Shown one piece after another: positions 1 through 64,000 of a DNA stretch of 64,000 bases. Position 1 is the first letter of the stretch. Every line of letters begins with the position of its first letter. A program made the translations under genes and the position numbers. Where the stretch lies: positions 21,290,144-21,354,143 of the forward strand of contig OX393568.1 of the NCBI GenBank assembly GCA_947652115.1. Direction: 5' to 3'. The notes under the pieces were generated by a model that was not told the DNA's origin, did no database searches, and saw only the letters and a program-made list of their open reading frames with translations. This DNA comes from Blastomussa wellsi. Its lineage: Eukaryota; Cnidaria; Anthozoa; Scleractinia; Plerogyridae.

Positions 1-90
1 ATTGAAGAAAAGCTGCTACATCCTGGCACTGCAGGAAGAGAAGTAAATGTCATAACTTGCAGCTCATTATGTTATACAATAAAGTGACTT
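1..90 (+). other. Possible 3' end of an upstream plus-strand gene
   Basis: The first bases read as an open frame of about 28 codons from the window edge to a TGA at 91-93, and an AATAAA hexamer lies at about 80-85, just before that stop. This would fit a last exon or 3'UTR of a gene whose body lies left of the window. The peptide is too short to recognise and the frame could be chance. From 94 to about 480 I see only AT-rich non-coding sequence. Confidence 0.2.
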
Positions 91-483
91 TAAACAGGTC
101 CTCTTGTGACATTTTCCATACTACTGTAGGGTCCGGAATTAAATTTTTGGCCTTGAGGCTGGCTGGAAATTAATAAAAAGTTTTGGTCTCCAGCTAGCAA
201 TCTGTGGTTGCCAAAATTTTTCTTCTTTCTGGCAGCGAAACTCGTCATTACTATATTGTAGATAACAGGAAAATCCCTTTCAATTCTATTTCCGAATTAG
301 CAGCAAGATATAAAGTCAGTTGCTGTCATTGTTGGCAAGGCAATCTAAATTAATTTTTATGTCAGTGTAGTCACGTTGGTTAAATGCATAGCACAATGAA
401 GTACATATAGTCCTCCAGTTGCCCACTGGATTTCCATATATCCCGATAATTAAACATGCATACAATATCTTATTGCGTTCTAC

Positions 484-818
484 TCATGACTGCAGTGTTG
501 TTCGTGTGTAAAGACTTTGCATGCACACTCCACGAGATCTTGTGAGTAAAACAAAAAGATCTTGTGAGTGTGATAGTCGATTGTGGGAGGAGAGGGTAAA
601 CATTGCCATTCGATTTGACGGCAGTGAGGATATATGTGTCACATTATGATATAATTTTAATTGATAAAATGTCTCCCAACTAGCATTTTTTTCTATTAGT
701 TTCCTCAGTAAAATAGACAAAAATCGACAATCTCCTAGATCTGAGTTTGGGAGGAGATCAAGCTTTACCATTTCAACAAGGATGTCTTGCGGTAATCTAT
801 TCAAGGCTTCTACCGCAG
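484..818 (-). CDS. Putative exon with F-box-like motif
   Basis: On the minus strand an open frame of more than 100 codons begins after a plausible acceptor (pyrimidine-rich tract ending GATCGCCAG, near 820) and closes at 484. Its first half has the spacing of an F-box: LPQDILVEM, then LGDCRFLSILL, then RKLIEKNASWETFY, i.e. LP, a buried aliphatic series, and the late Trp seen in SKP1-binding F-boxes. The second half (after about residue 60) has no recognisable pattern and may be read-through intron. I found no matching neighbouring exons and no good donor, so this may be the last exon of a divergent gene or a pseudo-exon. If real, it would be divergent from INTS9 and share its promoter region. 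Confidence 0.3.
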
Positions 819-1125
819 AATTAAAACCTGGCGATCAAACAGCAACAAAAAGAAGGTGAGCATTCATAAAATTTGCCCGCTAATGCAAAATCGACCTTAA
901 ACTTCAAGAAAACCATAAAATACCTTGAGGTACATCGGTGAAGACTTGTGACATCTTCATTCCTTGCTGTGTGAGCCGACTTGCATTTGAGCAGCGGGTT
1001 TATGTAAAGAAGTTTAGGCTCTGTTTATGTATCAGCAAAGTGTTTCGAGAGTTAGACGAGGTAGACTGGGTTCTATACGAACTTTTCGAAATACACTCCT
1101 GTCCAGCGGCTACATTCTGAAATCC

Positions 1126-1161
1126 AAAATGGCGGTCAAAAGCAGTAGTCAAGGATTTTGA
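1126..1161 (+). promoter_or_regulatory. YY1-like motif overlapping a 10-codon uORF upstream of INTS9
   Basis: AAAATGGCGG at 1126-1135 matches the promoter-proximal YY1 consensus (AANATGGCGG). The ATG inside it opens a short frame, MAVKSSSQGF then TGA (1129-1161), ending 32 bases before the INTS9 ATG at 1194. If the transcript starts upstream of 1126 this is a uORF; if it starts within or after it, only the YY1-type role applies. A similar AAGATGGCGCG surrounds the COMMD5 start codon. Confidence 0.4.
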
Positions 1162-1193
1162 AAAAACTTTGGAGTACTTAATCCAGACGAAAT

Positions 1194-4100
1194 ATGAAGT
1201 TGGTAAGAAATAAAGTTATCGAATCATTATTTAGTGATTTCAATATTTTGCTTGTAAATTTAGGCGTCTGTGTTTTTTTTTCAGTATTCTTTAGGCAGAA
1301 CAAGTTCGGCGCCATGTCTTGTTCTGCAGTTCAAAGGTGTCAGTATCATGTTGGATTGTTCGCTGGATATGTCTACACTGCAGCACTTTATTCCTCTTTC
1401 TTTGGTGAACAAGTCAGTTTGTTGATATTAATCGACTTTTCATGTTTTCCGATTTTAAGCTGTATACGTACAGGCGTCTGTACATTTTCGCTGTGTATGC
1501 ATGTACCCTGCTAAACCGGCAGATTTCTTTTGCAGGTCACAAGTCAGAGGTAGGAAAAAAAAAGAAAACTCAGCAATTACAGAATTACAAACTCCTATTT
1601 AAACGAGCACCAGGGCCCCCGAATTCTGTAATTATTGAGTTTTCCTTTTTTTTCTACCTGTGACCTGCAGATGAAACCTGCCATGCCGTTTGCATGCATT
1701 GTATACTAAACCAATTAAGGTCAATTCCATGTGAAGTTCACGCCGAGGATTCGCAGAACATATGCCAAGATTTTAAAGGATTGTACAGATTACACAGAAT
1801 TAAATGTAAGAAGATATTTGTTTTAAACGCATCTCATCCTTTTTGCCTGTACTCAGGCAGAGTTGTGAAGTGTGTGTGTTTGCTTTAATTTGTGTTGTTT
1901 ATGCCTCATTCTTCCCACCCAACCCCCTTTACCTCCACCCCTCAACTAAAATAGTCTCAAATTCAAGGCAAATTCAGGTCCCCCTCTCAGGGGTTTCAGA
2001 ACAAGGTGGCAGGTTCCAGAATTCCACCGGCTACTTAACTATTATGCCGCCGGCTACTCTGGTCATAGCAATCAGCTTTTGACCAAAAAGCTCACTTATA
2101 ACAGCCGCCTACTCTACCCGTCAATGACACCTACTTCAAAGCATCATGAAAATCCCTGCCCTCTCGCCCAGTTCTTAAGGTCGCATGCAATATTCTTTTC
2201 GTCATTAGTGAAAGAACAAGCCAGCTGAAATCATGGACCACAAGAGAACTACAGGATATTGAAGGGTTTACTACACAAAATGTAAGTAACCAATACTGCT
2301 TCATACGCGTAATCTACAAAGGGTGAAACCAACACTGCTATGTGCAAATGTCCCTGTGCAGCTGTTAAAATAAGTGCATATTTGGATTAAATTAAACTAT
2401 ATAAGAAAAAGAGTGTATCCATCATTATAAGGCAATAGTCAGTTGGATTTTGTCGTAATATCCACAGGCATTTTAAGTGATGCCAATAGGCCATTTCCAA
2501 GTGCCCTTTTCCCTCTGCTTCAAAATGAGTCTAAGTACGAAACCATTCATATGAAAATGACTTTGATTTGCATGAAAATCAACGTGCAGGTTGAACACAT
2601 AATTTTTCAAATCAAAGTTTTGACACTCAGGCAAAAGTAAACTTGGGAATGGCCTGTTAATGCCTTGCCACTAGCCGCAAAATGTAGGCAATGGTGCTGC
2701 AAAGAGAACCATGCGTGTAGTAAATATTATTAAAGAAGGTTATAGGTGTACGGGCAATTTTTTTGCCGGGGGAGGAGGCAGTGAACCATTTGCCAAAAAA
2801 ATTATCCCACCCAAGTTGCCTTGCCCAAATTTCTTATTTCTCTTGCTGCTCAAAAAATCTGAGCTGCCCAAAATTTGGTGGGCTGCAGCCACCCTCCCCC
2901 TCCCCCCCCCCCCCCCCTTGCCTGCCTTTGTGGTCAATTGGTAAGAAGTAAGTGAGTTGCTGTATAACAAAGCTACGTAAATTAACTGATTTCTTATCTG
3001 TCTCTAGAACTTAAAGGAAATAGCTGGAAAAGTATTCATTGATGTGGAGCCAGAAATTTGTCCTCCAGAGGTAAGGACTTGTGACAAGTTATATAACAAT
3101 GATTCCATTCGCCCTTGTTGGATATGAAGTGATAAAATAACCAACAAGCGCGTAGCGCGAGTTGGTTATAATCACGTCATATCCAACAAGGGCGAATGGA
3201 ATAATTGTTTTAGTAAATTCTCAAACCGGGTTTTGCCGCCGATTTTTATTTCCACAATTTTACAAAGCGTCCGGAAAGAGCATATAACTTCCGGTCACAC
3301 GCGCCCGACTCCCGACTTTCCATATGACGTAAAACTCCGACTATTGGCTCATAGTCAGAGTTTTTTAGCCAATCAAAAAGCTAGAAATGCAATAGTCGGA
3401 GCTGAGAATATACTAAATGCACATATACATGTATGTACAGTCGATAAGCCTTAGCACCTTTTGGTTGCATGTTAAACCATTCAATTTAAATTGATTCTTA
3501 GTACAGCTGGGGCAACGACAAATTGCAACCCTAAAAACTAGTAAACAGCTTCTCCATGACATGTAGTCACAAAACATTCCCTTTGAATTCAAAGTTATGA
3601 GACCTAGGTATTCACTCTCCAAATGCCCCTGTACACAAAATAATAATATATATAATATAATAAAATATATATTAATAATAATATATATAATATAATAAAA
3701 TATATAACAAATATAATGTCGTTCACATTCCTTTTCTTTGCAATCCCGATTCCCTCTCTGAGACTTGTGCGCAGGGAATCATGGCAGATGTATGCATCAT
3801 GCGCACAACATCTTCAAGACTTGGCAGGCAAAATTGAATATAAGCTCCATGATTCCATGGGTGTGCATCTTAGAAGAAGGAATTGGCCATCATAATTTAA
3901 TTGAATACACTAGTTTGCATGTGATTTAAGTGCAAATGTGTAAAAGCCAGTACGATAACTTTACGTTTTCAGAGTGCTTGTAGAATTTCACTTGGAATAC
4001 ATGAAAGTATCCTTAAACTTCTTATGTAAAACTTCTAAGAGTTGTTTCTTTCAAAACAGGATTGTCTTCTTGACTTCTCCAATATTGATATCATTTTGAT

Positions 4101-7100
4101 ATCTAACTACCATTTTATGTTAGCTCTGCCATTTATAACTGAGGTGAGTTTTTATTTATTGTATTATTACATCTGTAAAATTAAGTGTCTCAAGATATTT
4201 GATCAAGAAGAAGCAATATTAATGTTGCAATGTTAATTAATAATTAAAAGTAAAGTGTAAATTAGTTACATTAATATAAATAAACAAGGCTGCTGATGAC
4301 TTAATTTGTATTTTAGTGCACAATATTGCTAAGGCCTTTGTTGTACCTTCCTGTCCATAGCATTCAGGTTTCAAAGGAAAGATTTATGCCACTGAACCAA
4401 CAATACAGTTTGGAAGGTAAACATGTATGGTGCAATGTTATATTTATTTAATCCTCTTTGTGTGTGCGTGCATGTCCGCACATAAGGCCGCATACAATAC
4501 CAGACTATTATTGCTTTCAATTGGCAAAATCTGGTGTCACTGAATGGCATTCAGTGTATTTATTAAGGTAAGGAAGACTATTTCAATAAATGGCTAAGGC
4601 TACATATAAGCTAGATGTGTTTTTTTTTTCATGAAACTTAGCTTCAAAATACTGATCATGACCTACATGAATTTTGTACAATCATGCACCCAGTCACAAG
4701 ACAGGTGCTGTGAGAGTAATTGTCTTGCCAAAGAACACAACACAGTGCCCCACCCTGGGTTTGAGACCATCTAATCCTAAGACTAGCCCACTAACCAAAA
4801 TAGGTCACCACTGGGTTCTCTAACTTGGGTCAATAAGCAAGAGCAGATCTATTTACGTAATGGGGAGGGGTGATGGGGTGAGCAACCCCGCCCACCTCCC
4901 TGACATGACCTGCCGCTTTCTGATATAACTAGTATTCTGCAAATTAAAAAAAAAATGGTTTATTGCTTGTCACATCATTCCTTAGTGGTGTGCCCCTCCC
5001 AAGAAAAATCCTGGATAAGTTCTTCTCAAACTATAATCGAGTTAAAACAAACAAAATCATAACCGTGAAGGAGGTTTGGATATGGTGCAGGTTAAATTGA
5101 GCCTTAGGTTAATTTGTTTTTAAAACTAGGTCAATTTGTTCAAACACTCGAGACAGTGCTTCATCAGCTATCCACATTTTCGACTCTCTTCTTGATGTTT
5201 GGATATCCCGATGAAACACCATCTCTTGTGTTTGATAATATTACATATTAGGTTTTTGCTTCTTGTATCTGTAGAGAATTAATGTTAGAAATGGCAGTGT
5301 ATGCAGAACGTGTTCCAAAAGTTAGCAAAGGAAACATGTGGAAGGACAGTGAAGTTTTAAGGTGAGGTGTGTTACCATGTTATGTTAGTTGAAGAGGCTA
5401 CCGTTATGTTACAGGCTGCCTTTTTGGTTACCATTTTAATATCTTTTGTTGAAAAAGCCATTTTATGATTTGCAAGTGAACAAAGTATTTGAACTGTAAT
5501 GGAAACTCATTCTTGTGCAGACAGATATGACCATTTTAGCGAGGTCATTATGAGCTATAAATAACACTTTCAGAACAACATTGTGTAAAAATTGTCATTC
5601 CAAAATATAAAACATTGTGGGGTTTGGACCTTGAGAAGACGCTGTTTACCGAGGGGAGGGGTATACAATTTTTGTTCCCCATTTTAATTTCATATCTTTT
5701 CATGTCACAACTTAATGGTGTTGCATTTTTCTACTGGTAGAATTTCTTTGTTTGTGTTAATTTTAATTACCGGTATACTAATGTACCTTCATTCCACTAG
5801 TTGTTTTTCCTCCATGCTACTTGCTGGAAGAATTATTGTACCCTTGACAGACATCCTTAACCTTTGGAGTTATTTTTAATTTGTATTTTGCTGCCATAGA
5901 TGTCTTCCTGCCCCTCTTTGTGACTTGAAAGGAACAAAGTCGTGGAAAATTCTTTACAGGTGATTACTGAAATTAGTAGATTGAAGAATCAATGTAGTGG
6001 AATACCAATTTCCTTGAAACCTCCATTTTAAATTAAAATTGGTTTGAGACTATGGTGGTTTCAGAAATCAACTTATACAATAGGTGACTGTTTAAATCCA
6101 AATTATGTGTACCTGCAGATAACCACAGGTACTTGTACCCATGGTGGGTATGGGTAACCATGGTTACTTGAACAGAACTATGGGCACAGATTAATGTGGG
6201 TAAATGTAATTTAGTCGAAGTTAAAATCGAGACAATGCAGGCAGTGGTCTTCTTCATGGTGGTTCGTGTTTGCTGCGTGGTGGCCTGGTAAGTTGCAGGG
6301 GTTTTGGTATTTACAGGGCTCAGGTTTCTGAAAATGATTGTGCATTCACTGTTGTTTGTGTTTGCAAAGCCTTCGTGCTGTTCTCCCCCGTCCTTCCCCT
6401 CCCTTTCAGGTAAGTATCAATATTTCCACTGAACTGCTATTCTGCATCAGTATGATGGTGCTGGATGGTGGTTGCTGCTCACAGGGTTGCCATGGTTACC
6501 TTGGCTCTCGGCTCATACGACCTGTATAGGCACCAACCCCTAACCTCATCTATTGTTGATGAGTTTTAACCATGATAACCCAAATTATGGGTATGGATAA
6601 CCATGGTTCCTTGTACCGATAACTGCAGCTACTTGTATCCAAATTATAGACTCTACAGATGATCACAGTTTTTTGTATCCAAATTATGGGTACAGGCAGA
6701 TAACTGCATTTGCTTGACTGTGCACAAATTATGGGTACAAATTTTTATTCCCAACCTAAGTTTGAAGCTATATTTTTATCCCAGCCTGTCAACTAATGAC
6801 TGTTGGCATATCTATAACACATATAATATCTAGAACATATCTATAACATCTTCCAAAATTATACTTAACCCTTGATATTTCCTGTTTTACAGCAAGCATG
6901 ATGTGAATGCTTTAACATCAAAGATACAAAACATTGGGTATTCAGAAAAAATAGTACGTACTTTCTAAATAATTATTTTATATCACTTCTAAAAGTGGCA
7001 GGACTCAACATGTGATGGCCTAGCACACCATGGATAAACAGCCATCTTATTTAGGGGCAGTGGTGAGAGCGTTCACCTCCCACCAGTGTGACGTGGGTTC

Positions 7101-7457
7101 AATTGTGGCCTGGTACAATATGTGGGTTGAGTTTTTTATCATTAAAAAAAACTTGAGAGTTTTGTTCTTAATTGTGATGTATCTTTCCGTCCTGATTATA
7201 CTTTCTCAAAACTGTAGTTTATATCGTAAAAAATTCAAAAATTGCCTCGGAAATTTGTCCAGAGAAACTTGCAGGTTTACACTTCAAACATTCAAGAGAT
7301 CAAGTGAAATTAGTATTAGCATTAAATTAAAATTAATTCAAGGGCTATTATTACCTTTACATGAATCTGTAGTGGGAAAATTGCATTATACAATAACTGA
7401 CAGAATTCACATGCACTCTTTGGCCGAGAGCTATCTGTAAGGTCAATGAGAGTATAG

Positions 7458-7502
<45 letters not shown>

Positions 7503-10500
7503 GTATAACAATATAATTTGGTTTTATCAAACGGGGTTGATAATGTCAATTGGCCACCGTAAAGAGATTCAAGTGCTGACGTTTCGAGCGTTAGCCCTTC
7601 GTCCGACAATGAGAGTATAGACCATGAAAATGATGAAAGTACCAGTACATGTAACACAACATAGCAAAAACCTGAGAAATTGTCGCCACTTTCTATGAAA
7701 CATAATCTGGTGAGTTATGAAAAGTCAGCTGAAACATGACGAAATTTCCTACACATTTGGCAGCTTCAAGATGAAAACATGCATTTTTTTAAATCTTGCA
7801 AGATGCCACAAACACGCATGATTTTGTACTGATTTTCTATCCATTATTGTATATAAAACAAATGGATGACATTTTTGCATAGAGTAAAACCACTTAATAC
7901 CTGATGGCACTTGAGTTTTGAACTTTTATAAGATCAAAAAGAGTGTTAGACCATGGAAAAATGTAGTCGATTTGTTGAATAATAATGACACAAAGGACAC
8001 AAAACACTGCATACTTACTCTACTATACTAAACATGCACACCTACTTACAATGCTTACTACTCTACTCCCTTAGACTTAATAGAATTACTTACACTCATT
8101 TACTCTTGATAACCTAGAATGACATACACTTCATTACTTTACATAGTATTGTTTTACAAGAAAAAGTGCTTCAATAACATTATGTTACACTGACATACAT
8201 ACTTTATATACTACAGGTACATTACAAACATCACTAGTATTTTGATTACATTTCTTACATTGCTTTACATGTATGTTCCAAAAACTAAAACCTTTGTTGT
8301 TATAATTGAGTTATAAAATATCTGAATGTTTATTAATATTTTAAATATCAATATAAGTGTATTGAAAAAGGTAAAATACAGCACCGTAAAAAGGCGGATA
8401 ATTATAATTATTTACTTAAATCGCTTTTGTAGGACCTGTTTGGTATTCTTAAGCTGACAGCTCTCAGTTCAGGATATTGTCTGGGAAGCTGCAACTGGGT
8501 GATAGAGTCTGACTATGAAAAGGTACGAATCATCAAATGAGTGTTATAGATCTGTTTGTTAAACAGAAGTAAACTGGTAATTTAGTTACTGCCCAGGGAA
8601 CAGGTCTCTGTAGGAAATGCCCTAATGGTTAGCATGCTGGACTCTAGATTAAGCGGTCAGTGTTCGAACCTGGCTAGGGCACTGCGTTGTTCTTGGGCAA
8701 GATATTTTACTCTCATAGTGCCTATGGGTACCAGCAAATTTAAATACTGGAGGATAACCCAGAGAGGAGAAGAAATACTCCTAGTCCCTTGTGTACAAAA
8801 ACAAAGGAAAAACTCCAGTAGTATTGCTCTGTTCGGCCTGATGCAGGCTTTACCTTTGCCAGGGAACCACTTCAACCTGAGAGAGCACCAAGGATTGTGG
8901 ACCAGCTATGGCTGTCACTGCTTCAAACCCAGCCACAAATCATGGCACTAATCTATGAAAGCTCTCAGATGAAAACTCAGAGCTCATTTCCAAGAGGGTC
9001 AAGCCCAATCCTGAGGGACTCAATTGGCAGTTACCCTAGATAAAAAGTATTAAAAGAACCACATCTGCCAACAAAAGTATTATTATTATAACCTGATTTA
9101 TCAGTCTAGTGTAGATTTGTTATGCAACACCTGACTGGCAGCTTTAAACCTTGGGAACACCTTACAATGGCAGGGTTGTTTTATTTTAACAGATCAGCTA
9201 TGTTTCTTGTTCGTCAACATTCACCACTCACCCTCTTCCAATGGACCAGTCCATGTTAAAGAACAGCGATGCTTTAATCATGACCGGAATCACAGAAGCT
9301 CCAACTGCCAACCCAGATGCTATGCTGGGTGAATTTTGCACTCACCTGGGTAAATGCAATTTAAGTGTAAAGTTCTAATATTCCCGTTTCACTGGTGCTG
9401 GTAAAACAACATAAACAATAGCCTGAATTTGGTGTAAAAGTGTGCACTTATATTTGTCTGCGGGCATTATTTGCGAAATCTTTTCTGAGAGTAGGGACCT
9501 TACGAAACCACGACGGCAACGTCAACGAGGACGTCGCCAAACAAAAGATTTAATGAGCAGAACAATAGTCCTGCACGTGTGTTATCCATCTTTGTTCATT
9601 TCTTTGTCGTCCTCTGCAAAACAACGACGTGAAATGAATAAATTCTGCGTGGTGTGGAGAACGTGAACTGCAACGGCGAGTTTTTCATGTTTCTAGTTTG
9701 ACTCAAATGAGCGCTTAAAAATCCAAGTAGAAATAGGCGCTGATACTGATAACCACACTAAACAAATTTTGATAGTTGCGAGATTATTAAGTAGAATTTA
9801 AATGTGTTTTTTTTGTGTACGTCACCGTCGGTGTCACCGTCGTGGTTTCGTAAGGTCCCTAGTGAAGCTGAAGGAAAACTGTGATCTTTGAGGAACAGAT
9901 AATGCCCAACCTTGGACAAATATCAGCATATCTTTTACGCCAAATGGAGACTAATGTGTTTATTATTCTTCAATTATTTTTACACAAGTTCTCTCATTTT
10001 GAGAGACTTTTCTAAATGCTTTTGTTACTCGATCTGTTCAAAATGAGTAGTAATTTAACAATTTACTTGGCAATGCAACTAGTAAAAATGCAAATGTAAA
10101 TCGCAAACTGCAGAATGTCAGCTGGTATTTTGGCTGCATCGCGTGACGTGTTTAGACCAATCGCATGTACAAGAAATATTTGATAAATTATAACTAGGAA
10201 TACGCAGGCGTCCTTTGGGGTTCTTTATGCATTTGTGGGGGAGAAACATGTGACAAAACCCTAAGGACATCTGCGTGGTGGGCTAATCCCTGATCCTTCT
10301 TTGGGTTGTCTGCGAAAAGATGCACTGCTGTGTTATCACACTGCCACAAAAAACAGCACCCTGAATGACCTGTCTGCATTTTCAATCTAGTGTACCAGGA
10401 TTTCTTTCTGTCAGTCAACCAACAATCTCTTGATTATTTAATTTAAATTTATTTGAATGTATGATTTCCAAATTAATATTGAAAAATATAAATTATAGTC

Positions 10501-13500
10501 AGTTCAATGCCACCCATTTTGTTGGAAGCCAATGAACATTCTTTTTGTCTACAGCTACTACTCTACGCAATGGAGGAAATGTTCTTGTACCATGTTTTCC
10601 TTCTGTAAGTTACTATTTATGTAGTAATAAAAATGGTGTATCAAAACATATCAAAAGTTCAGTCAATTTGTCTATTTCGACTCATTTTAATTATTGTGCT
10701 TAACAAATAAAACAGCCCTAAGCATGCCTTGCTCTGTTAGAAAGCACACAAGAAAGTGACAAGAGCACTAAAGAAGCATTAATCAAATTTTGGTACTAAA
10801 AATACCTATGTTTGTTCACACAGGGTGTACTGTACGATCTGTTTGAGTGTTTATACTCGTACATGGATGGTGCCAATCTTACATCTATTCCTATCTATTT
10901 CATCTCGCCTGTGGCTGACAGTTCTTTAGCTTACTCCAATATTTTTGCAGAATGGTAAGAGCAATAAAACGGTTACAACTGAACTGTTTTGGTATTATTT
11001 CAAACGTTGCCGCCAGCTAGCTAATGGCGTCTTTGCAGAATACAACATCCTGTCTTTTGCGAGGACTAAATGAGCTTGGATATTTGTCCCCAGGCATTTT
11101 CTGTTTCAAACTGTGAACCGTCTTAAGTGCATATGAAGGGAATTTTTTGCCGTTTTCAGTTCCCGTACATGTTTAGCAAACTACTGTAAGAAGAAAAATT
11201 ACACTCAATAAAGATTTGAGCGGGTTTGGGGGCTATCATATGGGGTTTTTCTGGCGTAAAAGTGTCCAGAGCCTGGATCGAGTTTCTATTGTGAAATCCT
11301 TAATGTGACGTCACTTTGGTTGCAAAGGGCCGTTTTGGGTAAGCGCTGAGTAGGAACCTCTCACGCGAAAACGTTCCAATTAACTAGCCGTCTTGAAACG
11401 AATAGCCGTTTGTCAACCGTTCGAACGCAATGGGATAAGGTTCTAACTCCTCAATGCCTAGTTTTCCCACTGTCCGCCTGATCTGAGATGCAACCAACGT
11501 GACGTCACGATCTGGTATTTTGACCGCGCAAATTGGCGAACATTTTTGGAGCAAAATGCGGTAACTTTCAAGGCTTATAAAATCGTCAAGTTGTTCTCTT
11601 TCCTTCTCAAACTTTCAGATTCTTCCTTCAACATGTTAAACTTTAGAAATATACATTAGAAATATTTCGCTTCATATGCACTTTAAAAATCTATGAGTTT
11701 CGAGGCGTTGCTGGAGGACATCTTCTCCCAATCACTGCCAGAATCCCTGCAGAATTTGTTGTGTAATCTTGTGCAAGCAGAATTTTTTGGAGTTGTTCAG
11801 TTTTGAAAACTTTGCTGACCTGTTTTGCTCTCTTGTTTTTCTATAACAGGCTATGCCAGAGTAAACAGAGCAAAGTTTATTTACCAGAAGCGCCGTTTCC
11901 ACATGCCGAGGTAGCTTGTTTTTTCGCACGATGTCATATTAACATTGACTATTTTCTATTTGCGGGAAATGTGTTAAGCAAACCCTTCAAATTGTTACGC
12001 CCTTTTCTGTTCACCAGCATGCTTGAGTTATCTTTTGTTCTCTTTGAAACAGCTTGTAAAGTCCGGGCGTCTGAAACACTTTCCAAGCATTCATGGTGAG
12101 CATGTCTTTCGCATTAATTTCTTAAATGCTTGTTATTTAACAGTTAGAGTACGAGCCCGAGTTTCCAATGAGCGGATAGTCAACAAGGCGCAGCCGAGTT
12201 GACTGTCGCTCAAAGAAAATGAGGGCGAGTTTTAGCAAAAACTCTAACGGATTTAGCCTGCGACCAGGCTCCGGCTAGACGGGGTGGGTCGGGGGCGGTT
12301 GGGCACCGTCTCCTACCCAACCCTGGAGCCTGTTCACAGGCTACACAGATTGCATTCCAAAAGCTACCATTTAAAGTACTTTTAGGCCAAAAATAGAGAA
12401 AAATCTTGAGAGAAATGCGCACGCAGTCGTTTCCTATCGGCGAATAGAAACCAGTGGGCGAACCAATCAGATTCACGGATTTTCAATAGAACACAGCTGA
12501 GTTTCTACTAATACCAAACGGTTAGCGCGTTTGACTCGATGTCCAGAATCGAGCGTGGCCTGCCTGAGATATTATGTTGTGTTTTGGGCTAGACACTCTG
12601 CTCTCCACCCGAGAGTAAAAATGGAGTATTGCCTGGAGTCGGTTGTGAATTTCCAGGAGAACCCGACACAATGTCTCACTCGAGGCTTACCTACCTATCA
12701 ACACAAGGGAAAACGAGAGCAGAGACGTTTCAAGACACTCCATAGATGGGGGTGAATAGGTTCGCGGATCAACGGATTTAGCCTAAATAAGCACACGAAT
12801 TGCGGATTTCAGCGAAAAATTAAGCGGTTCGCGGATTTCGAAAATGCAATCGATCACGGATTAGCTGATAATTTTTGCTCGGATTCCGGACTCTGCATGC
12901 TATGAAGTTCAGATCGTGTCCTTGGCGTATCTTCGGTCTTGGTCTCAGCATTATCGTTTTGTCTAATTTATGTTTGGACGAGACCCAAACCACCGCTTTA
13001 AACCACCGCTTTACATCTGACTCGTCCCCAGTCGTCTCCCGCGCTTGTTATTTTTCTGATAAGAGACGACTGGGGACGAGTCAGGCTTTACATTATAACT
13101 GCCGCAAGAGAGCAATGAAACGTAACTTCTTGAAAACTTGCCATCAGAAACGACATCTACCGTACTTTCAGTGAAACTATTACACAGAAAGTTTTCAAGG
13201 AATGTGTTTGCGGATTTAAACGAAAATAGTGACGGATTGACGGATTTGGCCACAAAATAGCTCGTATTGGCGGATTCGCGTACCCCTATTCACCCCTCTC
13301 TTCATACAACAGAAAACGACGATTTTTAGGCAAAATTCAAAATCATAACCCTTGAAATGGAACCGGCGTTTACATTGTAATTGATAAGACCAGATAATGT
13401 GGCACGCTAGGGATCTGTGATATTAATATATTTCCCAGCTACACATAGCTAATGTGGGTATTTGTCATGGTATCCACAGACGGACTGAGCGGCTGTTTCA

Positions 13501-15072
13501 AGACTCCGTGTGTCGTGTTCGCTGGGCATCCGTCTTTACGATATGGAGACGTGGTGCATTTCATGGAACTGTGGGGCAAATCAAGTGGAAACACGGTCAT
13601 ATTTACTGGTGTGTGATGTACTTGTTTTGAAAAAGGCAAATTACATTGATAAAGACAAAACGGGGACAAAGAAGCACTCAACCGGTATCTATGAGGTCAT
13701 GGGCTCAAATCCTTGACTCTTTGTCCCACGCTTATGTCATATTTGATCATTCCATCTTTATCATTTATTATTTACCATCTATCATATCTATCACAAATTA
13801 TGTTGTTGCCACTTCCTTTTTCTCTCCCCCACCCCTTCCCTATTCAGTATCTACTTTAGGACCCCTCCCGTAAAGGACCCAGACTGCCAGACACAGATTC
13901 GCTCCGACGAAGGGCTAACGCTCGAAACGTCAGCTCTTGAATCTTTTTACGGTGGCCAATTGACATTATCAACCCAGTTGATAAAACCAAATTATATTGC
14001 CAGACACAGAGTTGAGGACCAAGCCACACACGAAACAGAAACTCTTTCGTGACAGATGGCACATCATGTAATGTTTTAGTTAGCCGATTCTAATCCGCGT
14101 CAATCTTCCCCAAATTTAACCATCGTTATTCCTTTTGGGTTCACTAGCCGTTCTTTGACGATTTCCTACTTTACTAAGCTATAAATGCAGGGTTTTTTCC
14201 AGTTTGGAGGTAATTATGGACATACACGCAGCATAACGATAAAATGGAAACTATAAGGAGTCGCACTGATTTCCATTTCAGAGCCAGAGTTTCCATATTT
14301 GGAGGCGCTTGCACCTTATCAGCCAATTGCAATGAAGGTAGGTATAGTGTCCGAGTTGCTGAGCGCAAGCCATTATTTTCTTTTATTTTTTCATTCGTCT
14401 TTTTGGCCAGAGTGCGTTTTCAATCGCTGACGCTGTGTGCTCCAACCTATCATGCTTAGAGCTGACCAATCACAACAAAATCACGTAATTAACCAATCAG
14501 AACTCGAACCCAAAATGTGCAACCCGCGTCAAACGCGGGAAACGAGCAAGTCACATTTGGTTCTGTAGAGGGAGATGCCAATTGACATCAAAGGTATGGG
14601 AGGTGGAGCTAGATTTGTAAACCCGTTCCTTTTGTCGTCTCTGCGCCGCTTAATGGCTTAAAAGACAGTACAGGCAATATATTCCTGTTCTTTTCTTTAC
14701 TTTAGGCTTGTTACTGTCCCATTGATCCGAGGCTGAATTTTACACAGGCAAACAAACTTATACGAGAACTCCAGGTGAGGTTCTCAGTTACAACAGAAAT
14801 GTTTCGCATTTCGTACTAACAAGGGAACTGTTAAAACAGTATTTTCCCCAACACCAAAACAGAGGTTCGTGAGCTTCAAACTGCTGACCGCAGAGGGCCC
14901 AACACAAATGCCAAGCAAATGGTAGTCATCTTCTCTTTTATAACTTGTTTATCTTCAAAAGCTCATTTCTTTATGTTGTATATAGTACCGAGCGCTAAAC
15001 AAAGCGAGTTTGTCGATCCATTTTAGCGAATTACATCGTTACTGTTGTGCTGCGCTTCTTTAAATAATAGAT

Positions 15073-15115
<43 letters not shown>

Positions 15116-18100
15116 GTATAACAATATAATTTGGTTTTATCAACTTGGTTGATAATGTCAATTGGCCACCGCAGAGAGATTCAAGAGCTGGCGTTTCTAG
15201 CGCTCCGACGAAGGGCTAACGCTCGAAACGTCAGCTCTTGAATCTCTTTACGGTGGCCAATTGACATTATCAACCCAGTTGGTAAAACCAAATTATATTG
15301 CTTCTTTAAATAGTTGCGCGCGCGTTTGAGTAGCCAGCTTAAGTGGGTGCCAGGCGGGATACAGCCGTTCTGTCCCGTATTTGGTTATATCTTTTTTTGA
15401 CTTCACTTCAGGGGAAGATGTCATGATTGTTTTTTGGTGTTGTTTCAGCCTGGGCACCTTGCTATTCCAGATGCATACACTAGAGCACCAGATTTACTGC
15501 CGCACAGAACGGACCTGACTATTCAAGATGTGGTAAAGTTCTTTTCCTTGCAATTGCCTTCCATTCATTTACCAACCTCGTTCCATCATCCGCCCTCTTC
15601 CCGTTTCTCATCTTCCCGAGGGCGGGAATACCCTGGGAACGAGGATGCTCATTAACAACTGAATTCACTGCAATCTGAAATGGAGCGCTTCCGTCATTGT
15701 CAGGTTACAATTGCTGAAAAGTTGTTCGCAAGGAAATAGGGAATCCTTGGTCATCATTGGTTCTCACTTTTCTTCCCTTGCGCCTTTTAGAAGTAGTTCT
15801 GAGGCAACTAAAGAACGTTTACCTGACTAGTTAACAGTGACATCGCCAGTTTTGTTTTTGGCTTTACAGGAGTGCAAGATGTCAACGTTTAGCCATTTAG
15901 ATGTTCTGTCTCTGCCAGTTAGCAGGCAATTTGAGAAGGTTGTGTTGTCAAACGAGGTCAGTACACTTCACGCTTCACTTCACACTTTACTATTTTTAAA
16001 TTAATGTTACAACAAAGGGCATGCCCGCAACTAGCAATAGCTAATCTAATCGGGCCATGCCTTAGTAGCCGAATTAAAAAGGAATACAAAAACAGAAATT
16101 AACTAATAAAGTAAAAGGGAAAAAATACAGTATCGAGTAAAAACAAGAAAAACCGTAATGTATGCGCTTGGAAGAAGATACCATGGACTTTCCTACTGGG
16201 ATTTGAAATTACTGTTCGGAAATAAATTAGTCATTAGCTAGTTTACAAGAAATATAGTTCACAAATGGAGAACTTACGATGTGTGTTTGGGATTAGCCGT
16301 GGATCGTGTGGCCAATGCTATTTTCGATTAGCTCTCTGCAATCGCGCGTAACTAGCGTATACTGTTTGCGTTTGCTTTACGCTGTGGAAATCATTTCTAG
16401 ACAACTTTAAGTCCATGAAAATATAAAAGGACTCAAACTGTGCTCTACTTTTCCTGTTCAGCTGGCCAGCAGTCTTCACCCACAAGAAGTAAGGCCTGGG
16501 ATAGCGGTTACCACGGTAACAGGAACCTTGGTAACCAAAGACAACCGATACACACTTGAACCGTTGAACCTAACGGCGGAGTCCGGGTTTGACAAGACAA
16601 AGTAAGTTAATCGTATTACGTTTTTAAAACTCTTCCAGTGAGCTGTTTATGTGTGCGTCAAAAACTCTGAACTTTTTGAGGTTCTAAGAAGAAAAGAAAT
16701 TTGTGATAAATATTCTCCAAACTATTCCTCAATCCTTCATGGCCCATTTCAAAACCTTCTTCATGTAGGGATTCAAAAGTGGAGTCTAGAACAAGCCAGC
16801 GATCCTGTCATTTATGGGGCAGTGTTCTCGTTGAAGATCTTGTACAGGCCCTAGCAAAGGTACGCTGTTGTTATCCGTGTTTATAATATAGATAGGACTC
16901 TGCGCGCGCTCTGATTGGTCAAAAACCCATGTTTTAACAGAGTAAAAACATAGAAAAAGCGTGTTTTATTGTTTTTTTGTCAGCTTTACTCTAGTGAAAA
17001 TTCGCAAGGGATGGCGGCGAACATTTTCCATGAAGAAATTCCGGACAAAATTCTGAGTCAAGCTGCAGAGATTGTCGAAGAAGCTTCTAAGTTCGAGAGG
17101 AAAGCAGAGGAAGCGAAATTAAATTGCTTCAGTTTATCGATCGTGCGTGTTTTGTTGTTTTTACTCGCGGTGTTCTCAAATGCCCGTCGTGTTTTATGGC
17201 AGTATAATACATGGCTTAGGCTTCCTTATTTGTTAAATAATGTCTTAGTAATGCCTATTTGCTCAGACATTTTTTTTTCTTGCGAGGACACGTGGACTCC
17301 ATGCAAACTTTGCACGTGGTAATTAAGATACAAAGGTATCGCCTAAGTATTCGCAAACATGTTTATTCACCCTTCTGTCATTTCTTTTTCTCAGCGGGGT
17401 ATTCAGGACGTACATGTGGAATCTGATCAGGGAGGACACACCCTCCATTTGGTAAGTGGCGACTTCAAGTTTTAGTCGACCCGAATTTGAATGAAAAGGA
17501 AATTGATTTCAGGCTGGTACTTCGGCAAAAGGGCAAGATTTATTGAGTAACTGGCAGAGTTAGTCTTCTTCAGGGCCAGTTCTATAATGTTAGGAAAATA
17601 AGGGCTTCCAAAATTTTAGAACCGTTATCTTCTAAATTTCGTATTTCTATAAATTTTTCAAATTCTTTTCGAGAAAGTTAAGAAAAACACCCAAAACTTA
17701 GCCCATGTTTTGATTCATGTTTATTTAGTACACAGCGGTTTTGTATTGCTTATATATACATTAACACCATTTTTTTAAATATTATGGACTATAACTTGAG
17801 GCATACCAGAAATGTAAAGTCAAGAGTATGCCGAAATATAGCACAATGGCCATATTCGAGGCCCCTGGCATTAAAATGTAAGTTTACCCGACAGTTTGAA
17901 TTTTCCGAAATTATAAAAGATTGTAAATCAACATTGAAATGGCATCAACGGAAACTCGGAAAATATCCGAGTCCCAGAATTGCTATTAGAAACGTTGCTG
18001 GGGGGCAAGCCTTGCTCTCCAAAAATTGTTCCCATACAAATCTTGGTCTCTCAAAAAATCAAACCGTCATAAAATTTCTTTCTTTAATGCCTAGAGCCTC

Positions 18101-19311
18101 AAACTTGGTCATTTCGCTATTTTAGACGTACGGTACGATTTCCATTTCTGGCATTCTTTAAGTTAGCCCATAATTTTATTAAATGTAGGTTATGTGATAG
18201 GAGGGGGTAAGTTTCGAAAGAAACTGCGGTGCTGCGTCGGTGGGAAGTATAACAATATAATTTGGTTTTATCAACTGGGGTGATAATGTGAATTGGCTAC
18301 CGTAGCTCTTGAATCTCTTTACGGTGGCCAATTCACATTATCAACCCAGTTGATAATGTGAATTGGCTACCGTAGCTCTTGAATCTCTTTACGGTGGCCA
18401 ATTCACATTATCAACCCAGTTGATTAACCAAATTATATAGGTTACGTGATAGCCTGGCTCCGAAGTGCCCATTTGTAGTAAACCTGTAAAAGCGGTATTC
18501 GGGTGCACGCCGCCTTGAGGCATCAGTTATCGAGGCTGTAAACAAAATAATGGAAAGGTTGCGATATTTTTGTTTGGTTGGTTTTTAGGGGCGAAGGGCC
18601 CCTCTTGCCCACTTATTCTGAGGCAGAAAACAAACCAACATATTTTCTTCAAAGCATTCGTAAGCAGAGTCGGAAGAACGCTTACGGCCTAGTGAAAATC
18701 GAAAATCGGGGTCATAAGCGGAGTCATAAGCGCGACCGAATCGGAGACGGAAGAATCAGAGCGTTTCTGTTTTCTTCGGATCCCGCTTATGACTCAGTCG
18801 CTTCCGATTAGGGAAAACTAGATTGTCGTAGTCGCAAACAGAAGCCGAAGAATAAACCAATCGCATTGCTAGTTTTCAGGCACTCCGAGTTCTTCCTTTC
18901 TGCTTGCGACTCCGACAATCTAGTTTTCACTAGAACGGAAGCGATGGAGTCATAAGCGGAATCAGAACTCTGCTTACGACTCCGTCGATTTGATTTTCAC
19001 GAGATCATAACGCTTATGACTTCACTTACGACTCCGACTCCGACTAAGTCGCTTGTGGAAACCAGGCTTAAGTTAGGTTTTCAACAATTGGAGCATCAGA
19101 AAATCGAATGAGTGATGAGCAAAATTGTGGCGACATAATAGGCTAAGTGGCAAATTATGGTTGGATAATCGTGACATTTCTTTGTTTGTAGGCTCAAGAT
19201 GACGCCATGATTCAGCTGGATCGGAGCGGAACACACATCATTACACACGGAAACGAGGCTCTGAGAATCAACATCCGGGACTCGCTGCTCGAGTGTGTGT
19301 CCCAGTTTTGA
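1194..19311 (+). CDS. INTS9: Integrator complex subunit 9, 24 coding exons
   Basis: Integrator subunit: INTS9 pairs with the endonuclease INTS11 in the nuclear complex that cleaves snRNA 3' ends and terminates paused RNA polymerase II. Exons: 1194-1202, 1285-1412, 2209-2281, 3008-3070, 4060-4143, 4361-4416, 5275-5361, 5900-5959, 6893-6953, 8433-8522, 9193-9349, 10555-10604, 10824-10954, 11850-11910, 12053-12095, 13480-13608, 14282-14337, 14706-14774, 15449-15532, 15870-15956, 16462-16601, 16769-16859, 17395-17451, 19192-19311. All junctions are GT-AG and the frame stays open for 661 aa, close to the 658 aa of human INTS9. Landmarks: IMLDCSLDM near the N-terminus, [14 protein letters not shown] (residues about 103-115) where active beta-CASP nucleases have HxHxDH, then [14 protein letters not shown] and [12 protein letters not shown] in the beta-CASP part. 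The missing metal ligands agree with INTS9 being inactive. The first coding exon is only ATG-AAG-TTG. The introns hold many MITEs and SINE pieces. Confidence 0.97.
2486..2657. mobile_element. MITE in INTS9 intron 3
   Basis: Terminal inverted repeats: TAGGCCATTTCCAAGTG on the left and CTTGGGAATGGCCTG on the right, about 170 bp apart, with no coding capacity. The same end sequence (GGCCATTTCCAGTCC) bounds the element at 47171-47482, so this is a dispersed family. Confidence 0.6.
2892..2918. repeat. Poly-C tract
   Basis: An interrupted run of C (about 25 bases) in INTS9 intron 3. It is typical of slippage-prone homopolymers; its length is unreliable. Confidence 0.9.
3095..3210. mobile_element. 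Foldback MITE (TTGTTGGATATGA family)
   Basis: The ends AACAATGATTCCATTCGCCC and GGGCGAATGGAATAATTGTT are inverted copies; the arms continue with TTGTTGGATATGA and TCATATCCAACAA. The centre is ACCAACAAGCGCGTAGCGCG. A diverged relative with the same outer arms lies at 37531-37655. It sits in INTS9 intron 4, 25 bp after the exon. Confidence 0.7.
3640..3708. repeat. AT-rich tandem duplication
   Basis: Two back-to-back copies of an approximately 33-bp AT-only unit (AATAATATATATAATATAAT plus AAAATATAT). This is a simple low-complexity repeat in INTS9 intron 4. Confidence 0.8.
4675..4832 (-). mobile_element. Degraded tRNA-type SINE, reverse orientation
   Basis: Read on the minus strand it has the order seen in the copies at 8612-8790 and 23625-23815: a tRNA-like head (TTTTGGTTAGTGGGCTAG, then TTTGAGACC region), GGGGCACTGTGTTGTGTTC, TTGGCAAGACAATTACTCTC and an ACAGCACCTGTC body. 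It lies within INTS9 intron 6. Confidence 0.5.
5138..5245. mobile_element. Fragment of TCAAACACTCGAGACAGTG foldback family
   Basis: The left arm TCAAACACTCGAGACAGTG and right arm CATCTCTTGTGTTTGATAAT are inverted. The better-preserved copy is at 21591-21736. It lies in INTS9 intron 6. Confidence 0.5.
6085..6745. repeat. Degenerate minisatellite around CAAATTATGGGTACA
   Basis: Several imperfect units of about 60 bp with the motif CAAATTATGGGTAC / AACCACAGGTACTTGTAC occur at about 6085-6190 and again at about 6560-6745, separated by roughly 350 bp of unrelated sequence. It lies wholly within INTS9 intron 8. Confidence 0.5.
7050..7120 (+). mobile_element. tRNA-derived SINE head fragment
   Basis: GGGGCAGTGGTGAGAGCGTT followed by CACCTCCCACCAGTGTGACG and a B-box-like GTGGGTTCAATTGTGGCC has the layout of a tRNA-derived SINE promoter. 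No full-length body can be followed. It lies in INTS9 intron 9. Confidence 0.4.
7455..7610 (+). mobile_element. MITE half-copy, GGTGGCCAATTGACA family
   Basis: It begins GGGGTAAGTTTCTAAAGAAA, continues CTGCGTCGGTGGGAAGTATA, AATTTGGTTTTATCAAC, TTGGCCACCGTAAAGAGATT and ends GAGCGTTAGCCCTTCGTC. This is one arm of a family that forms long hairpins; other copies are at 13896-14003, 15070-15301, 18203-18440, 19532-19680 and 44229-44485. Open frames across it (7322-7657) are shadows. Confidence 0.75.
8612..8790 (+). mobile_element. tRNA-derived SINE
   Basis: The head reads CCTAATGGTTAGCATGCTGG (A-box-like) and GTGTTCGAACCTGGC (B box), followed by GGGCACTGCGTTGTTCTTGG, GCAAGATATTTTACTCTCAT and AGTGCCTATGGGTACC. 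The same body is found reversed at 23625-23815. Its open frames on both strands are not genes. It lies in INTS9 intron 10. Confidence 0.6.
9492..9861. mobile_element. MITE with perfect TAGGGACCTTACGAAACCAC ends
   Basis: The left end TAGGGACCTTACGAAACCAC, followed by GACGG, is matched in inverse on the right (GTGGTTTCGTAAGGTCCCTA). A TA at each outer edge fits a TA target duplication (Tc1/mariner-like), although TA could be part of the repeat. It is about 370 bp with no coding capacity, in INTS9 intron 11. Confidence 0.75.
12134..12510. mobile_element. AGGCGCAGCCGAGTTGAC foldback element with nested insertion
   Basis: It matches the copy at 43705-44005 from end to end: ATAGTCAACAAGGCGCAGCC, later TTGCATTCCAAAAGCTACCA, CTATCGGCGAATAGAAA, AACCAATCAGATTCACGGAT and GAACACAGCTGAGTTTCTAC. 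Here about 95 bp (12256-12351), starting AGCCTGCGACCAGGCTCC and ending CTGTTCACAGGCTACACAG, interrupts it and is absent from the other copy. It lies in INTS9 intron 15. Confidence 0.65.
12745..13300. mobile_element. TIR element with internal 21-bp-arm hairpin
   Basis: Left end GGGGGTGAATAGGTTCGCGG; right end ATTCGCGTACCCCTATTCAC, its diverged inverse. Inside, the word CGGATTT/CGGATTAG recurs at both ends. At 13017-13083 two inverted 21-bp arms (GACTCGTCCCCAGTCGTCTC and its complement) surround a short loop. There is no transposase frame. It lies in INTS9 intron 15. Confidence 0.55.
13896..14003 (-). mobile_element. MITE half-copy, GGTGGCCAATTGACA family
   Basis: CGAAGGGCTAACGCTCGAAA, CGTCAGCTCTTGAATC, TACGGTGGCCAATTGACA and CCAGTTGATAAAACCAAATT form the inverse arm of the family at 7455-7610. 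It lies in INTS9 intron 16. Confidence 0.75.
15070..15301. mobile_element. Full foldback MITE, GGTGGCCAATTGACA family
   Basis: Both arms are present: GGGGTAAGTTTCTAAAGAAA through AGCGCTCCGACGAAGGGCTA, then the inverse arm ending CAACCCAGTTGGTAAAACCA. Transcribed RNA would form a long hairpin. It lies in INTS9 intron 18. Confidence 0.8.
18203..18440. mobile_element. Foldback MITE with internal tandem duplication
   Basis: Same family as 15070-15301. The apex is rearranged: a segment of about 60 bp running from GATAATGTGAATTGGCTACC to ATTCACATTATCAACCCAGT is repeated twice head to tail. It lies in INTS9 intron 23. Confidence 0.75.
18600..19075. repeat. Degenerate AGCGGAGTCATAAGCG-rich element
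   Basis: The stretch carries many diverged copies of a GGAGTCATAAGCG/CGCTTATGACTCCG word in both orientations and ends CTTGTGGAAACCAGGCTTA. It is probably a decayed non-autonomous transposon in INTS9 intron 23. No left terminal repeat could be fixed with confidence. Confidence 0.4.
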
Positions 19312-19531
19312 GCACGTGACGTTTACCGGAACAGCCAGGATTGCGGGAGAGTTCCGCCAGGACTCGTTAGCCTCGACTATACCAGCCTCGCCGCTGAGCC
19401 GGGCTCCAGAGAGTTAGAAGTCTGTTATGAGAGACAAACTGCAGCGTTGTTACCATTCGTTTCCGACATCGGAATCTCATCCAGTTTATCAAAAACTTCC
19501 AGAAGAACGAACTGACCGTATATTGAATAGA

Positions 19532-19538
19532 GGGGATA

Positions 19539-19575
<37 letters not shown>

Positions 19576-19680
19576 GTATAACAATATAATTTGGTTTTAT
19601 CAACTGGGTCGATAATGTGAATTGGCCACCGTAAAGAGATTCAATAGCTGACGTTTCCCAGTTGATAAAACCAAATTATG
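19532..19680 (+). mobile_element. MITE copy, GGTGGCCAATTGACA family, deleted apex
   Basis: It begins GGGGATAAGTTTCTAAAGAA, runs through AATTGGCCACCGTAAAGAGA and jumps after GACGTTTCC straight to CAGTTGATAAAACCAAATTA, so most of the second arm is missing. Confidence 0.7.
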
Positions 19681-19859
19681 ACCGTATATTGGTCTTTGGT
19701 ATAAATCTACTAGCGTGCTATCCTGAATGCCGTTCTCCAAGCTACCCACTATCTATTCTTCACTTTTTCGAAATGTCCGTGAAGAAGATTTAGACAGTTT
19801 ACTGGTCGATGCTGTTCCAGAAAAGACAAAAGTCGCCACGACCAGTAGATTTATGCTAA

Positions 19860-19943
19860 AACAATTAGATTATGCGCTCTCGATTTCTATGCGTGATAGT
19901 TGACGAGGGCGCATAGAAATCTCGAGCTCATAATCTAATTGTT
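19860..19943. mobile_element. Short foldback MITE
   Basis: The arms AACAATTAGATTATGCGCTC and GAGCTCATAATCTAATTGTT are inverted, continuing inward as TCGATTTCTATGCG and CGCATAGAAATCTCGA around a short loop. No coding capacity. Confidence 0.7.
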
Positions 19944-20976
19944 AAGTATTAGACCTTTGTCCGGGATAAAGGACGAGATGCAAGGTCGGGCTTAATTTTA
20001 TTAGCACGCTTAGTCTTAGCCTCTTTGCTTCTCGGAATTACAGAGGCATGGTTTAGAAATCACAACTGATTTTAACATTGTCATGTAAAATAGTTGGAAA
20101 TGTCAGATTATGTAAGAGCGGCTATTATCTCTCTTTGCTGCAGTTGCAAAATCAAATCGTCGCGTGCCTTTTACTGCAAGAGAGGTATACCCAGTCTCTC
20201 GGCCTGTGAGCTGATAAAAACTGTATGTGAATCCAGAAAAACCTCTGTGGGGAAGAGAGACGACGAATAATGAAGCACGGCAACGACCTGAGGGATAATC
20301 AGTGTGCCATTCGTTTGTTGGAAACTTTTTAAACTTTCGCATTAAACGATCGATCTCTGATCGGAGTACGAGTACGAGTACGCCTTTCGAATCTCTATCC
20401 AGTTACGGTCTCAGATGCCTCACTCTTCTCAGTTGCTAACCAGTTGAAAAGGAGACTGTCGGTGCAAAATTGCTGTAAAATGTGAAAGCATAGGCACGAG
20501 AACTTAGTTTGAAAACTCGTACTCGTACTCAATCTCGTACTCGTTTTCTGATTTTAAGTTCCCTATTGAAACGCGAGCCTAAATTTTTCAAGTTTGTCAA
20601 ATATAATCTTTCTCAATCCTCCTCATTCGAAGCCATCCTTGTTTCTTCTCAGTTTATTGTTACATCGTTGGTGTTTTTCTACCTTGGTAGACTATTATTC
20701 CTAAGTTTCGTTTGATTTGAAGGCAATTTTATATGTTACCAAAGTTGACTCAATTCATGGTGAACAAAAATGAAGAGAAAAAAGGAGCCGGTTTGGACTC
20801 AGTTTTAAAGAACCTGAAAGGGACACTGTCATGAGTATAACTTCAAAAATTCAACAGCCCAAAAACTTTACACCAATGGAAACCTACAAACAGTGGTCAC
20901 GTTTTGATAAAATTACTATGTCAATGTACTGAAGCTAAATATGGAGTGATATCATTATTATACCATCAGGAACTTT

Positions 20977-21457
20977 AGGCCCTGTTTACAAGGAGGTAGG
21001 GTAACCCTAGTGCTAGGGTTACCCTAGCAAGAGGGTTACCCTGACACTCGCACATTTCTTCTTTTTTTCAACGACGCGTTTACAAGGCAGCTAGGGTAAC
21101 TCTAGCTGCCTTGTAAATGCTCTGCTAGGGACAACTCGGCTACCCGGGACAACTTTGTACTAGTTTCCAGACCCTTTGAATGTTGACAAGAAACGACCAT
21201 CATGGCGGACCGCGAGGCTAAATTTAGCCGATTTCAACTTGGAAGGTAACATAACAGCATTTCTTGACAATGGAAAGCAGCAATAAGAGGCAACAGAGAC
21301 AGGAGAATGGAGGTACTTAGCAAAACTCTTCTCTTGTCGGCCATTGCGGTTACCACCCAACCTGCAAATTTTTGCTTGTAAATCCGGGCTATCTTTAACC
21401 CTCATGCTAGGGTAATCCTGGCACTAGGGTTAGCCTACCTCCTTGTTAACAGGGCCC
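20977..21457. mobile_element. TIR element, AGGCCCTGTTTACAAGGAGG ends
   Basis: The left end AGGCCCTGTTTACAAGGAGG, followed by GTAGGGTAACCCTAG, is mirrored at the right by CTAGGGTTAGCCTACCTCC and TTGTTAACAGGGCC. About 480 bp, with further CTAGGGTAAC words inside. The internal minus-strand open frame (21160-21405) has no recognisable domain. Confidence 0.7.
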
Positions 21458-21590
21458 CATCTCAACTTGAAAAAGTCAGGCTGACTTTTTCAAGTTCTGT
21501 CCTTGTGATTTGGAAAAATTGATGGAAACTATTTACGGTCATCCTCTTCCTTCAATAATTTGATTGATATCCATCTCTATGTACTAAGTA

Positions 21591-21736
21591 ATATATCAAA
21601 CACAGGAGACAGTGTTTCATCGCATTTCCAAACACCGAGAAGAGAGTTGAAAATACGACGCGCAGCGGAGTATTTTTGACGAACTTCGAGGTGTTTGGAA
21701 ATGTGATGAAACACTGTCTCGAGTGTTTGATATATC
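21591..21736. mobile_element. Foldback MITE, ATATATCAAACAC family
   Basis: The outer arms ATATATCAAACAC and GTGTTTGATATAT are inverted, then AGACAGTGTTTCATC and GATGAAACACTGTCT. The centre contains ACGACGCGCAGCGGAG. A fragment of the family is at 5138-5245. Confidence 0.7.
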
Positions 21737-22444
21737 TTCTCAATCGAAAATAAAACTGCGGAGAAAACGAATAAATAAAATCGTAAAAATCTATGCTAAT
21801 TAAGATCACATTTCCAATCTGATTTCCTTTGTTTTAACGTGATGAATTATTAATGAGTTTGAGAAAAGCATTTCCTGTATGGGTAAAAGAACTCCGTCAT
21901 CTAAAAAGCCGAAAAATGTCCGTGACATTAGGTTGTCCCTTTAATGAGGAGTATAGAAATCTATCTCGTGCAAAAACGTTCCGTGTCCCAAGAAATATCA
22001 ATTTTTTTTAGAAAACTGTATTTCAGTAATGTTCACGGTTTGATTCTTTTTCGGATCGTGGCTTCGCGTGCAGTTTGCATGTCATCTTTCTCCCCCCCCC
22101 CACCCCCCTTCGTTGACAGCCCCCCTGCCAAATATAAAGCATTTCTGTTTTGTCAAGCTCGGCCGCAATAAAAATTGCTTCACACACTTGTAACGTGGTA
22201 TTAATAAAAATTTTTTTTTTTTAAGTAAAGAAATAAATTGCATAAAAATCGCCTGTGTAAACGAGCCTTGCCGATATTATCCAAAGAAAACTTTTGCTGC
22301 GTTGTTTGCCCCTCTCTCCCCTCCCAGTAACATTCAGATTTATGAACATCTACCACGTGACGAATTGCTCCCGAACACGAACGAATGTAATTGAATTTTC
22401 GATGGCAACTTGAGCGAAGTGAGTGATCACTTATCCAGTCGAAA

Positions 22445-25400
22445 ATGTCGCTGATTATCCACGATACGATATCTTTGACTACAGCGAGTGGAGTTAGCAA
22501 GATCCAGTTGTGCATTGGAGATATAACCAAGCTGTCTAAAGATGAGCAAGCTGATGTATTAGTTGTGTCTGCGTTTCCAGGTATTATAAATATCGCAAAA
22601 CTTTGACGGTCGATCAACAACAATTTGAAACTTATTCAGCATGAAAATATTACGGTTTCTTGGTCTCAACAGGTTCATGATTAATAGTTTTGCGGAATTC
22701 GTGAGCTTGTTGTGGTTTATATACATCTTTGAAATATTTGCTGTAACTGTTTGAGGCATAAATTTTCACCAGTGATATCAAGTGAGCCAAATGAAAATGA
22801 TCATATTATGAATGTCATATCCTTTTTTCGATCTCCGATTTCTGGCTGTTTGTTATATCACTTTTTTAGGATTTTCGTGGCAGTTGGGTCAGTTCGATTG
22901 TATTTCGTTTACCTTAATCACCGCCAAACGTACGCGATTTTGATTGTTTTCGAAGGCTAAAAGTCGTAAATTTGAGGAATTTCAGGAGGAACCTTGTTTG
23001 ATTGTGTAGCCTCCCACGGAGGCGTTTTGTATCTCTGAATATAAATCCCGCGGGGGTGGAGAGCGGGCATAGGTGGGGTATTTGACAGTGGGTTGGGGAC
23101 TTTTGACTGTTTATTGGCCTACCTAGCAACATTTTATTGACTTGCAGTGACTTTTTTGACCATCTACAATTAAATCTCAGCTCAGTTCAAATTCAGTGGC
23201 GGATCTGAAGGGCCGGAAAATTTTCTGGGTCCTTCCCCTCATCTTAGAAAGAAGTCTGGATATACCACTGAAATTCTCCACCTACGCCTGCACCCCACCC
23301 CCCACCCCCTTGCGCGATTTACATTGATAGGTGCGTTAATACGAGGTCACCTTGTACTTTTCTCCACTAACGCTGTGGGACAAGCAACGAGATCAAAACA
23401 ATGTGCTAGAGATGATTCATCTTACTCCAAGTCAGAGATTTCCATTGTAAATTCATTTTAGATTAAATCTGAATTTGCAAAAGAACCTTACTAAAGGGAA
23501 AAGCGATGCATCTGTTAATTTACTGACGGGCTGCGGCATGTTTCTTGTTTATCAAGCTTTGCCTTCAATGTGTTCGACAGTCAAGGTCATTAATTTCAAT
23601 GTTTTCCTATTTTCCCCTCCCCCCTGAATGGGATGCTAGTCCATTGCAGGGTTGCCTCCAGCAGTAAATTCACCAGTACCCATTTATACACCTGGGTGAA
23701 GAGAGGCACTGTGAGAGAAAAGTGTCTTGCCCAAGAACAGAACTCAGTGCCCTGGATACAGGCTAGAACCCGGACCATCTGATACCATAAGGCCACTCTG
23801 CCTCCCCTAATAAAAACCTAGCCTACCGTAAAATGGTAGTTACTAGTCTGTGACAAATGTTGCTGCATCATGGCAACCATGACCTGCATAAGGTCACACA
23901 TAAGCTGATAAGCCACATGGCTTCTGCAGTTGACTGCATTGAAACAGACCAATATGGTCTAACATTAAGCGATGTTTTACTCCAGGTGACTATTCACCAA
24001 CACCAACTTCACTGATTGGAGCGCTAGCCATTAATCTTGGCATCAGTGTCCGAAAACTTTCCAGTGACAAAGAAGAAGACCTACGCAAACAGTACTTCTG
24101 CTGGTGGTCAAAGCCACTTCCTGAGCAGCACAGCTTTAGGAGAATCCTCTGTTTTGAAGGAGGATTTGGTAGCAGGGGGAGCACACCACCAAAAGTTGTT
24201 GGTGCAGTGTTTCGATGTCTTGTACCTATTCTTAGTGGCAAGGACTCCAAGGGAGGATCAGTAATAATGCCTCTTCTTGCGTCAGGCGATCAGGTATTTA
24301 TATGGACAGCAGAATAAACAACAGTCTTTCTGTGCAGGCTGAATTCTTACTGGACTTGAGTGGAGAGAGACGGGAGGATAGGGTGGATAAGAGCCCTGGA
24401 AAATAGTGTCAGGAGGGATATGGGAGGACGGAGAACAGAGGGAGGGACGTGGCATTGACACATTAACTCCTGAAGATGTTTGCAAAAAACGCATTTTCGG
24501 ACATTTTGAACATTTTCTAGTCATTTGTAGGCTAAATCTGCTCCAAATCTCCAAAATGCATTTGAAAAATAAAGACATGCCACGTTTTTCACTAGAATCA
24601 CATTTAATGACATTTTAGCTCGGGCATGTGCTCAAATCAAAACTTCAAGATAGTTTTTGGACAAGAAAGTGACCCACCTCTTTAGGCTTTTCGTTTTCTT
24701 TATTTTTTATTCGCTTTTCCTTTCTCCTTCTTCCGTATCTTTTTCATTGATGCATTGGTTGGCTTTTTTCTGGGCTTGCTTACGGTTTAAGAACTGCCAA
24801 GATAGCATCAATGAGACGGGAAATACTTAACACAGAGTGAGTGAGAGAAATTTTCCTCCTAGCTAGTTTTTGACAGAAATTTCTAAGCATTAATTTTTTC
24901 TGAATCTTCACTTGCAGCCAGTTCCCTTTAGGCGGAGCTTGTTCACAGGCCGTGTCTGTTACTGAATTAACTGGTTGGGGTTGGTGGGGTGGTTCACACA
25001 ACCTTAAAATTGGTGTATACACCCTTTAGTGAAATTACATAATCCTTTCAGGTCTAATCTTAATTCCTACAACTTTAAATCCCTTGTTCCATCATGTTCA
25101 GGGATACTCCAAGCGACTCATGCTTAGGCTGATAATCGACTCTGCAATACACTGGATCAAGGCTGGCCTTGAATTAAAAACTCTCAAGATTGTCTTGTTT
25201 TCTCGTCATCCTGAAAAGCATGACAAATCATACGAGCCACTCTTTGAATGTTTCCAGAAGATGAAAGACCAGTACGGAGACAAAGAGTTGACATACGTAA
25301 GTTCCTAATTTTCCCTTTTTGTTGATTTGAGAAGATGCATGTTATGTAACTGAAGTTTTTTCCCAAATAGCACACACTCGTTGACTTCCTGGAGGTCACA

Positions 25401-27718
25401 TGATATCCAACAATACTGTTTCCCACCAAAAGGTTGTCTTTTGAGTGAGCAACATTGCAAATATCCATACATTGACCGATGACCACTGTTGCATGACTCA
25501 TTGCACATAAATCTTTTATTAGCAAATAATTCATTGTGCTATATAACAAATCACTGGTACCTTGTGAGCCAGATGAGTTAATTTTGTTTCCCTCGAATCT
25601 CAAAATCTCTGTCTCAGGAAACAATGAGATTCTCAGGACAGAAAACTGTTTCCCTCAGGGTCGGAAATTAACTTTTTATGTTTATTTTTATGACTGAGCA
25701 TTTTTTCAGTCCCCAAATGAAAAAATCTGTTGGCCTAAAAGTGGTTCATAAACGTTTTGCCTCGCAGCAAAACATGAGACTGAAATGTAAGCTATAATAA
25801 ATGTAGCTTGCATTTCAGTTAAGAAGGAGTTTTCCTTGTCGAATGAACAGATAGCTCTCTTCGTTTGAAGACTGACCTGTACAAAGCCTTCAAGAAGCCA
25901 TGCACATGAACAAGTGCTCATATTGCTCATTCCAGGCCCCTTCTGAACAAAATTGTGTACACGGTATGACTGTTAGGTGAAACCATTGAAAACATGGTGG
26001 CCACTAAATTACAACAGTTGTACACATTTAAAATGCAACTTTGTCATTTTTATAGGAAACAGAGATTATCTATGATGTGTACACGTCCCACAGTCCAAAG
26101 GACCATGATTCTGCCCTCCAGATTGCAAAGTTCTTACGGACTGAGAGACGAATGAAAGTGTTTCATGATTTTCAAGAGCTCAATGATAATGAATCTTGGC
26201 AAGAAGAAATCTTTGACATCATGGGTAGATGTGCACGTGTTATTGCCTTGTTGAGCCCAGGCTACTTGGAAACAGAGAGCTGCATTGAGCAGTATAACAT
26301 GGCACTTTGCATTAACAGACGGTCACACGGATCACTACTGGCTCCTTTTTATATCACTTCAATGGATTATATGCCAACATACATGAGCCTCATTCAATAT
26401 GAAGACTGCAGGTAAAAGTCATGAGTTTCCAGCTTTTGAATATTATATTGAGCATGCTGACTTGTTTTCGGTCAAGGCATGACAACCTAATGGTTAGTGC
26501 ACTGGACTCCATATTGGGTACTGGTACTAACTTGGGAAATTTAAGGCGGCTGAACACAGTTTTTGAAGATTTGCAGGGTTGTCAGTAGGTTTTTGAGTAG
26601 GAGGTTCCATCCAAAAAGTAGGCAGCTATTTCCATTTTATTTCTCCAATATCACGCTCAGAACTGACCTACTAACATTCGGAGTAGCTGGCGCAGTGTTA
26701 GGAATAGCCACTGAAATGCGCCGGTTGCCGGCTTATTTTGACAACCCTGGATTTGAGTACCAGCCTGTACTTTATCACAATGTGAAATGTAATGCCATCA
26801 GCTGATAAGCCCAAACTTAGCATACTGCTACATAATAATTATTCAACACTGCTGAAGTCACTTTGTGAAGTCTATTTTGTAAAGTAGGCCATTTCCATGG
26901 CATCAAATATCAGTTTATGAGCACATTGCATAAAGTATATGTTACTTTTTCCGATTACCTTTCATAGGCCAAGAGATAAGGAAAAAATCATAGCGGCAAG
27001 TAATGATGTTGCAGACTCATTAAAGCAGTTGCAGGAAGATGTCTCATCGCCCAGTGAAACAGAAAAGACCACCAAAACACCAAGTTATGATGTGTTTATA
27101 TCTTACTCACATCAGAACAAGACTCATGCTGACAAGGTGCTGGAAACCTTGATGACTCTTGCTCCAGACTTGAAGATCTTCATTGATACAGCTGGTTTGA
27201 ATACTGGAACGTCTTGGCAACAAACGCTCTACAAGGCATTAGGTAATGCACATGAATCTGATCTATGGCTATATATATAAAGATTATAAAGCGCAGTGAT
27301 TGGCTAATAGGTGGGACTGGATTTTCCTGTTATACACGTGGCTTTTTGGACCACATATGGTGTTCTCACTGCTCAATACGGTCTTCGGGCTTGTTAATAA
27401 GAATTACCAACAAATTCAGTGTTCCACGACCCGTTGAATCCACCTCATGTGAGAAGTTGGTGATAGGCTTCTATCAATCAAATCTTATAATGGCCTTATA
27501 TAGAAGGGTTTGATTGCATAAACAACTTCAAATGGTTTGATTAAACAAATACCTTCCAGATAAAGTTTATTGTTTGTAGGTTTTGTTTGATGGATGGCTA
27601 TCACCAACTGCTCGCAGGAATTTTAATTCAAATGGTTGCATATCACTGATTTCAGTGACCTTTTTTTTGATTATGCGGTTTTTGTTGCCGTGTTTATTAT
27701 TATTATTATTATTATTAC

Positions 27719-27777
<59 letters not shown>

Positions 27778-29949
27778 CACTGGACCTGACTCGAACAGTC
27801 TGGGTTCCTGGCCGGACTTGTTGTCCATTGTTCGATTTTGTTGTGTCTTGGGCAAGACTAAGTACTTCTCCTCTCATTTTTAGATTCATCTAAAAGCACC
27901 ATCGCTCTCTTGTCGCCAGACTACATCAAATCCAAAGTGTGTTACGAAGAATTCTGCCTGTCGTATGCACTCTCTGTGGATAAAGACAGTTGTGTGGATC
28001 TTGTAAGCTTGTTAGTGGAGCCTGTACTTGAACTGCCCCTGTGGTGTAATCAGCCACACCCTGCTGACTGTGCTTCGTCACACGTGGACCCGGATCGGGT
28101 GCTGTCGTCAGTGTGTGCTGACGTGGTTAATAGGCTGAAGGGTAAGCGAGATACTTGAGCAGACAACAGACGGCTAGTGCATGACCATAATTGAATGATG
28201 TGAAGATATTTCTGTGTGACGTCATAGTAATTCTAACTTTTATAGGGCATATAGAAGCAAAAAGTATTAATTCAATCAGCACAACTATTTGTTGCTTTCC
28301 AAAACAATCCCAAACGTCTTAGTACACTTAAGGGAGCTACATCATGTTTTGAGCATCTTGAAAAAATTTAGCCTGGCTAAATTGAGTTTCAAATTCATCA
28401 TTTTTAATCCGTCTCAATCTTCTCCATCCTTAACCATCGTTGTTCCTTTTTGGTTTGGTGTCACCTCTTTGCTGTTTTTCTTCCTCAGTAAACTATTATT
28501 TTGAGGTTACATTTGGGTAATTTGTTTCGTCCCAAAAGAAGTGAAAAAATATCGTGGCGTACAGTAGCTCATTGCATTTATGCCCGTCTGCAAATCAGAG
28601 TCACGTTGTTAACCCAACCCCTCTCTGCACGTATATTTGCAGGAGCAGATCAAACGGCAGATGATGTTCTCATACGGCGAGTGCATGACCTGAAGAAGGG
28701 AGACTTCACAATTGAATCGTCTATGGACAATTACAGGAAATCCAGGTTTGTGCTGCGATCAGGTGTGCTTAAAACTCCTGTGGAGCTCAACAGCTGCAAT
28801 GAGAAAGAAACCTTGAGAGCGAGTCATGCTAGCGATGTGGTAATGTCCATTGATGGCCACCATATTGGCGTTGATCTGGGATCATCCCAAGCAACGTCAT
28901 CTCAAGTGACGTCATCGGATCCCACGTCATCGCAAGTGACGTCATCAGGCTCTGCCGCTGTTGACGTCGCCCTCAGTTATGCTGAAGGAGATAAAAGAGC
29001 AGCAATAGTCCTGAAGCAGCTACTTCTCGAGAAAGTACCCTCTTTGAAGATAAGCGAGCCGGTGACAGGAGACTTCTCCAGGGTGCAGTCGCTAGACGTA
29101 GCGCGGGTTATTGTAGCGCTTCTGTCGCCCGCCTTTCTGGCTTCGAGCGAACTGGTAGAGGAACTGAACATTGCAATTTTCCGAAATCGCAGTTCCTCGC
29201 GACGAATACTGTTTCCAGTGCAAGTGGCTGCGTTTCCTCCCAAGCCTTCATACGTTCATCTGATCCCGTGCGAGTTCTCGAGCTCTGACTACAGATGGGC
29301 TTGGCAAATGGTCGGCAAGAGCGTGAACGACGAGGTATCGCGAATAGCGGAAAGGAATTTTATGGATCGTGATGAAGCGTTTTGTTTGAAAACTGCAGCC
29401 AGCGAGATTTCCAAGCGCCTTTTGGAAGAAAGTCAACAGGATTTGAACCTTGTCAATCGAGTTTTGCTGAATGTTCACGAGATAGAAGAGGACTGGAACC
29501 AAGTGAAAAAAGCACTTCAGCAAGAAGAAGGGCTAGTGACGTGGAAACGAGCGCTTAGAATTGAAATAAGCAGCCTGGAAGGCGATTATAAGCCGGATAA
29601 AATAATAGAACTGGACGAGATGAAGTCAGACGCTGGCACTGAGCCTGTCAGTGGTGGCCAGTATGAATCCAGCGGGGTAGAGTTGCATCTAAAAGACATC
29701 AGAGAGAATGATTCGTGTGAACGAACTGATAATCAGGCTCACTCTCAAGAGCTAACCGAGCATACTGTCAATAGTCATTCCTTCGAAAATGAATCAAACA
29801 AGGTGGAAAAAAGTGTGAGATTTCAAGATGTTTCGAAGACATCTTCCAAAGATAACGAGACTGCTGTTTCAAATGCGGATATTGCGAGCGGTTCTCCTCA
29901 CAGTGATAATGGTAGGAGGGCAGAATCTAAGTCTTGTTCAGTGCTTTAA
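22445..29949 (+). CDS. Macro-like domain plus three TIR domains, CaaX C-terminus
   Basis: Exons: 22445-22580, 23986-24293, 25102-25296, 26056-26411, 26968-27242, 27884-28141, 28643-29949; GT-AG throughout, 944 aa. The ATG is the first in frame; an in-frame TGA lies 21 bases upstream. Residues about 20-200 have the macro pattern: IQLCIGDIT, ADVLVVSA, then VIMPLLASGDQGYSKRL and LKIVLFSRHP. TIR1 (about 219-335): YDVYTSHS, WQEEIFDIM, ALLSPGYL. TIR2 (about 372-500): YDVFISYS, KIFIDTAGLNTGTSW, ALLSPDYI, KVCYEEF with Glu446 at the NADase position. TIR3 (about 616-730): VDVALSYA, ALLSPAFL, LVEEL with Glu683; its BB-loop region is degenerate. The tail is acidic/Ser-rich and ends CSVL, a CaaX box of the geranylgeranyl type. 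Seen: domains and frame. Known: TIRs act as scaffolds or NAD+ hydrolases, macro domains bind ADP-ribose. Inferred: a membrane-tethered NAD+/ADP-ribose immune or stress sensor. I recognise no named orthologue. Confidence 0.9.
23625..23815 (-). mobile_element. tRNA-derived SINE, reverse orientation
   Basis: Read on the minus strand: GTGGCCTTATGGTATCAGAT, GGTCCGGGTTCTAGCC (B box), GGGCACTGAGTTCTGTTCTT, GGGCAAGACACTTTTCTCTC, ACAGTGCCTCTCTTCACC, then ATGGGTACTGGTGAATTTAC. Same family as 8612-8790. It lies in intron 1 of the macro-TIR gene. Confidence 0.6.
26478..26530 (+). mobile_element. SINE head fragment
   Basis: CATGACAACCTAATGGTTAG, TGCACTGGACTCCATATTGG and GTACTGG recall the A-box half of the SINE at 8612-8790; the rest is not recognisable. 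It lies in intron 4 of the macro-TIR gene. Confidence 0.35.
27694..27775 (+). repeat. (ATT)n microsatellite
   Basis: About 26 ATT units with one ACT interruption, in intron 5 of the macro-TIR gene, directly followed by a SINE-like fragment. Long poly-Leu/Ile/Asn frames here are artefacts. Confidence 0.95.
27776..27875 (+). mobile_element. SINE-like fragment next to microsatellite
   Basis: GCACTGGACCTGACTCGAAC, GTCTGGGTTCC and GTTGTGTCTTGGGCAAGACT match the head and the TTGGGCAAGAC body word of the SINE family at 8612-8790. It ends about 10 bases before exon 6 of the macro-TIR gene, so it abuts the splice acceptor region. Confidence 0.45.
28868..28952 (+). repeat. Coding Ser/Thr-rich repeat carrying two CRE palindromes
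   Basis: Inside exon 7, imperfect repeats of TSSQVTSSD / TSSQATSSQ type (residues about 591-612) form a linker in front of TIR3. The DNA contains the full palindrome TGACGTCA twice (near 28913 and 28938), each in the word CAAGTGACGTCATC, plus the half-site CACGTCATC between. TGACGTCA is the CREB/ATF consensus. Confidence 0.7.
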
Positions 29950-30126
29950 GCCATGGAAACGTTTTTTGGCATAACTGAAGGGGCCAGGATGAACTCATTT
30001 GCTTCCAACCCTCCTACCGAAACAGGGAGTTCCTTTCCGTTTGCGTTGCTGTTGTTAACACTCCCACAAGCGCCAAGCTAGACTTGCCCCAAGTCGCTAG
30101 TTTTTTCTTTGTATCGATGGACACGG

Positions 30127-31320
30127 TAGCCTCCTACGCAGTCGTTATTAGGGTATTGCGTTACCACTCGTCCCCACTAACGCCTGCTTAACCGCGGCCA
30201 ACATTCCTTTCCCATTGTCTCTCGCCAGACAAACTAACCAATCAGCATTGTCTGTAGGCATTCAAAACGATCGTTATAAAATTTACCGCGAATCCGTTCT
30301 TCACAGGCGCTGTTGGATACAATACTCTGGTGTATTTCGTTGGTTGAAACACCAAAATATTATTTATTGTGAATACAAGAGGTAAGCGTGCGAGTCTGAT
30401 TCTGTCATAAGTTGGAAGGGTTAATATTTTGGGAAGGATGATCTCTCTCCCATGAACACAACAGTGGATCAGAAATATTTATTTCAACGCTATAAAATGC
30501 TACAACAGACTTCGCCAACTCGAAAACGCAAAGCGGAATTAATTTAGAAATCATCAAAGAGGTCCACATCCGTGGTATTTACGAGCGAACAAATCAAAGG
30601 GATTCACCGCGCTGAATCATTCATTCGACAAACTTGCCACAAAACGATTTAAAACGCCCAGCGCTGCTGGGTTAAAAGGCTGGCTTGAAAATATGTTCAA
30701 CTTCTCCTTTCGAAAGTTCATTGGCCCTTTGATTTGAGGCCTCAATTAAAATTGGGTTTGAACAACCGACGATTATGAACGGCGCACACACGCTACGCAG
30801 TTGTTTAGAGTCTGAAACGTGGAAACTTTGACCCATAGGCTTGCTTTTCATTTGGCTGAACTTCAGTAATTCGTTGCTGGATTGTACGTCTTTTTGCGGA
30901 GCTGGGAGGAAAAATATGAAAACTGAAGATCAATGAGACTGTCGAAGGCAAAGCTTGATAACAAACGACTTACCGTAGCCAGTTGATAAATTAAGGAGTG
31001 TATCTCTCTTCTCTTCAGTAAATAAGTTTCCCTTCGCAAATTCAGAACTTGCTTTCATCTAAAATGAATTTACCAGAGAAATCTCTGACTTGGAGCAAAA
31101 TCAATCGTCCCTCGCATCGCGGCGGGAGAAGCGTCGTGGGGATTTTAGTTGGTAAAATCTGATTGGCTAAGCGGCGGTCAAGGTGAAGGTCGACTTTCTG
31201 GATTTTAGTAGGTAAAATCTGATTGGCGAAGCGGCGGAAAGGAATGTTGGCCTCGGTTAAGCAGACGTTAGTTGGGACAAGTGTAACGCAATCCCCTACT
31301 AACGACTGTGTAGGAGACAA
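30127..31320. mobile_element. Non-autonomous Mutator-like element
   Basis: Long terminal inverted repeats of about 85 bp: left TAGCCTCCTACGCAGTCGTT through AACCGCGGCCAACATTCC; right GGAATGTTGGCCTCGGTT through ACTGTGTAGGAGACAA. It is flanked by TGGACACGG (30118-30126) and TAGACACGG (31321-31329), a 9-bp target duplication with one mismatch. Long TIRs plus 9-bp duplications are the Mutator hallmark. The interior holds a 37-bp direct repeat (GATTTTAGTTGGTAAAATCT, near 31140 and 31200) but no transposase frame. Confidence 0.75.
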
Positions 31321-32791
31321 TAGACACGGTAGAGCTATTTGAAAAAGATCGTTTTGAAATCGCGCACGAAAAGACAAAATCACTTGGAAATCAAGCGCGA
31401 TAACATCGCGGAATGTACGAATGGCTCGGAACGAGCGACTTGTGTCACTTGCAGGAAATCGCTTCTGGCTGACGATTTTTGCCGCGAAATGGCATCATTT
31501 CATTGGGGCCGAATTGGTGTCTCTTTTCTTATTGGCGTCATTGCCATGCACTTTGGCGCGCTCCATAGCGTGTGTTGAGATTGCGATTAGAATTGTTTAG
31601 ATTTTCTTCAAAGCTTTGATGAAACCAATTCTTTCGACCCCATAACTAACTGATCTAATAAGACTAATAATTAATTGTGGACAATCTAGTTTGCTTTTTA
31701 TCTGGACAAATCTGCTAAAAAGACTAGCAAACAAACAGAAAAGTACCAGCGTCACGCGAGCAGAGCGCGCTAACCTCTCAAGTTTTGCCAGCAGAGCGCG
31801 GTGGAAAAATCCACCGGTGGCGTCCATTTTCAGAAGTGGCGCGCTGCAGGTGAGACAAGTCGCTTGTTCCGTGCCGCCATTTTGATTTTCAAGCCAGCGC
31901 GCGCCCTCCATATCTAGCTATCTAGGCCTCCTTCGCCATTTTAGCGCGCCCTCCCTCCTGCGCCCTCCGCAAAGAAAATCAAACGAGCGACTTGGAGCAA
32001 GTCAAGCGCCAAGTAGGCTACCTACCTGAAATTATAGCTTGCCAAGATAACAATGGAACGGCATACCAACTTCGGGATGGAAATGATTTTAAGATACCAA
32101 GATTTTTGATTGTAAGATACGGGGAACACTCTATAAGGCCATACTTGTGGTCAAGATAAGATAAGAACAGAACAAGCCTAAATACTTGCATCGCAACCAC
32201 CAGGAGAAGAGACAGAGAATCTTTGTGGATAACCTGCGAGAACTGTCACCTATGTTTATCTTGACTTGATTTCCAGAAGAATTCCAAATAATTATTCCAA
32301 ATTAGCCATTTTCTAAACGAGCACTGGACTGGGTACAATTTTTTAGAATTGATGCAAACGAAAAATTGAGCCTTGCACGTGCAAGGTCATCCAAAATAAT
32401 GTAAATTTACTAAATTTCAGCGTTATTGGCAAAAACGCACATATGTAGTACACGTTTGAAAAGTTGAAATTTAAGAGAGCTTTGTATGGTTTGGAGGGAA
32501 ATAGTCTGACCCTTACTTGTTCCGTTGTACATATACGAAAGCGTTTGTAGATATTTTAACATCACTATTTAATGGTATAGTTCACCACTAAATTTACTAG
32601 TGCATAGTGCCCGTTCGAAGAAAATACCCTGATGGATAGTGCCCGTCCGTGAAATTTTTTTGTTTACAAGCAGGCTTTCGGTAAAAAAAACTAGCATATT
32701 TGCTTAAGAACATCAAATTTCCGCGGGGCAACTATCAGCCGATAGTTCCTCGACAGAAACACTATTGTTTAAATATTTTTTTATTGGACCT

Positions 32792-33721
32792 CACAGCATG
32801 AAAAGATAACTTTACTGCGGTGTAAAGCCAACTTAAAGCTGGCGTAATCGTCCCCTTTCAGCTCCTTTACGCCCCCTTTCAGTTTTTTAAAGCTTACCTT
32901 TATGCCAGCTTTACACTCATAATTAAAGCTTGAGTAAATGCATTTAAACATTTAAGGTCATTCCCCTGAAATAGAACTGACAATAGATTTTCGTTCAAAC
33001 TTTGCCCATTTGTTGTTCATCGTAAGGGGATTTAAAATTTGTAATTAAAAAGAGGGGTCCCCATATTCCTTTAGGAGCAGGAGCACCTTGAAAATACCCC
33101 ATAATTCGTTAAAATATCAGCTTCAGAAATGTTTTCATTTTACTAGCTTATGTCACGTCTTATGGGAGAAGAAAAAAATAGGGAGAAAGCAAAACAAGGG
33201 AAAAAACTATAGATATACTGTATCGCCTTCAAGGAACAATTTAATATATGTTTCATTATAAAAGCACGCATTTTCAGTCAACCTTGATTAAACTTGTTAC
33301 TAGTATGCAGTGATCTCGAGACCACAATATCTGTTCAATAAGTTCACGTTTCCGTCGATTATTTATTTTTCTGCAATGGGAATTTGTTTATATTCCTGTT
33401 ATAGGAAGAAAGTGATTGCTAGTCTCAGAAAAAGGGTAAAAAATATAGGTCACCATACTCGTTTACGAGAAAACGACGATTTATCTCCTTCACGAGCAAA
33501 GCCGTAAATAAAACGTCGCAGTTTTCTTTAGGTGCTCGCGCTGATGACGCAATAAATCGTGACGCAATAAATCGTGCGCAGTAAGGATGCGCAATGCAAT
33601 ACAGGGGAATGACCTTAAGTAACTTTAACAAGCTTTAAGTCATAGCGTAAAGTTGGTTAACCAGCTTTCAGCAGGTTTAAGTCAACTTTAATTTGACGTA
33701 AATCTCCATTTTCGTGCTGTG
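32792..33721. mobile_element. TIR element hosting a nested TTAA element
   Basis: Left CACAGCATGAAAAG and right ATTTTCGTGCTGTG are imperfect inverses; both flanks contain AGCTTTAA/TTAAAGCT and GCTGG words in inverse order. The host is split by the 667-bp TTAA element at 32952-33618. Confidence 0.5.
32952..33618. mobile_element. TTAA-bounded element with perfect 17-bp TIRs
   Basis: TTAAGGTCATTCCCCTG at 32952-32968 and its exact complement CAGGGGAATGACCTTAA at 33602-33618. TTAA at both edges is the piggyBac-type target duplication, though here it may also be read as part of the repeat. No transposase frame inside; a direct repeat GACGCAATAAATCGTG lies near the right end. Confidence 0.7.
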
Positions 33722-34156
33722 CCTACGGACTGCCGTTTTTGTAACTCTTCTCGGTATAAACTATGGCAGCATTCTGTCAAGGTAGTTTACTGTGACAAGT
33801 AGAGACCAAAGAAAAGCTGTCGTCATATCATTATCGCCATCATTCATCTCGGTTTACCGTTAGTATACCCTGTATATCAAACAGGTTTTCGTTACGCTGT
33901 TCGCAATAAGACCCACTAAGGGCACAATACCCGTAGTGACGTCACACCATGTGGGCAAAGAGTGCTGGGACGCGTGTTGCTGCATTTTCGCTTTCCTAAG
34001 TGAGCATTCTTGCCCTGTTATGAATGCTCTGCTGTTTGCTAGTCCATCACAGGTTACTTCGCTACGTTTTCTTGACAATCCCCGGATACATGAATTTTAT
34101 ATCCTGGATGGAGAAAGGCAGTATGAGAGTATCCTGTGAAACAACTCGGGAAAGAG

Positions 34157-34267
34157 TAGCCTCCTACACAGGCGTTATTAGGCGATTGCGTTACACTTGT
34201 CGCCACTAACGACGTTAGTGTGGATAAGTGTAACGCAATCCCCTAATAACGTCTGCGTAGGAGACTA
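34157..34267. mobile_element. 111-bp foldback derivative of the Mutator-like element
   Basis: It begins TAGCCTCCTACACAGGCGTT and ends AACGTCTGCGTAGGAGACTA; the two halves are almost exact inverses meeting at ACTAACGACGTTAGT. The outer sequence matches the TIRs of the element at 30127-31320. It is flanked on both sides by GGGAAAGAG (34148-34156 and 34268-34276), a perfect 9-bp target duplication. Confidence 0.85.
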
Positions 34268-34332
34268 GGGAAAGAGAGGATCCTGGGAATGAGCTGGCCT
34301 CTGAAACCTGAAAAGGGCTTGTGTGGAGTGGT

Positions 34333-34575
34333 CATTCTCGTCCCAAGAGCCGCTTGGCCGGCTGGGCCTGTGCACAAACAAGTGGTGCTGGACACACGGG
34401 ATTTGATTGGCTAGAATCTAACAGAGGGAGTCCAATCGAATCACCTGTTCGAAACTAGCTTGACAAAGGAATTCCAAAACGGTTGATCTGATTGGAGTCC
34501 CCAGAGCCATCGGGGCCCCATCTGGCACAGACCGAGCCGGCTAAGATGGAGAAGTGAGTCTTGGGACGAGAATGG
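34333..34575. mobile_element. MITE with CATTCTCGTCCCAAGA ends
   Basis: Left CATTCTCGTCCCAAGAGCC; right GTCTTGGGACGAGAATG. An inner inverted pair GCCGGCT/AGCCGGC also lies near the ends. About 243 bp, no coding capacity. Confidence 0.65.
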
Positions 34576-34824
34576 GAGAGCGATCATAAAAGATGGTCTG
34601 TTCTTTTTCTCTCCCCAGAATACCTAGGCTCGATTACCAGCCGCTGTTCGGGAACCGGAGCCGCGCTCCTCCCCGAACAAGACCGGACTCGAGAGAGTTG
34701 CGGAAATCGAGCCTACAGAATACCCCGCCAGGGTGAAAAGGTTGCATGGCAGGCGAAACTGTTAGCGTGTGAATGGGTTCCCTTGTAATATAACTGTTAA
34801 TGGACGTCCAGGAGCCCATGGACC

Positions 34825-34992
34825 ATGGGCCTTATTCGGGTGGCGGCCATATTGGCCATAGACAATAGATTTCGTACCCTGAGCCTCGACTTGAAATTGG
34901 GAATCGGCTTGGGAACGACTTTCCGCGTGGCAAAGCAAAAGTTTTCAGCCCCTCGGGATTCAACATGGCCGCCGTGTGATTAAGGCCCATTT
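34825..34992. mobile_element. MITE with CCTTATTCGGGTGGCGGCCA ends
   Basis: Left GGGCCTTATTCGGGTGGCGG then CCATATTGG; right CAACATGGCCGCCGTGTGAT then TAAGGCCC. The inverse match is imperfect but extends about 28 bp. Confidence 0.55.
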
Positions 34993-35014
34993 AGGGATCG
35001 TCCCCTGAGTCCGT

Positions 35015-35163
35015 TCTGGTCTGCGCCAGGGACCTGGTCGTCTACGATTCACAGACTCATTGTCAAATCTGATTGCTGAAAATTACATTACGAATGCTCT
35101 GCGCATGCTCAAAATTGGGACCGGACAGATCTAAAGGTCTTGATCCCTAGCGCAGACCACAAG
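35015..35163. mobile_element. MITE with TGGTCTGCGCCAGGGA ends
   Basis: Left TGGTCTGCGCCAGGGACC; right TGATCCCTAGCGCAGACCA. One mismatch over 16 bp, spacing about 150 bp. Confidence 0.55.
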
Positions 35164-36290
35164 GATCGTGGGTTCCAGGAACAACATTGGGAGACACCGC
35201 GGAAAAACCGCGCACGCGCATGACGTCACGATTTCTCGAGGTGGTCATCGTCAGCAAGGGTAACCTGCGTTTTCTTTTTTTAACTGATGATAAGTAGGGA
35301 GGGAGGGCATGTTCGCAGGTTACAGCAAGGGAGGCCAATAATACATCGATGGCATAATTGTAGTTCTAACGTGCGAACTTATGAACTTAGGGAATATTAG
35401 GGATTTCCTTAAAATTGCCAAAATGTTCACATACCCTCGCTTTTCCGCAGTGTCGAATGGGATCGAGACCTCTGACTGGTCCCAAGTTTGAGCATGCGCA
35501 GAATACCAATTCCGATATATCAATATTCTAACATGTCGTCGAGGCTTGGGGAAATAAAACAAAAGATTTTGCATCGAGGCTTAGAGATGGATAACTAATT
35601 TCTTTTGTTTTTTTTTACCAAGCGTCGGCGCGCGCCATGTTAGAATTCGAATTGGTCTATTTTCAGCCAATGTCGTGATTCGCGGACTTCCGGTTTTGGA
35701 GGCGGCCACTCGATCCTTTGCGCAGGCCAGAAGAATCTTGGGCTCTGGTGGGAAGGACAGGCCACATTCGCAGCGGAAGAACACACAACGCAAGAACGCA
35801 AATGTAAAACCATGTACCTCCAGTGTAATCTCATTAGAGAATGCCCTAAAAAATTGCCAAAATATTCACATTTTCAGTCATTCTCTAGTTTTTCCGGTCT
35901 CGTCCCAGTCGCCCGCGTGATAGGTCCCCTCGGGGGGCGGGTGTAAGACGAGGAGAGCAAAGGCAAAAATAGGGCAACGTAAAAGTGTAAAGCTGCATGG
36001 CTGATACTACGTAAAAAATTGCGAGAAATCAACATAACCGAAACCTTAAGAAGAAAAGTAGCTTTCATCGATTGTAGAAAAAAACATCCACCATTGCTGC
36101 GCAAAAGAATTCTTGCATCACCCAAATCCCCTGCCCCGCCCCCACCCCGCCCCATCGCTTTTGTTTTCTTTTTGTTCATTACTTACGTGACGAACAAATC
36201 AACGTCTGCGTAACGCCATCATTGACTGATAGGTAACCAATCAGAACGCATGTTTACCTTTCTCGTGTGCATGTGCACAGTAGGAAAGTT

Positions 36291-46698
<10,408 letters not shown>

Positions 46699-47170
46699 AT
46701 TATAGTTTACATAACCTGGTAGAGTGGGGTAATTGTAGGTTATTTTTGTACATTACATGTAGCAAAAATACAGTCATGTAATTCTAAATAACTATTAAGC
46801 TAATTAATATTTTTTTAATTTGCTTTTTCTCTGTATGAATGATTACAAGTGGTGGTCGGACGGAACAGCAACTGAAAAAATATCGAAACGACATCTCCGG
46901 TTTACTTCAGAACTCGACACTTTTTATGCTAACATTCACCGCGAATTAGTACTAAAAACCTATTCAACTCAAATCTCAAAGAAAACTGAATAATTATGCT
47001 AATTGTTAGCTAGCAATGTTTGCATATTTGTTTGTAGCATTCATTTGATCATGTACACATGGAATTTACATGATATAAATGTCAATTATCATTATCATTT
47101 TTTTTTATTATGAGATTACACAATTACACTGTAGACACACACATGACGTGCATTCTCATTGCCCAAGCTT

Positions 47171-47482
47171 AAAGGCCATTTCCAGTCCATACTGCACAGT
47201 CTCGGGATTTGTTTACATTTCTGTTTTGAATTCGTTGATACGTTACATTCAGTAACTGCGTACATGAAGTTTTTGAGTCCACCATTACAGGTCATTTCGT
47301 TTGGGAGTTCTCGATGAGCTGAAACATTGGTTTCGTCTTCTATTTACTATTGTTTTGCAAGGATATCGAAAAAGTTAAGTTTTTATCTGTAATTTTCACT
47401 TTGGTTTGTTTACATTACGTCATGTGAGACTTGATAAACATTGCAGGCGGAGATTGTGTAATACGGACTGGGAATGGCTTTT
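47171..47482. mobile_element. MITE with AAGGCCATTTCCAGTCC ends
   Basis: Left AAAGGCCATTTCCAGTCC; right GGACTGGGAATGGCTTTT, one mismatch. Interior has TTTACATTACGTCATG. Related ends bound 2486-2657. Confidence 0.65.
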
Positions 47483-47658
47483 GACCTAGCCTTCAGTTGT
47501 GTACATTGTATGAAAAAATTCAGAGAAGGGAAAAAAATCAAAATGTTAGGTCCTGCTGTTACAAGTCATTTGCATCTTTCCAAATTGCTGATCAGCTGCT
47601 GTGCCACTCAGGTTGTGAACAAGTAAACACATACTTTTTTAACACACTTTTTTTAAGA

Positions 47659-48204
47659 TTAACCCATTGACTCCTATTCCTATTGACCTTTTAACCCAGT
47701 TCTACAGGAGGGAAAGAGCTTTACAATGATACTCAGTTGAAATGGAGCTTGAAATAATTTATGCATTGAAACACTTAGAAAATTTCTGTCAAAAACTCTG
47801 AGGAAAATTTACCTTGCCTACCCTTGGCTACTCCAAGTTTTTTCATGTCCTGTTGATGCTTTCTTGGCAATTCTTGAGCCGAAAGCAAGCTCAGTTAAGG
47901 GCTAACCAGTGCATCAGAAATATAAGAAAAAAACAGAAAGGAAAAGCGAAAGAATAAAGTAAACAAAAAGCCTAAAGAGGTAGGACACTTTCTCATCCAA
48001 AAAGTAGTCAAAATTTTTATTTGTGCGCAAGCCCAAGCTAACATGTCATTAAATACGATGCTAGTGGAAAATATCATATGCATGTATTTGCAAAATGCAT
48101 TTTGGAGTGATTTGGAACAGATTTGACCTATCACTGACTTAAAAATGTTCAAAATCTCTAAAAAAACATGTCTTTCCAAAAATATCCAGGAGTCAATGGG
48201 ATAA
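47659..48204. mobile_element. TIR element, TTAACCCATTGACTCCT ends
   Basis: TTAACCCATTGACTCCT on the left and AGGAGTCAATGGGATAA on the right are inverse with one mismatch. The interior shares words with 24470-24600 in inverse orientation (AAATGCATTTTGGAG-type), suggesting another decayed copy in the macro-TIR gene. Confidence 0.55.
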
Positions 48205-48535
48205 CTAAATTTAAAACACTCAAAATTACAAGTAAACATGCACGTTTCCATTTAACAACTTCATTTTATTAAAAGCAACTTCCTACATTTAATAATAACT
48301 TTAAACTATTTGGCACTAATTAATTGGACCTGATTATATTTACCTGACTTGCATTAGATGTATATGTATGCAAGCCCTAATTTGTACAGTGTAAAACTGA
48401 CACTGACTGTAGTTATAATATCACAGTGTTGTTTCAAAGCAATTTCCATTAATTTATTCACAGTGTAGACCAATTCGGAATTTTATTAATTAAAATTACT
48501 TTGCTAAAACGTGGGTTGTTGTGATGTGAATTTTT

Positions 48536-48793
48536 CAGTTTACAAATACACAGGGAAACTTATATACTGATTTACTGAGCAACGTAACACATGTATCATG
48601 TCTATAATTGTCTGAGAGGATTCTGCCCAAAGCCTGAGCATCTCTGAACAAAAAGCCCTGGCCAGCATTGACGTAAGCATTGCCAAGATCAAATTTGAAA
48701 TGTGCAGCTCTTGTAATTGTCTTAGAGCAAACAACAGGAGCGATGCCCATAGCCCCTAAAACAATAGCAACTGCTGCCAGTAGAATTACAAGC
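48536..48793 (-). pseudogene. Exon-like frame with membrane segment, duplicated and truncated
   Basis: After an acceptor-like GCTCTTGTTAG at the right end, a minus-strand frame reads a hydrophobic stretch (LVILLAAVAIVLGAMGIAPV, about 20 residues) followed by KFDLGNAYVNAGQGFLFRD and stops at TGA 48536-48538. The upstream 146 bp recur at 54254-54399, where the frame is cut off after GQGFL by the satellite array. No partner exons or known family could be found. It may be a terminal exon of a lost gene or chance coding in a repeat. Confidence 0.3.
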
Positions 48794-48944
48794 TAACAAG
48801 AGCTGCTACCCTACCGTGTTAGAGTCTCAGAGTGGTAAAGTGATGTCGTCACAAAAACTAAATTTATTAAATTATGGGATTTACCGAGATATTCTGAAAG
48901 TACATCATGAAGAATGGCTACTTGCCAAAAATCAGCATCTTTTT
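48648..48944 (+). repeat. 298-bp flank duplication, left copy
   Basis: From ACAAAAAGCCCTGGCCAGCA to AAAAATCAGCATC plus the T-run. The same sequence reappears at 54254-54551, offset 5606 bp, with no difference I could see. The copies bracket the 114-bp array. Confidence 0.9.
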
Positions 48945-48991
48945 TTAAGGGAGATAGTTTTTTAACCCTTTACTGCCCAAGGGGTCTCCCT

Positions 48992-49038
<47 letters not shown>

Positions 49039-49105
49039 CACGCTTGGGCAGGAAAGGGTTAAGGGAGATAGTTTTTTAACCCTTTACTGCCCAAGGGGTC
49101 TCCCT

Positions 49106-49152
<47 letters not shown>

Positions 49153-49219
49153 CACGCTTGGGCAGGAAAGGGTTAAGGGAGATAGTTTTTTAACCCTTTA
49201 CTGCCCAAGGGGTCTCCCT

Positions 49220-49266
<47 letters not shown>

Positions 49267-49333
49267 CACGCTTGGGCAGGAAAGGGTTAAGGGAGATAGT
49301 TTTTTAACCCTTTACTGCCCAAGGGGTCTCCCT

Positions 49334-49380
<47 letters not shown>

Positions 49381-49447
49381 CACGCTTGGGCAGGAAAGGG
49401 TTAAGGGAGATAGTTTTTTAACCCTTTACTGCCCAAGGGGTCTCCCT

Positions 49448-49494
<47 letters not shown>

Positions 49495-49561
49495 CACGCT
49501 TGGGCAGGAAAGGGTTAAGGGAGATAGTTTTTTAACCCTTTACTGCCCAAGGGGTCTCCCT

Positions 49562-49608
<47 letters not shown>

Positions 49609-49675
49609 CACGCTTGGGCAGGAAAGGGTTAAGGGAGATAGTTTTTTAACCCTTTACTGCCCAAGGGGTCTCCCT

Positions 49676-49722
<47 letters not shown>

Positions 49723-49789
49723 CACGCTTGGGCAGGAAAGGGTTAAGGGAGATAGTTTTTTAACCCTTTACTGCCCAAGGGGTCTCCCT

Positions 49790-49836
<47 letters not shown>

Positions 49837-49903
49837 CACGCTTGGGCAGGAAAGGGTTAAGGGAGATAGTTTTTTAACCCTTTACTGCCCAAGGGGTCTC
49901 CCT

Positions 49904-49950
<47 letters not shown>

Positions 49951-50017
49951 CACGCTTGGGCAGGAAAGGGTTAAGGGAGATAGTTTTTTAACCCTTTACT
50001 GCCCAAGGGGTCTCCCT

Positions 50018-50064
<47 letters not shown>

Positions 50065-50131
50065 CACGCTTGGGCAGGAAAGGGTTAAGGGAGATAGTTT
50101 TTTAACCCTTTACTGCCCAAGGGGTCTCCCT

Positions 50132-50178
<47 letters not shown>

Positions 50179-50245
50179 CACGCTTGGGCAGGAAAGGGTT
50201 AAGGGAGATAGTTTTTTAACCCTTTACTGCCCAAGGGGTCTCCCT

Positions 50246-50292
<47 letters not shown>

Positions 50293-50359
50293 CACGCTTG
50301 GGCAGGAAAGGGTTAAGGGAGATAGTTTTTTAACCCTTTACTGCCCAAGGGGTCTCCCT

Positions 50360-50406
<47 letters not shown>

Positions 50407-50473
50407 CACGCTTGGGCAGGAAAGGGTTAAGGGAGATAGTTTTTTAACCCTTTACTGCCCAAGGGGTCTCCCT

Positions 50474-50520
<47 letters not shown>

Positions 50521-50587
50521 CACGCTTGGGCAGGAAAGGGTTAAGGGAGATAGTTTTTTAACCCTTTACTGCCCAAGGGGTCTCCCT

Positions 50588-50634
<47 letters not shown>

Positions 50635-50701
50635 CACGCTTGGGCAGGAAAGGGTTAAGGGAGATAGTTTTTTAACCCTTTACTGCCCAAGGGGTCTCCC
50701 T

Positions 50702-50748
<47 letters not shown>

Positions 50749-50815
50749 CACGCTTGGGCAGGAAAGGGTTAAGGGAGATAGTTTTTTAACCCTTTACTGC
50801 CCAAGGGGTCTCCCT

Positions 50816-50862
<47 letters not shown>

Positions 50863-50929
50863 CACGCTTGGGCAGGAAAGGGTTAAGGGAGATAGTTTTT
50901 TAACCCTTTACTGCCCAAGGGGTCTCCCT

Positions 50930-50976
<47 letters not shown>

Positions 50977-51043
50977 CACGCTTGGGCAGGAAAGGGTTAA
51001 GGGAGATAGTTTTTTAACCCTTTACTGCCCAAGGGGTCTCCCT

Positions 51044-51090
<47 letters not shown>

Positions 51091-51157
51091 CACGCTTGGG
51101 CAGGAAAGGGTTAAGGGAGATAGTTTTTTAACCCTTTACTGCCCAAGGGGTCTCCCT

Positions 51158-51204
<47 letters not shown>

Positions 51205-51271
51205 CACGCTTGGGCAGGAAAGGGTTAAGGGAGATAGTTTTTTAACCCTTTACTGCCCAAGGGGTCTCCCT

Positions 51272-51318
<47 letters not shown>

Positions 51319-51385
51319 CACGCTTGGGCAGGAAAGGGTTAAGGGAGATAGTTTTTTAACCCTTTACTGCCCAAGGGGTCTCCCT

Positions 51386-51432
<47 letters not shown>

Positions 51433-51499
51433 CACGCTTGGGCAGGAAAGGGTTAAGGGAGATAGTTTTTTAACCCTTTACTGCCCAAGGGGTCTCCCT

Positions 51500-51546
<47 letters not shown>

Positions 51547-51613
51547 CACGCTTGGGCAGGAAAGGGTTAAGGGAGATAGTTTTTTAACCCTTTACTGCCC
51601 AAGGGGTCTCCCT

Positions 51614-51660
<47 letters not shown>

Positions 51661-51727
51661 CACGCTTGGGCAGGAAAGGGTTAAGGGAGATAGTTTTTTA
51701 ACCCTTTACTGCCCAAGGGGTCTCCCT

Positions 51728-51774
<47 letters not shown>

Positions 51775-51841
51775 CACGCTTGGGCAGGAAAGGGTTAAGG
51801 GAGATAGTTTTTTAACCCTTTACTGCCCAAGGGGTCTCCCT

Positions 51842-51888
<47 letters not shown>

Positions 51889-51955
51889 CACGCTTGGGCA
51901 GGAAAGGGTTAAGGGAGATAGTTTTTTAACCCTTTACTGCCCAAGGGGTCTCCCT

Positions 51956-52002
<47 letters not shown>

Positions 52003-52069
52003 CACGCTTGGGCAGGAAAGGGTTAAGGGAGATAGTTTTTTAACCCTTTACTGCCCAAGGGGTCTCCCT

Positions 52070-52116
<47 letters not shown>

Positions 52117-52183
52117 CACGCTTGGGCAGGAAAGGGTTAAGGGAGATAGTTTTTTAACCCTTTACTGCCCAAGGGGTCTCCCT

Positions 52184-52230
<47 letters not shown>

Positions 52231-52297
52231 CACGCTTGGGCAGGAAAGGGTTAAGGGAGATAGTTTTTTAACCCTTTACTGCCCAAGGGGTCTCCCT

Positions 52298-52344
<47 letters not shown>

Positions 52345-52411
52345 CACGCTTGGGCAGGAAAGGGTTAAGGGAGATAGTTTTTTAACCCTTTACTGCCCAA
52401 GGGGTCTCCCT

Positions 52412-52458
<47 letters not shown>

Positions 52459-52525
52459 CACGCTTGGGCAGGAAAGGGTTAAGGGAGATAGTTTTTTAAC
52501 CCTTTACTGCCCAAGGGGTCTCCCT

Positions 52526-52572
<47 letters not shown>

Positions 52573-52639
52573 CACGCTTGGGCAGGAAAGGGTTAAGGGA
52601 GATAGTTTTTTAACCCTTTACTGCCCAAGGGGTCTCCCT

Positions 52640-52686
<47 letters not shown>

Positions 52687-52753
52687 CACGCTTGGGCAGG
52701 AAAGGGTTAAGGGAGATAGTTTTTTAACCCTTTACTGCCCAAGGGGTCTCCCT

Positions 52754-52800
<47 letters not shown>

Positions 52801-52867
52801 CACGCTTGGGCAGGAAAGGGTTAAGGGAGATAGTTTTTTAACCCTTTACTGCCCAAGGGGTCTCCCT

Positions 52868-52914
<47 letters not shown>

Positions 52915-52981
52915 CACGCTTGGGCAGGAAAGGGTTAAGGGAGATAGTTTTTTAACCCTTTACTGCCCAAGGGGTCTCCCT

Positions 52982-53028
<47 letters not shown>

Positions 53029-53095
53029 CACGCTTGGGCAGGAAAGGGTTAAGGGAGATAGTTTTTTAACCCTTTACTGCCCAAGGGGTCTCCCT

Positions 53096-53142
<47 letters not shown>

Positions 53143-53209
53143 CACGCTTGGGCAGGAAAGGGTTAAGGGAGATAGTTTTTTAACCCTTTACTGCCCAAGG
53201 GGTCTCCCT

Positions 53210-53256
<47 letters not shown>

Positions 53257-53323
53257 CACGCTTGGGCAGGAAAGGGTTAAGGGAGATAGTTTTTTAACCC
53301 TTTACTGCCCAAGGGGTCTCCCT

Positions 53324-53370
<47 letters not shown>

Positions 53371-53437
53371 CACGCTTGGGCAGGAAAGGGTTAAGGGAGA
53401 TAGTTTTTTAACCCTTTACTGCCCAAGGGGTCTCCCT

Positions 53438-53484
<47 letters not shown>

Positions 53485-53551
53485 CACGCTTGGGCAGGAA
53501 AGGGTTAAGGGAGATAGTTTTTTAACCCTTTACTGCCCAAGGGGTCTCCCT

Positions 53552-53598
<47 letters not shown>

Positions 53599-53665
53599 CA
53601 CGCTTGGGCAGGAAAGGGTTAAGGGAGATAGTTTTTTAACCCTTTACTGCCCAAGGGGTCTCCCT

Positions 53666-53712
<47 letters not shown>

Positions 53713-53779
53713 CACGCTTGGGCAGGAAAGGGTTAAGGGAGATAGTTTTTTAACCCTTTACTGCCCAAGGGGTCTCCCT

Positions 53780-53826
<47 letters not shown>

Positions 53827-53893
53827 CACGCTTGGGCAGGAAAGGGTTAAGGGAGATAGTTTTTTAACCCTTTACTGCCCAAGGGGTCTCCCT

Positions 53894-53940
<47 letters not shown>

Positions 53941-54007
53941 CACGCTTGGGCAGGAAAGGGTTAAGGGAGATAGTTTTTTAACCCTTTACTGCCCAAGGGG
54001 TCTCCCT

Positions 54008-54054
<47 letters not shown>

Positions 54055-54121
54055 CACGCTTGGGCAGGAAAGGGTTAAGGGAGATAGTTTTTTAACCCTT
54101 TACTGCCCAAGGGGTCTCCCT

Positions 54122-54168
<47 letters not shown>

Positions 54169-54252
54169 CACGCTTGGGCAGGAAAGGGTTAAGGGAGATA
54201 GTTTTTTAACCCTTTACTGCCCAAGGGGTCTCCCTTTGACGAGTAAAATCGT
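48945..54252 (+). repeat. 114-bp satellite, about 46.5 tandem copies, built from a MITE
   Basis: Units repeat every 114 bp exactly; reading line by line I saw no substitution between copies. Each unit is a 101-bp palindromic element (first one 48962-49062) plus a 13-bp spacer GGGAGATAGTTTT. The element starts TTAACCCTTTACTGCCCAAG and ends CTTGGGCAGGAAAGGGTTAA, inverse arms with one mismatch in 20, with TTAA at both edges. The array breaks off mid-unit after GAGTAAAATCGT. No coding capacity. Complete homogeneity means very recent amplification or an assembly-expanded repeat. Confidence 0.97.
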
Positions 54253-54253
54253 T

Positions 54254-54551
54254 ACAAAAAGCCCTGGCCAGCATTGACGTAAGCATTGCCAAGATCAAAT
54301 TTGAAATGTGCAGCTCTTGTAATTGTCTTAGAGCAAACAACAGGAGCGATGCCCATAGCCCCTAAAACAATAGCAACTGCTGCCAGTAGAATTACAAGCT
54401 AACAAGAGCTGCTACCCTACCGTGTTAGAGTCTCAGAGTGGTAAAGTGATGTCGTCACAAAAACTAAATTTATTAAATTATGGGATTTACCGAGATATTC
54501 TGAAAGTACATCATGAAGAATGGCTACTTGCCAAAAATCAGCATCTTTTTT
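54254..54551 (+). repeat. 298-bp flank duplication, right copy
   Basis: Copy of 48648-48944. It continues directly into the unbroken second half of the foldback element, so this side looks like the original locus. Confidence 0.9.
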
Positions 54552-54694
54552 CAATTTGGGGTCTCACCCCCAAATTGAAATAAGATGCTGATTTTTGGCA
54601 AGTGGACATTCTTCATCATGTACTTTCTGAAGATCTTAATGAATCGCATAATTTCAAAAATTTCAATATTTGTGACGTCACACTTTACCACTCT
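54435..54694. mobile_element. Foldback MITE, intact copy
   Basis: AGAGTGGTAAAGTGATGTCG at the left and CGTCACACTTTACCACTCT at the right; arms of about 115 bp (with GAAAGTACATCATGAAGAAT and CTTGCCAAAAATCAGCATCT, mirrored on the right) meet at CAATTTGGGGTCTCACCCCC. In the left duplication (48829-48944) only the first arm is present and the satellite starts at the hairpin apex. Confidence 0.8.
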
Positions 54695-55934
54695 ATTAAC
54701 TATCATGATAAAATATCAGTCATAAAATATCATGATCAAGATAGCCTTTGGTAGTGTACATACTAAACAAAGACTTCAAAGCTTTGCAGCATTTCAACTT
54801 TACTATTTTAAAAGGTATCATACAAATGAACTGGCCTGCAATAAACTAAGGGCCTTTGAAAACAGTATATCATGGATAACCATAAAATAACAACAATTAT
54901 TGTTATTTTCTGTGAATTGTTGTTACTTTGTAATGTATAAAGTTCTGGGGCCAACCAAGAAAAAATAAAAAAATAGAAAAAATAAATTGGTTCACAATGA
55001 AACTAACTTAACTAGTCAGTCATAAGCTGTGGTTGCAACTGAGACCTCACTCAGCAGCCCTCTAAATCACAATGCTGTGTCCTACTGTTGTCATTAGAAA
55101 AAGTTTGGATTAGTTTGTGACATCTTAAAACTTTCTATTGGCTTGGCCAAATAAAATGTAAGAAGTGAGAGAGGTGGAGCAGACTGTAAATTTGGAAATT
55201 GAAATCTCCACTGCAAATGAAGGGAGGAAAAGGCATCAAAAACTTTGTCTACTTGCAATTTACAGTACTGCACACAACACTGTTAGTATATACTTGTTAG
55301 TTATATGTACCAGTCAAATCGAAGCTTCATTTGAATTTTTGAAAAATTTATGTTCAAATTCCACCCTCTCCAGGCCAAAAAGCCATTCAAATACCCCACC
55401 CCCGGGAAAATTAATAAGTGACCAGACTACCGTTTCAACTTTTCAGTACCTTCTATTATGCTCCTGAGGTCGAGATGAAACACAGTAATCAAACTTCAAT
55501 TACAATAGAATCCTAACATCTGCTGGTGCAGTTTTAGCTCCGAGAACACGATGAGATCTCAACCACTTAAATATATATGAGGCGCCTAAAGCCCTTTTCC
55601 TTTGCCTTTTAACCAAACCACCAAGACGCTGCAATCTTTTCCTTAAAAATCATCAAAACTCGCTATGTCAGCCTACGCCATGATTTATCAACCCACGTGG
55701 AATCGCTTGGGACACGTAACAGGAAATCGAGGCTAACGTTCAAATTCCCAACCCTGTATGAGTGAGGATCAAATTTCCCACCCCCAGGTAAGGCAAGGGC
55801 GTCAAATGCCCGTGGGATGTTGAAGCCTCAATTTGACTGGTACATTAGTAGTATTAGCTAATTAAAGAAAATGAAGTCAAGGAATGATATAAAATAATAT
55901 ATTTAGGAATTGAGTTTTTCAACTCAAAACTAAG

Positions 55935-56125
55935 GCCTGGTTCACACTAACGACATAACAAATGCAATAAAGACCTTCATGTCACCAGTATGAACAGCAC
56001 AACATAGTATAGGAACAAAATAACATAGTGATAAGCTTCATTACATGAACATAACCATGTGAGGAAAAACTGATCTTTCTTTAGGTTGTGATGTTGTTGT
56101 CATTATGTCACTGTGTGAACCAAAC
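55935..56125. mobile_element. MITE with CCTGGTTCACAC ends beside COMMD5 stop
   Basis: Left GGCCTGGTTCACACTAACGA; right CACTGTGTGAACCAAAC with inner GACATAAC / GTTGTGATGTTGTTGTC matching. It ends about 50 bp from the COMMD5 stop codon, so it likely lies in that gene's 3'UTR. Confidence 0.65.
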
Positions 56126-56176
56126 AAAGGGTCTGAACAATACCTGTCTGGTCTACATGAAGTTTAAACTGCAGCA

Positions 56177-59100
56177 TTAATCTTGGATCTTCAAAATATT
56201 CTTCTTCTCTATGTCCTCCATCTCCTTCAATACATATGCAACATTGTACCGCAACTCATGAAATTTGGACGAAGATACCTACAAGGGTGCAAATGATACA
56301 CTTCTGTGAAAGGTGCTGCTGCACTTTGAATAGTATCATGGAGTTGACCATGATTTTGGTCCAAATTAGCTAAATTTAAACTTCTAATGCCTCGTCAATA
56401 CTGAAATCGTTTCTAAATCACTAATTTTATAACATCAAGTAAATTCAGAACAGTAGGATGAGGCAAAGTACATGTTATGTTAGTCCTCATTTCATATGAG
56501 ATGCAATAGAAAAGCTTGAAAACGTCAGCCCAACCTTTTCAAGTTGGCATCAATCTCGATCTTGGCCATCTGCTTGCCAAAACATCTATAAACAGTTTCT
56601 ATACATTATGATAGTCTTTCAAAGGACCTTTTATCATTATGATGCAGCTTTTGTTAACCGAAAAGCAGCCCTTGGATTTTTGATGTGTTACTAAAAATAG
56701 CACGATACTGCCACTTTAAGACAGCTAGAGAACCAAGACAAGGTGGCCAGATTCGAGCCATGGCCAGTTTCACCCCATTGTGGGCAAGAAACTTTGCTCT
56801 CATAATGCCTCTCTCCTCCCAGGTGTAGTCAAGATGAATTCCACTCAAAGCTTGAGCAATAAGTGCAAAAAATGATTAATAAAAATCCACTCATAACATG
56901 GTAAGCATTTTGTGTACTACTTGAAGCATCTCACCAAGTTCCGGGGGGAAAATTGATGAGAAATGCCCGGCTGTTTCCGTCTTCTCCAGGGATGTAGCTA
57001 AGAAATTACAAACCCGGCTCACAAACAAGCTCAGCTGGCTTTTCTGACCATTGTACCTGCAAAATTTCTTCAAGTCTTTGTTTTCTAGTGAAATTTAAGC
57101 CGGCGATAAGCTCTCTTTCAGCCGGTGAAATTAGCCGGTAGCCAGCCCTTAGCTACATCCCTGCTTCTCTACTTTCTTTTATAAGAAACACTAAAAATGT
57201 CCAGCTGCAAAACCCTATCGACCTCCTTCACAAAAACTTAATGAAACCCCTGTCAGTGTCAGTTTATTTCTTCAAGTAACCCTATGATTAATTTGTCAAG
57301 CATTCTTGGGAAAACTAATGTCAAACCTGATTAAAATACGGACAACTTCAAATTCAGTTAATTTCTCTGGTGGGGTCAGCTTGAGAGCTTATGTCTCAAC
57401 GGTATTCAAAATGTTACCATGCTATGAGGTTTTCTTGGTAACTTCATCCATGCCATCTTAAATGCGTACCAGCAACTTTAATGCTGGGAGGTAACCAGCA
57501 TCCCATCCAGGGGGAGTAGAAATACCAGGATAAGCTCCGACAGTATGTACCATTTGGGCCGATGCAACTTTATCTTTACAGAAGCCAACTTTTTTAAGTG
57601 ATGGGTTCTAAAAAATCTCTTAAATGACATAACACTCACCTCAAATGTGTGGATTTTTCCATCACTAAGTTTAAGCTCCATGAGCACTGAAGGCTCAAGC
57701 ACTCGGTTGAGAGCACTGAAAGGTGAAGTATGTAAATAACTTAATAGCCCAGATATTAAGGTCCCCAGATTTGCAGATTGCTTTTGGGGCCTCCAAAGAC
57801 TAGACATTAGTTGTCTACAACTATTTGTCACTGACAAATGAATTTTATCAATTGGTTGAAAAGCTCAATCCAGAAACTTAGAATCCAATGTGGGCTGAGT
57901 TTGTTGTTGGTTCTCTCCTCGCTTCGAGGGTTTTTCTCCTGGTTCTCCGGTTTTCTTCCCTCCTCAAAAACCAAAATTTCTAAATTCCAATTCGACCTTG
58001 ATAGAGGACCCACATGAAAAGCAGTTGAGACTGACATGGCTTCCTCTCTAAATATTGTTATTTATTTTTAAACCCTAAAAAAATCAAACTGAAGTACGTC
58101 ATTTTCCCATAGTAATAGCCCAGATATTAAAGGGCCCTAGTCAGCCTCCGCCATTTTCGATGGCATCGAAATTATGGAAATTGTATAGTGAAACTAACAG
58201 TGTTCTGGAAGATGCAAGCATTCCAAACAATGGAGTGTTAGTTCCTAATGACTAAGTCAGGCCAGTGCGAGCTAAGGAAATAACGTTCACTATGCATGCT
58301 AATAACACTGACCACTCACCACATAGTTACAATAGTTGCCAACAACTAAACCAATTATTCCCACACAGAGAAAAAGACTAAGCACTTTCCCTTTTCAAAA
58401 AGGGGAAACTGCCTGGTTGTCAATATCTAAACATAAGCATTTAGTTGTGGTCTACTCATCTCACACTATGTTTTTTCCTTGAGCAACATCAAGTTGGAGA
58501 TAATTAATTATTTAATTATTTTCAACAACTAAATGTGTTGTCCATATGGCACTTTGCCCTTGAAACATCCTGTCTACATGTACACCTTTTATTCTCGTTG
58601 TCATAATAGTTTTCGCCTGAAGTGACTGTCTGTCTTCCCAGGCATCCATATTTTCATTTGGCTGTGTGTTGTCAAGCCAGTGCTTTCAAAAAGCAATGGA
58701 AAGTGTTTGCTACTTTGCTTAGAAAGGTCAACCACTTTTTGTCCAAATTTGAAGAAATTAAAGATTCTCAAAAATTAGTCGGTTACTCTACTCAAACCAG
58801 TTGCCCACTTCAAATTTTATTGATTTCCCTGGGTCAAACATAATTTGATAGTTCATATGTTCAGATGCCATTTCGAAAGGCTGATGATATCACATATTGT
58901 TATACATTTCTCTCTGGGGGTATATAATTGTATTTTCTCTAGCCCTCAAGGGTACCTTTTATATATCAACATCTTGCAGGGCACGAAATTAACTTTTTTT
59001 CAAGGAGCCATCTGGTTCCTTAATTTTCCAAAGTGGTCGCCAAGACCAAAAAGTTAGGAGCCATTTTTCACATGGAAGGTGTCGCCATGGTTGGAAGAGT

Positions 59101-62100
59101 ATGGAATGTTGCGAGCCCGCAATATGCATTGTTAGCAAAAGGGACATTTCATTTTGCAATATACAACGTAACATTTAGAAAATCGAAGATGGCGGATGTT
59201 GACATGTTCGGTTCAAAGCATTCGTGACGATTTTGCTTAGCAGACCTCATCGTTCGCACCGATTCGTCTACCTTAAAGCTTTATTTCGTTGAAAAATACA
59301 TCAAGGTAAGATATACAAAGCCCAAAGAGTTCTGGTCGCCAACTTGGTGACTAATTTTTGAATCTTGGTCGCCAGCACAGTAATTTTAGTCACATTGGCG
59401 ACTGTATAAGGCGCAATTTCATGCACTGTCTTGGAGAAAATCGCAGAACTGCTGGAAACAGTGTTGGTTTGACTAACCTTGTGGATATAGCAACATCAAC
59501 TCGCCATCTAAGTGAGTCTAAGGTTGGAAGATGATTTCTGTTTTCAAGGGCAGCAGCATCAAATTCTGATCGTCTGAAAAATTTATTAATGTAACATTGA
59601 TAATATTAATTAATTATATTTATTTACCAGATACACTGTAAGTCTAATAACTATCTTGCAAAGACAGTGCTTCTTGCAGAACACTGATTCTATTCCCTAT
59701 AAGTGAAATGTCTGAGATTGGAGAAGAGACATTGAGTGATCAATGACAGCATGATCCAGATCTTACGGAAATTGTTTTTAAAACTTTTTATGCACAAATG
59801 TTGTGGACTTCAAATCTTCTTCAGATCTCAATCATGTCCTAATTGCATTGGTTGTTACTCATTTCGATAGAAATGCTACCTGGATGTAGATGGCCCAGAG
59901 CAAGTGACCAGTTCTGGTTAGAGAACAAGCCAGAGGTCACTGTGTAGTGTTTGGCCTGTTTAACACAGCAATGTAACATGAAAATAATGGTGTCCCTCCA
60001 CCCAGGGGTATAAATGCACATGACAAGCTGTTAGCTGGCTCCAGGATTGTGTGGGTCAATTTTGTCTCAATACAGGCTTTACCTGACTGTGTCATTAGAA
60101 TGGAATTTCAGACGCTACATCAAGGTACCGTTACATTTCAAATAGTCAAAAGCCACAGACCTGTCAAATCCTCAGAGACAGATCCTAACTGAAAATAGTA
60201 ATACTGCACACTCCTAATGTGACAATCATGCAGTTATGTGCTTGCAAATCTGGTGCCACTTCCAAAGCATGGTACAAGCACTTAATCAACTCATTACTGG
60301 AATCACAAGCCTTACTTTTCTCCAAACACAATGCTTGAAAGATCAGGAACCAGCTCTCCAGGAATCCTTCAAACAAAACAGTGAAACCTGTTTAGCATCA
60401 CTAGCCTATTCAGTTAGAAAACAGCACTGCATTCAAAGTTATTTATTATAATTATTTCTACGAAAAATCAAATATAAATGTTGAGAAACATCAAAATACT
60501 TTTGTTCCATGCTAATGATGGAGGATAATACAGTTAATGATGTATATAAAAAAACAGCACGCAATGCAAAAAACAAAAAGAAAATTAACATGAATAAAAG
60601 TAGCTGTTGTCGTTGCATCATACTGCAGTGTGACATCCGATAATCATATATGATACTAAGAGCCACTCAGCTGTGAGTATCCTCAGGTCAAACACGGTCT
60701 TATTCACACAGCTTTAAATGAAGAGATGTCAGGTTTCGAAATAATCAAATCTGATTTGTCTCTTTTGTTTATACTTTGTATCAGTCCTTCCTAACTACCC
60801 AGGTTTACTTTGCTTGTGTTCTATGTGCAAAATAAGGGTGACTTTCCTTAACTGTACGTTTCCCACCCAGCAGTATTCTTTGATTGACAAGCCCCATAGA
60901 GAACCCAAAACACGCCTGCCAGCATTAAGCTTTGTCGTTTGACATCATAAGGAATGACGTCATCGCTTAAAATCAAAGCAACAAACAGAGTATTACAGAA
61001 TAATAATCTACCTGTGAATTAGAGTAAGTAGATGAAAAAATAATTGCCTTACTTTAGCTCTAAAAGGTCTGCTTTAAACTGCTCTGGTTTTAATGAAGTC
61101 TGAGGCAAACGCAGAGCACTGCGTAGTAGAGAATAAAGTCCAGCGTACAGACAAGATAGTGTGTCTTCGGTTACGGTGTCTGACTGAAGTCTCTGCAGTA
61201 AACCATCCTCAGGAACCTTGCCCTCTAAAACCGTGACAATCACTGAAAAAAAAAAAGAAAATAAAACTATTGGCTGAACGGCTCAGTCCAGAATCCAATG
61301 TGTGTTGAGTTTGTTGTTGGTTCTCTCCTCGCTCCAAGGGTTTTTCTCCTGGTTCTCCCGTTTTCCCCCTCCTCAAAACCAACATTTTTAAATTCCAATT
61401 CGACCTTGATAGAGGAACAGCATGAAAAACAGTTAAGGATGATACAGCTTCCTCTCTAAATATTGTTATTCATTTTTAAACCCTTAAAAAAATTCAAACT
61501 GAAGTATGTCATTTTCCCTCCCTTATTTTATACTGAACTCAAAAAAATGGAAATTGATACTCTATAATTGACAAGCAAGACCATGTGCATGCACAGGAAC
61601 TACATCGGTTTATGTAGGGAATTTGGAACTTTATTTAAACTTTGGTCCTGAGAATTGAAGTTGCGTTTACACAAATGCGGTTTTATTTGTAACCACATTG
61701 CTTCCAATGCATTTACGCCTCTCGTTTACACAGCGCCGAATTGAAACAGGGTAGTTTTGGAAACACTCACTGTTAAAAGGGGAGCGTTTTCAAAACAACA
61801 CGGTTTCATTTCTCGTGTAAACGCCTGAAATAAAGAAACCGCATCGATCTGAAAACCACTGCGTATTAGCGTGAAAATGGCTGCTTCTCAAATAGTAAAC
61901 ATGGTCAACGCACGGAAGGCAGCCCTTGCTTATCCAAAACGCTTTGGAAAACAGTCTTGGAAAACGGTTAGATGGGCTCTGTGTAAACACTTTGAAACCA
62001 TGTCATTTTCGATGCAGTTGAAACCGTGTCGACTGGAAAACGTGTTTGTGTAAATGTAGCCTGAGAGTTTTAAAAGTGAGAGTAGGAACTCTCTTGCCCA

Positions 62101-62819
62101 CCATGCTTCTTGCAAAACTAAGGCCCTGTTTATATGAACAGAGGATACCCCTATCTCTAGAATCACCCTCCTTTCAGGTAAAATAAGTTGTGGCTCCTAG
62201 CCTAAAGCCAATGATACACGGTTCAACATCTTTCAACTTTTGTTAATCAACAAATGTTGAACATCATTGCGACATGTTGAAACGTTTTTGCGTTTTCCCA
62301 CGACGTTCAACAAACGGCAAACTGTTGAACGGAATAGAGCCGAGCTCTATTTCCTTTCAACAACGTTCAACAAAGTTCAACATGTTGAATGGCATATTTC
62401 AACATTCAACATCACATGATACACTGTTCAACATTTGTCGCAACATTTGTTGCTCAACAAATGTTGAACCGTGTATAATTGGCTTAAGTTGCTAGGATCA
62501 TCCTAGCAGCGCGACAGGTTTTCAGCTTTGCATTTGGCCCTAGCGCTAGGGTCAACTTATCCAGCTGTACAACTGGAATGATGGCATGGTTCCCTCATAC
62601 AGCTAGGTACCTTAGCTTAGAGGACGAAGAAGTCCACGAAACAGCCAAATGCAAAACACTATTTTGAGGCATCTTACCTTGCAAAATCTTCCTAAACAAA
62701 GCTTTATCTATTGTTGTTAGATGTGGTACCATTCGCTTTATTTCATCTGGAATTCTTGCACCCACAAACAAGGTATTTTCCGTCAACGGAATGGTAGAAC
62801 TGGCGCGTTCACGCGCCAT
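56177..62819 (-). CDS. COMMD5: COMM domain-containing protein 5
   Basis: Minus-strand exons in order: 62819-62678, 61242-61053, 59573-59478, 57715-57640, 56278-56177; GT-AG, 201 aa (human 224). COMMD proteins assemble into the ring of the Commander/CCC complex in endosomal recycling and modulate NF-kB and cullin-RING ligases. The N-terminal helical domain shows VGARIPDEIKRM and FRKILQ; exon 2 has LRLPQTSLKPEQF, close to the human COMMD5 LRLPPTSLKPDTF. The COMM domain is about residues 130-201: LRWRVDVAIST, LEPSVLMELKLSDGKIHTFE, then FHELRYNVAYVLKEMEDIEK near the end. The start ATG lies in AAGATGGCGCG, a YY1-like context. The gene is convergent with LONRF. Confidence 0.96.
57856..58110 (+). 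repeat. Dispersed 255-bp repeat, copy A
   Basis: AGTTTGTTGTTGGTTCTCTC, GGGTTTTTCTCCTGGTTCTC, CTAAATTCCAATTCGACCTT, CCTCTCTAAATATTGTTATT. About 85-90 percent like 61262-61515. It lies in COMMD5 intron 3. Its form (CTCCTGGTTCTCCGGTTTTC) suggests a SINE tail domain. Confidence 0.7.
59000..59410. other. Stretch with repeated TGGTCGCCA words in COMMD5 intron 3
   Basis: AAGTGGTCGCCAAGACCAAA near 59032, TTCTGGTCGCCAACTTGGTG near 59331, CTTGGTCGCCAGCACAG near 59364. The middle has a run AAATCGAAGATGGCGGATG. Probably a decayed dispersed repeat; no gene could be supported. Confidence 0.3.
61262..61515 (+). repeat. Dispersed 255-bp repeat, copy B
   Basis: Same sequence and same orientation as 57856-58110. 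It lies in COMMD5 intron 1, about 20 bp from the exon 2 acceptor tract. Confidence 0.7.
61655..62065. mobile_element. TIR element, TTGCGTTTACACAAA ends
   Basis: Left GTTGCGTTTACACAAATGCG; right CGTGTTTGTGTAAATGTAGC. Inner words GTTTTGGAAACAC / CTTGGAAAACGG and CGTTTACA recur. It lies in COMMD5 intron 1. Confidence 0.55.
62120..62560. mobile_element. CTAGG-type TIR element split by a nested MITE
   Basis: Left GGCCCTGTTTATATGAACAG and GGCTCCTAGC; right GCTAGGATCATCCTAGCAGC and GGCCCTAGCGCTAGGGTCAA. It is a relative of the element at 20977-21457, interrupted by 62201-62487. Confidence 0.45.
62201..62487. mobile_element. Nested MITE with AACATTTGTTG hairpin arms
   Basis: Left AAAGCCAATGATACACGGTT then CAACAT; right ATGTTGAACCGTGTATAATT then GGCTTAA. 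Many internal copies of TTCAACA/TGTTGAA make the whole 285 bp self-complementary. Confidence 0.75.
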
Positions 62820-64000
62820 CTTGGATTTCACTCTCGTCCCAGACTTCTTTCGTCACAAGATCCATGGCGAGGCTATCGCAGGATCTATTTTTGCGATCTG
62901 ATGCTAAAAACACGAACGGTGCATTTGCTTGCTGATAATTTTGCTGATATGCATTCCAGTTGTTTGTCACAGACTCGCGGCACTTGCTCTGATGCCACGT
63001 TCAAGATGTCGCGCCCAAGACTGCCTAAATTTGGCTTACATTGATTGAATATAGAGGTCATAGACGTTAACAACGCAACATAAATTTACCAGATTTTGTG
63101 GCGAAAACGCAGAAAAAATTCAAAATAAAAATGTTCTTCATCGACTTTGAGTCTGAAGAATGTTCTTGATACTTTCATAAAATTTTGGCTAATTTCAGTT
63201 TCAACGTTCTTACAAAAAAGGTTCTTATATAAAAAAAGGGTGTAGATGAGAACGCTCTTCTTTCCTCTGAGACATTTCATGTACTCATACACTTAACTTT
63301 TTTGAAACTGCAATAAAGAAGTCTACAAAAGACACTAAGTTTTTTTTAAAATTCAAGTAAAGAAGATATTTAAATATGGGAACACCAGAAGTCGAACCCG
63401 CGACACACGATTCAAGAAGCTTCCACCTAAACCACTACACCATTGAAGCACTGGCTGCAAAGACCCCAACTTTGCAACTTTAAAATACTGCAAGTCTGAG
63501 TTTTCGAAAAGTTGCGATTTCGGTCACCGATTTCACAGTTGCGGGATACGAGAGGACGAAAAGCCAATCCGCTAAGGAACAATTAAGTACAGTTGCGGTT
63601 TACAAACGAAAGCGAAAACAAACAAACGAAGTTTGAAGGGTTAACAAAATAACCTTAAAGAGAAATAAAAACCTTAAAGGAGCAGCTATGTGTATCAAGC
63701 TTGTAGAAAATCAGAAGGATTTCTAACTATAAAAAAGTTGAAAAAGATAGCCTTCGTCGTTTCCTGATGCAGCACATTTTTCGTTACCAAAACAGTTTGA
63801 ATTTTATAAAGTGCGACACCACCCTAGCGCGAGCGTTCATAATCCATTCGAAAAGAAAATGAAAGAAAACAACTGTTTCTTATTTTTTTTTTTTTACTGG
63901 TTACCTAAAACAAAGCTTTTTGACAATTAACCAAGTAGTGTTGTATCATTCAAAACCAATAATAAACATAAAGAGAAAATAAAAACTATGTATGTATATC
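62820..64000. other. Upstream side of COMMD5 to window end
   Basis: The first 100-200 bp should hold the COMMD5 promoter. The rest is AT-rich with no supported coding exon; the plus-strand frame 62721-63044 overlaps COMMD5 exon 1 in antisense and is not a gene. A tRNA-like sequence lies at 63378-63455. Confidence 0.6.
63378..63455 (-). pseudogene. Degenerate tRNA-like sequence (Gln-type)
   Basis: On the minus strand: TTCAATGGTGTAGTGGTTTA (D-arm/A-box like), GCTTCTTGAATC with a possible TTG anticodon, and GCGGGTTCGACTTCTGG (B box). Neither the acceptor nor the anticodon stem pairs properly, so it is a pseudo-tRNA or the head of a SINE. Confidence 0.4.

Follow-up and report, generated by a model that had tools for sequence, protein, structure and literature searches.

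A coral protein joining a macrodomain to three TIR domains and its invertebrate and bacterial relatives

The window, a stretch of 64,000 nucleotides from contig OX393568.1 of the coral Blastomussa wellsi, contains a single-copy gene whose product carries an N-terminal macrodomain, three TIR domains and a C-terminal CaaX box. The gene had been recognized in a sequence-only reading, and this observation is confirmed as a whole. That reading knew of no named animal protein built in this way, and the searches agree; the protein is, however, not an oddity of one coral, since unnamed proteins of the same family are widespread in invertebrates and have macro-TIR relatives in bacteria. The explanation preferred here, at about even odds, is that it is the coral representative of an ancient macro-TIR-TIR-TIR-CaaX family, built on a bacterial-type macro-TIR base, prenylated, with TIR2 as the NADase and the macrodomain as a gate. 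The features of the gene are the following.

22445..29949, + strand: complete coding sequence of 944 aa in 7 exons, present once in the genome (from exon joining and genome search)
22445-22580, 23986-24293, 25102-25296, 26056-26411, 26968-27242, 27884-28141 and 28643-29949, + strand: exons 1 to 7
22445..25296, + strand: macrodomain (exons 1-3; residues 1-213), the Asp26 of its GDIT motif lying at 22520-22522
26056..26411, + strand: TIR1 (exon 4, with its tail in exon 5; residues ~218-345), Gln292 (26290-26292) standing where the catalytic Glu would be
26968..28141, + strand: TIR2, residues ~372-505 (exons 5-6), with Cys443 (27940-27942) and the catalytic Glu446 (27949-27951)
28957..29349, + strand: TIR3, residues ~615-745, exon 7, the third Pfam stretch; Glu683 at 29161-29163
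29350..29946, + strand: C-terminal helices and a low-confidence tail ending in ESKSCSVL (from sequence); CaaX box CSVL at 29935-29946

All exon borders are GT-AG, and the exons join in frame to 944 residues with a single terminal stop, as expected of the one spliced protein that had been proposed. A search of the genome (368 Mb) with this protein gave seven matches, each corresponding to one of its own exons, with no paralogue among them. Bacterial contamination is ruled out by the introns and by the animal orthologues, and a chance joining of domains is excluded because the relatives align over most of the protein length. Among nine proteins from short contigs, seven possess the N-terminal macro motif (P0005, P0006, P0008, P0158, P0167, P0169 and P0173), and all seven contain the four domains. 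Their coding sequences (766-961 aa) occupy 81-95% of contigs of 2751-3244 bases, which look like spliced transcripts; hence, and in view of the orthologues, a division of exons 1-3 and 4-7 into two genes is unlikely. Elsewhere in the window, at 36237-36998 and 57481-57864, lie ordinary-looking neighbours, open frames with weak matches to TPR and RING-finger domains (+ strand) and to a COMM domain (- strand). TIR_2 matches are also clustered in the coral genome, six at G000:C10:7179797-7321111 and four at G000:C9:17210551-17441384, suggesting local TIR expansions apart from the macro-TIR gene.

The relative from Montipora shows 66% identity and that from Nematostella 44%, both over 94% of the length. 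With profiles of this macro-TIR family, the order macro-TIR1-TIR2-TIR3 is present in 55 of the 61 animal rows, the order that had been read from the coral gene; 40 of these rows contributed nothing to the profiles, and 38 of the 40 have it. The nearest named relatives are from Montipora, Porites and Pocillopora. Among the matches listed (120 of 450), the named relatives are, by our presumed assignment to phyla, cnidarians, echinoderms, hemichordates, molluscs, an annelid, a brachiopod, a nemertean, bryozoans and a flatworm; vertebrates, arthropods, nematodes and sponges do not occur among the names there. One protein matched by the animal profile, P0194 (1697 aa), has PP2C-type, Hsp70 and FHA Pfam domains listed as well.

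The HMM search that had been proposed was run with Pfam. It detected TIR families only, in three stretches of the coral protein (TIR_2, E=1.4e-38), residues 1-214 being free of any match and PF01661 staying without a match above cut-off; in the 83 relatives, PF01661 was encountered twice at E up to 0.1, the best value being 0.0023. Structural comparison assigns to the N-terminal domain a macro fold, beginning within the first ten residues, in agreement with the earlier assignment of residues 1-213. SLOG was considered as the N-terminal fold and rejected, the structural rows shown being macrodomains and presumed carrier fusions. The closest folds include the macrodomains of PARP9, PARP14 and macroH2A, from which the coral protein is separated by an identity of only 12-16% in the top rows and by a Pfam scan with TIR families alone. 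A profile searched against PDB sequences gave 14 matches up to E 10, of which 10 are named PARP14/15, YmdB-type, MACROD1 or AF1521 macrodomain proteins; the others (1spv, 6qzu, 9zrc and 2dx6) we take to be macrodomains too. Moreover, the macro part of one relative, P0045, weakly matches an ADP-ribosylglutamate hydrolase model (E 0.018). A placement of the invariant macro residues at strand C-ends is weakly supported (9/15 vs 64/205 positions, p 0.016, with a definition of our choosing).

The GDI motif with the adenine-binding Asp is present in the coral protein (Asp26), and the Asp of GDIT is conserved in 78 of the 83 relatives. In P0006, P0007, P0008 and P0013, Rhopilema among the four, a Ser takes its place; their ligand may differ, as this Asp contacts adenine in other macrodomains. 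The motifs of the ADP-ribosyl-hydrolases of MacroD/YmdB type, the NAAN motif and the GGG loop, are absent, with VVSAF and SLIGAL at those places. Because of this absence, the macrodomain may bind another ligand or may be a non-catalytic reader, and binding of ADPR by the coral domain is possibly changed or lost. The same absence makes it highly improbable that the macrodomain acts enzymatically on the TIR product, removing or degrading it and so limiting the signal. A macrodomain that reads proteins or nucleic acids ADP-ribosylated by PARPs or by an invader, with the TIRs as the output and an external ligand in place of the product of its own TIR, would be in line with the missing NAAN motif and with PARP9, PARP14 and macroH2A among the closest folds; the PARP14 and macroH2A1.1 macrodomains are non-catalytic binders according to PMC11204291. 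We consider such a reader unlikely, though the most serious of the alternatives, in view of bacteria that likewise fuse the same macrodomain to a TIR. The ligand could be the product of the protein's own TIR, that of another enzyme or an ADP-ribosylated target, three cases that the sequence does not tell apart.

The three TIR domains do not share the same active-site residues. TIR2 combines a TIR fold with the Glu of the C-x-x-E motif, and its Cys and Glu are almost invariant in the alignment of the sampled animal rows; the NADase signature claimed for TIR2 is present. The catalytic Glu of TIR1 is lost in most animal rows, and TIR1 is probably not catalytic. In TIR3, the Glu is kept in 52 of the 58 ungapped rows, and the Cys of the motif is missing in most rows. 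Many animal TIR domains are adaptors. A scaffold at the membrane, with three MyD88-like TIR adaptors and no domain catalytic in vivo, would account for the residues lost from TIR1 and TIR3 in most rows; it appears improbable given the nearly invariant active site of TIR2, whose best BLAST matches among the relatives searched are, furthermore, macro-TIR proteins (E 6e-26). The reading with TIR2 as an NADase is preferred, TIR1 and TIR3 being putative scaffold domains that would help its assembly. TIR3 matches the non-animal relative P0107 by BLAST (E 4e-13), and its recognition by Pfam is weak: three TIR_2 stretches are found in the coral protein and in those of Montipora, Owenia and Haliotis rufescens, and only two in that of Nematostella and in all 10 further relatives.

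The domain order given earlier, macro-TIR-TIR-TIR-acidic tail, stands except for its last element, as the end of this tail is CSVL, a CaaX box. CaaX boxes with a final Leu or Phe are typical geranylgeranyl sites, and CSVL is likely the lipid-anchor signal of the coral protein. A Cys at position -4 is found in 34 of the 61 animal rows, against none of the 149 rows classed as bacterial by their id range. Besides this coral, the rows that have it include Nematostella, a nemertean, molluscs, a bryozoan, echinoderms and hemichordates. The 27 animal rows without a CaaX end, that of Montipora included, comprise fragments and isoforms but also apparently complete proteins, and some members may truly lack it.

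Prenylation at Cys941 would hold the protein on a membrane. Binding of an ADP-ribose-type nucleotide or of an ADP-ribosylated target by the macrodomain would then gate the assembly of the TIRs, and the output would be a loss of NAD+ or a nucleotide signal, leading to cell-autonomous defence or cell death. The closest precedent for such a mechanism is the TM-macro ThsA type of Thoeris. According to PMC11204291, ThsB of this system can make ADPR and imidazole adenine dinucleotide; the ThsA macrodomains are able to bind either one and they oligomerise. This corresponds to the coupling of TIR and macrodomain that had been compared with Thoeris. In that system, however, the TIR and the macrodomain are separate proteins and the macro protein has transmembrane segments; the coral protein is encoded by one fused gene instead of separate ThsA and ThsB genes, and its likely anchor is the C-terminal prenyl site, with apparently no transmembrane part before the macrodomain, whose fold starts within the first ten residues. 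The proposed self-contained NAD+ cleavage and product-sensing protein is supported in part, by the macro fold, the TIR2 signature and the coupling logic; NAD+ cleavage by TIR2, binding of the product by the macrodomain and sensing in cis would be its putative steps.

Outside the animals, the nearest relatives are fusions of a macrodomain and a TIR, ~345 residues long and with 36-55% local identity; P0037, a named bacterial match, reaches E 3e-51. Such prokaryotic fusions (P0037, L012, L015) join the same macrodomain subfamily to a TIR in the same order, with one TIR where the coral has three. The genome scan identified 12 loci. The macrodomain is followed by a TIR in Verrucomicrobiaceae (L009), Anaerolineae (L012, L018), Nostoc (L015) and Chitinophagaceae (L014, L019), and in a Lokiarchaeon (L010) an open frame of 226 residues ends where the TIR starts. 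Bacterial macro-TIR proteins are rare: a draw of 295 genomes of the Agriterribacter class and one of 292 genomes of the Nostoc phylum gave two matches each, the centre genome and one in which DUF4145 replaces the TIR (L034 and L035).

In a tree built from 63 macrodomains, one clade (100/100) unites 18 animal rows with two whose source is unknown. One half of it (97/73) includes the named cnidarians and the other (97/92) the named bilaterians; the sister group of the animal macrodomains is not firmly placed (91/70). In the careful TIR tree, TIR1 (98/94) and TIR3 (100/99) are each one clade. TIR2 is one clade (100) in the quick tree and one group in 39% of the bootstraps of the careful one. Each TIR position appears to have its own orthologues, by the careful tree for TIR1 and TIR3 and by the quick tree for TIR2. 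A triplication of one bacterial TIR is not established by these trees, because TIR2 falls, in the careful tree, outside a group (87/99) uniting TIR1 and TIR3 with the bacterial TIRs. The seven correctly translated outgroup rows, five of them other coral TIRs, stand apart (91/93) in the careful tree and beside 12 bacterial macro-TIR rows in the quick tree. Since outgroup branches are long and the animal sister is not firm, the donor, the direction of transfer and the source of each TIR can only be inferred. The simplest reading would be a single acquisition before the cnidarian-bilaterian split. Early animals, in a tentative and rather doubtful extension of it, once took up a bacterial macro-TIR defence protein before that split, multiplied the TIR and added a prenyl anchor. 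The result would be a membrane-bound generator and reader of an NAD signal in one protein, like a collapsed Thoeris, surviving in the cnidarians, molluscs, annelid, brachiopod, bryozoans, nemertean, flatworm, echinoderms and hemichordates listed.

Possibly, the coral protein serves in immunity, has a bacterial origin and has so far gone unstudied. SARM1 has ARM and SAM domains besides its TIR; scanning the coral protein with Pfam revealed neither of these, nor an LRR or Ig ectodomain like those of Toll-like and IL-1 receptors. According to PMC13142454, SARM1 is an animal TIR NADase of presumed bacterial descent, and the coral family would add a further animal TIR protein of likely bacterial origin. 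The same paper places cnidarian and mollusc proteins in the uncharacterised eukaryotic TIR clades 10-13. Mollusc proteins with tandem TIRs, described in PMC4929906, were set aside as counterparts, as they are Toll receptors. The macro-TIR family may belong to the ecTIR-DC proteins, a class that, according to PMC6321704, is widespread in invertebrates and apparently missing from vertebrates. Among the literature matches listed, no paper on an animal macro-TIR protein was found. The ecTIR-DC families were reportedly defined by Gerdol in 2017. The combination of TIR and macrodomain is a bacterial anti-phage logic, and here a conserved animal protein has both; with its nearly invariant TIR2 active site and likely membrane anchor, it would provide a new, directly testable NAD-based pathway for invertebrate immunity. 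The Nematostella gene LOC5508685 makes the family testable in a laboratory animal.

For the prokaryotic macro-TIR family, a candidate defence gene, no name was found in the libraries searched. PADLOC matches in ten proteins are confined to the TIR part, some starting up to ~55 residues earlier, and NCBIfam matches in eight proteins fall mostly in the TIR part, below the cut-offs, beside other weak ones and the weak hydrolase match of P0045; neither gives a named defence family. A link to mobile elements was rejected for the Nostoc macro-TIR protein, for which neither the plasmid nor the phage collections gave a match. TPR-S is predicted to sense signals derived from NAD. In three Bacteroidota loci (L014 of Agriterribacter, L016 and L017), the macro-TIR gene lies within the same gene run, the likeness being judged on length and first residues. 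This run (L014:2710-11403) contains a patatin, a MAP3K_TRAF_bd/TPR-S protein, a small protein with a weak CAP12-TIR match, the macro-TIR, a further TIR protein (with a carboxypeptidase-regulatory match below cut-off) and a second TPR-S, and is possibly an undescribed defence locus. The macro-like domain is also fused to DUF4145 in L020, L034 and L035; in the last (L035:488-8405, phylum of Nostoc), the fusion has on one side a 694-aa protein that no Pfam model matches and on the other an AAA / DUF2357-PDDEXK_7 pair. These contexts would fit a module of conflict systems. In P0021, a tubulin-like domain (PF13809, residues 36-376) is combined in one protein with the same macro-like domain and a TIR (residues ~860-1139).
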